Positions 1 through 58,540 of a DNA stretch of 58,540 nt are shown here, in pieces (positions within the stretch are counted from its first letter, which is position 1; every line of letters begins with the position of its first letter). Made by a program: the position numbers and the translations under genes. The stretch is from positions 1-58,540 of the forward strand of contig CAIRNX010000031.1 in assembly GCA_903880095.1 (NCBI GenBank), given 5' to 3'. Source of the stretch: an uncultured Micrococcales bacterium. GTDB lineage: Bacteria; Actinomycetota; Actinomycetes; Actinomycetales; Microbacteriaceae. The notes beneath the pieces are model-generated. The model saw nothing but the letters and a program-made list of their open reading frames with translations, ran no database searches and was not told the DNA's origin.

Positions 1-105
1 CTTCAGGGTATGACTAGGACCGAGTAAAGCGATACTGAAGCTACACCCGTAGAAGACCCAAGAACTCAGTTCTGGACGGGGGTTCAATTCCCCCCATCTC
101 CACCA
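1..105 (+). ncRNA. ssrA: tmRNA (ssrA), 3' end only
   Basis: The left edge of the window cuts into transfer-messenger RNA, which rescues stalled ribosomes together with SmpB. The visible part is the 3' end of the tRNA-like domain. A T-arm with a five-G/five-C stem closes a TTCAATTC loop at about 81-95, followed by the acceptor strand ATCTCC and an encoded CCA ending at 105. The 5' half, including the tag-peptide reading frame, lies outside the window, so the tag cannot be read. A strong terminator follows 12 bases downstream, which supports the 3' end. An ordinary tRNA is less likely because the upstream 60 bases do not form D and anticodon arms. Confidence 0.85.
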
Positions 106-117
106 TCCCATTAGAAG

Positions 118-150
118 AAAAGCCTCCGAGAAATCGGGGGCTTTTCTTTT
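118..150 (+). terminator. Rho-independent terminator of ssrA
   Basis: A 12-bp stem (AAAAGCCTCCGA at 118-129 with TCGGGGGCTTTT at 134-145, one T-G wobble) closes a GAAA tetraloop and runs into a T-rich tract to 150. It ends the tmRNA transcript. The A-rich left flank means it could also stop the leftward transcript of the membrane-protein gene that ends at 153. Confidence 0.9.
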
Positions 151-152
151 AT

Positions 153-416
153 CTAGAGCAGAGGTCGAATCTCTTTAGCCTTCTTCGCGTATTCGGAATC
201 GTCGTCTTCGCGGCCTTGCGAGCGGCCAACCAAGATAAGGATTAGGCCCAGAATTGCGAGGGGCAGCGCAAAAACGAAAATGTTGAAAAGGTATCCAACG
301 TTCAGGATGCTCGAACCCGGTATCTGACCGATGGCTCCGAAATTAACCAGAGCGATGATGCCGCTGACCGCCAGTAGCAAACTGCCGAAGATTCTTGCTC
401 CACTGCCTTTGTCCAT
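153..416 (-). CDS. Small two-helix membrane protein, unknown function
   Basis: I do not recognise a family. The 87-residue product starts MDKGSGARIFG, has two hydrophobic segments (about residues 9-28 and 42-63) separated by a short Gly/Pro-containing loop, and ends in a charged tail with a run of Asp/Glu and Lys/Arg. It is probably a small integral membrane protein with a cytoplasmic tail. The ATG at 416 is chosen because AAGGTG lies about six bases upstream; a longer in-frame extension back to 554 would read through the neighbouring lipoprotein gene on the other strand and has no hydrophobic or conserved look. It is divergent from that lipoprotein gene across 58 bp and convergent with ssrA. 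Confidence 0.6.
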   Translation of the reverse strand: MDKGSGARIFGSLLLAVSGIIALVNFGAIGQIPGSSILNVGYLFNIFVFALPLAILGLILILVGRSQGREDDDSEYAKKAKEIRPLL

Positions 417-474
417 GAGGCACCTTTCAGTTTCTTCAACTATTTTTGTTCTCCTTGAAGTATTGTCAAGCGTT

Positions 475-870
475 ATGAAAAGGTTTCTCTTTATCTCAGC
501 CGCTGTTGCACTTTCACTTAGTGGGTGTGCAAGCGGGCCCAAAAACTTCAGCACGGTGGATGAACTAAAAGCTGCCTACATTCAGGCTGGCGGCCCCTGT
601 GCTTCTGGAACCACGGTCGATACCTCTTCAATTACTGCAGCTTCGAAAGATCTCACTGGCTTGGCGGGCTATTCATGCACCAACGACATCGGTTTGTTTG
701 TGTTTCCGAGCAAAAAGGCCCGAGATTATTTTGTAGACCTCTTAGACGGGGCTTCATCGGCTTCGAAAACTGGAATCCACATGGTTCTTGGCGAGAAGTG
801 GTTGGTAGCCGGCGTGACCTTAGATAATAAGAAGTTTGCCGCGGCCTTAGGTGGCACCGCGAAGTACTAG
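475..870 (+). CDS. Small secreted lipoprotein, unknown function
   Basis: The 131-residue product starts MKRFLFISAAVALSLSGC, a classical lipoprotein signal with lipobox LSGC and the lipidated cysteine at residue 18. The mature part is about 113 residues, without repeats or recognisable catalytic motifs. It contains two further cysteines (in GGPCASG and YSCTND) that could form a disulfide outside the membrane. I choose ATG 475 because it places the signal peptide at the N-terminus. The upstream in-frame stretch overlaps the divergent membrane-protein gene and is not signal-like. The next gene follows within 40 bp on the same strand, so the two are probably co-transcribed. Function unknown. Confidence 0.65.
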   Translation: MKRFLFISAAVALSLSGCASGPKNFSTVDELKAAYIQAGGPCASGTTVDTSSITAASKDLTGLAGYSCTNDIGLFVFPSKKARDYFVDLLDGASSASKTGIHMVLGEKWLVAGVTLDNKKFAAALGGTAKY

Positions 871-904
871 TCCTACCATTGAAGTAATTCTTACAAGGGT
901 CGCA

Positions 905-2362
905 TTGTCAACAAATCGCGTGATTACCGTTCGCCACTGGCTTGGCGCATGGCTTTCTTGCATTCCTGAAGCCGAACTTGGTTTCGGTTATAAGCGCCGA
1001 CTTAGCCAATTCGTCGCTAAGCAGCTTGGTGATTTCGGAAACCGAGAGCTGGCCTCTGCAGGTGCTGCCGACGCCTATCGCTTTGTGCAGTCTTTGCCAA
1101 AAGGTGATCGTGAACTTGCCTACAGGTTTATCACTTCGGGCTTTCGTGCTGCAAAAAATGTTGGGTTGAACACCCGTTACCCAGGCTTCCCAGCCAAGCG
1201 AGTGGTCGGTAAGGTTTTCTGGGTCGCTGCCAGAGGTGTTCTTGCAACCGCATTGATTACCGGTTTGATCACCTCAGGTTTCGCTCTAGATCGTGTGGTG
1301 CGATTCAAAGAAGACTCCTTGACCGCCTATGCAACAGTTTTGCGGCAGTCCGGTTTTGGCGTAGTGGTCGCCTTCGCAGAAGACGTCTACTACAACTACA
1401 TAAATACTCCGCGAGTGGGCGGTGAGCCCACTCAGGCGGCAGACTTTGGCTCCGATGCGAATATCGGGGAGCAGTCACAAAGTTCAGTAGGGTCAAAGAT
1501 TGCATTTGTGAAGGAGTGGGGTGCCGCCGGAGCCTCGAGCGTTGTTCCTGACCGTTTGGTGCCACCAGTTTCAGCCAAGGTGGGCGAGGGAGTTTGGTTG
1601 CGCACCAAGATTATGGTGAACGGCTCGAGCGCAATTCGAATCGCCCGAATTCGGCCAGACAGCGAGCACACCTCGTATTACGCGACCATAGCTTGGTTTG
1701 ATTCAAAACGTCTTGCTTTTCAGCAGGTGCCAGGCACCGACGTCCCAGAGGGAAACTTTGTTCGCGGTGACGGCGTGGTGCCATTAGATCTGAAGCCGTT
1801 TTACGTTGCTGGTCTAAATGACGGTTTTTTGATGCGCGACAGCCAAGGTGGTTATGTCTTTGGCGACAAAGTAGTTAAGAAACTGGTTGTCGGCAAGGCA
1901 ACGTTGGTCACCTACACCGACGGCTCGATTGATGTTTTGAAGTGGGGAAGAGATAAGCCGAGCAAACCGATTCAGGCGGCTCGCCAAAACCTTACCCTCA
2001 TGGTTGACGGCGCAATAAGTCAGGTGCAAGACGAGAGTCAGTCAAAGTGGGGCTGGGTTTGGCAGGGCGTTGGTTCGGGCAAGAACCTGGTTTGGCGAAG
2101 TGCGCTGGGTGTTCGTGCCGACGGAACCGTGGTTTATTGCATCGGGCCGGTTTTGAGTGCAAAATCGCTCGCCGACATGATGGTGCGAGCCGGAGCTGTT
2201 AGAGCGATGCCGCTAGATATGAACTCCGCTTATGCAAACGGGTTTCTCTATGGCCCTTATGCGCCCGGCAAGCGCATTGACCCAAACATTTACCGCGAGC
2301 CAGACCGCTTTTTGGCTCCTAGTGAGCGCGACTTTGTCGCGGTTTACGCGAAGTCGCCCTAA
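905..2362 (+). CDS. Phosphodiester glycosidase-type (NAGPA/DUF2233-like) membrane-anchored protein
   Basis: The C-terminal third reads like the phosphodiester glycosidase family (homologous to the GlcNAc-1-phosphodiester alpha-N-acetylglucosaminidase, NAGPA). It has a segment with GVRADGTVVYCIGP followed by LADMMVRAGAVRAMPLDMN, matching the family's pattern of a beta-strand and a helix ending in Leu-Asp-Met-Asn. One membrane helix lies near residues 108-127 (start at 905), so the large C-terminal part is probably extracytoplasmic. The TTG at 905 is preferred because AAGGG at 895-899 is five bases upstream; an ATG at 851 in the same frame would overlap the lipoprotein gene. Its end overlaps by 4 bp the end of the convergent DprE2-like gene. 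A substrate cannot be read from sequence; cell-envelope glycans or teichoic acids are plausible. Confidence 0.65.
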   Translation: MSTNRVITVRHWLGAWLSCIPEAELGFGYKRRLSQFVAKQLGDFGNRELASAGAADAYRFVQSLPKGDRELAYRFITSGFRAAKNVGLNTRYPGFPAKRVVGKVFWVAARGVLATALITGLITSGFALDRVVRFKEDSLTAYATVLRQSGFGVVVAFAEDVYYNYINTPRVGGEPTQAADFGSDANIGEQSQSSVGSKIAFVKEWGAAGASSVVPDRLVPPVSAKVGEGVWLRTKIMVNGSSAIRIARIRPDSEHTSYYATIAWFDSKRLAFQQVPGTDVPEGNFVRGDGVVPLDLKPFYVAGLNDGFLMRDSQGGYVFGDKVVKKLVVGKATLVTYTDGSIDVLKWGRDKPSKPIQAARQNLTLMVDGAISQVQDESQSKWGWVWQGVGSGKNLVWRSALGVRADGTVVYCIGPVLSAKSLADMMVRAGAVRAMPLDMNSAYANGFLYGPYAPGKRIDPNIYREPDRFLAPSERDFVAVYAKSP

Positions 2363-3090
2363 ACCTTTACTCGGTCAAAAACGAACGCTGGCATCGAGCG
2401 CATAACGAATGCGATAAGTGACCAAAGCTTCGGTGCGAAAACCTTTCGCTTGCCCTTGGCTAGACCATTCACGATGATTTTGGCAACCGTGTCAGGTTTC
2501 GCGGTGATCTTGGCCATCTGGGTTCCAGGGGAGATCATCGGGGTGGCAACCGGACCTGGTTTGATGATCATGAAGCGAATCTTCTTAGAGTTGAACCTGT
2601 TGTTTAGGCCCTCGACGAACTTCTCAAGAAACGCCTTGCTTGCGCCGTAAACGTAGAGGTCGCCGCGGCCGCGTTCGCCGGCAACCGAACCGATGATTCC
2701 GCAGCGACCATAGCCTTGAGCCTCAAAGCCGGTTGCAATGCTCTCGGCAAACATCGCCGGTGAAGCAGCGTTTATGGCAACCGAATCGAAGATAACCGAA
2801 GGCTCCTTGGCGTCGATTTGTCTGGTTAGAACTCCCTGAGCAATGAGCGCGGTATCGACTGGCTTTTTAAAGACTCTCGTCACAGTCGCTTTGATCTCTT
2901 TAGGTGACGTGAAGTCCATGATGATTTGCTCGGTCTTTGCACCCGTGCGCACTTCTAGATCTGCGGCAACACCGGCAAGCTTCTTGGCGTCTTTGGCAAC
3001 GAGCACAAACTCGACTTCTTTGTTGCCCCAAAGTCTCGCCGTGTGCTCGGCGATCATTGATGTTGCTCCAATTATCAGAATGCGGGTCAT
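2359..3090 (-). CDS. dprE2: Short-chain dehydrogenase, DprE2-like (decaprenyl-phospho-2'-keto-ribose reductase)
   Basis: This is a 243-residue classical SDR. It has an N-terminal Rossmann fold with a nucleotide loop GATSMIAE at residues 8-15, a catalytic Ser near 135 in IIGSVAGERGR, and YGASK with Tyr148 and Lys152. The GATS loop and its position directly behind a DprE1-like oxidase identify it as the DprE2-type NAD(P)H-dependent reductase. That enzyme finishes the two-step epimerisation of decaprenyl-phosphoryl-ribose to decaprenyl-phosphoryl-arabinose. The start ATG overlaps the DprE1 stop by 4 bp (ATGA type), so the two are translationally coupled. Alternative: an unrelated SDR, but the neighbours argue against it. 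Confidence 0.8.
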   Translation of the reverse strand: MTRILIIGATSMIAEHTARLWGNKEVEFVLVAKDAKKLAGVAADLEVRTGAKTEQIIMDFTSPKEIKATVTRVFKKPVDTALIAQGVLTRQIDAKEPSVIFDSVAINAASPAMFAESIATGFEAQGYGRCGIIGSVAGERGRGDLYVYGASKAFLEKFVEGLNNRFNSKKIRFMIIKPGPVATPMISPGTQMAKITAKPDTVAKIIVNGLAKGKRKVFAPKLWSLIAFVMRSMPAFVFDRVKV

Positions 3091-4370
3091 GGTTTCCTCT
3101 CGATTACTCGCTCAAAGAAGAGCGAGGTGATGCCTTTGTCTTTGTGTTTTAAAAACTTTGCGCGGTTTGGGTAACCGGCTTCGAATGTAGCAGGGGTCAT
3201 GGTTGCGTCTTTGGAGGGGTTTAGGCGACCCCCGTGTTTTACGACGATTCCTTCAAGTTCTTTTAGGAGTCTCAAGGTCTTCTCGCCCTGATTCGGAAAA
3301 TCGATCGCAAGAGTCACGCCCTGCATTCCAAAACTCAGGAGGCCAGGCAGGTCTCGTTTGCCGGTTGTCTTGAGTACTGCAAGCAGAGAACCGGCCTTGG
3401 CCTTGCGCATAGCCTGCAAAAGCTCTTGGAGGGCCACTTGGGCTGTCTCTTGGGGCAGAACGCTCTGGTGTTGAAAGAAACCCCTCGGACCGTATGCGCG
3501 GTTCCAGTGACGAATGCCATCCAGCGGGTAAAAGAAAGGCTCGTAGGCGATTGTTTTCTTTCCCTTGGTCGCTACTCCCAAAAAGTAGTAGGAGGCATTG
3601 AGGATTCCAAGTGTTGCTCTGTTGATCAGGCTTATCGGTGGGGTGAAAGGGAACACTTTGGGGATCTTGGGTTTTTGGGGCTGTGTTGAATTGCTGTGGT
3701 TTCCTCGAGTGAAGATTCCGTGGCAGCTCTTTGAGAGGCAATCGAACCAGGCAACACTGTATTCGAATGCTTCGCTTGCTTTGCTCAAGGTAAAGAATTC
3801 GTCGAGGTTTCGAAACGGAATCGTTTCGGCTTCGATCCAAGGCCCAGCAACCTTTTTGAGCTTGATTGTTACCTGGGTGATTAGACCTGTTAGACCAAGC
3901 CCACCAATTGTGGCTTCGAACAACTGCCTATTTTCGGTCTCGCTGCAAATGCGCTCCGTGCCATCGGTGCGAACCAATGTCAGGTTAGTTACGTGTTCAC
4001 CAAACGTGCCAGCCGAGTGGTGGTTTTTGCCGTGGACGTCATTTGCTATCGCACCGCCTACGGTTACGAACTGGGTGCCTGGAGTTACAGGCAGCATCCA
4101 GCCTCGAGGAGCAAACAGGCGCTGAATCTGACCAAGTAAGACGCCTGACTCGACTGTGAGGTTACCTGATTTTTGGTCGAACTCGACAAACCGGTCGAGG
4201 TTTGTGGTGAGCCAAACACCTTGCGAAATTGCTACGTCACCGTAGCTACGGCCGGCGCCGTGGCTTAGTGCGGGGCGTTCTTTGAGCTGGTTGGCTGCCG
4301 AGAATCTTGAGTCGATTGCGCGAGCGTCGACCGAGTAATCGGTCAGTCGGCCCCAACTCTTCAAACGCAT
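3087..4370 (-). CDS. dprE1: FAD-dependent decaprenyl-phospho-ribose 2-oxidase (DprE1-like)
   Basis: This is a 427-residue flavoprotein of the vanillyl-alcohol-oxidase type. The FAD-binding half contains GAGRSYGD at residues 38-45, TPGTQFVTVGGAIANDVHGK at about 97-116 (His113) and the typical Gly-rich stretch that follows. The C-terminal half is the substrate cap. DprE1 oxidises the 2'-hydroxyl of decaprenyl-phosphoryl-ribose, and DprE2 then reduces the ketone. From my recollection of the M. tuberculosis sequence, the cysteine hit by benzothiazinones (C387) aligns with Ala355 here, while the active-site lysine (K418) is kept as Lys387. ATG 4370 has GAGAGGG upstream. It is divergent from the UbiA-type gene across 63 bp. 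Confidence 0.85.
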   Translation of the reverse strand: MRLKSWGRLTDYSVDARAIDSRFSAANQLKERPALSHGAGRSYGDVAISQGVWLTTNLDRFVEFDQKSGNLTVESGVLLGQIQRLFAPRGWMLPVTPGTQFVTVGGAIANDVHGKNHHSAGTFGEHVTNLTLVRTDGTERICSETENRQLFEATIGGLGLTGLITQVTIKLKKVAGPWIEAETIPFRNLDEFFTLSKASEAFEYSVAWFDCLSKSCHGIFTRGNHSNSTQPQKPKIPKVFPFTPPISLINRATLGILNASYYFLGVATKGKKTIAYEPFFYPLDGIRHWNRAYGPRGFFQHQSVLPQETAQVALQELLQAMRKAKAGSLLAVLKTTGKRDLPGLLSFGMQGVTLAIDFPNQGEKTLRLLKELEGIVVKHGGRLNPSKDATMTPATFEAGYPNRAKFLKHKDKGITSLFFERVIERKP

Positions 4371-4433
4371 GTGTCCCTCTCGTTACCCTCAAGCCTAGAC
4401 AACCTAGACTATGAACGAATCTCGAAGGGGAAA
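4371..4433. promoter_or_regulatory. Divergent promoter region between dprE1 and ubiA genes
   Basis: This 63-bp gap must hold start signals for both directions. It contains a direct repeat, CCTAGAC at 4394-4400 and 4403-4409, spaced nine bases start to start. I see no convincing -35/-10 pair, so only the position and the repeat are reported. The ribosome binding sites are AAGGGG on the right side and GAGAGGG (complement) on the left. Confidence 0.4.
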
Positions 4434-5285
4434 ATGGCTGGCTGGCACCTGTTTCGTTTGCTTCGCCCAAAGCAGTGGGTAAAGAATTTTTTCGTTTTCG
4501 CACCAATATTGTTCGCTGGAGCATTCGATCGGCAGACATCACTCTGGGCGGCGGTCTGGGCTTTCTTGTATTTCTGTTTGGCCGCCTCCTGCGTCTATAT
4601 TTTGAATGACTTGACCGATATCGAATCAGACAAGACTCACCCGCTAAAGTCTCTAACACGCCCATTGGCCTCGGGTCATGTTTCTGTTCGAACAGCAGTA
4701 ATTACTTTGGTGTGCGGCTTTTTAGTTTTGTTTTCTGGACTAGTTCTCGTTCCGGCAGCGATGCTTCCAATTGGTGGTTATATCGCGATCAACGTCGTCT
4801 ATTCTCTTTTTGCGCGCAAGGTGCCGGTTCTCGATATTTTCACGATTGCGTTCGGTTTTGTTTTGCGTGTCGTTGCGGGGGCGCTGGCAATCAATCAGCC
4901 GCTGTCTGCTTGGATGTTCGTCACGACGCTCTGTTTGGCGCTCTATCTTGCGGCAATGAAAAGACGCCACGAATTGAAGAATCTCGGTGCCAAGAGTCGT
5001 AGTTCGCTTGAAACATACACTGTCGCCGTGGTTGAACGTTTTGCTGAAATTTCTGCAACGGGAGCATTGGTGTGTTATGCGATATTTGTGGTCACCGTAA
5101 AGGAAATGTTGGTTTACACGATCCCAATTGTTGCGTTCGGGCTTTTCAGGTATTGGTTTATTGCTGAAAAACTAAAGTCTGCCGAATCGCCTACCGAGGC
5201 GATGTTGCGCGACTGGCAGCTAGTGGCCGCGGTTGTTTTGTGGGTCGGCGTTTGCGGGGGAGTGCTGCTATTCGCAGGGCACTAG
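4434..5285 (+). CDS. ubiA: Decaprenyl-phosphate phosphoribosyltransferase, UbiA family
   Basis: This is a 283-residue polytopic UbiA-superfamily prenyltransferase with about eight to nine membrane helices. The first aspartate-rich motif is NDLTDIESD, followed by K-x-H-P and RPLASG as in the DPPR synthase branch. A second motif lies near AMKRRHEL. The N-terminal LLRPKQWVKNFFVF is typical of decaprenyl-phosphate 5-phosphoribosyltransferases, which join PRPP to decaprenyl phosphate. The product feeds the DprE1/DprE2 pair encoded divergently next door, so the three genes make a decaprenyl-phosphoryl-arabinose supply unit. I chose ATG 4434 because AAGGGG precedes it at the right distance and RLLRPKQW starts soon after. 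The end overlaps the convergent HicB-like gene by 18 bp. Confidence 0.85.
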   Translation: MAGWHLFRLLRPKQWVKNFFVFAPILFAGAFDRQTSLWAAVWAFLYFCLAASCVYILNDLTDIESDKTHPLKSLTRPLASGHVSVRTAVITLVCGFLVLFSGLVLVPAAMLPIGGYIAINVVYSLFARKVPVLDIFTIAFGFVLRVVAGALAINQPLSAWMFVTTLCLALYLAAMKRRHELKNLGAKSRSSLETYTVAVVERFAEISATGALVCYAIFVVTVKEMLVYTIPIVAFGLFRYWFIAEKLKSAESPTEAMLRDWQLVAAVVLWVGVCGGVLLFAGH

Positions 5286-5639
5286 TTGCGCCACTCGCTG
5301 CGGTGTGACACCGAGCAAGACGGCGATGTCGCGAAGGGTTAGCCCTTCGTCTCTCATGCGAGCAACCACGTTTCGAATCTCGCCCGAAGCCTCTTCTTGG
5401 AGTTTTGCGGCTTCTTTCATTTTGTGTTGAGCCGACTCGATGTCGCAGATGATGCCAGGCATGCTCGCGATCACCTTGATGACCAGTTCGCAGTTGTCTT
5501 CTGCGCCTTTTTCAATTGCCACCTTTTTGACGAGATCAACAACTTTGTCTAGGCGTTTGGCGCTGGTTTGGAGGTCAAGCGCGGGCACGTCAACGCTCCA
5601 GCCTTCGGCTTTGCGCTCGCAATTTGCGACGATTTCCAT
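5268..5639 (-). CDS. HicB-like antitoxin / HTH regulator without a visible toxin partner
   Basis: The 123-residue product has an N-terminal HicB-like fold (MEIVANCERKAEGWSVDVP, then TSAKRLDKVVDLVKKV, about residues 1-45). A central helical section follows, with a C-terminal helix-turn-helix resembling a sigma-region-4 segment (LTLRDIAVLLGVTPQRVAQL, about residues 99-118). HicB proteins neutralise HicA mRNA interferases and repress their own operon. No HicA-sized reading frame lies next to it; the neighbours are ubiA and DoxX. ATG 5639 has GGAGG about five bases upstream. It is divergent from the DoxX gene, and palindromes in the shared promoter are candidate operators for this protein. A solitary transcription factor is the likelier role. 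Confidence 0.7.
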   Translation of the reverse strand: MEIVANCERKAEGWSVDVPALDLQTSAKRLDKVVDLVKKVAIEKGAEDNCELVIKVIASMPGIICDIESAQHKMKEAAKLQEEASGEIRNVVARMRDEGLTLRDIAVLLGVTPQRVAQLVPCE

Positions 5640-5667
5640 GACACCTCCAAAATAAGTAAAGATGGAC

Positions 5668-5711
5668 TTGACTAAATAAGTCAACCCGTGCTTTACTAAT
5701 TTCATAGTAAA
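5668..5711. promoter_or_regulatory. Symmetric divergent promoter with two palindromes
   Basis: Two inverted repeats lie between the HicB-like and DoxX genes: TTGACT-AAATA-AGTCAA at 5668-5684 and TTTACTA-ATTTCA-TAGTAAA at 5692-5711. The first palindrome provides a TTGACT -35-like box on each strand. Eighteen bases downstream in either direction lies TTTACT, a plausible -10 (5692-5697 rightward; 5661-5656 region leftward as CTTTACTTAT). The arrangement suggests back-to-back promoters whose -35 boxes overlap, with a dimeric repressor able to block both. Confidence 0.55.
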
Positions 5712-5741
5712 CCCCAAAGTCATTTACATCAAGGAGTAACA

Positions 5742-6173
5742 ATGTTTTATGTTCTAGCAGTCATCGCGTGGGCGCTGACAGTATTCGTAGGAATGGTCTT
5801 CTTCAAGGCTGGCAAGTTCAAGCTCACCGCTTCGATCGAAACCCTTGTTGGCGCAGGCATGACCTGGACCAAGCAGATTCCTAAGTCTCTTGTTCGCCTG
5901 ATCGCCCTACTAGAAGTAGTTGGCGCAATCGGTCTGGTTGTTGCTCAGGCAGCATTCGAAGTTGGCGTGCTCGCCAAGGTTGACGGCTTCTTGTTCGCTC
6001 AGGGCTGGGCAGTTGCCGCAGCCGCTGGCCTAGCACTAACCATGGCCGTTGCTCTAGTCATGCACGTTGTTCGCAAAGAGATCAAGTACACCTGGAAAAT
6101 CAACACTCAGGTTGTTCTCGCCGCCACCGCTCTAGCCGTTGTTTTGGCTTTCTTGCCAACCAGCATCGCCTAG
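5742..6173 (+). CDS. DoxX family membrane protein
   Basis: This 143-residue protein has four hydrophobic helices (about residues 3-22, 48-68, 82-105 and 120-140). The DoxX pattern is visible as FFKAGKFKLTAS in the first loop (Gly-x-x-Lys), W-x-x-x-x-P in MTWTKQIPKSLVR, and ALLEVVGAIGL in helix 2. DoxX-like proteins are small integral membrane proteins linked to quinone or thiosulfate redox systems, but most members have no proven function. AAGGAG precedes ATG 5742. It ends two bases before the end of the convergent ECF S-component gene. Confidence 0.8.
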   Translation: MFYVLAVIAWALTVFVGMVFFKAGKFKLTASIETLVGAGMTWTKQIPKSLVRLIALLEVVGAIGLVVAQAAFEVGVLAKVDGFLFAQGWAVAAAAGLALTMAVALVMHVVRKEIKYTWKINTQVVLAATALAVVLAFLPTSIA

Positions 6174-6175
6174 TC

Positions 6176-6937
6176 TCAGCGACTAATACCGGCCCTGCCG
6201 GCCGCTCTCTTGAGGGTGGCTAGCAGGGCCGGTGCCGTTAACAGGATCAACACACTCGTCGTGATCGCTCGGCCGGAATCCCAAAGCAAACCGCCGGTTA
6301 GGCTCTCGTACTTGAAGAAGCGAGCAAGGTTCGGCGTAATGCCTGCTCCTGGGCTGTAAGAGATGTCTGTGCCGACGCCCGCCAGAAATGGCCAGTTCCA
6401 CATGGTCATTAGCGCTCCGTATGCGAATGAGCCAATGATCGCAAAGGTCACCAAGACTGTCAGTTCAAGCCAACGTTTGTTCGATTTAGGCAGAAGCCCC
6501 GCGACCAAACCGAGCAACCCGGCTGCCATCATCTGGAACGGCAGCCAAGGCCCAACGCCACCCATGAGAAGGGCGCTAACGAAAAGCGAACCGGTGCCAA
6601 GCAAGAAACCAAAGCCTGACCCAAAAATATAGGCGCCAATGATGATTATGAAAAACGCCGTCTCAATGCCCGAGGTGCCAGCGCCGAGGACGCGCACTAC
6701 AGCGTTAAGAGCAATCAAGACGCCGAGAACCGCAAGCTGTTTTGAATCCAATTCGCCAGAGGCAAACTCGGCTAAAACCAGAACCAGCATCAGCGGCATC
6801 AACACAATGAAAGCGGTCTGCGCGAATCGGTTTTCGTCAACCGAAGTTGTTTGAATGATCAGCGGCCAAGCGAACATCGCCAGGCTAGCAATTGCTGTGA
6901 ATGAGATGACCAGTTTTGAGTAAAGGCTAGTTTTCAC
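6176..6937 (-). CDS. ECF transporter substrate-binding S component, probably cobalamin-specific
   Basis: This is a 253-residue integral membrane protein with about six to eight hydrophobic segments and short loops, as in S components of energy-coupling-factor importers. It contains GSGFGFLLGTGSLFVSALL and GVGPWLPFQMMAAG, a pattern typical of the ECF S component family found beside double ATPases in Actinobacteria. Specificity is inferred from context: the operon starts at a cobalamin riboswitch and includes transcobalamin-like exported proteins. GTG 6937 is chosen because it gives an 11-bp overlap with the upstream ATPase gene and starts just before the first helix. An upstream in-frame start at 6991 would overlap the ATPase gene more. 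Confidence 0.75.
   Translation of the reverse strand: MKTSLYSKLVISFTAIASLAMFAWPLIIQTTSVDENRFAQTAFIVLMPLMLVLVLAEFASGELDSKQLAVLGVLIALNAVVRVLGAGTSGIETAFFIIIIGAYIFGSGFGFLLGTGSLFVSALLMGGVGPWLPFQMMAAGLLGLVAGLLPKSNKRWLELTVLVTFAIIGSFAYGALMTMWNWPFLAGVGTDISYSPGAGITPNLARFFKYESLTGGLLWDSGRAITTSVLILLTAPALLATLKRAAGRAGISR
6188..6233. repeat. 11-bp inverted repeat at the S-component 3' end
   Basis: ACCGGCCCTGC at 6188-6198 is perfectly complementary to GCAGGGCCGGT at 6223-6233, separated by 24 bases. It lies inside the last codons of the S-component gene, just past the end of DoxX. It could act as an mRNA 3' stabilising hairpin or a terminator for DoxX, but no T-tract follows. Confidence 0.5.
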
Positions 6938-8468
6938 GTTTACCGACCTGTTCGGCAAGAAGGAGCCCCGGTTGGTTTGCAATCTGAGCAACCTGAGTCG
7001 GCATCAAACCTGTCGGACCCAGGATTTCTTCGGTCCTGCCTTGGGCAGTGATTTCGCCTTCTTCAAGCACATAAACCCTGTTGGCAATCTGCGCGACAAA
7101 CTCGATGTCATGCGAGGCGACCAAAACCGTTCGGCCGTTTTCTTGCATCAGACGAATAGCGGCAACTAGGTGTCGCTTAGCTTCGTAATCCAAGCCTCTT
7201 GTCGGTTCGTCGAGCAGTATCAGCGGTGCGCCCTTCACCAATTGCACTGCGAGCACCAGTGCCAGTTGCTGCCCTGCAGAGAGATCTCTCGGGTGTTGTT
7301 TCGGGTCGGTTCGGTTGCTCAACTCCAAAAACAGTTTCGCGGTTTGCCCCTGCTCAACCTTGTTGAATTTATCTGATTCAGCCAACTCCTCGGCGAGGGT
7401 GTTCAAGAACAGCAGGTCGGCGGCGCGCTGTGGAACAAGGGTGTTGTCCGGGCCAGAAATCGCTCCACCGCTGCGCGCCCCCGTGCCTTGAATGGCCCAA
7501 AGCATTGTCGATTTACCTGAACCATTAGCGCCCATAAGGGCTACGACCTCGCCAGCTTGAGCATTGAGTGAGACGTCAGAAATCGCAACATGGTTGCCGT
7601 ATCTGACCACGAGTTCTTCCACCAAGAGGGTTTGTTCGCCAAAGACCCGGCCAGGAAGCCTGGTAAACGTCACGGGCGTTGCTATAGCTCGCTTTGCCTC
7701 TTCGATCGAAAGCGCAACCGGTTCAAGGCCAAGGCGCTGAGAAAGTTCGACCACCGGTGGTAGCAGGCGGTAATCCTTGAAGGCGTCTCTGGGAGCGCTC
7801 TTGACCACCGATGAATCCCCGTTGACGACAATTACCGAGTCGATATGCTCTAACACGCGTTCAAGGCGGTGCTCGGCGAGCAACACGGTGATGCCCTGCT
7901 CCTTGGCCAGCCTGGCCAGTAGAGCCACAAGCTCGGCGGCAGATGTGGCATCCAATGCCGAAGTTGGTTCATCTAAAGCAAGCACCCGTTGACCCGCAGC
8001 CATCGCCGCCGCGATTGCTACGCGCTGTTGCTGGCCCCCACTGAGTGAAGCCAAAGGCTTATCTAGAAGGTGCTCGATGCCAACCAATGCTGCGTTCTTC
8101 GCAATTCGGTGTTCCATGTCGGTTGGGGTGAATCCGAGCTGCTCGAGCCCATATGCGAGTTCTTCGCCAACCGTATCTGCCACAAACGAACCCTCGGGCT
8201 GTTGGTTCACGTAACCGACGAGTTCGGCGAGCTCGTGAGGTTTGTAACCCGTTACATCTTTGCCATCGATGAGAATCTTGCCGCTGAGTTCGCCGCCGGT
8301 AAAGTGCGGGGCGAGGCCGTTCATTAGCTTCAGAAGAGTTGACTTGCCGCTCCCAGTGGGCCCGCAGACCAGCGTGAATTCGCCCGCCCTTAGAGTAAAG
8401 GTTGCGCGGCTAATGATTGGTGATTCGGCGCGCTGGTAACCGAAAACAACCGAACGAAACTCGATCAA
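6927..8468 (-). CDS. ecfA: ECF transporter energy-coupling ATPase, two fused ABC domains
   Basis: This 513-residue cytoplasmic protein carries two complete ABC ATPase domains, equivalent to EcfA1 and EcfA2 fused. Domain 1 has Walker A GPTGSGKST near residue 37, signature LSGGQQQRV and Walker [12 protein letters not shown]. Domain 2 has Walker A GANGSGKST near 310, a variant signature LSAGQQLAL and Walker B ILLDEPTRGLD. It powers uptake by the S and T components encoded on either side. Its ATG overlaps the EcfT stop by 4 bp. Without the riboswitch and the companion genes, the substrate could not be guessed. Confidence 0.9.
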   Translation of the reverse strand: MIEFRSVVFGYQRAESPIISRATFTLRAGEFTLVCGPTGSGKSTLLKLMNGLAPHFTGGELSGKILIDGKDVTGYKPHELAELVGYVNQQPEGSFVADTVGEELAYGLEQLGFTPTDMEHRIAKNAALVGIEHLLDKPLASLSGGQQQRVAIAAAMAAGQRVLALDEPTSALDATSAAELVALLARLAKEQGITVLLAEHRLERVLEHIDSVIVVNGDSSVVKSAPRDAFKDYRLLPPVVELSQRLGLEPVALSIEEAKRAIATPVTFTRLPGRVFGEQTLLVEELVVRYGNHVAISDVSLNAQAGEVVALMGANGSGKSTMLWAIQGTGARSGGAISGPDNTLVPQRAADLLFLNTLAEELAESDKFNKVEQGQTAKLFLELSNRTDPKQHPRDLSAGQQLALVLAVQLVKGAPLILLDEPTRGLDYEAKRHLVAAIRLMQENGRTVLVASHDIEFVAQIANRVYVLEEGEITAQGRTEEILGPTGLMPTQVAQIANQPGLLLAEQVGKREN

Positions 8469-9400
8469 AAAGCCACCACCAATGCGGCTACCGCCACTGT
8501 GAGACCGATCACAAACAAGTCTTTGATTCCCGGTTTTTGTCTTCGGTATCTGGTTCGAAGGTTTCTTGCGCTGGCAATTCTGATCGTCAACGTGAGTGAG
8601 CAGATGCCCGAAATCATGAATGCGATGGCAATCATTTGCGATTGGGTTGCCAACAAAAAGTAGGTCGCGAAAGCGATGAGCAAAATGCCACCCAAAGAGA
8701 GCGTTCGTGTGGCAATTATTTGCATCTTGGTGAGTGAGCCACGTCTACCAAAACCACGTGCGTCCATGCTTGCGGCCAGCCCGAGTGACTGCTCAATCGT
8801 GTCTTCTAGCGCAGGTATCACGATGCTATTGAGCGAAGAAATGCCCTTGCTTCTGCCGCGAAGCGAGCGGGCCTTACGAACCCTCTGCAAACTCTCTATT
8901 AGTTGCGGTGCTAGGTTGATCGCAACGGTCATCGCGGTTGCCACTTCGTATAGGGCGCCAGGCGTTGACTTCAACAGGCGTTTCGGATTCGCCAAGGTGT
9001 TAGCCATACCGATCGAAATGATGATTGCTGCCAACCTCAAACCGTCAGTTGCTGCCGCTTCGAGGGTGAGCCAAGAAACCTGACCAAGAAGGTGCACACC
9101 GCCAAGGTTCAATTCGACTAGTGAGAATGCCACCACTGAATCGGTTGAACCAGAGTTGAAGATGATTCGAAACAGCAACCGGACGCCGACAACGAATGCT
9201 CCGAGCCAAAGATAAAAACGCACCGACTTTGACCATGGCGCATTTTCGCGGCAGGTCAGCATCAGTGCAATTGCCACGGTGATTACCAAAACCTCTGGCA
9301 ACCAGCCGCCGCTAAGGCTCGCAACGGTAGCTAGACCTAACCCCAAAAACCACCAGGTTGCAGGGTGAAGTGCCGAGGCTCTAAAGGGATTCAACGACAT
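8465..9400 (-). CDS. ecfT: ECF transporter transmembrane component EcfT
   Basis: This 311-residue protein has about five to six membrane helices and a long cytoplasmic coupling segment. Two Ala-Arg-Gly-type coupling motifs are visible: RKARSLRGRSKG and ASMDARGFGRRG. EcfT proteins use these to dock onto the ATPases. It links the fused EcfA to the S component. The start ATG overlaps the preceding exported-protein gene by 10 bp and the stop overlaps the ecfA start, so the operon is translationally coupled throughout. Confidence 0.9.
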   Translation of the reverse strand: MSLNPFRASALHPATWWFLGLGLATVASLSGGWLPEVLVITVAIALMLTCRENAPWSKSVRFYLWLGAFVVGVRLLFRIIFNSGSTDSVVAFSLVELNLGGVHLLGQVSWLTLEAAATDGLRLAAIIISIGMANTLANPKRLLKSTPGALYEVATAMTVAINLAPQLIESLQRVRKARSLRGRSKGISSLNSIVIPALEDTIEQSLGLAASMDARGFGRRGSLTKMQIIATRTLSLGGILLIAFATYFLLATQSQMIAIAFMISGICSLTLTIRIASARNLRTRYRRQKPGIKDLFVIGLTVAVAALVVAF

Positions 9401-9894
9401 TTGTGGGTCACCGGCTTGGTGCTCGGTTTTGACGTCTCAGGAGACTCGGTGCCTGGCACCCAAAGCCAGGCTTCTGCGCTGCCGCATTCACTAAAGTGTG
9501 TCGAAGCCCCAGTTAACGCGTATTGCCAAGTGGTTGATCCTGGTTTGGCGATGAAGAACGCCCAACTTCCCTCGTCGTAGCGAGGTGTGTCTATGCAGTC
9601 CTGCGCTTTGGGTGCGCCGTTGATTTGGCAAACAAAGCCAACCGGGTAGGCACTTGTGCCGCGAACTTCATTGCCGGTTGCCTTGAAAAGTTTCCAGCTG
9701 GTGTCTTTGAACTGTGTTGCGCATCTAGTACGCGTGGTTTCACTCTCAATGGTTAGCGAAACACCTTCGCCGGTGCACCAACCAGGTGTGAAGCGAACCT
9801 CGGTTTTTTCTTGCGCCGCGGGCGCGCTGATCAAAGCCCCGATGCCAACGAGGGCAACGAGACCAATCAGCACTACCCGAAGCGAAAGACGCAT
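9391..9894 (-). CDS. Exported DUF4430-like protein (transcobalamin beta-domain analogue)
   Basis: This 167-residue protein has an N-terminal hydrophobic signal or anchor (about residues 5-26, ending near SAPAAQ). The mature part has six cysteines and a pattern reminiscent of DUF4430, the small beta-domain that closes over the ligand in intrinsic factor and transcobalamin. It shows a Tyr-Pro-x-Gly-Phe-x-Cys strand, an ING turn, GSWAFFIAKPG (matching the family's Trp-x-Phe-x-Val-x-Gly strand) and SAEAWLW at the end, matching the Gly-Asp-x-x-x-W-x-Y strand. It begins two bases after the alpha-barrel lipoprotein gene and overlaps ecfT. I infer that it helps capture cobalamin outside the membrane. 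The family call is by pattern only. Confidence 0.6.
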   Translation of the reverse strand: MRLSLRVVLIGLVALVGIGALISAPAAQEKTEVRFTPGWCTGEGVSLTIESETTRTRCATQFKDTSWKLFKATGNEVRGTSAYPVGFVCQINGAPKAQDCIDTPRYDEGSWAFFIAKPGSTTWQYALTGASTHFSECGSAEAWLWVPGTESPETSKPSTKPVTHKCR

Positions 9895-9896
9895 AG

Positions 9897-10799
9897 TTAC
9901 TTTTCGAGCCCAACGTAGTCGAGGCCGATTAGCGGCAGGTAACCCTGAGCAGTCGCGAAGGTGTCACCCTTGCCTGCAGACCACGGGGTCTTGAGACCGC
10001 CGTCTTTGACCACCTGCTTCTTTAGCCACGCTTGCAACTTGCTCACATCTTCGCCGGCGGCGTGCAAGGCCATGGTGGCGTATGCGGTGCCATTCACGTC
10101 AACGTCACCCCAAGCCTCGTAATGGTCGGCGTGAAGGTTGGCCTGAAGCCAGGCCTTTGCTGTGAATGCTGGCTCACTCAGTTTGTTTGCGGTGAACGCC
10201 ATCAGTGCGATAGCCGTCGCATCTGCCGAGCTCGAAGTTGTGGTCGAGCTCAGGTCGGTTCCCCAGCCGTTGTCGGCTCGCCTAACGAGGCTCAGTGAAA
10301 ATGCAGCGTCTTTTGCGATGGCGTCTTTGCCTGCTGCCTTGAGAGCCAACGCTGCCCAAGCGGCATCAAAGGTGTTGGTTGCCATCGTCGGGTCGTAGGT
10401 TGGAGCCCAAGCTTTCACAAGCGCTTTGGTTACTTTTTCGCGAAGTGGCTGGTTGTCGTAGTTCACCAAATACGAGACATATAGCCACTTTGCTGCAAGA
10501 CCGAGTTTCAGGTTGCCCTTCTCATCTTCGATCTGATCTGTGGTTGCCAGCGCCCACTCCTCGGCCTTGGTTAGATCGATGCTTGGCGCCTGCGAAAGCT
10601 GAGCGATGGCTTCGAGCGTGAAGCCAACGTCGGCCTTGCCGGGAGTGAATCCTTCTAGGTAGGTGCCATCGGTTTTGGTAGTGAACTTACCCGCCAAGAA
10701 CTCAGCGGTTTTCGGTTCGATTGTTTGTTTGGCGCAGCCAGACAGCGCAAGGCTGCTGACGAGTGTGATTGCGATAAGCAATCCAGATTTGGTTCTCAT
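9897..10799 (-). CDS. Lipoprotein with alpha/alpha-barrel (terpene cyclase/transcobalamin-like) repeats, probable B12 binder
   Basis: This 300-residue lipoprotein has signal MRTKSGLLIAITLVSSLALSGC with lipobox LSGC and the lipidated cysteine at residue 22. The mature part is a series of helix pairs with W-A/G-x-x-A-L and D-x-T-A-x-A-L-M-A spacing (DAAWAALALKAAG, SADATAIALMAF, GTAYATMALHAAG, TFATAQGYLPL). This is the pattern of the prenyltransferase/squalene-cyclase alpha-toroid that also forms the larger domain of intrinsic factor and transcobalamin. ATG 10799 has GAAGGG six bases upstream. A longer frame reaching 10910 reads through the riboswitch and is not used. With the riboswitch and ECF genes, a B12 capture role is a strong inference. 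Confidence 0.75.
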   Translation of the reverse strand: MRTKSGLLIAITLVSSLALSGCAKQTIEPKTAEFLAGKFTTKTDGTYLEGFTPGKADVGFTLEAIAQLSQAPSIDLTKAEEWALATTDQIEDEKGNLKLGLAAKWLYVSYLVNYDNQPLREKVTKALVKAWAPTYDPTMATNTFDAAWAALALKAAGKDAIAKDAAFSLSLVRRADNGWGTDLSSTTTSSSADATAIALMAFTANKLSEPAFTAKAWLQANLHADHYEAWGDVDVNGTAYATMALHAAGEDVSKLQAWLKKQVVKDGGLKTPWSAGKGDTFATAQGYLPLIGLDYVGLEK

Positions 10800-10806
10800 T
10801 TGAGAC

Positions 10807-10838
10807 CCTTCGCGTAGGTGCGATCTGGGTTGCGAAGG
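10807..10838 (-). promoter_or_regulatory. SD-masking hairpin before the B12 lipoprotein gene
   Basis: On the minus strand CCTTCGC (10838-10832) pairs perfectly with GCGAAGG (10813-10807). The second arm contains most of the Shine-Dalgarno sequence GAAGGG (10811-10806) of the gene starting at 10799. When formed it would hide the ribosome binding site, so it is the probable translational output of the cobalamin riboswitch. A second hairpin lies between it and the aptamer (GACTCC 10897-10892 with GGAGTC 10864-10859, inner stem ACCGT/ACGGT). Confidence 0.6.
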
Positions 10839-10899
10839 CGGTAGGCGGGTGCCCACTCGACTCCGACCGTAGACCTCGACGGTTTTTTCTTGGAGTCTT

Positions 10900-11025
10900 C
10901 TACTTTCCAATCAGGCATTCCGACTCATGCCTTAGGCATTTACGGTTGCGGGTCAGTGCCGGGTTTACACCGGCTTTCCCTGTTTGGTTGGTGAAAGAAC
11001 AACTTGCGTTGTCTGCTCAGATTAG
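10900..11025 (-). promoter_or_regulatory. Cobalamin (B12) riboswitch aptamer
   Basis: On the minus strand the B12-box core is clear: GGGAAAGCCGGTG, then AAACCCGGCACTGACCCGCA, ACCGT and finally GAGTCGGAATGCCTG. The closing stem is CCAAACAGG (10987-10979) with CCTGATTGG (10915-10907), with one mismatch. The 5' part up to about 11025 holds upstream helices that I can only place roughly. Cobalamin riboswitches usually repress B12 uptake and synthesis genes when adenosylcobalamin or a related form is bound. It leads the five-gene operon 10799-6176. Confidence 0.9.
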
Positions 11026-11085
11026 CAGGAGTCAGCGGTCGAGGTTGCTATTGTTTAGGTAATAACTTGATAGCCGTAATAAAAC
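11026..11085. promoter_or_regulatory. Shared divergent promoter region of the two riboswitch operons
   Basis: About 60 bp separate the 5' ends of the leftward cobalamin and rightward glycine riboswitches. Both transcripts must therefore start in or at the edges of this AT-rich stretch. I could not pick a convincing -35/-10 pair for either direction, so only the region is reported. Confidence 0.5.
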
Positions 11086-11255
11086 GTTGCGGGAGAGCAG
11101 TTTAAGTACTGCACCGAAGGAGCAATCCTCCCCAGAAACTCTCAGGTGATCAAACCGCAGCGAATAGGCAACTCTGAAAAGAAGGTCTCGAGACCTCGCC
11201 CAAGGTGAAAACCGCGAAAGCGGTGAAGCTCTCAGGCACAGCGACAGAGGGGGAG
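11086..11255 (+). promoter_or_regulatory. Tandem glycine riboswitch (two aptamers)
   Basis: Two successive glycine aptamers are recognisable. Aptamer 1 (about 11088-11175) begins GCGGGAGAGC and carries ACCGAAGGAGCAA and CTCTCAGGT, ending GGCAACTCTG. Aptamer 2 (about 11176-11255) carries ACCTCGCCCAAGGTGAAAAC, then CTCTCAGGCACAGCGACAGA and GGGGGAG. This tandem arrangement upstream of gcvT is the classical gcvT element, which normally switches the glycine cleavage genes on when glycine is plentiful. Output appears to be translational (see the hairpin at 11253-11294). Confidence 0.95.
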
Positions 11256-11294
11256 TTCTCGATTGGCACAACGCCAATCAGATTTGGAGAACTC
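11253..11294 (+). promoter_or_regulatory. Expression platform masking the gcvT ribosome binding site
   Basis: GAGTTCTC at 11253-11260 is perfectly complementary to GAGAACTC at 11287-11294, which overlaps the gcvT Shine-Dalgarno GGAGA (11286-11290). A nested perfect hairpin, GATTGGC/GCCAATC (11261-11279), lies between the arms. The left arm overlaps the last bases of aptamer 2, so glycine-bound folding of the aptamer would compete with masking and free the SD. This predicts an ON switch. Confidence 0.75.
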
Positions 11295-12389
11295 GTGACC
11301 CGCAAGACTGCACTCTACGAAGAACACGCGAAACTTGGCGCGCAGTTCACCGATTTCGGTGGTTGGGAAATGCCTGTTCGCTATACCTCCGACCTCGTCG
11401 AACACCACGCCGTTCGCAACGACGCAGGTCTCTTCGACATTTCGCACATGGCCGAGTTCTTCGTCGCTGGCTCTGGGGCAGCGGATTTTTTGAACTTTGC
11501 ACTCGTTGGTCGAGCTTCTGAGATCGGCAATGGCCGCGCAAAGTACTCGCTCATCTGTGCCGAAGATGGCGGCATCATCGATGACCTGATCGTTTACCGT
11601 CTGGCAGACGAAGACTTCCTGGTGATCGCCAATGCGGGTAACCGTGACAACGTTGCAAACGCCCTTCGCGAGAGACTCGCTGGCTTCGATGCAGAACTTC
11701 GCGACGAGAGCGACAACTTCGGTCTTCTCGCAATCCAGGGCCCACGCGCTGTCGAGATTTTGCAAACTCTTACCTCGACCGACCTAAGTGTTTTGAAGTA
11801 CTACTCGATCGATGCTGGTCGCCTAGGTGATGTTGACGTCTTCTTCGCCCGCACCGGCTACACCGGCGAAGATGGTTTTGAGATTTTGGTTCGTGCCGAA
11901 CACAGTGCAACCGTCTGGAACGCCTTGCTTGTTGCAGGGGAGTCGAAGGGCTTGGTGCCAGCTGGTTTGGCCTGCCGCGACACGCTTCGACTCGAAGCGG
12001 GCATGCCGCTTTACGGCCACGAGCTTGGCCGCGACACTAACCCGTTCGAAGCGGGTTTCGCCCGCGTAGTTCGTCTCGACCGTGAAGAAGACTTTGTTGG
12101 CCGTAAGGCTCTAGAAGCGCTCGCCGAAAAGCCTCAGGCGCAAAGACTCGTTGGTCTCGTGGGTGAAGGCAAGCGTGCTGCACGCGCCGAATACCAAATC
12201 TTTGTTGAAGAGGCTTTGCTCGGTGAGGTTACCTCTGGTGCGCTTTCGCCGACGCTAGGTTACCCGGTGGCGATGGCCTACGTGTCGATCGAGCACGCGC
12301 AGGTCGGTAGCGTTGTGAACGTCGACATTCGCGGCACCAGAACAGATTTCACGGTGGTCAATCTGCCGTTCTATAAGCGAAACAAGTAA
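11295..12389 (+). CDS. gcvT: Glycine cleavage system T protein (aminomethyltransferase)
   Basis: This 364-residue T protein transfers the methylene group from the lipoyl arm of GcvH to tetrahydrofolate and releases ammonia. Recognisable parts are GWEMPVRY near the N-terminus, the folate/active-site region with GLFDISHMAEF, RTGYTGEDGFEI in the middle (family signature around TGYTGEDGFE), and the C-terminal barrel ending in NLPFYKRNK. GTG 11295 is chosen because GGAGA is five bases upstream and the family N-terminus (TALYEEHAKLGA) follows immediately. Earlier in-frame codons lie inside the glycine riboswitch. gcvH follows after 13 bp. Confidence 0.95.
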   Translation: MTRKTALYEEHAKLGAQFTDFGGWEMPVRYTSDLVEHHAVRNDAGLFDISHMAEFFVAGSGAADFLNFALVGRASEIGNGRAKYSLICAEDGGIIDDLIVYRLADEDFLVIANAGNRDNVANALRERLAGFDAELRDESDNFGLLAIQGPRAVEILQTLTSTDLSVLKYYSIDAGRLGDVDVFFARTGYTGEDGFEILVRAEHSATVWNALLVAGESKGLVPAGLACRDTLRLEAGMPLYGHELGRDTNPFEAGFARVVRLDREEDFVGRKALEALAEKPQAQRLVGLVGEGKRAARAEYQIFVEEALLGEVTSGALSPTLGYPVAMAYVSIEHAQVGSVVNVDIRGTRTDFTVVNLPFYKRNK

Positions 12390-12402
12390 TTAGGAGAAAA
12401 CG

Positions 12403-12768
12403 ATGAGTGAACTGAAGTACACCAAAGAGCACGAGTGGCTAGCCATCGACGGCGACGTCGCGACCGTCGGCATCACCGCCTACGCGGCAGAAAAATTGGG
12501 CGACGTTGTTTACGTCGACCTACCTGCCGTTGGTAGTGCAACCACCTACATGAAGATCTGTGGCGAAATCGAGTCAACCAAGTCAGTTGGTGAGCTTTAT
12601 GCTCCTGTCGATGGCGAGGTCACCGAGATTAACGACGCAGTTGTCTCGGCTCCTGAACTTGTCAACCAGGACGCCTTTGGCGCTGGCTGGTTAGTCAAGA
12701 TTCGTTTCGCAAACCTTCCTGAACTACTAACCGAAGCCGAATACAAGGCACTGATTGGCGAGGCCTAA
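12403..12768 (+). CDS. gcvH: Glycine cleavage system H protein
   Basis: This 121-residue lipoyl carrier shuttles the aminomethyl group between GcvP and GcvT. The lipoylated lysine is in [17 protein letters not shown] (Lys at about residue 64), with the conserved GDVVYVDLP loop before it and the NPELVN-like APELVNQD turn after it. AGGAG lies upstream of the ATG. The gene is six bases from gcvP and is controlled with it by the glycine riboswitch. No lipoate ligase or GcvL is encoded in the window; the lipoamide dehydrogenase is presumably shared with other complexes. Confidence 0.97.
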
Positions 12769-12774
12769 AAACTA

Positions 12775-15590
<2,816 letters not shown>

Positions 15591-15594
<4 letters not shown>

Positions 15595-16322
15595 AGCCAG
15601 GCTATAAAGCTCTTCGCCCAGGCGTAGCCGACAAAGCTAACTGCGTCCAAGATGAAGTGAGCTACAACTAGAGGTGTGAGCTTGCCGAATTTGCGGTAAG
15701 CCCAGCCGAAGGCGATTCCCATGGCGAAGTTGCCGACGAACCCGCCGAAGCCTTGGTAGAGGTGGTAGCTGCCACGAACCGCTGAGCTAATAAAAATGGT
15801 CGCCCACTTGCTTCGCCGAAGTTTTTGCAAGCGTTCAAAGAAGTAGCCGACTACAACAACTTCTTCGAGCAAGGCGGCGCCGAGCGCTGAGAACAGCAGC
15901 ACCGGCACTGTCCACCAATTCGTGCCTAGGTTGCTAGTAATGACTTGCGCAGAAAGTCCCAGTTGTCTGGCAGCAAAGTAAAGGGCCAACCCGGGGATTC
16001 CGATTGCTGCTGCAAGTGCGAAACCTTGCCAGAGGTTGCTATAAACCGGGCGCGCCTCAAAGCCCATTTTTGTGAACGGGTTGCCGTCGGCGCTCAACAA
16101 GAAAAGGCAAAGCGCCACGGGCACGAGGCTAAATGCCGTGCCTAGAAGTTGATAGGTCACATCAAGCCAAGGTTGATCCGAGAGCGTTTGGTTAATCGTG
16201 ACGCTCGAGCCGCCCAATCCCTTGGGTGTGCTGAGAACCGCGATAAGGGAGACCACAGAATAAGTAGCCGACTTGCCGAGGCTCAGCGCAAAGACGATAG
16301 CTATTTCGAGTTTTAGTTTCAA
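15591..16322 (-). CDS. CPBP family intramembrane metalloprotease homologue
   Basis: This 243-residue membrane protein has about seven to eight hydrophobic segments. Family landmarks are [16 protein letters not shown] (glutamate pair of motif 1), [12 protein letters not shown] (His of motif 2, in the family's F/YxxxH style) and [10 protein letters not shown] (motif 3 His). In classical CPBP/Rce1 proteases motif 1 is EExxxR; here Val-Gly takes the Arg place, a variant I recall from actinobacterial members. The TTG at 16322 overlaps the upstream LysE stop (TTGA), with AAAGG upstream. A longer frame to 16457 reads antisense-like basic sequence over the LysE gene. Target unknown. Confidence 0.75.
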
Positions 16323-16969
16323 CTCAAAGCCTTTACTGCCATCGTGACCGCGAGAGCAACGATCAGTGCACCGCCCAGAGCGCCAATCCAGGCGCGAAGT
16401 TTGCCGTGCGTGATTGCGCGCAGGCCGACACCTGCGAGAGCTAGTGATTCTTGCCAAACGATTGAACCGATGAAGACGCCGACAGCGAAGGCGAGGCCGC
16501 CGGTTGCCAGGCTGCCGGTGGCAAGCGTTGCTGCGCTGGGCGCTAGTGCCAGAAAGTAAAGTGCGGTTGGTGGGTTGACCACGGTTGCACCAAAGAAAGT
16601 CAAATATGTTTTGCGACGCGAGCCCGGTTCAATTTTCTTGGCCTCGGCTTCGCTATCGCTTCGCAAGAGGTTGAGGTTTTTGATCAGAGTGGTTAATCCG
16701 AGGTAAAGGAGTAACGCTGCACCCCCGAGGCTTAGGTAGAGCGACCAAGCATTTAGCCAGTTTGCAATCAAACCCCCGATAAAGAAAACGCTTGCAGCGT
16801 AAAGCCCATCGACCGTAGCCATCGCTAAGGCGCCAACCACCCCATGACTCCAGCCCTTTGCGATTGTGGTGTTGATGAGCATGATCGCCATAGGGCCAAC
16901 GGGAATAGCGAGCGCTAGGCCAGCTGCAAAGCCAATCGAAAAGAGCTGAGTTAATGCGTTCACGCTCAA
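16319..16969 (-). CDS. LysE family amino-acid exporter
   Basis: This 216-residue inner-membrane protein has about six helices. The LysE/RhtB signature is at the N-terminus, GLALAIPVGPMAIMLINTTI, followed by GWSHGVVGALAMATVDGLYA. Family members export basic amino acids, threonine, homoserine or similar small molecules; the substrate cannot be predicted. Start is TTG 16969, or GTG 16963 two codons later; neither has a strong SD. Transcription runs into the CPBP gene (overlapping TTGA). The region to the right is divergent from the peptide-binding protein. Confidence 0.8.
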   Translation of the reverse strand: MSVNALTQLFSIGFAAGLALAIPVGPMAIMLINTTIAKGWSHGVVGALAMATVDGLYAASVFFIGGLIANWLNAWSLYLSLGGAALLLYLGLTTLIKNLNLLRSDSEAEAKKIEPGSRRKTYLTFFGATVVNPPTALYFLALAPSAATLATGSLATGGLAFAVGVFIGSIVWQESLALAGVGLRAITHGKLRAWIGALGGALIVALAVTMAVKALS

Positions 16970-17076
16970 AAACTACCACTCGGGCATTTGTAACGAGATT
17001 GTCACGAAAAGAAATTCTTATCGGAACTTGTTAAATTCCTGCGAAATCCGACCTAGAGTTGTCTCTACCTAGAACT

Positions 17077-17104
17077 ACGGGTTCACCCGTTGTTTACCCA
17101 ACAA
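17077..17104. promoter_or_regulatory. Palindromes in the leader of the peptide-binding protein gene
   Basis: The 145-bp gap between lysE and the binding protein gene holds a perfect inverted repeat ACGGGT-TC-ACCCGT at 17077-17090 and, next to it, TTGTT-TACCC-AACAA at 17090-17104, ending at the SD AAGGAGA. They could be an operator or leader-RNA hairpins. No clear promoter boxes were picked. Confidence 0.4.
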
Positions 17105-17114
17105 GGAGAAATAC

Positions 17115-18983
17115 ATGAAAGCAAAGCGTTTCCTACGCGTGCTTGCTGTGTCTGCCACTACCGCATTGACCGCTACTGGTCTTTCGACAGTCGCTATGAC
17201 GCCTGCAAGCGCCGTAACTAAGTCGACAGTAATTCTTATGTCGTCCGGTGAAATCACCTCGCTAAACAGCGGTACCATTGATGGCAACACGAGCTACAAC
17301 GCCCAGGTTGGCTCGTTGACCAGCATGGGCTTTAGCTACTACAACGACAAGACACAGCTCGTCATGAACACAAAGTTCGGTTCGATGCAGGTTCTAAAGA
17401 AGACTCCAAAAGACTTCGAGATCAAGTACACCATTGTCAAGGGTCAGAAGTGGTCAGACGGTACTCCAATCGACGCAGTTGACCTTCTTCTTTCACACGT
17501 CGTTCAGGCAGACAAGTGGTCTGTTGCCGCAAAGTTGGGTAACCCAAAGACCAGCACCCCTAAGTTCAAGAGCGTTGGCTACAGTGGCGCATACGCTGAC
17601 CACATCGTCGGTGACCCTGCACTTAGCGACAACAACATGTCGCTAACCCTGAAGTTCGACAAGCCACTACCAGACTGGCAGCTGCTAGCACCAGGAGCCT
17701 TCCCGGTTCACTCGCTAGAGCTTCTTGCCGCTGGTAAGACCAAGCTTGGCACCGCTGCGGCGAACCTTGCAGCAAAGGCCAAGTTCTTGGCTGACTTCAA
17801 GGCAAAGAAGACCGCTGCGTTTACAGCTATGGGTAACAAGTGGTCATCTGCTTACGACATTCAGACCATCAATGCGAGCACAAACCCGCTATTGCTAATC
17901 AGCAATGGCCCATTCATCGTTCAGTCGGCTACCCCGCAGGCTTCGATGATTTTGGTTCGCAACCCGCTTTACACCTCGGGCCCTGCAATGCAGACCAAGA
18001 ACCCAGTAAAGAAGATTCAGATCAAGACGATTACCAACGACGCCTCTGCGGTTTCGGCACTTGGTAACGGCGACCTAGACATCTACTACAACACCTTGGT
18101 CACGATTGCTGGAAAGGCTTCGCTAGACGCCCTCTCCGGAGTCACCGTTGTTTCGAAAGTTGGAGGCAACTACTCTCACTTCGATCTACGAACTGACAAC
18201 GCAAATGGTGCTGAAGACAGCTACACTGGCCCATTCGCTGGTAACAGCCAGAAGGCAAAGGACCTACGTCACGCGTTCCTTCTAGCTCTACCTCGTCAGC
18301 AGATGGTTGCAACTGTTATCGCTCCGACCATGGCATCTGCCAAGGTTATGGACACTCAGTTCGACTTCATTGGCTCACCTGAGTACAACGTGTTGACCAA
18401 GAAATCGGGTGTTGCAGAGTACACCGCTGGAACCCAGGCGGCTCGCACTGCAAAGGCTCTTGCGCTCGTCAAGAAGTGGTACCCATCGGCCTCTGACACG
18501 CACTCGACCGTTACCGTGAAGCTATTGTTCTCGAACACTTCTGGTACCCGAGTTCGCCTTGCACAGCTGCTTCAGCCTGAAGAGGCAAAGGCAGGCTTCA
18601 ACGTTGACATCACCGGTAGCGACGATCTCTTCTCGCACACCTCTGACTCAGCGTTCGATGCGTCGATGTACGGTTTCGGTCTAACTGCAATCAGCCAGTC
18701 GAACTCTGTAGGTGTCTACAAGTCGACCGGTGGCAGCAACGTATGGGGTTGGAACGACCCAATCGTTGACCAGAACGCCACTAGCCTCGAAGGTGACTAC
18801 TTGACTTCTGCTCAGGTAACTGCCAAGCGACTAGCAATCGACAAGCGCGTTCACGACAACTACTGGGGTCTACCGCTCTACCAGAACCCAACAGTTACAG
18901 CAGTTAGAAAGTCTCTAAAGGGTGTGTCTACCGCTCCTGTCGGTAACAACATCACTTGGAACGTTTTCGACTGGCACTTCTAA
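17115..18983 (+). CDS. Peptide ABC transporter substrate-binding protein (family 5), secreted type
   Basis: This 622-residue protein has a Sec signal (MKAKRFLRVLAVSATTAL, with cleavage likely after ASA near residue 33) and no lipobox cysteine, so it is not an obvious lipoprotein. The mature part is an OppA/DppA-type binding protein (SBP_bac_5). It carries the family's IVKGQKWSDGTPIDAVDLL segment near residue 110, the hinge strand SNGPFIVQS and a terminal WNVFDWHF. It should deliver oligopeptides to the permeases encoded at 19145-21783. A strong terminator directly after it suggests it is made in excess over the membrane parts. AAGGAGA precedes ATG 17115. Confidence 0.9.
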   Translation: MKAKRFLRVLAVSATTALTATGLSTVAMTPASAVTKSTVILMSSGEITSLNSGTIDGNTSYNAQVGSLTSMGFSYYNDKTQLVMNTKFGSMQVLKKTPKDFEIKYTIVKGQKWSDGTPIDAVDLLLSHVVQADKWSVAAKLGNPKTSTPKFKSVGYSGAYADHIVGDPALSDNNMSLTLKFDKPLPDWQLLAPGAFPVHSLELLAAGKTKLGTAAANLAAKAKFLADFKAKKTAAFTAMGNKWSSAYDIQTINASTNPLLLISNGPFIVQSATPQASMILVRNPLYTSGPAMQTKNPVKKIQIKTITNDASAVSALGNGDLDIYYNTLVTIAGKASLDALSGVTVVSKVGGNYSHFDLRTDNANGAEDSYTGPFAGNSQKAKDLRHAFLLALPRQQMVATVIAPTMASAKVMDTQFDFIGSPEYNVLTKKSGVAEYTAGTQAARTAKALALVKKWYPSASDTHSTVTVKLLFSNTSGTRVRLAQLLQPEEAKAGFNVDITGSDDLFSHTSDSAFDASMYGFGLTAISQSNSVGVYKSTGGSNVWGWNDPIVDQNATSLEGDYLTSAQVTAKRLAIDKRVHDNYWGLPLYQNPTVTAVRKSLKGVSTAPVGNNITWNVFDWHF

Positions 18984-19003
18984 GAATTAATCCTTAGAAA
19001 CCT

Positions 19004-19044
19004 AAGAAGTGGGGTGTCCGGCTTGCCGGATGCCCCACTTCTTT
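19004..19044 (+). terminator. Terminator hairpin after the first binding protein gene
   Basis: AAGAAGTGGGG (19004-19014) pairs with CCCCACTTCTT (19033-19043), continued inside by GTCCGGC/GCCGGAT. It makes a nearly continuous hairpin of about 18 pairs with a two-base loop. The T-tract is short, so partial read-through into the permease genes is possible. Confidence 0.8.
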
Positions 19045-19084
19045 GCACTGAGTTCAGGCGTTTTTCGATTAGAATTGAGCTGTT

Positions 19085-19100
19085 GTTCACCCTGGTGAAC
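19085..19100. repeat. 16-bp palindrome upstream of the permease gene
   Basis: GTTCACC-CT-GGTGAAC is a perfect inverted repeat 45 bp before the permease start. It resembles the ACGGGTTCACCCGT palindrome before the first binding protein gene (shared GGTTCACC/GTTCACC core), so it may be a regulator site or a leader hairpin. Confidence 0.45.
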
Positions 19101-19144
19101 TCGAGTTCTACGAGTGCGGCACAGTGGCCGCGGTGAGGTTAGCT

Positions 19145-20692
19145 TTGTTTGCTTACATTGCAAGACGCCTAGGCATGATGTTGCTTATTGTTTTTGGTGC
19201 CAGCTTCATGGCCTATAACCTCGAGGCGATTTCATCAAATCCGCTCCAGGCATTCGCCGAGAACACCGCAAAAAACAAAACGTACCTGATGCATCAGTTG
19301 ATCAGTCAACTCAACCTCGATGTGCCTCCGCCGCTCCGCTACTTCATGTGGCTTCGAGGCGTTGTAGCAGGTCTCTGGGGTCACTTAGATCTAGGTATGA
19401 CTCGCGATCACCAACCGGTTCTTGATTCAATCGCCTTGGCTATTCCGATAACTTTTAGGCTCGTGATTGCCTCAACAATCTTGGCCATTATTCTCGGAAT
19501 AACTATCGGCATGATCACCGCGATCCGCCAATACAGCCGATTTGACTATGTAATGACGTTCATCTCCTTTTTGCTCTTCTCGCTACCTGTGTTCTGGGTT
19601 GCCGTGCTCCTAAAGCAATATCTAGCAATCGACTTCAACAACTTCCTTGAGAAGCCCTCAATATCTTTGCCATTCTTGATTGGATTCGGTCTCGTAGCCG
19701 GGCTAATTATGGCGAGCCTGATCGGTGGATCCAGGCGCAGGTTCTATTCAGTCTTTCTCGGGGTCACGCTCGGTGCGATTGGGTTGATGAAGCTCATTAG
19801 CGACACGAACTGGTTCATTCACCCAGGCATCGGCATCATAGGCGTTGGCATTTTTGCCTTTGGGTTTGCCATTTTGGTTACCCAAATCTCCACCGGTCTA
19901 GAGAATCGCAAGTCACTCACCGCGGCGACGTCGGCAGCAGCGATCGTCACCGTCGGCTACTACCCACTGCAGCTGCTGATGAACTCGAAATCCTCGTTCC
20001 TCAACATTTTGTTGGTTCTTGTCATCACCATGGGTTTGTCAGGGCTCATAGCGTATTTCGTCGACAAGATCGATCGTCGAACAAACATTAGGACAGCCTT
20101 AATCACGGCACTACTCGGTACCCTACCTCTCTTCCTCGACAGGCTCATGCAAGAGTTTGGAGGCTACATGACCTCCGATGCTGTCAGTAACCGACCTGTT
20201 CCGACCTTGGGTCAGGTAAATGACCTTCTATCTGACCAGCAGAAGGCAAACTTCTGGGTTTCAAGTCTCGATGGCATAATGCACCTTATTTTGCCTACAG
20301 CCGCACTAACACTAATTTCGTTCGCAGGCTATGTCAGATTCTCCCGCGGAAGCCTTCTCGAAGTATTAAACATGGATTACATCAGAACGGCTCGCGCTAA
20401 GGGTCTTACCGAGCGAACCGTGATTGTGCGTCACGGTATGCGCAATGCGTTGCTACCGCTGACGACAATCCTGGTGAACGACTTTGCGGGTGTCATCGGT
20501 GGAGCTATTATCACCGAAGGTGTTTTTCAATGGAAGGGAATGGGGCAGCTTTTCAACCAATCCTTGAACACCTACGACTTGAATCTTTTTATGGGTGTTT
20601 TTGTTTTGTCTGCTTTTTTGACGGTGTTGGCTAACTTCGTGGCTGACCTGCTTTATGGAGTAGTTGACCCTCGAATCCGAATCAGGAAGTAA
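19145..20692 (+). CDS. Peptide ABC transporter permease, DppB/OppB type, with large membrane insert
   Basis: This is a 515-residue permease; DppB-type proteins are usually 310-340. The N-terminal part (FAYIARRLGMMLLIVFG, then PITFRLVIASTILAIILG) and the C-terminal part (EAA loop around DYIRTARAKGLTE, then NALLPLTTILVNDF and GGAIITEGVF) match binding-protein-dependent permeases. Between them, about residues 168-338, sits an extra stretch with five to six predicted helices. TTG 19145 is preferred because GAGG lies six bases upstream and the typical N-terminus follows; an in-frame GTG at 19124 is the alternative. The second permease starts six bases downstream. Confidence 0.85.
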   Translation: MFAYIARRLGMMLLIVFGASFMAYNLEAISSNPLQAFAENTAKNKTYLMHQLISQLNLDVPPPLRYFMWLRGVVAGLWGHLDLGMTRDHQPVLDSIALAIPITFRLVIASTILAIILGITIGMITAIRQYSRFDYVMTFISFLLFSLPVFWVAVLLKQYLAIDFNNFLEKPSISLPFLIGFGLVAGLIMASLIGGSRRRFYSVFLGVTLGAIGLMKLISDTNWFIHPGIGIIGVGIFAFGFAILVTQISTGLENRKSLTAATSAAAIVTVGYYPLQLLMNSKSSFLNILLVLVITMGLSGLIAYFVDKIDRRTNIRTALITALLGTLPLFLDRLMQEFGGYMTSDAVSNRPVPTLGQVNDLLSDQQKANFWVSSLDGIMHLILPTAALTLISFAGYVRFSRGSLLEVLNMDYIRTARAKGLTERTVIVRHGMRNALLPLTTILVNDFAGVIGGAIITEGVFQWKGMGQLFNQSLNTYDLNLFMGVFVLSAFLTVLANFVADLLYGVVDPRIRIRK

Positions 20693-20697
20693 CGACT

Positions 20698-21783
20698 ATG
20701 GCTAAAAGTAAACAAGACCTCGAAAAGTCGTCTGACAAAAACGAAAATGAGATTGCACTCAGAGAAACTGAGGGTCTAAGCCAGGGGCAAATCATCCGCC
20801 GCCGATTCTTTAGACACAAAGGTGCGATGGCCTCGTTGGTCGTCCTTTTGGGAATGTTCCTCTTCGTCTTCTCTGCCTCGGGAATACACCTTGGTTCGGC
20901 TAAGCAGCCGATAAACATCGCCGGCTGGTGGCCACACTCTTTTAAGGAGATCGATCCAGAGGCAGCCCTGAAGAACGTCTGCAGTAACGGAATCACTGGC
21001 TGCCCAACTCTCGACATTTTGCCTTCGTTTATTGATGGCACGGGTATTAAAATCGGCGATCACCCACTTGGCACCGACATTCTCGGAACAGACTACTTGG
21101 CTCTGGTCACCCGAGGCGCTGAGCAGTCGATCCTAGTGATGCTTATTGTTGGCTTCCTCGGTGTAACTCTCGGCACAGCGATTGGTGCAGTTGCCGGATT
21201 CTACGGTGGGGTCGTCGACGCCATCTTGATGCGTGTCACCGACATGTTTCTAGTTACGCCGACTCTTGTGATTGGTGCGGTTATCGGTTTTCGATTCGGT
21301 AACCTCGGCGTTGTGCCGCTCGCGCTCATGCTCGGATTCTTTGCCTGGATGGGTCTGGCAAGATTTGTGCGCACCGAATTCTTAACTCTTCGAGAGCGTG
21401 AATTTGTTGATGCGGCACGTGTTGCCGGAGCTTCAGATCGCCGAATTATTTTCAAACACATTTTGCCGAATGCGATTGGAATCATTATCGTTTCGGGCAC
21501 CTTGTTGATGTCTGGCGCAATTCTGACTGAGTCTGCGCTCAGCTATCTCGGTTTCGGTGTTCGTCTACCAGACGTATCGCTAGGTCTCTTGGTGAGCCAG
21601 TACCAAGACACCTTCAATGTGAGTCCTTGGATGTTCTGGTGGCCCGGTTTCTTCATCATCACCATTGCACTTTCGATCAACTTCATCGGTGACGGTCTGC
21701 GTGACGCCTTTGATCCACGACAAAGACGCAGGATCAGTGCCAAAGAACGCGCCAGCGCCAAAGAGGCTAAGGGCAGGGCCTAA
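20698..21783 (+). CDS. Peptide ABC transporter permease, DppC/OppC type
   Basis: This is a 361-residue permease with a charged cytoplasmic N-terminus (about 40 residues), a first helix at about 43-62, an extracytoplasmic segment ending at HPLGTDILGTDYLALVTRGA (family landmark), then five helices. The EAA loop is REFVDAARVAGASDRRIIF. It pairs with the DppB-type protein to form the pore. ATG 20698 follows the DppB stop by six bases. The stop overlaps, tail to tail, the stop of a PH-domain gene on the other strand, which separates the permeases from their ATPase. Confidence 0.9.
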   Translation: MAKSKQDLEKSSDKNENEIALRETEGLSQGQIIRRRFFRHKGAMASLVVLLGMFLFVFSASGIHLGSAKQPINIAGWWPHSFKEIDPEAALKNVCSNGITGCPTLDILPSFIDGTGIKIGDHPLGTDILGTDYLALVTRGAEQSILVMLIVGFLGVTLGTAIGAVAGFYGGVVDAILMRVTDMFLVTPTLVIGAVIGFRFGNLGVVPLALMLGFFAWMGLARFVRTEFLTLREREFVDAARVAGASDRRIIFKHILPNAIGIIIVSGTLLMSGAILTESALSYLGFGVRLPDVSLGLLVSQYQDTFNVSPWMFWWPGFFIITIALSINFIGDGLRDAFDPRQRRRISAKERASAKEAKGRA

Positions 21784-22280
21784 TGCAGCTGATCGATTCT
21801 TTCCTGAATCAGCCGCGCAGCAATTCCGCTATCGCTATTGGTGCTTTGGCTGATGCTGGTGATTTCAGTTACAGCATTCTCGGTTCGGGGCAGTCTGTTG
21901 AAAAACCATCGGCTGGTGCTTTCGGCGACCCATCGCTGTTTACCATTGGCCGGGGCAACCCAGACTCGAGTTTTGCCGGCGTTGTGTTCGACCAAGAGCG
22001 ACCACTTAGTGTTGAGGTTGGTGACGTCGCGGTAGGCAATTACGACCCGTCTGAGGGGGTTTACAACCTCAAAATCTACGCTTCGGAGAACCAGTTTTGG
22101 TCTTATCCAGAGAAGAATCGCAGCGAGAGCAACGCTTACGCAGATCAGCAGGTCAAACCAGATGCTGCTCGAACCAATTGGGTACAGGGCAGATTGGATC
22201 AGGTACAAGCCGTCGAAGGTGAGAGCGGCAATACCCCAAGCGAGGTTTCCTTTGGGGCGAAATACTTCGACATTCTTCAT
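21780..22280 (-). CDS. Membrane-anchored PH-domain (bPH-type) protein
   Basis: This 166-residue protein has two N-terminal hydrophobic helices (about residues 15-33 and 40-59) and then a compact beta-rich domain (SVDFEVVNPLRRVVIAYRDV, then WSLLVEHNAGKTRVWVAPA). That matches the bacterial PH-like domain proteins of Actinobacteria (low-molecular-weight antigen 6 type). These are probably membrane-associated adaptors of unknown role. The gene lies on the minus strand inside an otherwise plus-strand transporter operon. It overlaps the DppC stop by 4 bp and diverges from the ATPase gene across 47 bp, so its transcript would be antisense to any read-through mRNA. Confidence 0.7.
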   Translation of the reverse strand: MKNVEVFRPKGNLAWGIAALTFDGLYLIQSALYPIGSSSIWFDLLICVSVALAAILLWIRPKLVLRSVDFEVVNPLRRVVIAYRDVTNLNTKWSLLVEHNAGKTRVWVAPANGKQRWVAESTSRWFFNRLPRTENAVTEITSISQSTNSDSGIAARLIQERIDQLH

Positions 22281-22327
22281 GCATCAATCATCGCAGGCGA
22301 AACCGCCAGTCGAAAAGGAAAACAGAA

Positions 22328-23974
22328 ATGACTGAACCAGTACTAAAGGTCACCAACTACAACGTCGACTTTTGGGTTGACGGAGTCTGGTACCCGGCTG
22401 CTATCGATATGAACTACGAGCTTTTGCCGGGCAAGACCCTGGCAATCGTGGGTGAATCAGGTTCGGGCAAGAGTTCAAGCTCAATGGGGCTCATGGGCCT
22501 ACTCGCCAGCAATGCGCGCACCAGTGGGACCGTAGAGGTCAAGGGCGTCGACATGTTGAGCGCAAGCGCGGCAACCGTGCGCAAGTACCGCGGTAAAGAG
22601 GTTGCTTACATTTTCCAGGAGCCAATGACAGCTCTAAACCCCGTTTACACCATCGGCTTTCAGATTGTTGAAACCCTTCGGGTTCACCTACCAATAAGCC
22701 CTTCTGCCGCAAAGGAGCGAGCAATTGAGCTGCTGACTTTGGTTGACATTCCAAACCCTGCCGCTTCGTTTGATAAATACCCTCACCAGCTTTCTGGTGG
22801 CCAGAAGCAGCGCGCAATGATTGCAGTGGCTTTGGCATGCGATCCCGCTCTTTTGATTGCCGATGAGCCAACAACGGCGCTCGATGTTACCGTTCAGGCT
22901 GAGATCCTCGACCTGATGCGCGACCTTCGCACAAAGTTGAACTCTGGAATCCTCCTGATCACTCACGACATGGGTGTAGTGGCCGACATGGCTGACGACA
23001 TCCTTGTGATGAAAGACGGTGTAACTGTCGAGCACGACACCGCCGACAATATATTCAATCGGCCAAAGCATCCTTACACCCAGCAACTTCTGGCAGCGGT
23101 TCCCAAATTGGGTTCTGTGCCGCTTCGTGAATTGAAATTTGCCAGCGAAGTAAAGCCCGAACCAGTACTTGTTTTAGATGATGTATCGATTGAATATCCG
23201 AAGCGTGGTCGTGTTCCTGCCTTTACCGCTGCGAGAAACATTAATCTTGCGATTTTCCCAGGCGAAATTCTCGGTTTGGTAGGTGAATCCGGTTCAGGTA
23301 AAACCACCATTGGTCGCGCGGCTATCGGTTTGATTCCGGTAAAGAGCGGCTCAATCAAGGTTGCTGGCAACGAAATCGCTGGAGCAACTGGCAAAGAGTT
23401 GCAGGCAATTCGTCGACACACCGGAATCGTCTTCCAAGACCCAGCCTCATCACTCAACCCGCGTCTTCCGTTGGGTGAAAGTATCGGCGAGCCTCTGTTC
23501 TTGGCCAAAGTTGCCAAGGGAGCCGATTTGGACCGCATGGTTGAAGAGCTTCTCGACAAGGTTGAGTTGCCACGTTCATATCGCAACCGATACCCACACG
23601 AGTTGTCAGGTGGACAGCGTCAACGAGTTGGAATTGCTCGAGCGCTTGCGCTCAGCCCAGACATTTTGATAGCTGACGAACCCACTTCGGCTTTGGATGT
23701 GTCGATTCAGGCACGTTTTCTTGAATTACTCCAAGAACTTCAAGACAAACTTAAATTCGCATGTTTGTTCATCAGCCACGACATTGCGGTTGTCGAAATT
23801 TTGGCGCACCGCATCGCCGTCATGCAGCACGGCTCGTTGGTTGAGGTCGGAGACCGCGACCAGATTCTGAAGGATCCTCAGCACGAATACACAAAGATGC
23901 TGCTTTCTGCTGTTCCTGTGCCTGATCCTGAACTGCAGCGCATCCGCCGCGAAGCTCGCCTAAAGAACAAGTAA
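22328..23974 (+). CDS. Peptide ABC transporter ATP-binding protein, fused DppD-DppF type
   Basis: This 548-residue protein contains two ABC domains. Domain 1 has Walker [14 protein letters not shown] near residue 42, signature [12 protein letters not shown] and Walker [13 protein letters not shown]. Domain 2 starts near residue 275 with Walker [14 protein letters not shown], signature [12 protein letters not shown] and Walker [13 protein letters not shown]. Each is followed by the oligopeptide-type C-terminal extension with [13 protein letters not shown] and [16 protein letters not shown]. It powers the peptide permeases encoded just upstream. ATG 22328 has AAAGGAAAA before it. The second binding protein gene follows after 35 bp. 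Confidence 0.95.
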
Positions 23975-23982
23975 CCTTGATA

Positions 23983-24002
23983 CCAGTTGGTTAAACCACT
24001 GG
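23983..24002. repeat. Imperfect palindrome before the second binding protein gene
   Basis: CCAGT (23983-23987) and ACTGG (23998-24002) flank GGTT..AACC-like inner arms, making an imperfect hairpin directly upstream of the SD GGAG of the gene starting at 24010. It may adjust expression of the lipoprotein relative to the ATPase. Confidence 0.35.
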
Positions 24003-24009
24003 AGATTAA

Positions 24010-25740
24010 TTGAAACGTTTATTGTTTGCGCTTGTTGCGCTAAGTACAGTCGCCCTAGCCGGATGTTCAACAACTTTGCACCTTGTGCCAGGTTCAGTCG
24101 TAAACGTGGCCGAAACCGCGACAATGATTTCGCTAAACCCCGACGTGGTTACAACACCCCCGGCTGAAAAACTGGCTGACGAAGTGGCCAACCTCACTAC
24201 CGAAAGTTTTTACTCATTGAATGAGAGCGGCTCGCTTTCGGCTAACCCAGGTTTTGGCACAGTGACGGTGGATTCAGAAAACCCGCTGACGGTCACCTAC
24301 GAAATCGCCGAGGGGCGCAAGTGGTCTGATGGCCAGCCGGTTGACTCGGCAGACCTGATGCTTTCGTTTGCTGCCGCAACAAAGCCAGAAGGTGCTAACT
24401 TCTATTCGCGCCGTGCCGGAAGCGGTCTTAAATACGCGACCATCAAAGACGTAGGTCTTCGATCGATCACACTTCAGTTCTCGCAGCCGGTTTCAGACTG
24501 GAGAACCGCTCTAACGGTTCCTGTCGCGGCTCACGCAGTAGCTTTTCAAGCCTTCGACGGCATTTCTGCAAGTGCGGGTAAGGCCGCGGTAATCGAGGCC
24601 GTACAGGGCAAGGATGCCGCCAAATTAGGCAAGCTCGCCGAGAGTTACCGCACCGCTTTTACGACCGGCGGTGACAAGTTCGCACTCACAGCACTCGTCT
24701 CAAACGGCGCCTACAAGGTCACCAATGTTATTAAGAACGTTTCGGTAGCTCTCCAAGCGACAACGAAATACAACGGCAATTTCGCGCCAGTAACCGAAAA
24801 AATCAACGTCAAGCTCTACGATGACTCGATGGCTGCTCTGGCCGACATGAACGCAAACAAGATCGACATTATTGGAGCGACAGAGTCCGGTTTGGTTAAA
24901 TACCCAGACCTCATTGGAATGGTTTCTTCGCTGAGCAACATGAAGGTTACAACTTCTTTGCGAAACGGTTCCACTGCAGACATGGTGGTCTTTAATTTCG
25001 GTAAAGGCAGCGTTTTCAACGCCGGCAGCTACAAGTCAAAACCGGCTGTCGCTGCTGAACTCCGCAAGGCGTTCATGTCGATCGTGCCTAAGGCTCGAAT
25101 CGTCGAGGATGCCTCTGGGGCAACAGCGGTTAGCGCATCTGATTCGTTCGTTTACCCGAGCAACTCCGATTACTACCAGTCCAGCGTGAGCGCAAACGGC
25201 TCAGAGAACTACCTGCTTCAAGACGTTGAGAAGGCAAGCGAAATCGTCAAGGCCTCTGGGGTTCACACGCAGCTAGACGTGCGCGTGGTTTACGACTCAA
25301 CCAACCCTCACTCGGTTGCTGAATACAAACTAATCGCCGCTCGCGCAGCATCGGCGGGGTTCAACCTCGTTGACTCATCTAGCGCATCACCGACGCGTGA
25401 CCTGCTTTCTGGAGGCTTCGACGTTTACATTGGCCCGCGTGAACTTGTCGGTGTTCCGGGTTCAGACCCATCGAGCTTGGTTGCAGACTCGATCACCTCC
25501 TACTCAGATTCGAAGGTTTCAGCGCTACTGCTCGACTATGCGAAGGCGTCCAAAGAAATCACGCAAGCATCGATTTTGCAGAAGATTGACGCCCGTCTGT
25601 ATGCGACTGGTTACGGAATTCCGCTTTATCAGGTGCCAAATATGGTCATCTACCGCTCAAAATACTCCAAAATCTCAGTTTCGCCTTTCGGAGATAGCGC
25701 AACATGGGGTTACTGGACTTGGTCTGTTTCTGCCAAGTAG
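24010..25740 (+). CDS. Peptide ABC transporter substrate-binding lipoprotein (family 5)
   Basis: This 576-residue lipoprotein has signal MKRLLFALVALSTVALAGC (start codon TTG; lipobox LAGC, cysteine at residue 19). The mature domain is SBP_bac_5: YEIAEGRKWSDGQPVDSADL at about residues 97-116, SNGAYKVTN in the middle and a C-terminal GYGIPLYQVPNMVIYRS. It is a distant relative of the first binding protein gene, which shares the KWSDG-P-D-A/S-DL motif and the terminal GxPLYQ/PLYQNP pattern. Two binding proteins with one permease/ATPase set suggest two peptide specificities. The SD GGAG is seven bases upstream of TTG. Confidence 0.9.
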   Translation: MKRLLFALVALSTVALAGCSTTLHLVPGSVVNVAETATMISLNPDVVTTPPAEKLADEVANLTTESFYSLNESGSLSANPGFGTVTVDSENPLTVTYEIAEGRKWSDGQPVDSADLMLSFAAATKPEGANFYSRRAGSGLKYATIKDVGLRSITLQFSQPVSDWRTALTVPVAAHAVAFQAFDGISASAGKAAVIEAVQGKDAAKLGKLAESYRTAFTTGGDKFALTALVSNGAYKVTNVIKNVSVALQATTKYNGNFAPVTEKINVKLYDDSMAALADMNANKIDIIGATESGLVKYPDLIGMVSSLSNMKVTTSLRNGSTADMVVFNFGKGSVFNAGSYKSKPAVAAELRKAFMSIVPKARIVEDASGATAVSASDSFVYPSNSDYYQSSVSANGSENYLLQDVEKASEIVKASGVHTQLDVRVVYDSTNPHSVAEYKLIAARAASAGFNLVDSSSASPTRDLLSGGFDVYIGPRELVGVPGSDPSSLVADSITSYSDSKVSALLLDYAKASKEITQASILQKIDARLYATGYGIPLYQVPNMVIYRSKYSKISVSPFGDSATWGYWTWSVSAK

Positions 25741-25811
25741 CGGGTAGACTGGACTAAACCCCAAAAGCACTAGCCCTTTGGCTCATCTGTGCTTAGAACA
25801 AGGATGTATTC

Positions 25812-27713
25812 ATGGCCAAGGCCACTAGAGATGACCTACGCAACGTAGCAATCGTTGCCCACGTAGACCACGGTAAGACGACCCTGGTTGACGCCATGCT
25901 TCGCCAGACCGGCTCATTCGGCGACCACGCAAACGTGGGCGAGCGAGTTATGGACTCGGGAGACCTCGAGCGCGAGAAGGGCATCACTATTCTCGCCAAG
26001 AACACCGCAATCGCCTACAAGGGTGCTTCTGCCGGCGGAAAAGAGATCACAATCAACGTGATCGATACACCAGGGCACGCCGACTTCGGTGGCGAGGTTG
26101 AGCGTGGACTTTCGATGGTTGACGGCGTTGTATTGCTAGTTGACGCATCTGAAGGCCCGCTGCCACAGACCCGTTTCGTTCTTCGCAAGGCGCTTGAGGC
26201 AAAGCTTCCGGTTATCTTGCTAGTTAACAAGACCGACCGCCCAGACGCTCGTATCGACGAGGTTGTTGAAGAAACTCACGACCTACTGCTCGGTCTTGCC
26301 AGCGACCTTCACGACTCGGTGCCAGACCTCGACATCGACTCGATCCTTGACCTCCCGGTCATCTATGCATCTGGTCGCGCGGGTCGCGCAAGCCTAAACA
26401 AGCCTGCCGACGGCACTTTGCCTGACGCAGAAGACCTTGAGCCACTATTTGGTGCGATTCTCAAATACATCCCTGCTCCGGTTTACGACGACGAGCACCC
26501 ACTACAGGCGCACGTAACCAACTTGGACGCATCGCCGTTCCTCGGTCGTCTTGCGCTTCTTCGTATTTTCAACGGCACCCTACGCAAGGGCCAGCAGGTT
26601 GCTTGGGTTCGCGCCGATGGCACCACCCAGAACGTGAAGATCACCGAACTTCTAAAGACCAAGGCTCTAGACCGCTACCCAACCGAAGAAGCCAACCCTG
26701 GCGACATCGTGGCAGTTGCCGGTATCGAAGAGATCACCATCGGTGAAACGCTTGCAGACCCGAACGATGTTCGACCACTCCCGATGATCACGGTTGACGA
26801 CCCCGCCATTTCGATGACCATCGGTATCAACACCTCGCCGATGGCCGGCCGCGTCAAAGGCGCAAAGGTCACCGCTCGCTTGGTGAAGGATCGCCTCGAC
26901 AAGGAGCTGATCGGTAACGTCTCGATCAAGGTTCTGCCTACCGAGCGTCCTGACGCATGGGAAGTTCAGGGTCGTGGAGAACTCGCTCTCGCAATTCTCG
27001 TTGAGCAAATGCGTCGCGAAGGCTACGAGCTAACCGTTGGTAAGCCTCAGGTTGTTACCAAGAAGATCGACGGCAAGGTTCACGAACCTGTCGAAGACCT
27101 AACCATCGATGTTCCAGAAGAGTTCCTCGGTGCTGTAACCCAGCTCATGGCTGCCCGCAAGGGTCGCATGAAGAACATGGTGAACAACAATACCGGCTGG
27201 ACCCGCATGGAGTTCATTGTGCCATCTCGTGGCCTGATTGGCTTCAGAACCGAGTTCTTGACCATCACCAAGGGAACCGGTATCGCCAACGCGATCTCGG
27301 CAGGCTACGAGCCTTGGTTCGGCGACATCGTCACCCGAAACAACGGTTCGATGGTTGCCGACCGCGCAGGTGTCGTTACCCCGTTCGCCATGATCGGTCT
27401 TCAGGAGCGCGGTTCGTTCTTCGTTGAGCCAACCAGCGAGGTTTACGCAGGTATGGTTGTCGGCGAGAACTCTCGCGCTGACGACATGGATGTAAACATC
27501 ACAAAAGAGAAGAAGCTCACCAACATGCGTGCCGCTTCGTCTGATGAATTCCAGTCGCTAACGCCTCCACGCAAGCTTTCACTTGAGGAGTGCCTAGAGT
27601 TCGCTCGTGAAGACGAGTGTGTCGAGGTAACCCCGGAGGCAACTCGCATTCGCAAGGTAGAGCTAGACGCCAACGTGCGTGCCCGTCTCTACTCGCAGCG
27701 CAAGAAAAGCTAA
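25812..27713 (+). CDS. typA: Translational GTPase TypA/BipA
   Basis: This 633-residue ribosome-associated GTPase is close to the family length (about 610-640). The GTP-binding domain has G1 AHVDHGKTT near residue 17, switch region [14 protein letters not shown]3 [13 protein letters not shown] and G4 [12 protein letters not shown]-like domains follow, with the C-terminal TypA-specific domain ([18 protein letters not shown], then NMRAASSDE and [13 protein letters not shown]). It assists 50S maturation and stress-related translation. The SD AAGGA lies before ATG 25812. A bidirectional terminator follows. Confidence 0.97.
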
Positions 27714-27725
27714 GACGCTTAAACG

Positions 27726-27764
27726 GATAAAGGGCCAGGTTTTCACCTGGCCCTTTATCTTTTG
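27726..27764. terminator. Strong terminator between typA and the giant membrane protein gene
   Basis: GATAAAGGGCCAGGT (27726-27740) and ACCTGGCCCTTTATC (27745-27759) form a perfect 15-bp stem with a TTTC loop, followed by TTTT. The flanking genes converge on it (27713 and 27767), so it probably serves both, most efficiently typA. Confidence 0.92.
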
Positions 27765-27766
27765 GC

Positions 27767-30700
27767 TTATTTTAGCTCTTTGAGCCACATCGCTGGCGTG
27801 CGCCCTAGCTTTCGCATCTTCTCAATCCTTGTTGCTAGCCAGATGAGGGTTCCGGCGACGAGTAGCAGGATTATCCAAAGCAACCAGGCTGCGCCTTCGA
27901 TCTGCCTAAAACCGTAAGGCAGAGCAGAGACGAGAACGCCTGCGAAACCTGGGTAGAACATTCCGCCGAGTTCTCGAAGCGAACCGACGATTAGCAGCGT
28001 GAGTGAGACGCTCAAAACGATTCCGAAGCGCCACCAGTCGATTGCCTGAAAGGTGGGGTTGCTAAGAGCATTCAAAGTGTTTAGTACCGCTGGAGCAAGA
28101 GCAATCATTGTTGGGATGCCCACGTAGATCACGCTGTTTCCGGTGGTTAGTTTGAATTGCTTCGAAACGGCAAGAATCAAGAACACGAAACCGCCGACCA
28201 GCAGCGCTCGGAGCTCTACGTTCGTCTGGCCGTTTGCGACGCCATCGAAGCGGAACCAGAGGTTTGGCACCGCCGCAAGGGTCAGGCCAACCGTGCCCGA
28301 GGCAGCGGCGCCAAGGTTTCCGGCGCGCATGCCGAGAATCAGAGCAGCAGCGCTGACCACAATCACCGCAATGACTCGGGTGACCTGAAGCGCGTCTAGC
28401 TCGGCAAACGGCGAGGTTATCGCCTGGTACGAGTAGATGGCAGAAGGAATAATTGCCACGGCGAGTGGCGCTCCCCAGGTAACTAGAGTGCCTTTCAACG
28501 CTGTGACTCTACGAAGCATGTTTATCGCCATAAACGTCGTCGCCAACACTGCAAGCGAATAGAGTTCTGGGCCACGAAGCTCGAGTTTCAGGTTGAATCG
28601 GAACTCTTCGACAACCATCGCTGCGGCAAGAGATGAGCCCACAAAGCCGAGAGCAACCCAGAGAGCGTCTTTGCTTTGCAGAGTCCTCCAATAGCCGTAG
28701 GCGGCCAAAATGAGTCCAACGCCAAGAAGTCGGGCTATGTTCTCGTTGGTGTCTAATCCCTGGACGCTTGCGTAAACCAAGCTCGGAAGCACTGCCACGA
28801 ATACCGGGATGTCAGATTCCAACCAGAGTTTAGGTTTGCCCAAGGTCGTGTTGGCCACGAATCCATTGACCGCCAAAAGCGCTGCCAAGATCAACGATGT
28901 TAGCTCGGGGCCGTTCGTCGCGATTGTTGCGTGTAGCCAGTCACCTGCGGTAAGAGCGAGCAATACCGAGCCGACGTAGCCTCCAATAATCCAGACCAAA
29001 TCTTGGGATTTAGCGGTTGTGCGCCAAGAAGCCACGGCGATTGCGGCCATGAAGAGCACCTGACGCATGTGGTTGGCGTCTTGACCAACAGTTGAACTGC
29101 TAAACCATACGGAAAGCAAACCGAGGGCGAGATAGCCAAAACCTACGATTCGAAGCTGAACCGTTCGCATCTCGGCTTCGGCAAATTTCTTTATCTCCAC
29201 CAGTGCGAAGGCGACTAGTCCGGCAGCTAGGTAAGCCCAAACCCAATCCGAAATGTTTTCTTGGTTGCCACTAATTGTCACTAGTGGTGTGATTGCGGCA
29301 CTCAAAAGGACAACCATTATGTTGGTTGCCATCATGGCTGATTGGCTGATCTTGGTGCGACTGCGAAGAACGAAGTTGTGTGCAACAACAAGCAGCGGCA
29401 CCAGTGCGAAAAGCAAGGCGAATCGCAATGACTGGCCCTGGTAAGTCTCATAGAGTCGGCCCTGAGAGCCAAATGCGATGTAGAGAGCCAAGAGGCCGTA
29501 ACCCAAGCCGATCTGTAGCTTTGCGAGACCCTTTTCGAGGTAGCCGAAAAGGTATGCAATGATTCCGAATCCGAGCACAACAAGACCGTTAAACATGTCG
29601 TAGGAGGTGTCGCCCAACGATTGCGCTAAGACAAGCAAGGCAATCAATGAGGCGCCGAGAGCCTGGAGCTCTCTGGTCAGAGCAGGTCTGGCTCGGTTGA
29701 GTAGTTGGGAACCCAGGGTCCAGGCCAAAAGAACGAGCATCACACCTAGGTTGATGAAGTAGTTGAACTCGAAACGGTGAACGGCGAAGGTGCAAAACGC
29801 GAGCGCCCCAACCATTCCAACCGAAAGCGTTGTCCAAGCGATGTAGCTTGGCTTTTCGGTTTTGGTTCTTTTTGCAAGAATGTCTGAGGTCAGAGAACTG
29901 AAATTAGCGGTTAGCAGAATCGTAGCGAGACCAATCGCCTCGGTACCCCACGCGTAGCTGATGGATTCGATGCTGAACCAAGTTGTTGCGAAGGTTAGGG
30001 CTGCCAGCGAGCTCGTAATTAGTGCCGTTAGGTTGCTGCTCTTTGACTTGGTGATGAGGTCGCTGGCCACCGTAACTGCAGCAAACCCGATTAGGTAAAC
30101 ACCGGCAGCGAATACCTCCTCAGAATTTGCGCCAGTCACATGCCAGAGAATCCAAGTTCCCAAAATTGCCCAAGCCGTCGCGTTTAGGGTCGCCATCGGT
30201 GGCTTGACGAATCGAGCGTAGCGGGGGAGCGTCGCGAGAACGAGAGTTACGAAGAGCGCGACCGCGATGCTTAGCCATATTCCCTGGGTGGCGACGAGTG
30301 AGTTTAGGCCGACGCCGATGCTGACGTAGGCGAGAGTCCAGGTGGCCGTTTTAACCTGCTTAGCCACTTCACCCGAACGACTGAGGGAGGTTCCCCAGAA
30401 ATCGATCGTGCTGCTGCCAAGAAGCCACAATGCACCTAGGGCAAGAGTGGCAAATGGGTCGAAAGGTGTCCTGAAGTTGGTGAGTAGCTGAACGAGAGTT
30501 ACTCCGGTTCCAACAACCGCCAAGAAGATCGTCGTGAAGGTTCCGAAGCGTTGCAACGCGGCGTTTTCTCGGTTGTGCAGGTCTTCTTCGTAGTCCTTGT
30601 TTTCGGACTTTGGATCAACTGTTTGCTTGATCGCGCGCAGGTACTTGAGTTGAATCAGCAGCGCGATGGCGGTGAAACTCAGCGTGATCAACTGCCAAGC

Positions 30701-31435
30701 AAAAGCGTTTGGCGTGGTCTTTATTGCTTCACCGACCGCGCCGTAGGTGAGCAATAGCCCCGAAATTGTTAGTGCGACTGGCGATAGCGCGCGCCAACCA
30801 AAGTTCTTCGCCCGAATCGAGGCGAACGAAGTGGTAATCGACACAATGGCCAGGTTGAGCGACCAATACCAAGCAGGCTCATGGTCGTAGGTTTCGAAAC
30901 CAAGATTTAGCTGTGTTCCGGTAGTCATAATCAACGCCATCAGCATTCCAGCAGAAAAGACCGCCAGGAAGTTAGCAAGTAGCACCGAGATTTTGCGGCC
31001 AAAAATCGCTCCGGCGGCAGCTGCTATTCCGAGAAGTGATTCAAGAATCAACCACTGCGGCGCCTGCCAGGTGTCGATATTTGATTGAACGAAAACCGAT
31101 GCTGCAACCAAAACCAGGATGCTCGCCGAGATGATCAACCACTGCGAAACCGAAACCGTAGCTGCGGCCCGCTTAGGTTTTGCGACAACCGGAGTAGGTG
31201 TGTAGGTCGAGGCTGCTGCTGCTCGTTGTTGGTTTTGTCTAGAAGCGTTATCGGCACCGATTTCGGCGATGAGGGCTTCAACCGACTGACGCGCCTTGTT
31301 GTAGGCGCCAAATTTGGTTTTGTACGCTCGCAGGTTTGCCGATTTGAAGTGGTAACCGCATGGGCAAGTCACCCACTCGAGTGACGCCAACTGTTCTTCA
31401 GAGAACTCGTGTTGGCAATAAGGTGTCGAAAACAT
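27767..31435 (-). CDS. Giant polytopic membrane protein (SCO7613-like) with N-terminal zinc-ribbon-like motif
   Basis: This 1222-residue protein has roughly 35 or more hydrophobic segments filling residues from about 100 to the end. The first 30 residues carry CQHEF...CPCGYHF, a possible zinc-ribbon remnant, then a helical linker with Ala/Gln and a Pro/Lys-rich stretch before the first membrane helix. This looks like the large uncharacterised SCO7613-type membrane proteins of Actinobacteria. No transport signature or catalytic motif was recognised. ATG 31435 has GGGGAGG upstream and sets the Cys motif at the N-terminus. The next upstream gene on this strand is the iron permease, 50 bp away, so co-transcription is possible. 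Confidence 0.75.
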   Translation of the reverse strand: MFSTPYCQHEFSEEQLASLEWVTCPCGYHFKSANLRAYKTKFGAYNKARQSVEALIAEIGADNASRQNQQRAAAASTYTPTPVVAKPKRAAATVSVSQWLIISASILVLVAASVFVQSNIDTWQAPQWLILESLLGIAAAAGAIFGRKISVLLANFLAVFSAGMLMALIMTTGTQLNLGFETYDHEPAWYWSLNLAIVSITTSFASIRAKNFGWRALSPVALTISGLLLTYGAVGEAIKTTPNAFAWQLITLSFTAIALLIQLKYLRAIKQTVDPKSENKDYEEDLHNRENAALQRFGTFTTIFLAVVGTGVTLVQLLTNFRTPFDPFATLALGALWLLGSSTIDFWGTSLSRSGEVAKQVKTATWTLAYVSIGVGLNSLVATQGIWLSIAVALFVTLVLATLPRYARFVKPPMATLNATAWAILGTWILWHVTGANSEEVFAAGVYLIGFAAVTVASDLITKSKSSNLTALITSSLAALTFATTWFSIESISYAWGTEAIGLATILLTANFSSLTSDILAKRTKTEKPSYIAWTTLSVGMVGALAFCTFAVHRFEFNYFINLGVMLVLLAWTLGSQLLNRARPALTRELQALGASLIALLVLAQSLGDTSYDMFNGLVVLGFGIIAYLFGYLEKGLAKLQIGLGYGLLALYIAFGSQGRLYETYQGQSLRFALLFALVPLLVVAHNFVLRSRTKISQSAMMATNIMVVLLSAAITPLVTISGNQENISDWVWAYLAAGLVAFALVEIKKFAEAEMRTVQLRIVGFGYLALGLLSVWFSSSTVGQDANHMRQVLFMAAIAVASWRTTAKSQDLVWIIGGYVGSVLLALTAGDWLHATIATNGPELTSLILAALLAVNGFVANTTLGKPKLWLESDIPVFVAVLPSLVYASVQGLDTNENIARLLGVGLILAAYGYWRTLQSKDALWVALGFVGSSLAAAMVVEEFRFNLKLELRGPELYSLAVLATTFMAINMLRRVTALKGTLVTWGAPLAVAIIPSAIYSYQAITSPFAELDALQVTRVIAVIVVSAAALILGMRAGNLGAAASGTVGLTLAAVPNLWFRFDGVANGQTNVELRALLVGGFVFLILAVSKQFKLTTGNSVIYVGIPTMIALAPAVLNTLNALSNPTFQAIDWWRFGIVLSVSLTLLIVGSLRELGGMFYPGFAGVLVSALPYGFRQIEGAAWLLWIILLLVAGTLIWLATRIEKMRKLGRTPAMWLKELK

Positions 31436-31485
31436 TGGACCTCCCCAATTGACAGAATTAGTTTCTGTTGGTGGGAAGTTTATTG

Positions 31486-32283
31486 CTATTTGCGCTTGGT
31501 GCGCATCCAATAAAGTGTCGAAATAGGTAACAAATAGGCAAACCAAACCAGCGTCTGAAGCTGGGTTGGGGCAGCGTTGAAGCTCAGGGTTGACTTCAGA
31601 AGGATCTCTAGTGGCGAGCCCTCGGTGACCACCGAAGACACGTCGTAGGTATGTTCCTGCAAGAACGTGAACCAGTTAAGTTCCTCGAGCTCACGCACGG
31701 CGTAGGCGAGGATGCCGGCCGAGACCAAAATTAAGAAGCCGCTCGTCACTGCGAAGAACAGTCGAAGGTTTAGGCGCAAGCTGCCGCGGTAGATTCCGTA
31801 ACCAATTGCGACTGCCGTGGCCAAGCCAAGCACGGCACCGATGATCGGCGTGGCTCCCTGCTCTGCGGCATTGGTAGAACTCCACAAGAAAATCGAAGTC
31901 TCGATGCCTTCTCGAACGACGGCGAAGAATCCAATCGCTATAACGGCATATGTTGAACTCACCTGAGCGAGTTTGCCGTGCATCTCTGATGGCAGGCTGC
32001 GGGAATGCCTTGCCATCCAGAAAATCATCCAGGTTACAAACACGACGGCAAGCACCGATGCGGTGGCGCCGATGATCTGGTTTGTTCCGGCTTCGGTGTC
32101 GGCGACCAATACCGAAAGAAGTAACCCGCTTAGTAGCGAAACGAGAATTGCGGCAAAGACCCCAAAAAGAACCTTGCGCACGTCTGATGGTCGGTTTTGC
32201 TTCTTTAGATAGGCAACGATGATGCCGATTACCAGAGCCGCTTCGAGGCCTTCGCGAAGGCCGATCATGAAGTTGGCGAGCAT
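31486..32283 (-). CDS. efeU: FTR1 family iron permease (EfeU-like)
   Basis: This is a 265-residue, seven-helix iron permease. Both REGxE motifs are present: LREGLEAALVIG at about residues 9-20 and VVREGIETSIF near residue 125. These coordinate iron during transport in FTR1/EfeU proteins. In most bacteria EfeU works with EfeO and the peroxidase EfeB; neither is encoded in the window. The ATG is at 32283. A palindrome 21-42 bases upstream of the start resembles an IdeR/DtxR iron box, suggesting iron repression. Confidence 0.92.
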   Translation of the reverse strand: MLANFMIGLREGLEAALVIGIIVAYLKKQNRPSDVRKVLFGVFAAILVSLLSGLLLSVLVADTEAGTNQIIGATASVLAVVFVTWMIFWMARHSRSLPSEMHGKLAQVSSTYAVIAIGFFAVVREGIETSIFLWSSTNAAEQGATPIIGAVLGLATAVAIGYGIYRGSLRLNLRLFFAVTSGFLILVSAGILAYAVRELEELNWFTFLQEHTYDVSSVVTEGSPLEILLKSTLSFNAAPTQLQTLVWFAYLLPISTLYWMRTKRK

Positions 32284-32303
32284 TTCAACCTGTCTGGTAT
32301 TTA

Positions 32304-32325
32304 ACTTAGGGTTACCTAACTAAGT
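32304..32325 (-). promoter_or_regulatory. Iron-box-like palindrome (IdeR/DtxR type) before efeU
   Basis: The 22-bp site has outer arms ACTTAG (32304-32309) and CTAAGT (32320-32325) and inner arms TTAGG (32306-32310) and CCTAA (32315-32319). Compared with the remembered IdeR consensus TTAGGTTAGCCTAACCTAA, 13 of 19 positions agree. It lies just upstream of the iron permease start, so it probably overlaps the promoter. Confidence 0.6.
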
Positions 32326-32381
32326 CTACTTCAAGCACCATTCTTGGGCAAGGGGTTAGGTGTTCGGCGTAAAGTATTGGT

Positions 32382-33509
32382 ATGGCTAGAACCAAATTCG
32401 CACCAAAGCGCTTGCTCGTGGTGCACGCCCATCCAGACGACGAGAGCCTGTTCACCGGCCATATCATCGCAAAGGCTGTGGCCGACAAAGCCGAGGTTAT
32501 GGTTTTGACCCTCACGCGCGGGGAGCGTGGTCGAGTAAAGCTCGAAGAGTTGAAGTCGCTCGAAGGTGATCTAGCTGCCATGGGTGCTTTTAGAGCCGGC
32601 GAACTCAAAAATGCTCTCAAGGCGCTTGGCGTCACCAATCACAAATTTGCTGGCGCTCGCGCCTACCTAGATTCGGGCATGCGAATCACACCCTTCGGCA
32701 AGCCAGCAAAACCAAAGAATCTTGACGAGCGCGCCCTGTCGGCAGTGTCGGTAGCGGTCATAGCCGAAGATGTTTACCGCGCAATAGTCGAATTCAAGCC
32801 AGACACGGTGCTTACCTACAACCGTCACGGTGGGTTTGGTCACCCAGACCACAAAATGGCTCATCAGGCCAGCATGATGGCCGTTCGCCGCTATGCCAAA
32901 GAGAACAAACGCCGCGCAATACAGTTTTGGGTTATTGTCGAAGACGGCGAGCGCTTTGATGACTCAATCGGCAACGCGAAGACCGCTGCCCGCAAAAAGG
33001 CGGCTCTCGAGCAGCACGCAAGTCAGGTAACCGTGAACGCCGAAACCTATTCGATTGCCGCAAACAAAGAGACTCGCTACGACGCACCAGAGAAGGTGCG
33101 AAGGTCATCAACCAAACCGTGGATGTGGGTGAAGCCCACTCTTATCGCGCTCTGGTCGCTGCCGTTGGGCGTCCTAATGGCAATTGCCGGAACAATGCTG
33201 CATTCTGTTACCGCTTCAGACCCAGCAAAGAGCCCTCTGGGCCTCTGGGTTGCGCTGATTATGATCGGTTCTCTGGCGCTTTCGCTGAGATTGCTGAGAA
33301 AGAGTCGCGGTGCGCTTTACCTGATGACACTCACACTCGCGGCAACTCTCTACTGGATGTCTCACCAAACCTCTGGTGATTTTGTGCTCGGCCACGCCGA
33401 GGTCGACAAGTACTGGCGCTGGGGTTCTTTGATCATTTGCTTCGTCGTAATCCTGTTTCCGCGAATTCACCCCGGTGTCTGGCGCAAGAGCTCGCGTGGT
33501 CATCGGTAA
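32382..33509 (+). CDS. PIG-L (LmbE-type) deacetylase with C-terminal membrane domain
   Basis: This is a 375-residue protein. The N-terminal part (about residues 8-250) is a PIG-L/LmbE zinc-dependent N-acetylglucosamine deacetylase: HAHPDDE at 15-21 supplies the metal ligands and the catalytic Asp, and YNRHGGFGHPDHK near 147-159 the third His. The family includes MshB and Mca of mycothiol metabolism and GlcNAc-PI deacetylases. The C-terminal 120 residues hold about four membrane helices, so the enzyme is probably attached to the membrane, unlike MshB/Mca. Substrate uncertain. It is divergent from efeU, and fdxA starts nine bases downstream. Confidence 0.85.
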   Translation: MARTKFAPKRLLVVHAHPDDESLFTGHIIAKAVADKAEVMVLTLTRGERGRVKLEELKSLEGDLAAMGAFRAGELKNALKALGVTNHKFAGARAYLDSGMRITPFGKPAKPKNLDERALSAVSVAVIAEDVYRAIVEFKPDTVLTYNRHGGFGHPDHKMAHQASMMAVRRYAKENKRRAIQFWVIVEDGERFDDSIGNAKTAARKKAALEQHASQVTVNAETYSIAANKETRYDAPEKVRRSSTKPWMWVKPTLIALWSLPLGVLMAIAGTMLHSVTASDPAKSPLGLWVALIMIGSLALSLRLLRKSRGALYLMTLTLAATLYWMSHQTSGDFVLGHAEVDKYWRWGSLIICFVVILFPRIHPGVWRKSSRGHR

Positions 33510-33518
33510 AATAGTCTC

Positions 33519-33839
33519 GTGACCTACGTAATTGCCCTCCCATGCGTCGATGTAAAAGATAAAGCTTGCATCGAAGAATGCCCCGTTGACTGTATCTACG
33601 AGGGCGACCGCATGCTTTACATTCACCCAGACGAATGTGTCGACTGCGGTGCCTGCGAGCCTGTCTGCCCGGTTGAGGCAATCTATTACGAAGATGATCT
33701 TCCGAGCCAGTGGTCTGAGTATTACAAGGCCAACGTCGAATTCTTTAGCGAAATCGGTTCACCTGGCGGCGCTGCCAAGGTTGGCAAGATCGCTGGTGAC
33801 CACTCTGTGATCACCGCCCTGCCTCCTCAGGCTGAGTAA
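33519..33839 (+). CDS. fdxA: 7Fe ferredoxin
   Basis: This 106-residue actinobacterial FdxA-type ferredoxin has two clusters. The N-terminal set has Cys at 9 and 17 plus CPVDC (C-x7-C-x3-C-P); the second set is CVDCGACEPVCP (C-x2-C-x2-C-x3-C-P). The first set lacks one cysteine of a full 4Fe motif, which fits a [3Fe-4S]/[4Fe-4S] protein. A C-terminal tail of about 45 residues is typical. Start is GTG 33519. Four bases separate it from dapC, an order seen in many Actinobacteria. Confidence 0.95.
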   Translation: MTYVIALPCVDVKDKACIEECPVDCIYEGDRMLYIHPDECVDCGACEPVCPVEAIYYEDDLPSQWSEYYKANVEFFSEIGSPGGAAKVGKIAGDHSVITALPPQAE

Positions 33840-33842
33840 CTC

Positions 33843-34949
33843 TTGTTTGATCGGCTGCCCGAATACCCTTGGGAGGGCCTGAAGCCCTTTGCGGCTAAGG
33901 CTGCCAAACACGAGGCCGGCCTGGTAGATCTTTCGGTCGGTTCACCGGTAGACCCAACGCCAAAAATTATTCAGGACGCACTCACCGCGAACTCAAACGC
34001 ACCCGGCTACCCACGAACCGGGGGAACGCCAGAATTCAAGCAAGCCGTAGTTGATTGGTACGCGCGCCGCCACGGAGTAACCGGGTTGAGCCCGGAGCAG
34101 GTAATGCCGACGATTGGTTCAAAAGAGCTGATCTCGTGGTTGCCAATCCTTCTCGGTATCGGCCCCAGCGACGTCATAGTCCAACCCACGGTTGCCTACA
34201 CCGCTTACGTTGTAGGTGCAGCGCTCGCCGGAGCAGAAATTATCAGCGAGGACGACCCGGCAAAGTGGCCTTCGAACACCAAGCTGATTTGGATTAACTC
34301 ACCAGGTAACCCTGACGGGCGAATCCTCGAAATCGGTGAGATGAAGGCGGCCGTTGACCGCGCCCGCGAACTGGGCGCACTGCTTGCTAGCGACGAGTGC
34401 TACCTGGAGTTTGGTTGGGATGAGTGGGAGAACAAGCGAATTCCTAGCGTTCTTGACCCAGCTGTTTGCGGCGGGAGCTATGAGGGGGTCCTAGCCGTTT
34501 ATTCGCTCAGCAAGCAGAGCAACCTTGCCGGCTATCGAGCCGCCTTTGCCGTTGGTGAGCAGAGCCTGATCAATGCGCTGGTCAACCTGCGAATGCACTC
34601 CGGTTTGAACACTCCGCAACCGGTTCAGCGAGCCATGACCGTCGCGTTGGGTGACGACGCTCACGTGGCTGCCGAAAAGGCCATTTATCGCGATCGCCGC
34701 GAAATCTTACTGCCGGCAATCAAGCGTTTTGGCTTCGAAGTTCACGCCAGCAAGGCGGGTTTATACATCTGGGCTACTCTCGGCGAAGACTGCTGGAAGA
34801 CCGTCGACCGCATGGCCGAATTGGGTATTTTGGTCGCTCCCGGAATCTTCTATGGTGAGGCCAGCAAGAACTTTGTTCGCTTCGCTCTAACAGCAACCGA
34901 TGAGCGAATCTCAGAGGGCGCTAGGCGTTTAGAAGCCACTAGGCTTTAG
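33843..34949 (+). CDS. dapC: Succinyldiaminopimelate transaminase
   Basis: This 368-residue class I/II PLP aminotransferase has the DapC-type N-terminus RLPEYPWEGLKPF, then VDLSVGSPVDPTP. The PLP lysine is in SLSKQSNLAGYRAAF, and the conserved asparagine is in WINSPGNPDGRI. It makes N-succinyl-LL-diaminopimelate from the keto acid for lysine and peptidoglycan synthesis. Its position directly after fdxA is the usual actinobacterial arrangement and favours dapC over other aminotransferases. Start is TTG 33843, four bases after the fdxA stop. Confidence 0.88.
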   Translation: MFDRLPEYPWEGLKPFAAKAAKHEAGLVDLSVGSPVDPTPKIIQDALTANSNAPGYPRTGGTPEFKQAVVDWYARRHGVTGLSPEQVMPTIGSKELISWLPILLGIGPSDVIVQPTVAYTAYVVGAALAGAEIISEDDPAKWPSNTKLIWINSPGNPDGRILEIGEMKAAVDRARELGALLASDECYLEFGWDEWENKRIPSVLDPAVCGGSYEGVLAVYSLSKQSNLAGYRAAFAVGEQSLINALVNLRMHSGLNTPQPVQRAMTVALGDDAHVAAEKAIYRDRREILLPAIKRFGFEVHASKAGLYIWATLGEDCWKTVDRMAELGILVAPGIFYGEASKNFVRFALTATDERISEGARRLEATRL

Positions 34950-34978
34950 TTTGTATTCAGGAATCTAGGAGCCAAAAG

Positions 34979-36250
34979 TTGTCCGACGAAAAAGTAACGC
35001 TTAGCTATCCGGGCGGAACCGCAGAGTTCCCGATTCTTAGCGCGACCGATGGCTCACAGGCCGTCGATATTTCGAAGTTCCATGCCGCGACAGGCTTCAA
35101 CACCCTCGACCAAGGTTTCGTAAACACCGCTTCGACCAAGTCGGCAATCACTTTCATCGACGGCGACGCAGGAATCCTTCGCTACCGTGGCTACCCGATC
35201 GAGCAACTAGCAGCGAAGAGCAGCTTCTTGGAGGTTGCCTACCTACTCATCTATGGCAACCTGCCATCCGAGAACGAACTAGCAGCATTTGACGAGCGAA
35301 TTCGCCGCCACACGCTTATTCACGAAGACCTCAAAAACCTGTTTCACGCTATGCCGACCAACGCTCACCCGATGTCGGTGCTTTCTTCTGGCGTCTCGGC
35401 TCTCTCGACCTTCTACCAGGACTCGCTTGACCCACACGATGACGAGCAGGTCGAGCTTTCGACCATTCGCCTCCTTGCCAAGATGCCGGTTCTCGCGGCC
35501 TATTCGCACAAGAACGCACTCGGTCAGGCCCTGCTTTACCCAGACAACAAGCTCGGCTTTGTTGAGAACTTCTTGCGCCTAACCTTCGGCAACATGGCTG
35601 AGGAATACATCGCAAACCCGGTTGTAGTCAAAGCCCTAGACACCTTATTTATCTTGCATGCCGACCACGAGCAAAACTGTTCAACAGCTACCGTGCGCCT
35701 TGTTGGCTCGAGCCAAGCGAACCTTTTCGCTTCGATTTCGGCCGGTGTGAACGCACTATTTGGCCCGCTGCACGGCGGCGCAAACGAGGCTGTACTCGAA
35801 ATGCTTCAAGACATTCGTGACTCTGGTGAGTCGGTTCAGCGTTATGTTGAGCGAGTCAAGAACAAAGAAGACGGTATTCGCCTCATGGGCTTTGGTCACC
35901 GCGTCTACAAGTCGTTCGACCCTCGCGCCAAGATTGTCAAGGCAACCGCAGACAAGGTTCTTGCTGAGCTAGGCGTGAGCGATCCGCTTCTCGACATCGC
36001 AAAGGAACTCGAGGCTGCAGCGCTTGCAGACGAGTATTTCGTCGAGCGCAAGCTATACCCAAACGTCGACTTCTACACCGGTGTGATTTACAAGGCGATG
36101 GGATTCCCAACTCGCATGTTCACCGTGTTGTTCGCTCTCGGCCGCCTGCCTGGTTGGGTGGCGCACTGGCGCGAAATGAATCACGATGCAGCCACCAAGA
36201 TCGGCCGCCCGCAGCAGCTTTACATTGGTGAGCCTGAGCGCAGCCTCTAA
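34979..36250 (+). CDS. gltA: Citrate synthase (type II)
   Basis: This 423-residue citrate synthase condenses acetyl-CoA with oxaloacetate. The N-terminal small domain (SYPGGTAEFPILSATDGSQA) is typical of the type II enzyme. Catalytic elements are HADHEQN (His near residue 229), GPLHGGANEAV and MGFGHRVYKSFDPRA, with a late Asp in NVDFYTGVIYKAMG and the RxxGW region GWVAHWREM. Start is TTG 34979 with AGGAG upstream. Its stop overlaps that of the convergent rsmD by 4 bp. Confidence 0.97.
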   Translation: MSDEKVTLSYPGGTAEFPILSATDGSQAVDISKFHAATGFNTLDQGFVNTASTKSAITFIDGDAGILRYRGYPIEQLAAKSSFLEVAYLLIYGNLPSENELAAFDERIRRHTLIHEDLKNLFHAMPTNAHPMSVLSSGVSALSTFYQDSLDPHDDEQVELSTIRLLAKMPVLAAYSHKNALGQALLYPDNKLGFVENFLRLTFGNMAEEYIANPVVVKALDTLFILHADHEQNCSTATVRLVGSSQANLFASISAGVNALFGPLHGGANEAVLEMLQDIRDSGESVQRYVERVKNKEDGIRLMGFGHRVYKSFDPRAKIVKATADKVLAELGVSDPLLDIAKELEAAALADEYFVERKLYPNVDFYTGVIYKAMGFPTRMFTVLFALGRLPGWVAHWREMNHDAATKIGRPQQLYIGEPERSL

Positions 36251-36819
36251 ATAGCGTTTAGCCAATAGACAACGGTGTCGCCGTAGTCTTTGGTGTCTTC
36301 AACTTCAAAACCTGCTGGCCAAATCGGTGCGTCGGTTCTACTTGAGCGCTCAACCACCACCACGGCTTCTTTCGTGAGCTTCAGTGCGGTCAGGTTATCG
36401 ACGACCTCATCGTTTGTGATTTCGTATGGCGGGTCAATAAACACCAGGTTGAACTCTTCGGTGTTGGTTGCCAAGAATGATGAAACCGACTTGTTGATCA
36501 CCTTGGTTTCGGCTTCGGCGTCCTCTTTTTCGAGAGATTTCTGAACGAGTCTCGAGTTCGCAACGCAAACCGCTGCCGCTTTTCCGTCGCGCTCAACCAT
36601 CCAAGCCACGGCTGCGCCACGACTGATTGCCTCGAGGGCCAAGCCTCCGGTGCCGGCGTACAGATCGAGCACAAGCGCCCCGTCGACAAGGTCGCGAGCG
36701 TCTAGGCGCGAAAAAATGCTTTCGCGAATGCGGTCGCTGGTTGGGCGCGTAGCCTTGGCTGGCGAGTTTAGCTTTATTGAGCCGGCTAGGCCACCGATGA
36801 TTCGAGTCATGCTTAGCAT
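36247..36819 (-). CDS. rsmD: 16S rRNA (guanine966-N2)-methyltransferase RsmD
   Basis: This is a 190-residue SAM-dependent methyltransferase. Family landmarks are MTRIIGGLAG at the N-terminus, RPTSDRIRESIFSRL, the SAM motif LDLYAGTGGLALEAISRGA and the catalytic DPPYE. It methylates G966 of 16S rRNA. The start may be 36819 or the ATG at 36810 (MTRIIGG, three codons later, matching the family better). Neither has a Shine-Dalgarno sequence. The divergent recG starts at 36826, so the two start codons are only 6-15 bp apart. Confidence 0.92.
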   Translation of the reverse strand: MLSMTRIIGGLAGSIKLNSPAKATRPTSDRIRESIFSRLDARDLVDGALVLDLYAGTGGLALEAISRGAAVAWMVERDGKAAAVCVANSRLVQKSLEKEDAEAETKVINKSVSSFLATNTEEFNLVFIDPPYEITNDEVVDNLTALKLTKEAVVVVERSSRTDAPIWPAGFEVEDTKDYGDTVVYWLNAI

Positions 36820-36825
36820 TGAACC

Positions 36826-38946
36826 ATGCTTTTGCCGCTCACACCGTTAGACCGCGTTCTGGGTGACCGCACGGCGAAATCTTTTGCGAAGAACCTTGGT
36901 CTAAAAACCATTTCGGATCTTTTGCTTCATTTTCCGCGCCGATACGCCTCTCGTGGCGAACTCACGAAGATCTCAGAGCTCCCGGTTGGTGAAGCGGTGA
37001 GCGTTGTTGCCGAAATCTTGGACGTCCGTGAGCGCCGAATGACCGGTCGCAAGGGCAGCATTCTCGAGGTTCGAATCACCGACGGCAATGGCACAATGTC
37101 GCTCACATTCTTCAATCAAGCTTGGCGGCAGAAGGATTTGGTGCCGGGTTCGAGAGGTTTGTTCGCTGGCAAGACCGGCATCTACCAAGGCAAGATTCAG
37201 CTGGCACACCCCGACTACGAGCTGTTCCCAGAAGACATCAGTGGTGATGCTGCCAAGGCTTGGGCAGACCTACCGATTCCGATTTACCCGGCTAGTTCTT
37301 CGGCAACCACCTGGGCAATTGCCAGGGCTATTGGTGTGATTCTCGACACGCTAGAAACCTTGCCAGAAGACGAACCACTAGAAGCCGGGCTCCTAACCGT
37401 TGATCAGGCTTTCAGGTGGATTCACCAACCGGCAAACCACGACCAGTGGCGCGCCGCACGTGACACGTTGAAGTTTCACGAAGCATTCGAACTTCAGGCA
37501 ACCTTGGTGAAACGCAAACTAGAGAACGCCCACACCACAACGACAGCGCGCGTGCCTTCGTCAGGCGGTTTGCTCGAGCGCTTCGATGCGAATCTGCCGT
37601 TCACCCTGACTGGTGGTCAGGTTGAGGTTGGTAATCAGCTGCTCTCCGACTTGGCAAACACCCACCCGATGAACCGACTGCTTCAGGGAGAGGTCGGTTC
37701 GGGTAAAACCCTCGTCGCCTTGCGGGCAATGCTGGCCGTTGCCGACAGTGGGGGCCAGGCGGCGCTGATTGCACCAACCGAAGTTTTGGCATCGCAGCAC
37801 ATTGCCTCGATGCAAAAAACGTTGGGGGAGGAGCTCGCCAAAGAGGTCGGGCTAACTCTACTTACTGGTCAGCAAAACACTGCCGACCGAAAACAGGCTC
37901 TACTCAAGATTGTCTCTGGCAAAGCGCGCCTTGTCGTTGGCACGCATGCCCTGATCGCCGAGAAGGTTTCATTTCTCGACCTTGCTCTTGTTGTGGTTGA
38001 CGAACAGCATCGCTTCGGCGTTGAGCAACGCGAGGCCTTGCGACTCAAGGGCGTCACGCCACCACACGTATTGACCATGACGGCGACCCCGATACCCCGC
38101 ACACTCGCCGTCACCGTCTTTGGTGATTTGGATGTGTCCACGCTCACTGAATTACCAGCTGGACGTAAAGAGATCACTACGCACGTTGTTCAACTCGAGC
38201 AACCCGCGCTCGTGGCCAGGGTTTGGCAGCGCATCGCCGAAGAGGTGAAAGCTGGGCGTCAGGCGTTCGTTGTTTGCCCGCGCATCGACGAAACCGACAC
38301 ACCTGAAGACATTGAGCCAGACGAAGCTAAGAAGCCGCTGGCTGCGGCAGTTGCCGTCGCCGAATCCTTGAGGCAAAACCCTGCGCTTGCAGAAGTTCGC
38401 ATCGGCTTGCTCCACGGTCGAATGAGTTCAGAAGAAAAAGCCGAAGTGATGGCGCGTTTCAGCGACAAAGAAATCGACGTTTTGGTTTCAACTACCGTAA
38501 TCGAGGTTGGTGTAGACGTACCAAACGCCAGCGTAATGGTGGTTTTGGATGCCGAGCGTTTTGGTGTTTCGCAACTGCACCAGCTGCGTGGCCGTGTTGG
38601 TCGTGGCGGCCTGCCGGGCCTTTGCCTTCTACTAACCTCTGCCGAAGAGGGAACCGTCGCGCTAGAGCGTGTTCAGGCAGTCGCATCAACCATCGATGGT
38701 TTCAAGTTGAGTGAGATTGACCTTGAACTGCGCCGTGAAGGCGATGTTCTTGGAGCAACGCAATCCGGCGGCCGATCATCGCTTCGGCTACTGCGTGTCA
38801 TTCAAGATGCAGACCTGATTCAGCATGCGAGGACTCTCGCCGAAAACCTGCTCGCCGAAGACCCCGCACTCGAAAAGCACAAGGTGCTTGCCGAATCTCT
38901 TGAACGCATCGATCAGGCTGCGGGGGTCAACCTCGCCAAGGGGTAG
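36826..38946 (+). CDS. recG: ATP-dependent DNA helicase RecG
   Basis: This 706-residue helicase remodels stalled replication forks and branched DNA. The N-terminal wedge/OB domain includes LLLHFPRRYASRGELT and GRKGSILEVRITDGNG. The helicase core has motif I GEVGSGKTLVALRA, a DEQH box (VVVDEQHRFG), TATPIPRTLA and the C-terminal motif LHQLRGRVGRG, then the RecG TRG region GFKLSEIDLELRREGDVLG. ATG 36826 is the first usable start and lacks an SD. coaD follows after 22 bp. Confidence 0.97.
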   Translation: MLLPLTPLDRVLGDRTAKSFAKNLGLKTISDLLLHFPRRYASRGELTKISELPVGEAVSVVAEILDVRERRMTGRKGSILEVRITDGNGTMSLTFFNQAWRQKDLVPGSRGLFAGKTGIYQGKIQLAHPDYELFPEDISGDAAKAWADLPIPIYPASSSATTWAIARAIGVILDTLETLPEDEPLEAGLLTVDQAFRWIHQPANHDQWRAARDTLKFHEAFELQATLVKRKLENAHTTTTARVPSSGGLLERFDANLPFTLTGGQVEVGNQLLSDLANTHPMNRLLQGEVGSGKTLVALRAMLAVADSGGQAALIAPTEVLASQHIASMQKTLGEELAKEVGLTLLTGQQNTADRKQALLKIVSGKARLVVGTHALIAEKVSFLDLALVVVDEQHRFGVEQREALRLKGVTPPHVLTMTATPIPRTLAVTVFGDLDVSTLTELPAGRKEITTHVVQLEQPALVARVWQRIAEEVKAGRQAFVVCPRIDETDTPEDIEPDEAKKPLAAAVAVAESLRQNPALAEVRIGLLHGRMSSEEKAEVMARFSDKEIDVLVSTTVIEVGVDVPNASVMVVLDAERFGVSQLHQLRGRVGRGGLPGLCLLLTSAEEGTVALERVQAVASTIDGFKLSEIDLELRREGDVLGATQSGGRSSLRLLRVIQDADLIQHARTLAENLLAEDPALEKHKVLAESLERIDQAAGVNLAKG

Positions 38947-38968
38947 TTTGCTCGGGTAACCTAGAAAC

Positions 38969-39451
38969 ATGTCAAAGCTTGCCGTCTACCCGGGGTCGTT
39001 CGATCCGTTCACTCTCGGGCACCTAGATGTCGCCAAGCGCACTCTAAGCCTCTTTGATCGCCTTGAAGTGTTAGTGGTGCACAACCCAACGAAAACCCCT
39101 AGTTTCTCTCCAGAACAGCGCGTTGAGCAGATTCGCATGGCGCTCGCCGATGCCGGGCTTCAAAACGTGACCGTGAGCAGCCTAAGTTCTGGCCTGTTGG
39201 CGAACCACTGCACTCAATTGGGGGCAACTGCCATCGTCAAGGGAGTGCGTAACGACAGCGACCTGCAGGTCGAATTGCCGCAGGCTCGAGTAAACCGCGA
39301 CCAAAGTGGAATCGAGACCGTTTTTCTTCCAGGCGACCCAGCGCTCAGCCACATCTCAAGTTCGCTTGTCCGCCAGGTTGCCGATCTTGGCGGCGAAATC
39401 AGCAAGTACGTGCCTAGCAGTGTTTTGGCGGCATACAAGGCAAAGGAGTAG
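38969..39451 (+). CDS. coaD: Phosphopantetheine adenylyltransferase
   Basis: This 160-residue CoA biosynthesis enzyme adenylates 4'-phosphopantetheine. The nucleotidyltransferase motif is PGSFDPFTLGHLDV (T-x-G-H near residues 15-18), followed by VVHNPTKTPSFSPEQR, VKGVRNDSDLQVE and the terminal HISSSLVRQVADLGG (ISSS-x-x-R motif). The usual bacterial length is about 160. It is the first gene of a run (coaD-DUF177-rpmF-rnc-mutM-smc-ftsY-ffh) with short gaps. Confidence 0.97.
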   Translation: MSKLAVYPGSFDPFTLGHLDVAKRTLSLFDRLEVLVVHNPTKTPSFSPEQRVEQIRMALADAGLQNVTVSSLSSGLLANHCTQLGATAIVKGVRNDSDLQVELPQARVNRDQSGIETVFLPGDPALSHISSSLVRQVADLGGEISKYVPSSVLAAYKAKE

Positions 39452-39456
39452 GCCGA

Positions 39457-39960
39457 ATGAGTGCCTTCGAAATCTCTGTTCGTGACCTCATGCACAAACC
39501 TGGTGAAATGCGTCGGGTTGAATTCGAGGTAGACCTACCAGAAGCCCTCAGCAACGCGATTGTTGCCGTGCCAGCTGGCACTCACTTCGAACTCGAACTG
39601 CGAATCGAATCGGTTCACGAGGGCATTTTGGCCACCGGCGGAGGCGACACTTTTGCGATTGGGGAGTGCAGTCGTTGCCTCGACCCGATCGAAGTCGACG
39701 TCAAGGTGGATTTTGTTGAACTTTTCGCCTATTCTTTAACCAACGAGGATGACTTTGTCGTTGAAGACGAGAAAATCGATTTAGAACAAGTCATTCGAGA
39801 TGAGGTTGTTCCGAATCTTCCCTCCCAGCCACTTTGCAAAGAAGACTGTCTAGGTCTTTGTGTTGAGTGCGGCGAGAAGCTGAGTGACAACCCAGATCAT
39901 GAGCACGAAGGCCCGGTTGACCCGCGCTGGAAGGCTCTAGAAAACTTTGAGAAAGAGTAG
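39457..39960 (+). CDS. DUF177 (YceD) family protein
   Basis: This 167-residue protein lies directly upstream of rpmF, as is nearly universal for DUF177. It includes [16 protein letters not shown] (first Cys pair) and [19 protein letters not shown] (second Cys cluster), followed by [18 protein letters not shown], the standard C-terminal motif. The cysteines probably bind metal. The plant and E. coli homologues are linked to 23S rRNA accumulation. It ends two bases before rpmF and is likely co-translated with it. Confidence 0.93.
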
Positions 39961-39962
39961 AA

Positions 39963-40166
39963 ATGCCAGTACCTAAGAGACGCCTCTCCCGCAGCCGCAC
40001 TCACTCGCGCCGCTCGCAGTGGAAGGCCGCCGAGGTTACCCTAGTCAAGACCGTCGTGAACGGTAAGACCGTCTACAGCATGCCGCACCGCGCCAAGGTA
40101 GTTGAGGACTCGAACGGCAACGCTCAGTTCCTTGAGTACAAGGGCCGCAAGGTCGCAGACGCCTAA
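39963..40166 (+). CDS. rpmF: 50S ribosomal protein L32
   Basis: This is a 67-residue L32. The N-terminus [20 protein letters not shown] is characteristic. The zinc-binding cysteines found in many L32 proteins are missing, as in the actinobacterial C-minus form. It follows DUF177 by two bases and precedes rnc by 15 bp. Confidence 0.97.
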
Positions 40167-40181
40167 GTCTTCGGTCAATCC

Positions 40182-40841
40182 TTGAACCTGGATGACCTAG
40201 ACCGTCGACTCGGTGTATCCATCGATCGCGGGCTACTAAGCCAGGCTCTTACCCACAGCTCTTTCTCTTACGAGAACGACAACCAGCCCAATGGCGAACG
40301 TCTAGAGTTTCTAGGCGATTCGGTGTTGGGCTTTGTTGTTACCGCTCACCTTTTCGCGGCAAACCCAGAACGCGACGAAGCAGAACTCACGCGCATGCGC
40401 CTAGGTGTTGTTTCGACCGAGGCACTCGATTCGATTGCCCGTGAGCTCGAGCTCGAAAAGTTTTTGCGGCTCGGCCGCGGTCAGCAGATTCCTGCCGGCA
40501 AGTCCAAGGTTTTGGCCGACGCAGTCGAAGCAATTATTGGAGCAGCATTCGTTGACCAAGGAATCGACGCTGCCACAGCGATTATCGGCGCACTGATTCT
40601 GCCGCTCCTGAACACCGAGACAGACCTCGCCCTAAACGACGCAAAATCACTGCTGCACGCGAAGGTATCGGCCAAGCGTTTGCCTGAACCGATTTATGAC
40701 ACCACCTTTGATGGGCCGACCAATGACCGAACATTTTTTTCAACGGTTACTGTCGGAGACAAAAGCGCCACCGGCACGGCCCGTTCGCGCAAAGAGGCAG
40801 AGAAGCTAGCTGCCGCCGAACTGCTAGCGCAACTGGGCTAA
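40182..40841 (+). CDS. rnc: Ribonuclease III
   Basis: This 219-residue double-strand-specific RNase processes rRNA and mRNA. The catalytic signature is ERLEFLGDSVLGFVV near residues 40-54, with the second metal-binding acidic group in DAVEAIIGAAF. The C-terminal 65 residues form the dsRNA-binding domain (DAKSLLHAKVSAK, ending RSRKEAEKLAAAELL). Start is TTG 40182. The stop overlaps the mutM ATG (TAATG), indicating coupled translation. Confidence 0.96.
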   Translation: MNLDDLDRRLGVSIDRGLLSQALTHSSFSYENDNQPNGERLEFLGDSVLGFVVTAHLFAANPERDEAELTRMRLGVVSTEALDSIARELELEKFLRLGRGQQIPAGKSKVLADAVEAIIGAAFVDQGIDAATAIIGALILPLLNTETDLALNDAKSLLHAKVSAKRLPEPIYDTTFDGPTNDRTFFSTVTVGDKSATGTARSRKEAEKLAAAELLAQLG

Positions 40842-41737
40842 TGCCCGAGTTACCAGAAGTCGAGACGGTTCGCGCCGGTCTCGCCGCCTCGGTGACAGGC
40901 GCAAAGGTGACCAAGGTCATCGTCCATGACGCGCGTTCACTAAAACGCCACCAAGGGTCACCAGCAAACTTTGTCGAAACCCTAACCGGGCAAACAATCG
41001 ACTCGGTGGTTCGCCGAGGCAAGTTTTTGTGGCTTCCGCTGGCGGGATCCGACCTGTGCCTAATCGGCCACCTCGGCATGAGCGGCCAAATGTTGCTTCG
41101 CACTCCAGGTTTTGAGGCAGACAAACTCAATCGAGTCACCATCGAACTCGACACCAAAGACGGGCCACTCGAGTTCCGGTTCGTCGATCAAAGAATATTT
41201 GGCTCCTTAGCCCTTGACCCGTTAGTTGCCACCGCCGACGGGGGAGCGGGCGGCTTTGGTTCGACCATCACACTGATTCCAACCCAGGTAGCGCACATCG
41301 CACGCGACCCGCTCGACCCGCAATTCGATCAAGCGCGCGTCCTAGCAATTTTCAAAAAGAAAAACTCCGGCATCAAGCGAGTGCTCCTTGATCAGGGTGT
41401 GCTTAGCGGAATCGGCAACATCTATGCCGACGAGGCTCTTTGGCGCGCCAAACTGCACTACGACAAACCGGCAGCCGAAATTTCGACGGCGAAAGCCAAA
41501 GAGCTTCTGCAACACGTGCGAGAGATTCTGGCCAAAGCGGTTGAGGCCGGTGGTACATCGTTCGACGAGCAATACAAGAACGTAAACGGAGAGTCTGGTT
41601 ACTTCGAGGTTTCGCTCAATGCCTATGGCATGACGGGTCGGCCTTGCAACCGATGCGGCACCCCAATCAAGCGCGAGAACTGGATGAACCGTGGCTCGCA
41701 CTTCTGCCCCAAGTGTCAGAAGAGCACCGCTAAATAA
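40841..41737 (+). CDS. mutM: Formamidopyrimidine-DNA glycosylase (Fpg)
   Basis: This 298-residue base-excision repair enzyme removes 8-oxoguanine. The catalytic N-terminus is PELPEVETVRAGL with Pro2 and Glu3. The central part has the family's helix-two-turn-helix (SGIGNIYADEALW). The C-terminal zinc finger is CNRCGTPIKR...CPKC. It lies in the rnc-mutM-smc order usual in Actinobacteria. The ATG overlaps the rnc stop. Confidence 0.96.
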   Translation: MPELPEVETVRAGLAASVTGAKVTKVIVHDARSLKRHQGSPANFVETLTGQTIDSVVRRGKFLWLPLAGSDLCLIGHLGMSGQMLLRTPGFEADKLNRVTIELDTKDGPLEFRFVDQRIFGSLALDPLVATADGGAGGFGSTITLIPTQVAHIARDPLDPQFDQARVLAIFKKKNSGIKRVLLDQGVLSGIGNIYADEALWRAKLHYDKPAAEISTAKAKELLQHVREILAKAVEAGGTSFDEQYKNVNGESGYFEVSLNAYGMTGRPCNRCGTPIKRENWMNRGSHFCPKCQKSTAK

Positions 41738-41782
41738 GGTATTTTTGCTTGAGACTTAAAACCATTTTCAGGACGTGACGAT

Positions 41783-44700
41783 TTGTATCTAAAGAGCCTT
41801 ACCCTCAAGGGCTTCAAGTCGTTCGCCCAGCCCACCACTTTTCACTTCGAACCGGGTGTAACCGCGGTCGTTGGCCCAAACGGTTCTGGCAAGTCAAACG
41901 TCGTAGACGCCCTCGCCTGGGTAATGGGTGAGCAGGGAGCAAAGACTCTTCGCGGCGGCAAGATGGAAGACGTAATCTTCGCTGGAACCTCGACAAAGGG
42001 CCCGCTCGGACGTGCCGAGGTACTGCTCACCATCGATAACACCGACGGTGCACTGCCGATCGACTACACCGAGGTGACGATCTCTAGAACGCTGTTTAGG
42101 AACGGCGGCAGCGAATACGCGATCAATGGCGAACCTTGCCGTTTGCTAGACGTTCAAGAACTCCTAAGTGACTCAGGTCTCGGCCGAGAGATGCACGTAA
42201 TCGTCGGGCAAGGGCAGCTCGACAACGTTTTGAAGGCCACGCCTGAAGAGCGCCGTGGTTTCATCGAAGAAGCTGCCGGAATTCTCAAGCACCGTCGCCG
42301 CAAAGAGAAGACTCAGCGCAAGCTCGAGGCAATGCAGGCAAACTTGACTCGACTAAACGACCTTGCCGGTGAGGTTCGTCGCCAACTCAAGCCACTCGGC
42401 CAGCAGGCTGAGGTTGCCAGGGAGGCCCAAGGCATTGCGTCGACCGTTCGCGATGCGAAGGCCCGCATTCTTGCCGACGATATCGCAGGGCTGCACAGTG
42501 CTCTCGAAGAAACGGCTAAGAGCGAAGCCGATCGTCGGGCCGAACGAAACATCTTGCAGGAGCTCCTAAGCGAAAACACCGCACGCCTGCAGACCCTCGA
42601 GGCTGCGCAGGTTTCTGGCGAACTCGACGCCGCCAAGTCTTTGGCATTCGAGTTCGACTCTGTTTCTGAGCGCCTACGATCACTCCTTTCGATGGCAAAC
42701 CAGCGAGTTGCACTTCTTGCCTCAAAAGCCGAGGCAAATGGCGCTTCGATTGATCCTGCGCAGATTGATGCCGATGCCGATGCAGCAGAGGCCAGCGCAA
42801 TTGATCTTGCCGCAGCCGTAGACACCTTGCAGAAAGCTCTCGAAGAGGCAGAGGCTGGCCGAAATGCCGCCCGTGACGTGCTTGAGACCTTCGACAACCA
42901 ACTTGCCGAACAGAGCGCCCTGATCTCACAGTTCGACCTTGAGAAGTCGCGCCTCGCTAACGATGCCGCCGTGGCCGAATCTAAGCTCGGCAGCCTGCGC
43001 GAAGAAGTTGTGCGCCACCAGCAGGCGCTTGCCGAAGCTCGTGAACGCCTTGAACAGCGCAAGGCCGAGTATGCAGACCTTGAAGCGAACCTGCAGGCCG
43101 ACGGCGGTAAGAGTGATTCAACACTTGAGACTCGATACGAAGCAGCCCAAAAAGCTGTAAGCAGTGCATCGGCTGAAATCGAAAGACTTCGCGACGAGAT
43201 TCACGAGGCGGAGCGTGAGCGTGACTCACTTTCGGCTAAGCGTTCGGCCCTAAACCTCACACTCGAGCAAAAAGACGGTGCCAGCGCACTTACCGCTGCT
43301 GGTTTGCGCGGCATTCGCGGTCTAGTCGCCAGCCACATGAAGATCGCTGAGGGTTACGAAGCCGCAATCGCTGCAGCTCTTGGCCCGTTGGCTGATGCGC
43401 TTGTTGCCGAGACTCGCGACCAAGGTTTGTCTGCCATTGAGCACCTGAAGTCTTCAGACGGTGGACGTGTTGAGCTGATCATCGCCGATGTCGACGCCAA
43501 GACCAAGACCGAAAACATTAAGGTCGAAGGCGCAAAGGCTGCGACCGAGGTTGTCGAAGCGCCAGCCGGAATTCTTGCGCTACTAAAAGACGTTGTAATC
43601 GTCGATGACATCGCCACAGCAAAAAAGATTTTCGCCACTGGCATCACGGTTATTACTCGCGACGGCGACGTGATCACCGAAAGCGTGATTCGAGGCGGCA
43701 GTCAGTCGAAGCCGTCGAAGGTTCAGCTAGTTGCAGAGCGCGACTCAGCCGAAAAGCGTCTTGCCAAGGTCAACGGAGCAATCGAATCATCTCGAGCCGC
43801 TCTTGCTCAGGCTAGAGCAACCGAAGAAGCCGCGAAGCAGTCGGCAAAAGAGGCTCTCGCCGCACTAAACGAGCACGACGCGGCGCTCGCATCGAACGCC
43901 GAAAAGCTTGGTCGTCTGCGTGTCTCGGTCGAGGCTTCATCGGGTGAGGTTGATCGTCTTGCCCAGGTGGCTGAAAATGCAACGGCAGGCATCGCCGAGG
44001 CCGAAGCATTACTGCAGCGAGCAATTGCCGCCCACGACGAGTTTGCTGCTCAGGAACGCCCGGCCGTTGACTCTTCAAACCGTCAAACGCTTCAAGACAA
44101 CCTCGAGCAGGAGCGCCAGCGCGAGCTTGAGGTTCGAGTCGACCTAGGTGCCGCAGTAGAGCGACTTCGCGTCGAAAAAGAACGTGCAACAACTCTTCGT
44201 TCGCAGGTGGCCGAGGCCAAAGCCTCAATCGAGCGTGCCAAGGCCGCCGCAGAGGCTCAGGCTAAGCAGCTTGACTCGGCCGAGCGGGTGCTTGAAGTTC
44301 TACCAACTGTCATGGCTGCGGTTGCAGATTCGTCAACTCAGGCCAAGGTTCGCCTGCACGAGCTTGAATCTGAGCGCTCTGGTCAGCTTGGCGAATTGGT
44401 GAGACTTCGCGGCGAGACCGCAGAGATTCAGATGAAGCTCGCGAGCCTCACTCAGAGCGTTCACGACATCGAGATGGCAAACCATGAGAAGCGCCTCACG
44501 CTTGCCAACTTGGTTGCTAGAGCAAACGATGAACTCGGCCTCGACCAGCAGGTTCTGCTTGCCGAATATGGCCCTGATCAGCTGATTGACGGTGCAAAGG
44601 TTTACGACCGCGACGAACAGGTTCGTCGACTCAAAGACGCCGAGCGCCTACTCGAACGCCTTGGTCGCGTGAACCCTCTAGCCCTCGAAGAGTTCGCCGC

Positions 44701-45262
44701 TCTCGAGCAGCGCCACAAATTCTTGACCGAGCAACTCGCCGACCTGACTCAAACGCGCAAAGACCTCATGCAAATCATCGAAGACCTCGATGAAAAGATG
44801 CAAATCATCTTCTCTGAAGCCTTCAACGACACCAAGAAGGCATTCGAAAAGGTCTTCCCTGTCCTGTTCCCAGGTGGCTCTGGATCTATCGTCCTGACCG
44901 ATCCTGAAAACATGCTCACGACCGGCATCGAAGTGAACGTGCGCCCCGCCGGCAAGCGCATCGAGCGCCTTAGCCTTCTCTCGGGTGGTGAGCGATCACT
45001 CGCCGCTGTTGCCCTTCTGATTGCAATCTTCAAGGCGCGCCCTTCGCCGTTCTACGTCATGGACGAAGTTGAGGCCGCTCTTGACGACGCAAACCTCGGT
45101 CGTCTACTGCAGATCTTCCAAGACCTGCGCACCGACTCGCAGCTCATCATCATCACTCACCAGAAGCGAACCATGGAGATCGCCGATGCGCTTTACGGTG
45201 TTTCGATGCGCCAGGACGGCGTCTCTGCCGTTGTTGGTCAGCGCCTAGAGGAGAAGGCCTAA
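41783..45262 (+). CDS. smc: Chromosome segregation protein SMC
   Basis: This 1159-residue condensin ATPase has Walker A GPNGSGKSNVVDAL near residue 32 and a long coiled coil rich in Ala/Glu/Arg heptads. The hinge lies at about 505-650 (GLRGIRGLVASHMK, then DGDVITESVIRGG). A second coiled coil and the C-terminal head follow, with signature LSGGERSLAAVALLIAIF and Walker B FYVMDEVEAALDDANLG. It works with ScpA/ScpB (not in the window) to compact and resolve chromosomes. Start is TTG 41783, preceded by AGGA. ftsY starts three bases after the stop. Confidence 0.97.
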   Translation: MYLKSLTLKGFKSFAQPTTFHFEPGVTAVVGPNGSGKSNVVDALAWVMGEQGAKTLRGGKMEDVIFAGTSTKGPLGRAEVLLTIDNTDGALPIDYTEVTISRTLFRNGGSEYAINGEPCRLLDVQELLSDSGLGREMHVIVGQGQLDNVLKATPEERRGFIEEAAGILKHRRRKEKTQRKLEAMQANLTRLNDLAGEVRRQLKPLGQQAEVAREAQGIASTVRDAKARILADDIAGLHSALEETAKSEADRRAERNILQELLSENTARLQTLEAAQVSGELDAAKSLAFEFDSVSERLRSLLSMANQRVALLASKAEANGASIDPAQIDADADAAEASAIDLAAAVDTLQKALEEAEAGRNAARDVLETFDNQLAEQSALISQFDLEKSRLANDAAVAESKLGSLREEVVRHQQALAEARERLEQRKAEYADLEANLQADGGKSDSTLETRYEAAQKAVSSASAEIERLRDEIHEAERERDSLSAKRSALNLTLEQKDGASALTAAGLRGIRGLVASHMKIAEGYEAAIAAALGPLADALVAETRDQGLSAIEHLKSSDGGRVELIIADVDAKTKTENIKVEGAKAATEVVEAPAGILALLKDVVIVDDIATAKKIFATGITVITRDGDVITESVIRGGSQSKPSKVQLVAERDSAEKRLAKVNGAIESSRAALAQARATEEAAKQSAKEALAALNEHDAALASNAEKLGRLRVSVEASSGEVDRLAQVAENATAGIAEAEALLQRAIAAHDEFAAQERPAVDSSNRQTLQDNLEQERQRELEVRVDLGAAVERLRVEKERATTLRSQVAEAKASIERAKAAAEAQAKQLDSAERVLEVLPTVMAAVADSSTQAKVRLHELESERSGQLGELVRLRGETAEIQMKLASLTQSVHDIEMANHEKRLTLANLVARANDELGLDQQVLLAEYGPDQLIDGAKVYDRDEQVRRLKDAERLLERLGRVNPLALEEFAALEQRHKFLTEQLADLTQTRKDLMQIIEDLDEKMQIIFSEAFNDTKKAFEKVFPVLFPGGSGSIVLTDPENMLTTGIEVNVRPAGKRIERLSLLSGGERSLAAVALLIAIFKARPSPFYVMDEVEAALDDANLGRLLQIFQDLRTDSQLIIITHQKRTMEIADALYGVSMRQDGVSAVVGQRLEEKA

Positions 45263-45265
45263 GAA

Positions 45266-46369
45266 ATGGCCTTCTTGTTCTGGAAGAAGAAAAAGGGCGA
45301 AGAGCCAGCTTCTGAACCGGTAATCGATGACGCTCCCGCTGAAGTAGTTGTCGAGGTTGAGGTCGAGCAGCCAAAGCCTGAACCGAAGCCTGAACCGAAG
45401 CCTGAACCGAAGCCTGAACCGAAGCCTGAACCGAAGCCTGAACCGAAGCCTGAACCGAAGCCTGAACCGAAGCCCGAAAAGGTTCAAGAAGTTGTGCTGC
45501 CCAAGCGGAAGTTTGCCAAGGGAATCAAGAGCCTTTTCAGTCGCATCAAGTTTGACGTTGAAAACCTCGACGAACTCGAGGATGTTCTGATTCAAGCCGA
45601 TTTTGGCGTTGACGCAGCCGAGCAAATTGTTGCAGACGTCAAGTTAGCGGCCAAGAAAGCTGGCGCATCAACCGAGGCCGAACTGAAGGCGATTCTCGCC
45701 GACATAATCGCCGAATCTCTGATTCGTGATGACGCCGAATTGAATCTTTCGAGCGGGCAACTGCCCTACGTTGTACTAGTCGTAGGCGTCAACGGCGTTG
45801 GCAAAACAACGACCATTGGCAAGCTCTCCAAGTACCTCGCCGAGGCTGGCTCCAAAGTAGTGATTGCTGCTGCAGACACTTTTCGTGCCGCAGCTGTAGA
45901 CCAGATCGCGACTTGGGCAGATCGCGCCGGGGCAACCCTGATTCGCCCCAAGACCGAGGGTCAAGACCCGGCCTCGGTTGCTTTCGAGGGTGTCGAAGCA
46001 GCCATCGCCCAAGAGGCCGATGTACTCATCATTGACACCGCCGGACGCCTTCAAAACAAGGTCGACTTGATGAACGAACTCGAAAAGATCCGTCGCGTTG
46101 TCGAAAAGAGCGCGGTTGTCGCGGAGGTCTTGTTGGTCATCGATGCAACTACGGGGCAAAACGGCATGGTTCAAGCCAAAGCTTTTGCCGAGGTTGCCAA
46201 GGTGACGGGAATCGCCCTCACCAAGCTCGATGGCACAGCCAAGGGCGGCATTGTCTACTCAATCCAGAGAGACCTCGGAATCCCTGTCAAACTTGTAGGT
46301 GTCGGTGAAGGCATTGATGACTTTGCTTTCTTCGATTCGCGCGAGTTCGCTAACGGGCTCGTCAACTAA
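45266..46369 (+). CDS. ftsY: Signal recognition particle receptor FtsY
   Basis: This 367-residue SRP-receptor GTPase docks ribosome-nascent-chain complexes at the membrane. The N-terminal A-region is short and contains a Lys-Pro-Glu-Pro run (about residues 37-71) encoded by perfect 12-bp repeats. The NG domain follows: G1 VGVNGVGKTTTIGKLSKYL, AADTFRAAAVDQ, DTAGRLQNK and TKLDGTAKGG. It starts three bases after smc, and the stop precedes ffh by ten bases. The order smc-ftsY-ffh is typical. Confidence 0.97.
   Translation: MAFLFWKKKKGEEPASEPVIDDAPAEVVVEVEVEQPKPEPKPEPKPEPKPEPKPEPKPEPKPEPKPEPKPEKVQEVVLPKRKFAKGIKSLFSRIKFDVENLDELEDVLIQADFGVDAAEQIVADVKLAAKKAGASTEAELKAILADIIAESLIRDDAELNLSSGQLPYVVLVVGVNGVGKTTTIGKLSKYLAEAGSKVVIAAADTFRAAAVDQIATWADRAGATLIRPKTEGQDPASVAFEGVEAAIAQEADVLIIDTAGRLQNKVDLMNELEKIRRVVEKSAVVAEVLLVIDATTGQNGMVQAKAFAEVAKVTGIALTKLDGTAKGGIVYSIQRDLGIPVKLVGVGEGIDDFAFFDSREFANGLVN
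45374..45481 (+). repeat. 12-bp tandem repeat in ftsY (8 perfect copies plus one degenerate)
   Basis: The unit AAGCCTGAACCG is repeated eight times without a mismatch at 45374-45469, then once in altered form (to 45481). Each unit encodes Lys-Pro-Glu-Pro. The complete identity at third codon positions points to recent slippage expansion, so copy number probably varies between strains. Confidence 0.97.
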
Positions 46370-46379
46370 GGAGTTGTAG

Positions 46380-47858
46380 TTGTTCGGCAATCTTTCTGAT
46401 CGCTTAGTCGATACGTTTAAAAACCTTCGCAGCAAGGGCAAGCTGACCCCAGCCGATATCGACGCAACCCTTCGCGAGATTCGTCGCGCCCTGCTCGAGG
46501 CCGACGTTGCTCTCGAGGTCGTAAAGAACTTCATAACTGCTGTTCGTGACCGCGCCTTGGGCGATGAGGTCTCGAAGGCGCTCAACCCTGCCCAGCAGGT
46601 AGTTCAGATTGTGAACGAAGAGCTCGTTCAAATCTTGGGTGGCCAACAACGCAAACTGTCTTTCGCAAAGAACCCGCCGACCGTAATCATGCTCGCTGGC
46701 TTGCAGGGTTCGGGTAAAACCACCCTCGCCGGAAAACTTGCCAAGTGGCTCAAAGACCAGGGCCAGACCCCGATTCTTGTCGCCGCAGACCTTCAGCGCC
46801 CAAACGCTGTGAACCAGCTTCAGGTCGTTGGTGAGCGCGTCGGCGTCCCAGTTTTCGCACCAGAACCCGGCAATGGCAAAGGCAACCCCGTCAAGGTCGC
46901 CAAAGAGTCAATAAAGCACGCCAAGCAGAAAATGTTCAGCGTGGTCATCGTCGACACCGCTGGCCGCTTGGGTATTGACGAAGAACTCATGAACGAGGCT
47001 CGCGATATTCGCAACGCCATCGACCCCGACGAGGTTCTCTTCGTAATCGACTCGATGATTGGTCAAGACGCCGTAAACGTCGCCAAGGCCTTCGAGGACG
47101 GCGTCGGAATCACCGGTGTCGTTCTTACCAAGCTTGACGGCGACGCCCGTGGTGGAGCGGCTCTTTCGGTCTCTTCGGTAACCGGAAAACCAATCATCTT
47201 CTCGTCAACCGGCGAAGGCATGGACGCATTTGAGCCGTTCTACCCAGACCGCATGGCGAGCCGAATTCTTGACATGGGTGACATCCTCACGCTCATTGAG
47301 CAGGCTCAAAAGCAGTTCGATGAAGTCGAAGCCCAGAAGATGGCCGACAAGATCGCCAAAAACGAGTTCACCCTCGAAGACTTCATGGAGCAGATGCAGC
47401 AGCTTCGCAAGATGGGCAACATCAAAAACATGATTGCGATGATGCCTGGCGCTGGCAAAATGCGCGAGCAGCTAGACAACTTCGACGAGCGCGAGATTGA
47501 CCGCACCGAGGCGATCATTCGATCGATGACACCGGCTGAACGCCGACAGCCCAAGATTCTCAACGGTTCGCGTCGCCTGCGAATCGCAAAGGGCTCTGGC
47601 ATGACCGTAACCGAGGTCAACTCGCTCGTGAACAGGTTCGAGCAGGCTTCAAAGATGATGAAGACCATGTCGAAGGGCGGTGTTCCGCAAGTAATGCCAG
47701 GCATGCCACCCGGCATGGGTCGCATTGCACCGCCGAAGAAGAAAGACAAGGGCAAGAAGGGGTCGAAGTCTGGGAACCCCGCAAAGCGTGCCGCCGAGGC
47801 CCATGGAAAGCCTTTTTCGGGTCAAAAGCCCGAATCCGGCTCGTCATTCGGCTTATAA
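46380..47858 (+). CDS. ffh: Signal recognition particle protein Ffh (SRP54)
   Basis: This 492-residue GTPase binds 4.5S RNA and signal peptides. The N domain starts MFGNLSDRLVDTFKNLR. The G domain has G1 GLQGSGKTTLAGKLAKWL, ADLQRPNAVNQL, DTAGRLGIDEELM and TKLDGDARGGAAL. The C-terminal M domain is methionine-rich (MEQMQQLRKMGNIKNMIAMM, then MMKTMSKGGVPQVMPGMP) and ends in a basic, Lys/Gly-rich tail. Start is TTG 46380 with AAGGAG upstream. A terminator between ffh and rpsP was not found. Confidence 0.97.
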   Translation: MFGNLSDRLVDTFKNLRSKGKLTPADIDATLREIRRALLEADVALEVVKNFITAVRDRALGDEVSKALNPAQQVVQIVNEELVQILGGQQRKLSFAKNPPTVIMLAGLQGSGKTTLAGKLAKWLKDQGQTPILVAADLQRPNAVNQLQVVGERVGVPVFAPEPGNGKGNPVKVAKESIKHAKQKMFSVVIVDTAGRLGIDEELMNEARDIRNAIDPDEVLFVIDSMIGQDAVNVAKAFEDGVGITGVVLTKLDGDARGGAALSVSSVTGKPIIFSSTGEGMDAFEPFYPDRMASRILDMGDILTLIEQAQKQFDEVEAQKMADKIAKNEFTLEDFMEQMQQLRKMGNIKNMIAMMPGAGKMREQLDNFDEREIDRTEAIIRSMTPAERRQPKILNGSRRLRIAKGSGMTVTEVNSLVNRFEQASKMMKTMSKGGVPQVMPGMPPGMGRIAPPKKKDKGKKGSKSGNPAKRAAEAHGKPFSGQKPESGSSFGL

Positions 47859-47860
47859 GG

Positions 47861-47890
47861 TTGCCTAAAGGGCGCAAAGTCTGGCAGAAT
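47861..47890 (+). promoter_or_regulatory. Promoter of rpsP
   Basis: TTGCCT (47861-47866) and CAGAAT (47885-47890), spaced by 18 bases, form a -35/-10 pair just past the ffh stop. The same layout, including the following TAGAC, recurs before rplS, which supports the call. Confidence 0.65.
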
Positions 47891-47895
47891 AGACC

Positions 47896-47939
47896 GGTTG
47901 CCATGTTTCTGACCCTCTAACCAGAAACAACCGGCAACC
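47896..47939 (+). promoter_or_regulatory. Long hairpin in the rpsP mRNA leader
   Basis: GGTTGCC (47896-47902) pairs with GGCAACC (47933-47939), and inside it GTTTCTG (47905-47911) pairs with CAGAAAC (47922-47928), leaving a 10-base loop. It starts about six bases after the -10 box, at the expected mRNA 5' end. It may regulate ribosomal protein synthesis or stabilise the transcript. Seventy-seven further leader bases follow before the GTG. Confidence 0.7.
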
Positions 47940-48016
47940 CATTAGAGCTTCTCTACCGAGTGTGCACCCCACGCTCACGGTGGAACTCGCCCAATACAAC
48001 AACTAACAGGAGCATT

Positions 48017-48601
48017 GTGGCTGTAAAAATCCGCCTAAAGCGCATGGGTAAGACCCGCGCGCCGCACTACCGTATCGTCGTTGCCGACTCGCGCACCAAG
48101 CGCGACGGCCGTGCAATCGAAGAGATTGGCCGTTACGTACCAACCGAGAACCCATCACTGATCGAGGTCAACTCTGAGCGCGCTCAGTACTGGCTAAGCG
48201 TTGGCGCACAGCCATCGGAGCAGGTTGCGGTTCTTCTAAAGCTAACTGGTGACTACCAGGCATCTAAGGGCGAAAAGGCAGTCAACACTGTCAAGGTCAA
48301 GGACGCCAAGGCTGAGTACGTCGTAGACACCAAGAAGAAGGCCGTTCTCCTTCCAAAGGAAGAGAAGAAGGCCAAGGTTGAAGAGGCTCCAGTTGCTGAA
48401 GAAGCAGCCGTTGTCGAAGAGACCGTAGCAGTCGAAGAGACCGTAGCAGTCGAAGAGACCGCTGCAGAGGTAGCAGAAGTTACCGAAGCAGCAGTTGAGG
48501 CAGAGGCCACCGAGTCGCCTGCCGCCGTTGAAGAAGAAGCAGTTGCAGAGGTAGTCGAAGAGACTCCTGCAGCTGAAGAAGCTCCAGCAGAAGAGGCTTA
48601 G
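48017..48601 (+). CDS. rpsP: 30S ribosomal protein S16 with long acidic C-terminal extension
   Basis: This is a 194-residue protein; S16 is usually 80-150. Residues 1-85 are standard S16 ([20 protein letters not shown], then [13 protein letters not shown]). From about residue 105 the chain is almost only Ala, Glu and Val with Pro, including three near-identical EETVAV-type repeats. GTG 48017 has AGGAG upstream; the in-frame extension to 47960 covers leader RNA. It is the first gene of rpsP-khpA-rimM-trmD, followed after a new promoter by rplS. Confidence 0.95.
48413..48466 (+). repeat. 18-bp tandem repeat in the rpsP acidic tail
   Basis: GTCGAAGAGACCGTAGCA occurs at 48413-48430 and identically at 48431-48448. 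A third copy at 48449-48466 differs at two bases. Each encodes Val-Glu-Glu-Thr-Val/Ala-Ala. The identity suggests recent duplication within the S16 tail. Confidence 0.9.
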
Positions 48602-48605
48602 TAAA

Positions 48606-48842
48606 GTGCTAGCCGCTGCGCTCGAACACCTAGTCAAGGGAATCGTCGACCACCCGGAAGACGCCACCGTCACCGCACGTTCAACCTCTCGAGGTGACCT
48701 TCTTGAGGTCAACGTGCACCCTGACGACCTTGGTCGCGTGATCGGGCGCAACGGCCGCACCGCTAAGGCCCTACGCACCATCGTTAACTCTCTTGCCGAT
48801 GGCAAGAAGGTTCGCGTAGACGTGGTGGATACCGATTTCTAA
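48606..48842 (+). CDS. khpA: KH-domain RNA-binding protein KhpA
   Basis: This 78-residue single-KH-domain protein has GRVIGRNGRTAKALRTIV, the GxxG loop with its helices. KhpA proteins bind RNA with KhpB/Jag and influence cell size and ribosomal mRNA in Gram-positive bacteria. It always lies between rpsP and rimM in Actinobacteria. Start is GTG 48606, four bases after the rpsP stop. The stop TAA overlaps the codon context of the rimM start at 48835. Confidence 0.95.
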   Translation: MLAAALEHLVKGIVDHPEDATVTARSTSRGDLLEVNVHPDDLGRVIGRNGRTAKALRTIVNSLADGKKVRVDVVDTDF

Positions 48843-49377
48843 GACCCAGCTCCGGGTCGGCCGACTGCTCAAGGCGCACGGCCTAAAGGGAGCCATAAAG
48901 TTAGAGCTTTACACCGACAGCCCAAACGAACGTTTTGTTCCTGGCGCGGTGCTTGACCTTCAGGTCCCAGACACCTCTCCTTGGTTCGGCAAGACCGTAA
49001 CCGTCACCGAGTTGCGTTGGTACAACGCGTCCCCAGTTTTGTTTCTTGAAGGCATCGACGACCGCACCAAGGCTGAAGAGCTCATTCGTGCGATTCTCCT
49101 CGTAAACGCCGACCTAGAGGCTCTACCAACCGAAGAAGACGCCTGGTACGACCACCAACTCGTTGGCCTGAAGGTCATGCGTGACGGTGTTGAAATCGCG
49201 CAAGTCATTCGCGTCGAACACCTACCAGCTCAAGATCACCTTGTGGTTAAGTTCGAAGATCGCGAAGTTTTCGTGCCGTTCGTGAAAGCAATCGTTCCAG
49301 AGGTCGACATCACCGCCGGAACAGTCACCGTTACCCCGCCAAACGGCCTCTTCGAAGAGCTGGTTGAGGGCGAATAA
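48835..49377 (+). CDS. rimM: Ribosome maturation factor RimM, apparent ATT start
   Basis: This 180-residue RimM helps 30S head maturation through S19. The conserved N-terminus is encoded as [20 protein letters not shown], then [17 protein letters not shown]. It continues into the barrel and the PRC-barrel half ([26 protein letters not shown]). No ATG, GTG or TTG exists in this frame between the stop at 48817 and GTG 48949. Starting at 48949 would remove 38 conserved residues. The only codon giving the family N-terminus is ATT 48835, preceded by GGTGGA and overlapping the khpA 3' end. trmD overlaps the stop (TAATG). Confidence 0.85.
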
Positions 49378-50066
49378 TGCGCATCGATGCCGTCACGATT
49401 TTTCCTGACTACTTTGCGCCGCTTGAGATTTCACTGCTCGGCAAGGCTCGCGAGAAAAACATCCTCGACGTTCGAGTACACGACCTTCGCGACTGGACCT
49501 TCGACAAGCACAAAACCGTAGACGACTCGCCCTATGGCGGTGGCGCCGGCATGCTCATGAAGCCAGAGCCGTGGGGTTTGGCTTTCGACGAGATCCTTGA
49601 CGAAGACGGCGAAACAATCGTCATATTCACTAGTCCAGCAGGCGAACAATTCAAGCAAGCCACCGCTCAAGAGCTTTCTAGCGCGAAACACATCGTCTTC
49701 GCTTGTGGACGCTACGAGGGTATCGACCAGCGAGTGGTGGAGTATGCGTCCACGAAAGCCAAGGTGCGCATGATTTCGCTCGGTGACTACGTTCTAAACG
49801 GGGGCGAAGTAGCCGCACTTGCCATGATCGAAGCCATCGCCCGACTAATCCCAGGCGTTATTGGCAATGCCGAAAGCCTGATCGAAGAATCGCACTCTGA
49901 CGGCCTGCTCGAGTACCCGAGTTACACCAAGCCAGCCAACTGGCGCGGAATCGATGTTCCAGAGATTTTGCTGAGCGGAAACCACGCCGCAATCGCGGCC
50001 TGGCGCCAGCAGCAGCAGGTCGAACGCACAAAAGCTGTGCGACCAGACTTGCTCGCCAACGACTAA
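49377..50066 (+). CDS. trmD: tRNA (guanine37-N1)-methyltransferase TrmD
   Basis: This 229-residue SPOUT methyltransferase makes m1G37 and prevents frameshifting. Landmarks are [13 protein letters not shown] at the N-terminus, [28 protein letters not shown] and the knot motif [20 protein letters not shown], then the C-terminal [15 protein letters not shown]. The ATG overlaps the rimM stop. The -35 element of the rplS promoter lies in its last codons. Confidence 0.97.
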
Positions 50067-50078
50067 GCGTGGCAGAAT
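50049..50078 (+). promoter_or_regulatory. Promoter of rplS
   Basis: TTGCTC (50049-50054) and CAGAAT (50073-50078) with an 18-base spacer copy the rpsP promoter layout. The following TAGACAGGTTGC also matches the rpsP start region (TAGACCGGTTGC). Confidence 0.65.
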
Positions 50079-50082
50079 AGAC

Positions 50083-50194
50083 AGGTTGCTAACCACCTAG
50101 TGTCTCTGCCGCAGGGGAGCGTAGTTAGCGAAAAATCAGAAACACCAAACTAACCCGTTGCTGACCTGCGCGCAGACACAGAGAGCGAAATAAA
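50083..50194 (+). promoter_or_regulatory. Structured rplS mRNA leader
   Basis: The 112-base leader can pair GCTAAC (50088-50093) with GTTAGC (50124-50129). Its 5' CAGGT (50083-50087) can pair with ACCTG near 50164-50168. It begins with the same GGTTGC as the rpsP leader. A role as an L19 feedback leader is possible but unproved. No SD stronger than GAGAG is seen before the ATG. Confidence 0.5.
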
Positions 50195-50548
50195 ATGCAC
50201 ATTCTTGACGCAGTAGATGCCAAGAACCTAAAGACCAACATCCCAGCGTTCCGCGTTGGTGACACCGTGAAGGTCAACGTAAACATCATCGAAGGTAACC
50301 GCAGCCGTGTTCAGGCTTTCCAGGGTTACTGCATCCGTCGCTCAGGTCACGGAATCCGTGAAACTTTCACCGTTCGCAAGGACTCGGGAGGCTTCGGCGT
50401 TGAGCGTACCTTCCCACTCCACTCGCCAATCATTGACTCGATCGACGTAATCACCAAGGGTGACGTTCGCCGCGCCAAGCTTTACTACCTACGCGATCTG
50501 CGTGGTAAGAAGGCAAAGATTCGCGAGAAGCGCGACAACGCTAAATAG
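50195..50548 (+). CDS. rplS: 50S ribosomal protein L19
   Basis: This is a 117-residue L19 at the normal length. Landmarks are [40 protein letters not shown] and the C-terminal [20 protein letters not shown]. It sits at the bridge region of the subunit interface. It has its own promoter and leader and is followed three bases later by lepB. Confidence 0.98.
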
Positions 50549-50551
50549 TCG

Positions 50552-51307
50552 ATGACTGACTCAGAACGCAAAAAACGTTCGCCAAAACAACTCAGACAAA
50601 CCAACAACAAGGTTGTTCTTTATTGGCGCAAGCTGAAGAAGAACGCCTTTGTTGCTTTTTTTCTTGATATCTTCGTCATCGTCGGTTCGGCGCTTTTGCT
50701 TTCGCTCATTATTAAGATGTTCCTGATTCGTTCGTTCTTTATTCCTTCGGGCTCGATGCTTGAGACTCTGCAAATCAACGACCGCATTGTTGTAAATGAG
50801 TTAGTACCCACTCTGATTCCAGTTCAGCGCGGAGACATCGTGGTTTTTAAGGATCCGGGCGGCTGGCTAACCCCGGTCGCACTCACCAAGAAGACAAATT
50901 TCTGGACAGACACAGCTGACGAAGTTCTCGGAGTCTTCGGAATCACGGCACCAGATAGTGCTCAACACCTCATCAAACGCGTCATTGGCCTGCCTGGCGA
51001 CCATGTTTCATGCGATGGCGGCAAGATCACAATCAATGGCGTTCCCGTCACTGAACCATACCTTCCGAAGGGAACAGAGCCTTCATTCAAAAAGTTCGAC
51101 GTGACTGTTCCCGCCGGCTCGTACTGGGTCATGGGCGACAATCGCTCAGACAGCGAAGACTCTAGGTATCACGGTGATCTACCAAGCAAGGGGTTTGTTG
51201 CCCAAAGGTTCATCGTTGGCCAAGCATTTGTGATCACTTGGCCTCAAAAGCACTGGACATGGCTCGGTAACTACCCAGATGTCTTCAAAGACGTACCCAA
51301 CAAGTGA
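50552..51307 (+). CDS. lepB: Signal peptidase I
   Basis: This 251-residue S26A peptidase cleaves exported proteins. A cytoplasmic basic N-terminus precedes one membrane helix (about residues 31-52). The catalytic serine is in IPSGSML (near residue 68) and the lysine in HLIKRVIGLPGDHV (near residue 145). The box E region is GSYWVMGDNRSDSEDSR. Position between rplS and rnhB is usual for the order. The 3' end overlaps the rnhB start by 29 bp. Confidence 0.96.
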   Translation: MTDSERKKRSPKQLRQTNNKVVLYWRKLKKNAFVAFFLDIFVIVGSALLLSLIIKMFLIRSFFIPSGSMLETLQINDRIVVNELVPTLIPVQRGDIVVFKDPGGWLTPVALTKKTNFWTDTADEVLGVFGITAPDSAQHLIKRVIGLPGDHVSCDGGKITINGVPVTEPYLPKGTEPSFKKFDVTVPAGSYWVMGDNRSDSEDSRYHGDLPSKGFVAQRFIVGQAFVITWPQKHWTWLGNYPDVFKDVPNK

Positions 51308-51935
51308 GCTTGAGAGCCAGATCTTCGGCTCCGGCATTAAACAACTCCTAGCAATCGACGAAGTTGGTCGTGGAGCAATCGCTGGGCCGGTAGCCGTAGG
51401 AGTCACGCTCACCACACCAGCAACTTTTGATAACCCTTGGCCCGCAAAGCTTCGTGATTCAAAGTTGATGAGCGAGAAGCAGCGCGAAGATTACTTTCAA
51501 CTGATCGCCGACTGGGTTGAGCAGTGGGCCGTGGGAATGTCTTCAGCTGAAGAGATCGACAAAATCGGCATCACAAAGGCTCTTGCCTTGGCAGCCGAGC
51601 GAGCAATCGAGCAACTAACCTTCGATCCAGCAACCACCAGGATTCTCCTAGATGGCAGTCACAACTGGCTTGGGAATCGTTCGTATGGTGTCGCCGTGGC
51701 CGTTCGTCCAAAAGCCGACCGCGACTGCGCCTCGGTTGCGGCGGCTTCTGTTCTTGCCAAGGTGACCCGTGATCACCTCATGGTCGAACTTGCCAAAGAT
51801 TTTCCCGGTTACGGTTTCGAAGGGCACAAGGGCTACGCATCTGGAGCTCACATCGAAGCGGTTCGTCGACTGCGTCCATCGGTTCAACACAGGGTCACCT
51901 GGCTCGATCGTATTCTCGGAATAGAATCGAAGTAA
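51279..51935 (+). CDS. rnhB: Ribonuclease HII
   Basis: This 218-residue RNase HII removes ribonucleotides from DNA. The metal-binding acidic residues are in IDEVGRGAIAGP (Asp-Glu), DGSHNW and the later Asp of KADRDCASVAAASVLAKV. The C-terminal KGYASGAHIEAVRRLRP is the family motif. The start is ATG 51279 inside the lepB 3' end; about 20 residues precede the first conserved strand. The stop overlaps the DUF2469 ATG. Confidence 0.95.
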   Translation: MSSKTYPTSELESQIFGSGIKQLLAIDEVGRGAIAGPVAVGVTLTTPATFDNPWPAKLRDSKLMSEKQREDYFQLIADWVEQWAVGMSSAEEIDKIGITKALALAAERAIEQLTFDPATTRILLDGSHNWLGNRSYGVAVAVRPKADRDCASVAAASVLAKVTRDHLMVELAKDFPGYGFEGHKGYASGAHIEAVRRLRPSVQHRVTWLDRILGIESK

Positions 51936-52258
51936 TGGACGAGAACGAATTCGAAGAGTTTGAGCGCAACGCCGAAGTGGCATTGTTTCGTGAATACCGC
52001 GACGTGGTTGCCACTTTCAAATACGTGGTTGAAACCGAGCGCCGCATCTACCTAGCCAACGAGGTTGACTACAAGCGCGTGGACGCAGGGAATGACTTCT
52101 ATTTTGAAATCACCATGAACGATGTTTGGGTTTGGGATGTAAATCGCGCAGACCGCTTCATCAAGAGCGTCAAGGTACTCACCTTCAAAGACCTAAACAT
52201 CGAAGAACTCTCTGGCAAGGCTTTCGAACTGCCTAAAGAACTCGCGGTAGGCGAGTAG
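51935..52258 (+). CDS. DUF2469 family protein
   Basis: This is a 107-residue acidic protein of the actinobacterial DUF2469 family, always between rnhB and yraN. Visible features are FEEFERNAEVALFREYRDVV and VETERRIYLANEVDY, then WVWDVNRADRFIKSVKVLT. It has no signal or membrane segment and no known catalytic motif. The conserved neighbourhood suggests RNA or DNA maintenance. ATG overlaps the rnhB stop. Confidence 0.92.
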   Translation: MDENEFEEFERNAEVALFREYRDVVATFKYVVETERRIYLANEVDYKRVDAGNDFYFEITMNDVWVWDVNRADRFIKSVKVLTFKDLNIEELSGKAFELPKELAVGE

Positions 52259-52318
52259 TTCTCCACAATTTTTTGAGTGGCTCGATTTTCGTGCCGATTC
52301 TCAGTCAGGCTTTACGCC

Positions 52319-52681
52319 ATGACGAAACCCACTCGCCGACACGTGCTCGGCATCTATGGTGAACGCCTGGCCGCTGACTATTTGGTATCCATCGGTTACG
52401 AGATCGTCGACCGCAATTGGCGCTGTGGCATCGGCGAAATAGACCTCGTTGCAAGAGATAACGATAGGTGGGTCTTTGTTGAGGTCAAGACTCGAAACGG
52501 AGCTGGCTTCGGTTCACCTTTCGAGGCGATTACCGATGAAAAGCTGAATCGACTTCGCAGGCTGGTCGGAGAATGGTGCCGAATCAAGCAGGTTTCCGGA
52601 GTCCAAGTGCGCATCGATGCCATTTCGGTTCTGGTAGAACAAGGCAAGGTCTATTTAGAACATCTAAAGCAGGTTTTCTAG
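52319..52681 (+). CDS. yraN: YraN/UPF0102 family endonuclease-like protein
   Basis: This 120-residue protein has a Holliday-junction-resolvase-like/restriction-like fold. Conserved elements are LGIYGERLAADYLVSIGY, DRNWRCGIGEIDLVARD (with the E-I-D metal-binding motif) and VFVEVKTRNGAGFGSPFEAI (E-V-K). The ATG at 52319 is chosen because TRRHVLG is the usual start; the codons upstream to 52277 lie in the intergenic gap. The stop TAG overlaps the comM GTG. Confidence 0.9.
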   Translation: MTKPTRRHVLGIYGERLAADYLVSIGYEIVDRNWRCGIGEIDLVARDNDRWVFVEVKTRNGAGFGSPFEAITDEKLNRLRRLVGEWCRIKQVSGVQVRIDAISVLVEQGKVYLEHLKQVF

Positions 52682-54192
52682 TGGCGCTGGCCAAAACTAA
52701 AGCCGTCGCGCTTTTCGGGCTCAACGGAACCCTAATCGATGTTGAAGCAGACATTTCAAGCAATCTTCCCAATTTCATTCTTGTTGGGTTACCCGATGCC
52801 TCACTGAGCGAAGCCACGTCAAGAGTTCGTGCTGCCTGCACAAACAGCGGGCTCAGCCTGCCTGGTAGACGTATTACCGTGAATCTCTCGCCCGCATCGG
52901 TGCCCAAACGAGGTTCGTCTTTTGACTTGGCGATCGCGATTTCGGTGCTGGCCGCGACTGGCGCCATAAACCCAGGGAACGCGGCCAACTGGCTTCACAT
53001 TGGCGAGTTAGCTCTCGATGGTTCCATTCGAGGAGTCCATGGTGTTTTGCCTTCGCTCCTAGCGGCCAAGGAACTCGGCTGGGCAAGATTCGTTGTGCCA
53101 ACCGAAAACCTTCCAGAAGCGGAGGTGATTGAGGGAATCGAAGTTCAGAGTTTCGATCACCTCACGCAGGTTGCGTCTTTTCACGGCTCGGATGTTCAGC
53201 CGCGCAAAGAGTCCAATTTGAGGGTGATTTCTCGTCAAGCTGACACCAAGGGTCTTTGCTATTCCGACGTACTCGGTCAGTCAGAGGTAATCGACTCAAT
53301 GGTGGTGGCGGCGACTGGTGGTCACCACATGTTGATGGTTGGTTCTCCAGGGTCGGGCAAGACCATGATTGCCGAACGATTGCCCTCAATTTTGCCATCG
53401 CTAACCACCGAGCAGGCAATCGAAACCGCTGCAGTCGAGTCGCTTTCGGGGCTTCCATCTGGCATCACTTTTGTTCCGCCCTTCAGGGCTCCGCACCACA
53501 ACTCATCTGCGTCATCGCTGATTGGTGGCGGTTTGGCTGTCCCAAGGCCTGGCCTGATTTCATTGGCGCATAACGGAGTTCTCTTTCTAGATGAAGCACC
53601 TGAGTTTCAACAGCCCGCGCTAGAAGCGCTCAGGCAACCACTTGAATCTGGCGAAGTGGTCATCTCTCGAGCCGCTGGCGTGGCTAGGTTTCCAGCTCGC
53701 TTTCAGTTGGTCATGGCGGCAAACCCTTGCCCCTGCGGTTTTGCCTGGGACCCAAACCGACAGTGCAAATGTGTCGAACCGGCCAAGTCTCGCTATCTGA
53801 ATCGACTTTCGGGGCCGCTACTTGATCGCATCGATATTTCGCTTCGAGTCAACACTGTTCCGAAGGCCATGCAGAAGAAGCGCGGCCCAAGCTCGAGCGA
53901 ACTTCGTGAAAAGGTTTTAGCCGGCCGCGCCTTTGGTGCAGCAAGACTTGCCAAGACACCCTGGCGGCTTAACGCACAAGTACCTGGCGCTTATCTAAGG
54001 CGAAACTGGAGGCCAACTGGAGCTGCTTCTGATCGCCTCGACAAGGCCTTAGAGCGAGGTTTGCTAAGCATGCGAGGCTACGACAGATGTATTCGTTTGG
54101 CTCACACACTCGCCGACCTAGATCAGGTTGAAACTCCAACCGTTGAACATGTAGCCCGTGCGATGTATCTGCGAGGTGGCGAGCTTGGTTAG
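52681..54192 (+). CDS. comM: YifB/ComM family Mg-chelatase-like ATPase
   Basis: This 503-residue AAA+ protein of the ComM (YifB) family is a helicase that extends recombination branches during natural transformation in Haemophilus and Vibrio. The N-terminal Lon-like part starts ALAKTKAVALFGLNG and contains RITVNLSPASVPKRGSSFDL. The AAA+ core has Walker A GSPGSGKTMIAERL near residue 222, FRAPHHNSSASSLIGGG, VLFLDEAPEF and the cysteine cluster NPCPCGF...QCKC. GTG 52681 (TAGTG overlap with yraN) fits the family N-terminus. dprA follows, so the pair may serve uptake or recombination of DNA. Confidence 0.95.
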   Translation: MALAKTKAVALFGLNGTLIDVEADISSNLPNFILVGLPDASLSEATSRVRAACTNSGLSLPGRRITVNLSPASVPKRGSSFDLAIAISVLAATGAINPGNAANWLHIGELALDGSIRGVHGVLPSLLAAKELGWARFVVPTENLPEAEVIEGIEVQSFDHLTQVASFHGSDVQPRKESNLRVISRQADTKGLCYSDVLGQSEVIDSMVVAATGGHHMLMVGSPGSGKTMIAERLPSILPSLTTEQAIETAAVESLSGLPSGITFVPPFRAPHHNSSASSLIGGGLAVPRPGLISLAHNGVLFLDEAPEFQQPALEALRQPLESGEVVISRAAGVARFPARFQLVMAANPCPCGFAWDPNRQCKCVEPAKSRYLNRLSGPLLDRIDISLRVNTVPKAMQKKRGPSSSELREKVLAGRAFGAARLAKTPWRLNAQVPGAYLRRNWRPTGAASDRLDKALERGLLSMRGYDRCIRLAHTLADLDQVETPTVEHVARAMYLRGGELG

Positions 54193-55348
54193 TGCGCAAA
54201 AACTCGATGCAGAAGGTTTTGCAGCCGCTGCATGGACGACCATCGTCGAACCGGGAGATGAACTTGCCGGGCTACTTCGCCTGACTCTCGGTTCAGAGGC
54301 ATCCCTCAATTGCTTGATAAAGCGGGAATCACCTCGCAAGATTGCCGACCGCATTCTGGCTACCGAACACTGTGAGCTGGCAGTCACCAGGTTTTCTAGG
54401 TTGGTGCCCACAATGGAGGACGCGCTGGAGCGGTGGTTGCCTCGGTTGAGTAAACAGGCGGTCGAAAACGCGCTCAAGGTTGCCGCGGTGGTTGACGCGA
54501 AGTTCATTCACCCGTCGAGTGACGATTGGCCAACGGGTCTAAGTGATCTCGGCCTTGGAATGCCGGCGGGGTTCTGGGTTCGAGGTTCTCTCGAGAGATT
54601 GAACCCAGCTTTATCGATTGTTGGGTCTAGGAGTGCCACTGCCTATGGCTCTTGGGTCTGTGCCGAATTCGTAAGTCAACTTGCCGAAAGGGGCTTTGGA
54701 ACGGTTTCTGGCGGCGCTTTCGGCGTCGATGCCGCGGTTCATAGCGCGGCCATTGCACTCGACACTCCAAATTTCGCCGTAATGGCCGGGGGAGTTGACC
54801 AGTTCTACCCCTCGAGCAATGCAGAGCTGTTGCGAAACGTAGTCGCGATCGGCGCCGTGATTTCTGAACTCCCGCCGGGGGCAAGGCCAACCCGATGGAG
54901 GTTTTTGCAACGAAATCGAATCATTGCGGCTCTCGGTAGGGCAACACTGGTTGTCGAAGCGGGGCATCGTTCTGGCGCAATTAACACAGCAAATCACGCC
55001 TTGACCATTGGCCGGCCCGTAGGGGCAGTGCCTGGGCTAATAAATCGATCAACGAGTGACGGATGCCACCGACTCATTAGAGACGGTCTTGCCAACCTTG
55101 TTGGAGGCGCTTCGGATCTATTCGAACTAGCTGGTATACCCGTTGTCAATGATTCTTCGGTTGAGTCAATAGGTGCGCTAGAACTCCGTGCGCTCGATGC
55201 GCTCACTCTTCGATTTGCCAGTCAAGACTCAATAATGCAAAAGGCCGGCCTAACCGCTCTCGAGTTGGCCATCGCACTGGGGGCTCTTGAAATCGTTGGG
55301 CGCGCCGAACGAGATGCTCAGGGTTATTGGCGCAAACCAATTCACTAG
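54185..55348 (+). CDS. dprA: DNA processing protein DprA
   Basis: This 387-residue protein loads RecA onto incoming single-stranded DNA. The central Rossmann-like domain has SIVGSRSATAYGSWVC, GTVSGGAFGVDAAVHSAAI and RFLQRNRIIAALGRATLVVE, then GHRSGAINTANHAL. A C-terminal winged-helix region (LTALELAIALGALEIVGRAE) closes the protein. TTG 54185 is chosen because GAGGTGG lies about six bases upstream and the overlap with comM is only 8 bp; GTG 54158 or 54176 are alternatives. Natural transformation is not shown by the window alone. Confidence 0.92.
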   Translation: MVSAQKLDAEGFAAAAWTTIVEPGDELAGLLRLTLGSEASLNCLIKRESPRKIADRILATEHCELAVTRFSRLVPTMEDALERWLPRLSKQAVENALKVAAVVDAKFIHPSSDDWPTGLSDLGLGMPAGFWVRGSLERLNPALSIVGSRSATAYGSWVCAEFVSQLAERGFGTVSGGAFGVDAAVHSAAIALDTPNFAVMAGGVDQFYPSSNAELLRNVVAIGAVISELPPGARPTRWRFLQRNRIIAALGRATLVVEAGHRSGAINTANHALTIGRPVGAVPGLINRSTSDGCHRLIRDGLANLVGGASDLFELAGIPVVNDSSVESIGALELRALDALTLRFASQDSIMQKAGLTALELAIALGALEIVGRAERDAQGYWRKPIH

Positions 55349-55386
55349 ACGCTTTGATATTCGACGAGCGGAACTAAACTGACGGC

Positions 55387-56748
55387 ATGAATCTCCCTAC
55401 CGCCGTGGAGTTGGCTGAGGCCGTTCGCTCCGGAACTCTTACTGCCGTTGACGCTACGAAGGCTGCCCTGAGACGAGTGGAGTCGCACGATGGCCGTATC
55501 GGAGCATTTCAAGTCGTTCGAACAGAACGTGCGCTTGCTGAGGCAGCTTTGCTGGATGCGCGCGACGATCTGGCATCGCTGCCGCTGGCTGGAGTGCCCA
55601 TTGCCATCAAAGACAGCATCCCTGTGGCGGGGGAGTCGATGCGCGTCGGCTCGTCAGCAACCAGCGCGAAGCCTCAATCGTCCGATCACGAGGTGGTTGC
55701 TCGTCTTAGGGCCGCTGGGGCAATAGTGATCGGCCTGACCAGAGTGCCTGAGCTTTGCGTTTTTGGAACAACCGACTCTGAATTCGGCATTAGCCGGAAC
55801 CCGTGGAATACCGAACGCACGCCCGGGGGATCATCGGGTGGTTCAGCCGCTGCCGTGGCCTCGGGTATCGTTCCATTTGCACACGGAAACGACGGCATGG
55901 GCTCAATTCGCGGGCCAGCCGGCAACTGCGGGCTCTTCGGGCTAAAGCCTGGCGGTGGTGTCGTTCCCCAAGACATCGGGTTCGATTCGTGGGGCGGAAT
56001 GAGCGAAAACGGACCACTCGCGACCACTGTAGCTGACGCCGCACTTTTACTTTCGGTCATGTCAAATCGCCCCGAACTCGCCAACCCCAAGGAGCCTCAG
56101 CGTCCGTTGCGCATCGCAATTGCCGCAGGCGAGCCTTCATTTCTTGTGAAGCTAGACCCGGAATGGCGCCGAGGCCTTGAAGAAACAGCCGAAGCTCTCC
56201 GAGCCATTGGTCACAGCGTGACCGAGACCAAGTTTCCTTACGACCCGAACCCGATTCCCCTTTTGGTTCGCTGGTTTGCCGGCACTGAGGCTGATGCTCG
56301 TGACCTTGACCAGGAGTTGTTGAACCCGCGTACACGCACCCACGCTAGGCTCGGAAGGCTCGCGAGGCGTCTCGGGCTTCTGAGGCAAGGGCCAGTAGAG
56401 CGCTCGCGAGAAAAGATCACGAGGTTTTTCGACGACTTTGATCTCCTAGTCACACCTACCCTCGCCCAGTCCGGGCCAGAGGCTAGTCTTTGGTCACAGC
56501 GCAGCTGGTTCGCGAACCTTGCGTCAAACATCCGATACGCGCCGTATCAGTCGACATGGAACCTGCTCGACTGGCCTTCGGCAAGCGTTCCCGCAGGCTT
56601 TCACAAAGTCGATGGTGTTCCTCTCGGAGTCCAACTTGTAGCACCCCCGCAAGCGAACGCAGCGGGTGAAGCGATGATTCTGAGTCTCGCTCTGCAACTC
56701 GAGCGGGTTCGCCCTTGGCCCCGAATCGCCACTGGTTTCAATAGTTAG
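55387..56748 (+). CDS. Amidase (amidase signature family)
   Basis: This 453-residue enzyme has the Ser-cisSer-Lys triad of the amidase signature family: Lys in GVPIAIKDSIPVAG (near residue 76), the cis-Ser region TPGGSSGGSAAAVASG (near residue 150) and nucleophile Ser in HGNDGMGSIRGPAGN. The last Gly-Ser-Ile-Arg motif appears as DGMGSIR instead of DGGGSIR. The substrate is unknown; it is not adjacent to gatB or gatC, so the GatA role is unlikely. It lies between dprA and xerC with a 38-bp gap upstream. Confidence 0.88.
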   Translation: MNLPTAVELAEAVRSGTLTAVDATKAALRRVESHDGRIGAFQVVRTERALAEAALLDARDDLASLPLAGVPIAIKDSIPVAGESMRVGSSATSAKPQSSDHEVVARLRAAGAIVIGLTRVPELCVFGTTDSEFGISRNPWNTERTPGGSSGGSAAAVASGIVPFAHGNDGMGSIRGPAGNCGLFGLKPGGGVVPQDIGFDSWGGMSENGPLATTVADAALLLSVMSNRPELANPKEPQRPLRIAIAAGEPSFLVKLDPEWRRGLEETAEALRAIGHSVTETKFPYDPNPIPLLVRWFAGTEADARDLDQELLNPRTRTHARLGRLARRLGLLRQGPVERSREKITRFFDDFDLLVTPTLAQSGPEASLWSQRSWFANLASNIRYAPYQSTWNLLDWPSASVPAGFHKVDGVPLGVQLVAPPQANAAGEAMILSLALQLERVRPWPRIATGFNS

Positions 56749-56783
56749 CAGCCATTCAGCTGGGTTCTTGAACTAAAACGCCT

Positions 56784-56795
56784 TAATCTTTGAAT
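56784..56795 (+). promoter_or_regulatory. -10-like element immediately before the xerC start
   Basis: TAATCT at 56784-56789 lies about seven bases upstream of GTG 56796 and no Shine-Dalgarno sequence is present. This spacing suggests a leaderless transcript, common in Actinobacteria. Confidence 0.4.
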
Positions 56796-57701
56796 GTGCA
56801 GACGTTTGATCGGATTTTAGCCGACTACTGCGCCCATCTTGAGTCTGGGCGCGGTTATTCTGCGCACACCGTAAAGGGTTATCGCACCGATGTTTTTGAG
56901 CTCTTTGCCTACCTTGAGAGCATTGGCGAAACCAACCTCAGTGGCGTCACACTCGATGCCTTGCGAGATTTTCTCTTCAAGCTCACCGAAAAGGGTCTGA
57001 GCAAGGCAACCATGGCGCGCAAAAGTGCATCAATTCGCTCACTGACAGCTTGGTGTTTCAAGAACGGACTCATCGAGAACGACCCTGGTTTGCGCCTGCG
57101 AACGCCAAAGACCAGTCGCACATTGCCAAAGGTGGTTGGCAAGGAGTCAATCGACATTATTTTCAAGGTTCTGGAGTCGATGGCGACCGAGGATAACCCC
57201 GGTGGTCTATGCGACCGACTTGCCGTTGAGCTGCTCTATGCGAGCGGTGCTCGTGTCAGTGAACTCGTGGGGCTAAATGTTTCAGATGTTGATTTTTCGC
57301 GCAACCTGTTGAGAGTCATGGGTAAGGGTGGAAAAGAGCGGATGGTGCCCTTTGGCGTTCCCGCTAGGGACGCCCTTGATGCTTGGCTCGTTCATGGGCG
57401 CAAACAATACGTCAACGAAAAAAGCGGAGATGCGCTGCTGCTGACTTCACGCGGCGGTCGCGTTGGAGTGCGGCAGATCTATTCTTTGGTCGCCGGTTTG
57501 TTAGCCGAGACTCCAACCGGGGTCGCCGGCCCACACTCGCTAAGGCACAGCGCTGCGACGCACCTGCTCGACGGAGGAGCAGACCTGAGAGCGGTGCAGG
57601 AGCTCCTCGGCCACGCGAGCCTCGGAACAACGCAGATTTACACTCACGTGAGCATTGAAAGGCTCAAAGAGGGTTACAAGATTGCGCACCCTAGGGCTTA
57701 G
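56796..57701 (+). CDS. xerC: Tyrosine recombinase XerC
   Basis: This 301-residue integrase-family recombinase resolves chromosome dimers at dif with XerD. The N-terminal SAM-like domain includes GRGYSAHTVKGYRTDVFEL and ARKSASIRSLTAWC. The catalytic domain has Arg in ASGARVSELVGL, His-x-x-Arg in HSLRHSAATHLLDGGADLR and the nucleophile Tyr in LGHASLGTTQIYTHV. The position next to rpsB in the actinobacterial order favours XerC over XerD. GTG 56796 gives MQTFDRILADYC; TTG 56790 is possible. The stop overlaps the convergent M23 gene by 11 bp. Confidence 0.92.
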   Translation: MQTFDRILADYCAHLESGRGYSAHTVKGYRTDVFELFAYLESIGETNLSGVTLDALRDFLFKLTEKGLSKATMARKSASIRSLTAWCFKNGLIENDPGLRLRTPKTSRTLPKVVGKESIDIIFKVLESMATEDNPGGLCDRLAVELLYASGARVSELVGLNVSDVDFSRNLLRVMGKGGKERMVPFGVPARDALDAWLVHGRKQYVNEKSGDALLLTSRGGRVGVRQIYSLVAGLLAETPTGVAGPHSLRHSAATHLLDGGADLRAVQELLGHASLGTTQIYTHVSIERLKEGYKIAHPRA

Positions 57702-58188
57702 TCGTTAGTAGTCGACTCGGCGTCAAGCCACCGATTGTAACCAGCGGCGACAGGTAGCCCTGCGCCATGCGTAGCGAAAAGTGCAGGCAGGTTCTGACCC
57801 CGCAGTGGTTTTTATAGTTGGGGTAACTGCAAACTCGCCCGATTAGTTGGCCGCGCTTCACCTTGGTCGCTTTGGCGACTATCGGGCAAATCGGTTCAAA
57901 AGACGTGAGCATCGAACCAGCATGCTGAATTGTGAGCACACCTCGGTTCACGACCAGCCCTGCGAAGCTCACGACGCCGTCGGCTGGAGCAACAACCGCT
58001 TGCCCGGTGCTGACAAGGTAATCAACGCCGCGATGGCCTGCCGAATAGTCGGAACTTGGTTGCAGGAACGCGTTTACCAGTTGCGGATTTACCACGGGCG
58101 CTTGCCAACTTTGTGCGGCGAAAGATTGCCTTGGAACCATCAAAATCAAAAGAAATCCGATGGCCAGAATTGGTAAATGTTTTCGCAT
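57691..58188 (-). CDS. Secreted M23 (LytM-type) peptidase-like protein
   Basis: This 165-residue exported protein has a signal peptide (about residues 1-25, ending SFAAQ) and a single LytM domain. Motif 1 is HRGVDY (HxxxD, zinc ligands), then a Gly-rich beta-strand region. The last motif, usually HxH, reads CLHFSLR, so the catalytic first His is Cys while the zinc-ligand His remains. Cysteines in CPIVAKA, VCSYPNYKNHC and RTC may form disulfides. The gene is divergent from rpsB, as in many Actinobacteria. It may be an inactive envelope factor or an atypical peptidase. Confidence 0.85.
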   Translation of the reverse strand: MRKHLPILAIGFLLILMVPRQSFAAQSWQAPVVNPQLVNAFLQPSSDYSAGHRGVDYLVSTGQAVVAPADGVVSFAGLVVNRGVLTIQHAGSMLTSFEPICPIVAKATKVKRGQLIGRVCSYPNYKNHCGVRTCLHFSLRMAQGYLSPLVTIGGLTPSRLLTTKP

Positions 58189-58399
58189 CGAATAATCCTG
58201 CGATCGGCTTCACAGAGCCGAGAGCGCTGGTGCAAACCGGTGGAAAACTGCTATGCTTTTAGAAGCACTTGGCGAAAGCCTTGTGACTTCGCGTGTCGAT
58301 CAACGGCAAACACCATCAGTCCCTCGGGCGGTTTTTGTTGCGGCACTAGGTTTGCCAGCAACCGCAGGCAAAGACAACTGAGAAATAAGGAGCACTGCT
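58189..58399 (+). promoter_or_regulatory. rpsB promoter and leader region
   Basis: The 211-bp gap before rpsB contains TATGCT at 58252-58257, a plausible -10 without a clear -35. The long leader can pair TGCGG (58339-58343) with CCGCA (58362-58366). The SD AAGGAG lies at 58387-58392. Long leaders are typical for ribosomal protein S2 operons; no known regulatory RNA was recognised. Confidence 0.45.
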
Positions 58400-58540
58400 A
58401 TGGCAGTTGTAACCGTTCGCCAGCTACTTGACGCTGGCGTGCACTTCGGGCACCAGACCCGTCGTTGGAACCCAAAGATGAAGCGATTCATCCTGACCGA
58501 CCGTTCGGGCATCTACATCATCGACCTTCAGAAGTCGATC
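58400..58540 (+). CDS. rpsB: 30S ribosomal protein S2, N-terminal part
   Basis: The first 47 codons are in the window: [20 protein letters not shown], then [15 protein letters not shown], an unmistakable S2 start. The gene runs out of the window, so tsf, which usually follows, is not visible. ATG 58400 has AAGGAG upstream at eight bases. Confidence 0.97.

Follow-up and report, generated by a model that had tools for sequence, protein, structure and literature searches.

The window analysed here (58,540 nucleotides, positions 1-58,540 of the forward strand of contig CAIRNX010000031.1, assembly GCA_903880095.1, from an uncultured Micrococcales bacterium of the Microbacteriaceae) carries what is probably, at roughly 70%, a cobalamin (corrinoid) uptake operon, in which two exported chains would catch the vitamin, sandwich it, and deliver it to an ECF transporter by way of its S component. 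The gene order, which is observed directly on the minus strand, begins with a cobalamin riboswitch (10893..11019) and continues with an exported lipoprotein of 300 amino acids (lipobox LSGC) with a predicted alpha/alpha-toroid (9897..10799), a membrane-anchored small protein of 167 amino acids with a hydrophobic N-terminus and a putative beta-grasp domain similar to DUF4430 and the transcobalamin C-terminus (9391..9894), a CbiQ-type EcfT transmembrane protein (8465..9400; PF02361, 2e-8), a double ECF ATPase with two ATPase domains in one chain (6927..8468), and an ECF S component whose start codon is uncertain (6176..6991; PF12822, 2.9e-11). The toroid and small-protein genes are separated by 2 nt, and the small-protein gene overlaps that of EcfT by 10 nt. 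The initial annotation had described the first two proteins as separate, neighbouring chains within an ECF operon, and this stands: both ORFs lie on the minus strand at the coordinates given there, and Pfam and NCBIfam matches identify in the same operon an EcfT, a pair of ATPase domains and an S component. The double ATPase is matched by PF00005 in two stretches and by TIGR04520 at 3.2e-78 (262.9 bits, against a cut-off of 315).

Both models for the cobalamin riboswitch (CL00101) pass their gathering cut-offs in the window, RF00174 at 10893-11019 with 33.0 bits (cut-off 31.5) and the AdoCbl-II aptamer RF01689 at 10905-10996 with 37.2 bits (cut-off 36.5). Judged from the window by itself, this is a marginal match. 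Its position before the operon is not chance, because exactly one RF00174 match (E ≤0.01) was found in 28 of the 36 genus genomes, and in all 28 it is located directly ahead of this operon. Of these 28 genomes, 24 score over the cut-off of RF00174, of RF01689 or of both, and G016, G022, G026 and G027 stay under both; weak partial matches to RF01689 occur elsewhere in several genus genomes, all under the cut-off. With genomes grouped by the operon (29 with, 7 without, the lone toroids of G004 and G018 not qualifying them and G035 being counted as having it on the strength of its toroid and switch, which lie at the edge of a contig), the riboswitch is present in 28/29 and 0/7, respectively (p 1e-6). 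Class-wide, it is found just upstream in 26 of 29 SCO2322 loci, 13 of these 26 passing a family cut-off, and at one locus (L162) the toroid and small protein each have their own riboswitch. The cobalamin riboswitch named in the initial annotation is upheld, narrowly by score in the window and by recurrence at the same place in the genus.

Searches of Pfam, NCBIfam and the PDB with single sequences of the two proteins gave little, the one lead being a weak SCO2322 match, and none of the expected Pfam families matched the toroid. As a family, the toroids (profile A1, 28 of 30 rows, leaving out L058 for a masked stretch and the fragment L059; L031 was not included, being a repeat of L032) match squalene-hopene cyclase 1gsz at 2.6e-8. 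SCO2321-type toroids (profile A8, 19 sequences, excluding toroids whose reading frames are very long and overlapping, for example L117, L161, L163 and L168) match the same structure at 3.2e-33, and the two profiles match each other at 2.6e-18. By profile, squalene-hopene cyclases and other terpene cyclases are the nearest solved relatives, and the assignment is certain at the superfamily level only, that of the terpene cyclase/prenyltransferase alpha/alpha-toroids. The toroid proposed in the initial annotation was thus recovered and its intrinsic-factor-like specificity was not: PF01122 (Cobalamin_bind) detects 3 of 28 toroid relatives with E values of 0.1 or less (the lowest being 0.0021), has no match to the window toroid at E 5, leaving it outside the Pfam cut-off, and gave no matches at 0.001 over 246 genomes of the phylum, where the controls were silent too. 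By these comparisons the toroid is no nearer to transcobalamin than to terpene cyclases. SCO2321_fam (NF053823) matches 7 of the 28 relatives with E no higher than 0.1 and as low as 1.3e-14; the window toroid has no match to it at E 1 and falls short of its curated cut-off. An AlphaFold2 model of the toroid, made from three sequences only, was too poor for use (mean pLDDT 50.5), and Foldseek with this model returned nothing better than E 0.11. Its list, which is given no weight as evidence, was headed by a designed protein, had drimenyl diphosphate synthase and complement C4b among the leading entries, and placed transcobalamin at rank 35. No relatives were found in viral contigs with the toroid profile or, at the DNA level, on plasmids.

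The small protein likewise matched no Pfam family in a single-sequence search, and PF14478 (DUF4430) failed to find the domain in any of the 27 family members tested, with no match at E ≤0.5 and the Pfam gathering cut-off not reached. Comparison between profiles was more informative. The genus family (A2) aligned collinearly with 45 DUF4430 domains over 98 columns (1.7e-4, hhalign probability 49%) and with 42 of those 45 (A6) over 73 columns (6e-4, 29%), and canonical small proteins pooled from 14 of the 27 A2 rows and 11 other canonical domains (A7) aligned collinearly over 95 columns (5.1e-6, 86%); shuffled and reversed DUF4430 controls for the A2 comparison gave E values of 0.18-0.72. The DUF4430 profile itself matched transcobalamin-1 at 4.2e-5 and a transcobalamin-2 beta-domain at 0.013, and none of the solved structures was matched directly by the small-protein family profile. 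Collinear homology of the small protein to DUF4430 over most of the domain is therefore supported, and the fold families of both chains may be regarded as established at the level of profiles; the DUF4430-like pattern noted in the initial annotation survives in this form and not as a Pfam match. An AlphaFold2 model from 3 sequences only was again too poor for use (mean pLDDT 37.4). Against SCO2322_fam (NF040672), the window small protein scored 17.9 bits, below the curated cut-off of 85, and 23 of its 27 relatives match at E up to 0.1. In other classes, 5 of the 8 long proteins checked beside DUF4430 genes match DUF4430 themselves; most of the 8 carry beta-propeller, Ig-like or List_Bact repeats, and L159 has a sub-threshold toroid match.

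The weak SCO2322_fam match of the window protein covers one half of a family that is mostly permuted. Most of the SCO2322-type domains sampled are circularly permuted relative to the canonical form, their two halves occurring in swapped order, and the window domain has the opposite, canonical order. Of the 24 loci in which the halves are swapped, 22 went into the permuted profile; L097 and L103 had missed the text pattern used for cutting. All 27 genus small proteins, which are canonical, are hydrophobic at the N-terminus and not at the C-terminus, and a C-terminal segment with mean hydropathy >2 was found in 21 of the 22 permuted proteins. A rule linking permutation to C-terminal anchoring was considered and rejected, being broken, by eye, by the canonical L114 and L115, which have a hydrophobic C-terminus, and by the permuted L097 (outside the 22 counted), which has none.

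The S component has FolT as its nearest NCBIfam model (23.4 of 60 bits), and a profile of 19 of the S components found (A9) matched none of the solved S components at E <0.5 and no solved CbrT at E ≤5; by these searches it is not recognisably CbrT. A need for the vitamin is suggested by the company that the operon keeps: MetH (PF02965) or NrdJ (TIGR02504) is encoded in 27 of the 29 genomes with the operon (26 if the partial NrdJ of G010 is excluded) against 3 of the 7 without it (p 0.0076). CbiC was found in none of the 36 genus genomes, and neither was a BtuF-type binding protein (PF01497) over the Pfam cut-off, one sub-threshold fragment in G001 aside, which agrees with the earlier proposal that the operon stands in place of BtuF-like proteins. 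B12 enzymes are present and the operon absent in G004, G008 and G014, and toroids stand alone, outside any such operon, in G004 and G018.

In the proposed mechanism, scarcity of adenosylcobalamin would permit expression of the operon through the riboswitch, and the two exported chains would then capture cobalamin outside the membrane, the toroid being held by its lipid anchor and the small beta-grasp domain by its N-terminal membrane anchor. On the model of transcobalamin, the bowl of the toroid and the beta-domain may sandwich one cobalamin between them, and the small anchored domain would pass it to the S component of the ECF transporter. Partnership of the two chains is supported by gene order, because the toroid gene directly precedes that of the small protein in 26 of the 29 toroid genomes of the genus. 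The toroid is not indispensable, since it is missing at 9 of the 26 class loci having both switch and small protein, where the small protein lies directly behind the switch with no toroid between, and was not found in G012 and G017, in which the small protein has its own lipobox. These cases favour a reading without a joint clamp, in which the small protein by itself is the receptor feeding the S component and the toroid an optional scavenger raising local B12 and passing it on. A sortase-like C-terminal motif in 5 of the 19 class toroids, which may thus sit in the wall and not the membrane, points the same way, as do PDB entries (5no0 and others) of the transcobalamin-2 beta-domain by itself, structures that we take to be B12 complexes. 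Such a lone receptor is possible and yet doubtful, given the conserved adjacency and two loci from two genera of one family (L102 and L104) at which the toroid-small pair follows a riboswitch and no ECF genes were found within the 16 kb covered.

Were the toroid instead an enzyme, a terpene cyclase or prenyltransferase present in the operon by happenstance, its best profile matches, to squalene-hopene cyclases, would be accounted for, but this is very improbable given the lipobox in 12 of the 28 genus toroids and the sortase-like motif in the class. Moreover, DXDD, the catalytic motif of squalene-hopene cyclase, occurs in none of the 28 genus toroids and in 2 of the 19 class toroids, of which only L164 has it at the conserved D-x-N-S-T place. 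It is also unlikely that the imported compound is a different corrinoid (cobinamide, pseudocobalamin) or some other tetrapyrrole and not cobalamin itself; the S component lacks an assigned substrate and a heme-scavenging ECF transporter has been reported (PMC7299338), but a cobalamin-class riboswitch is conserved upstream and the operon co-occurs with B12 enzymes. Extension of the preferred reading, capture by two exported chains, to actinomycetes ranging from this genus, with its small genomes, to those that have large genomes and match the SCO2322 family strongly has about even odds: there, an ECF importer would be fed by an external two-chain B12 clamp, with the beta-grasp half permuted in most sampled lineages and the toroid missing in several, leaving the small domain alone.

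Animal transcobalamin, haptocorrin and intrinsic factor (PF01122 + PF14478) appear to have in common with the window pair an alpha/alpha-toroid and a transcobalamin-C-terminal-type beta-grasp domain, toroid first. The animal carriers are one chain, whereas the operon encodes two with bacterial surface anchors, of which the toroid lies outside PF01122 and the small domain is not found by PF14478. Toroid and transcobalamin-like domains beside CbiO/CbiQ have been predicted to act as B12 scavengers, mainly in low-GC Gram-positives, also in planctomycetes and less often in euryarchaea, with toroid and SLBB domains commonly fused (Burroughs et al., 2007; PMC1796856). Since scavengers of this kind had already been predicted, the window pair can be viewed as their two-chain actinomycete variant: it has the same two domains, export, transporter type and predicted role, but the SLBB proteins of that study are commonly one chain with the toroid. 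The new element is this two-chain actinomycete form, the general idea of a B12 scavenger having been published in 2007; the terms 'riboswitch' and 'permut-' are absent from the main text of PMC1796856. Loci of SCO2321_fam and SCO2322_fam share the toroid and small protein, the cobalamin riboswitch and the ECF genes, and differ from the window in the scores and order of halves given above. ECF-CbrT of Lactobacillus delbrueckii is likewise an ECF-type B12 importer, in which the S component itself is described as the substrate-binding protein (PMC5997447), and BtuF/BtuCD also combines an extracytoplasmic capture protein with an ATP-driven importer, the protein families being different.

If the proposed reading is true, the operon would supply a binding unit outside the cytoplasm to a class of transporters in which binding is otherwise ascribed to the S component, and it raises the question of how an ECF S component takes its ligand from a surface protein. 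It would give a testable function to two NCBIfam families named by locus tag alone (SCO2321, SCO2322) and, with the intrinsic-factor architecture occurring here in two halves encoded by separate neighbouring genes, would open the bacterial origin proposed for animal B12 carriers (PMC1796856) to experiment. For the bacteria themselves, it is a candidate gene set for the uptake of B12 in organisms that need the vitamin and in which CbiC, a B12-synthesis gene, was not found.

The initial annotation had described an ECF operon behind a cobalamin riboswitch, and this arrangement was borne out. The riboswitch (10893-11019, minus strand), with a score barely above threshold, lies upstream of five tightly spaced minus-strand genes which encode, in order, the toroid lipoprotein (9897-10799), the small exported protein (9391-9894), EcfT (8465-9400), a double ECF ATPase (6927-8468), and an S component (6176-6991). 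Divergent from the operon, a glycine riboswitch aptamer (11080-11167, plus strand) is found directly 5' of an ORF reading as gcvT, with ORFs reading as gcvH and gcvP following it (11205-15594, plus strand), and the 3' part of a tmRNA gene occupies the contig edge (1-105, plus strand). The window constitutes contig C31 of a 1.44 Mb assembly of 42 contigs; in a single scan of genome contigs its closest named relatives were a Microbacteriaceae bacterium MAG (locus L030) and an Actinomycetota bacterium MAG (L031), with 82 and 81% identity, respectively, over the toroid.

Of 59 related genomes, 29 gave a toroid match, and every one of these belongs to the genus of the window; the small protein was found in 28 of the 36 genus genomes and directly follows the toroid in 26 of the 29 with a toroid. 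The toroid locus of genome G035 is cut off at a contig edge, and in G004 and G018 the toroid is located outside any such operon; these orphan genes (L040, 3133-4107, and L057, 4928-5923, respectively) have no adjoining small-protein or ECF genes, and no riboswitch match was obtained anywhere in either genome. A single RF00174 match (E <= 0.01) occurred in 28 of the 36 genomes, in every case just upstream of the operon, preceding the toroid in 26 and the small protein in two. The RF00174 cut-off was passed by 15 of these 28 and that of either RF00174 or RF01689 by 24, the riboswitches of G016, G022, G026, and G027 falling below both; weak partial RF01689 matches at other sites in several genomes were all below cut-off. 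In the genome survey for co-occurrence proposed earlier, the riboswitch accompanied the operon in 28 of 29 cases and was found in none of the seven genomes lacking the operon (p 1e-6, kinship ignored).

Cobalamin-dependent MetH or NrdJ was detected in 27 of 29 genomes with the operon versus three of seven without (p 0.0076, kinship ignored), a count that takes in G010 with a partial NrdJ match below cut-off; consistent with this, PF02310 was above cut-off in 20 genomes, every one within the MetH set. The exceptions comprise G004, G008, and G014, with B12 enzymes and no operon, and G002 and G030, where the reverse applies; many of the genomes are incomplete and fragmented, and among these exceptions G008 alone is not less than 90% complete. 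CbiC, for corrin-ring synthesis, was matched in control genomes and in none of the 36 genus genomes. The claim that BtuF-like proteins are absent also held, PF01497 (BtuF superfamily) being matched in control genomes and above cut-off in none of the 36; the sole trace was one fragment of 18.4 bits in G001.

Across the class, the SCO2322_fam profile matched 64 of 148 genomes, in 49 above cut-off. A cobalamin riboswitch match lies just upstream, on the same strand, in 26 of 29 fetched loci, 13 of these 26 being above the RF00174 or RF01689 cut-off; of the other three, L113 gave no such match, and L095 and L105 begin at a contig end that lies close to the gene. In 17 of the 26 loci the switch and the small protein are separated by a toroid gene, recognized by profile in 15 (weakly in L090 and L117) and by ORF reading in L110 and L111, whose toroids both match NF053823; in the other nine, the small protein directly follows the switch. 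Genes for EcfT, ATPase, and S component are present in 25 of the 29 loci. L102 and L104 have switch, toroid, and small protein with no ECF genes within the fetched stretch, and in L162 (G197, 2953-10416) toroid and small protein have separate switches: of three riboswitch matches within about 1.2 kb, one precedes a toroid gene, another a gene for the small protein, and the third a set made up of small protein, EcfT, ATPase, and S component. Within the genus, G012 and G017 possess a small protein with a lipobox and an EcfT apparently fused, by reading, to the ATPase, and searches of both for the toroid gave no match. Their reduced operons consist of riboswitch, small protein, and apparent EcfT-ATPases fusion, with an S component also present in G012 (L156, 5408-8021; L157 of G017, 1-1994), no toroid gene being found in either locus. 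From L102, L104, and L162, together with the toroid-free loci, it follows that the pair is linked to B12 regulation independently of the transporter as well, and that the toroid is optional.

The large protein had been likened to the toroid of intrinsic factor. Its fold is indeed that of an alpha/alpha-toroid, as judged from profile matches to squalene-hopene cyclases of both the genus family (2.6e-8) and the class-wide SCO2321-type family (3.2e-33), and from the match between the two sets (2.6e-18); all 19 SCO2321-type toroids match NF053823 at E <= 0.001. These matches fix the fold and not kinship to transcobalamin, and PF01122 was reached by only three of 28 genus toroids (E up to 0.1) and one of 19 class toroids (E up to 0.01), the best value being 0.0021 in each set. 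The DXDD string of the cyclases is found in none of the 28 and two of the 19. Lipoboxes in 12 of 28 genus toroids, N-termini resembling signal peptides by eye in the remaining ones examined, and sortase-like LPxTG/LAxTG ends in five of 19 class toroids (L106, L110, L112, L115, and L162) point to a location outside the cell.

For the small protein, the proposed DUF4430-like pattern was recovered by profile-profile alignment, and not by Pfam DUF4430 itself, which matched none of 27 family members at E 0.5. The genus profile aligned collinearly (columns 49-161 with 10-107) with 45 DUF4430 domains drawn from other classes of the phylum (E 1.7e-4, probability 49%), shuffled and reversed DUF4430 profiles giving 0.18 or worse. 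Against 42 of the 45 domains the value was 6e-4 (73 columns, 29%), and pooling the family with 11 relatives of canonical order, of which two belong to the genus and nine lie outside it, gave 5.1e-6 (95 columns, 86%). The DUF4430 profile in turn matched human transcobalamin-1 (4.2e-5), RUMGNA_00854 (0.0016), and a transcobalamin-2 beta-domain (0.013) in the PDB, with unrelated proteins from 0.039 onward. Neither the genus profile nor its pooled version matched any solved structure, and hence the link to transcobalamin is transitive rather than direct; predicted structure models of both small protein and toroid were poor. Two or three DUF4430 domains also occur in proteins of 1076-1846 aa (L150-L153) together with beta-propeller, Ig-like, or List_Bact repeats, and in L152 and L153 an AdoCbl-II riboswitch lies at, or just ahead of, the start of the open frame.

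The NCBIfam SCO2322 family matched the small protein of the window weakly and out of place (111-160 versus 9-56) because the halves of the domain are swapped in 24 of the 29 class-wide loci. There, the leading block (..YW.YW....W.ya..G....DG.veGWrF) corresponds to the second half of the domain and the trailing block (..vvvDfG...C....GliCaIdGyP..C) to the first; L114, L115, and L116 keep the order of the window. As the second block is often weak in single sequences (E >1 in 14 of 24), the permutation was tested on profiles. Aligned with canonical relatives, the permuted profile (22 sequences) fell into two blocks in exchanged order (1.2e-13 and 3.6e-10), and restoring the halves produced a single block (2.7e-23), improving the match to the family of the window from 1.7e-10 to 1.2e-18 and that to DUF4430 from 6.5e-4 to 5.8e-6. 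Neighboring cut points were equally good and a distant one dropped to 3.4e-14. Both orders occur at separate loci of the same genome in G131 (L117, L161) and G197 (L090, L162), which belong to one genus. The order in SCO2322 is probably derived, given that DUF4430 and transcobalamin share the order seen in the window. Elsewhere in the beta-grasp fold, a permuted domain has been recorded in E1 enzymes (the UFD; PMC1949818); for the SLBB group, none was found in the parts of PMC1796856 and PMC1949818 consulted or among the entries listed by a search of the open PMC literature.

A transcobalamin-like SLBB clade was defined by Burroughs et al. (2007; PMC1796856), who described bacterial proteins in which it is fused to alpha/alpha-toroids, its occurrence in operons with CbiO and CbiQ where B12 synthesis is usually absent, and its wide distribution in low-GC Gram-positives and planctomycetes (more rarely in euryarchaea), and proposed a role in B12 scavenging; the word riboswitch does not appear in the main text. 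No work on the actinomycete pair appeared among the entries listed by searches of the open PMC literature. Hence, the general kind is already known and the actinomycete pair appears to be new. The S components of the operon, that of the window included, form one family in an alignment of 19 sequences, and no close solved relative was found by sequence. Their resemblance to FolT-type S components is faint, and the substrate is accordingly predicted solely from context. External capture of cobalamin under B12 regulation for an ECF importer is predicted with a probability of about 0.9, and a joint clamp of toroid and small protein is favored with rather less assurance. The constant part would most likely be the anchored small domain, which would present cobalamin to the S component; a toroid, if present, would most likely close over it as in transcobalamin.
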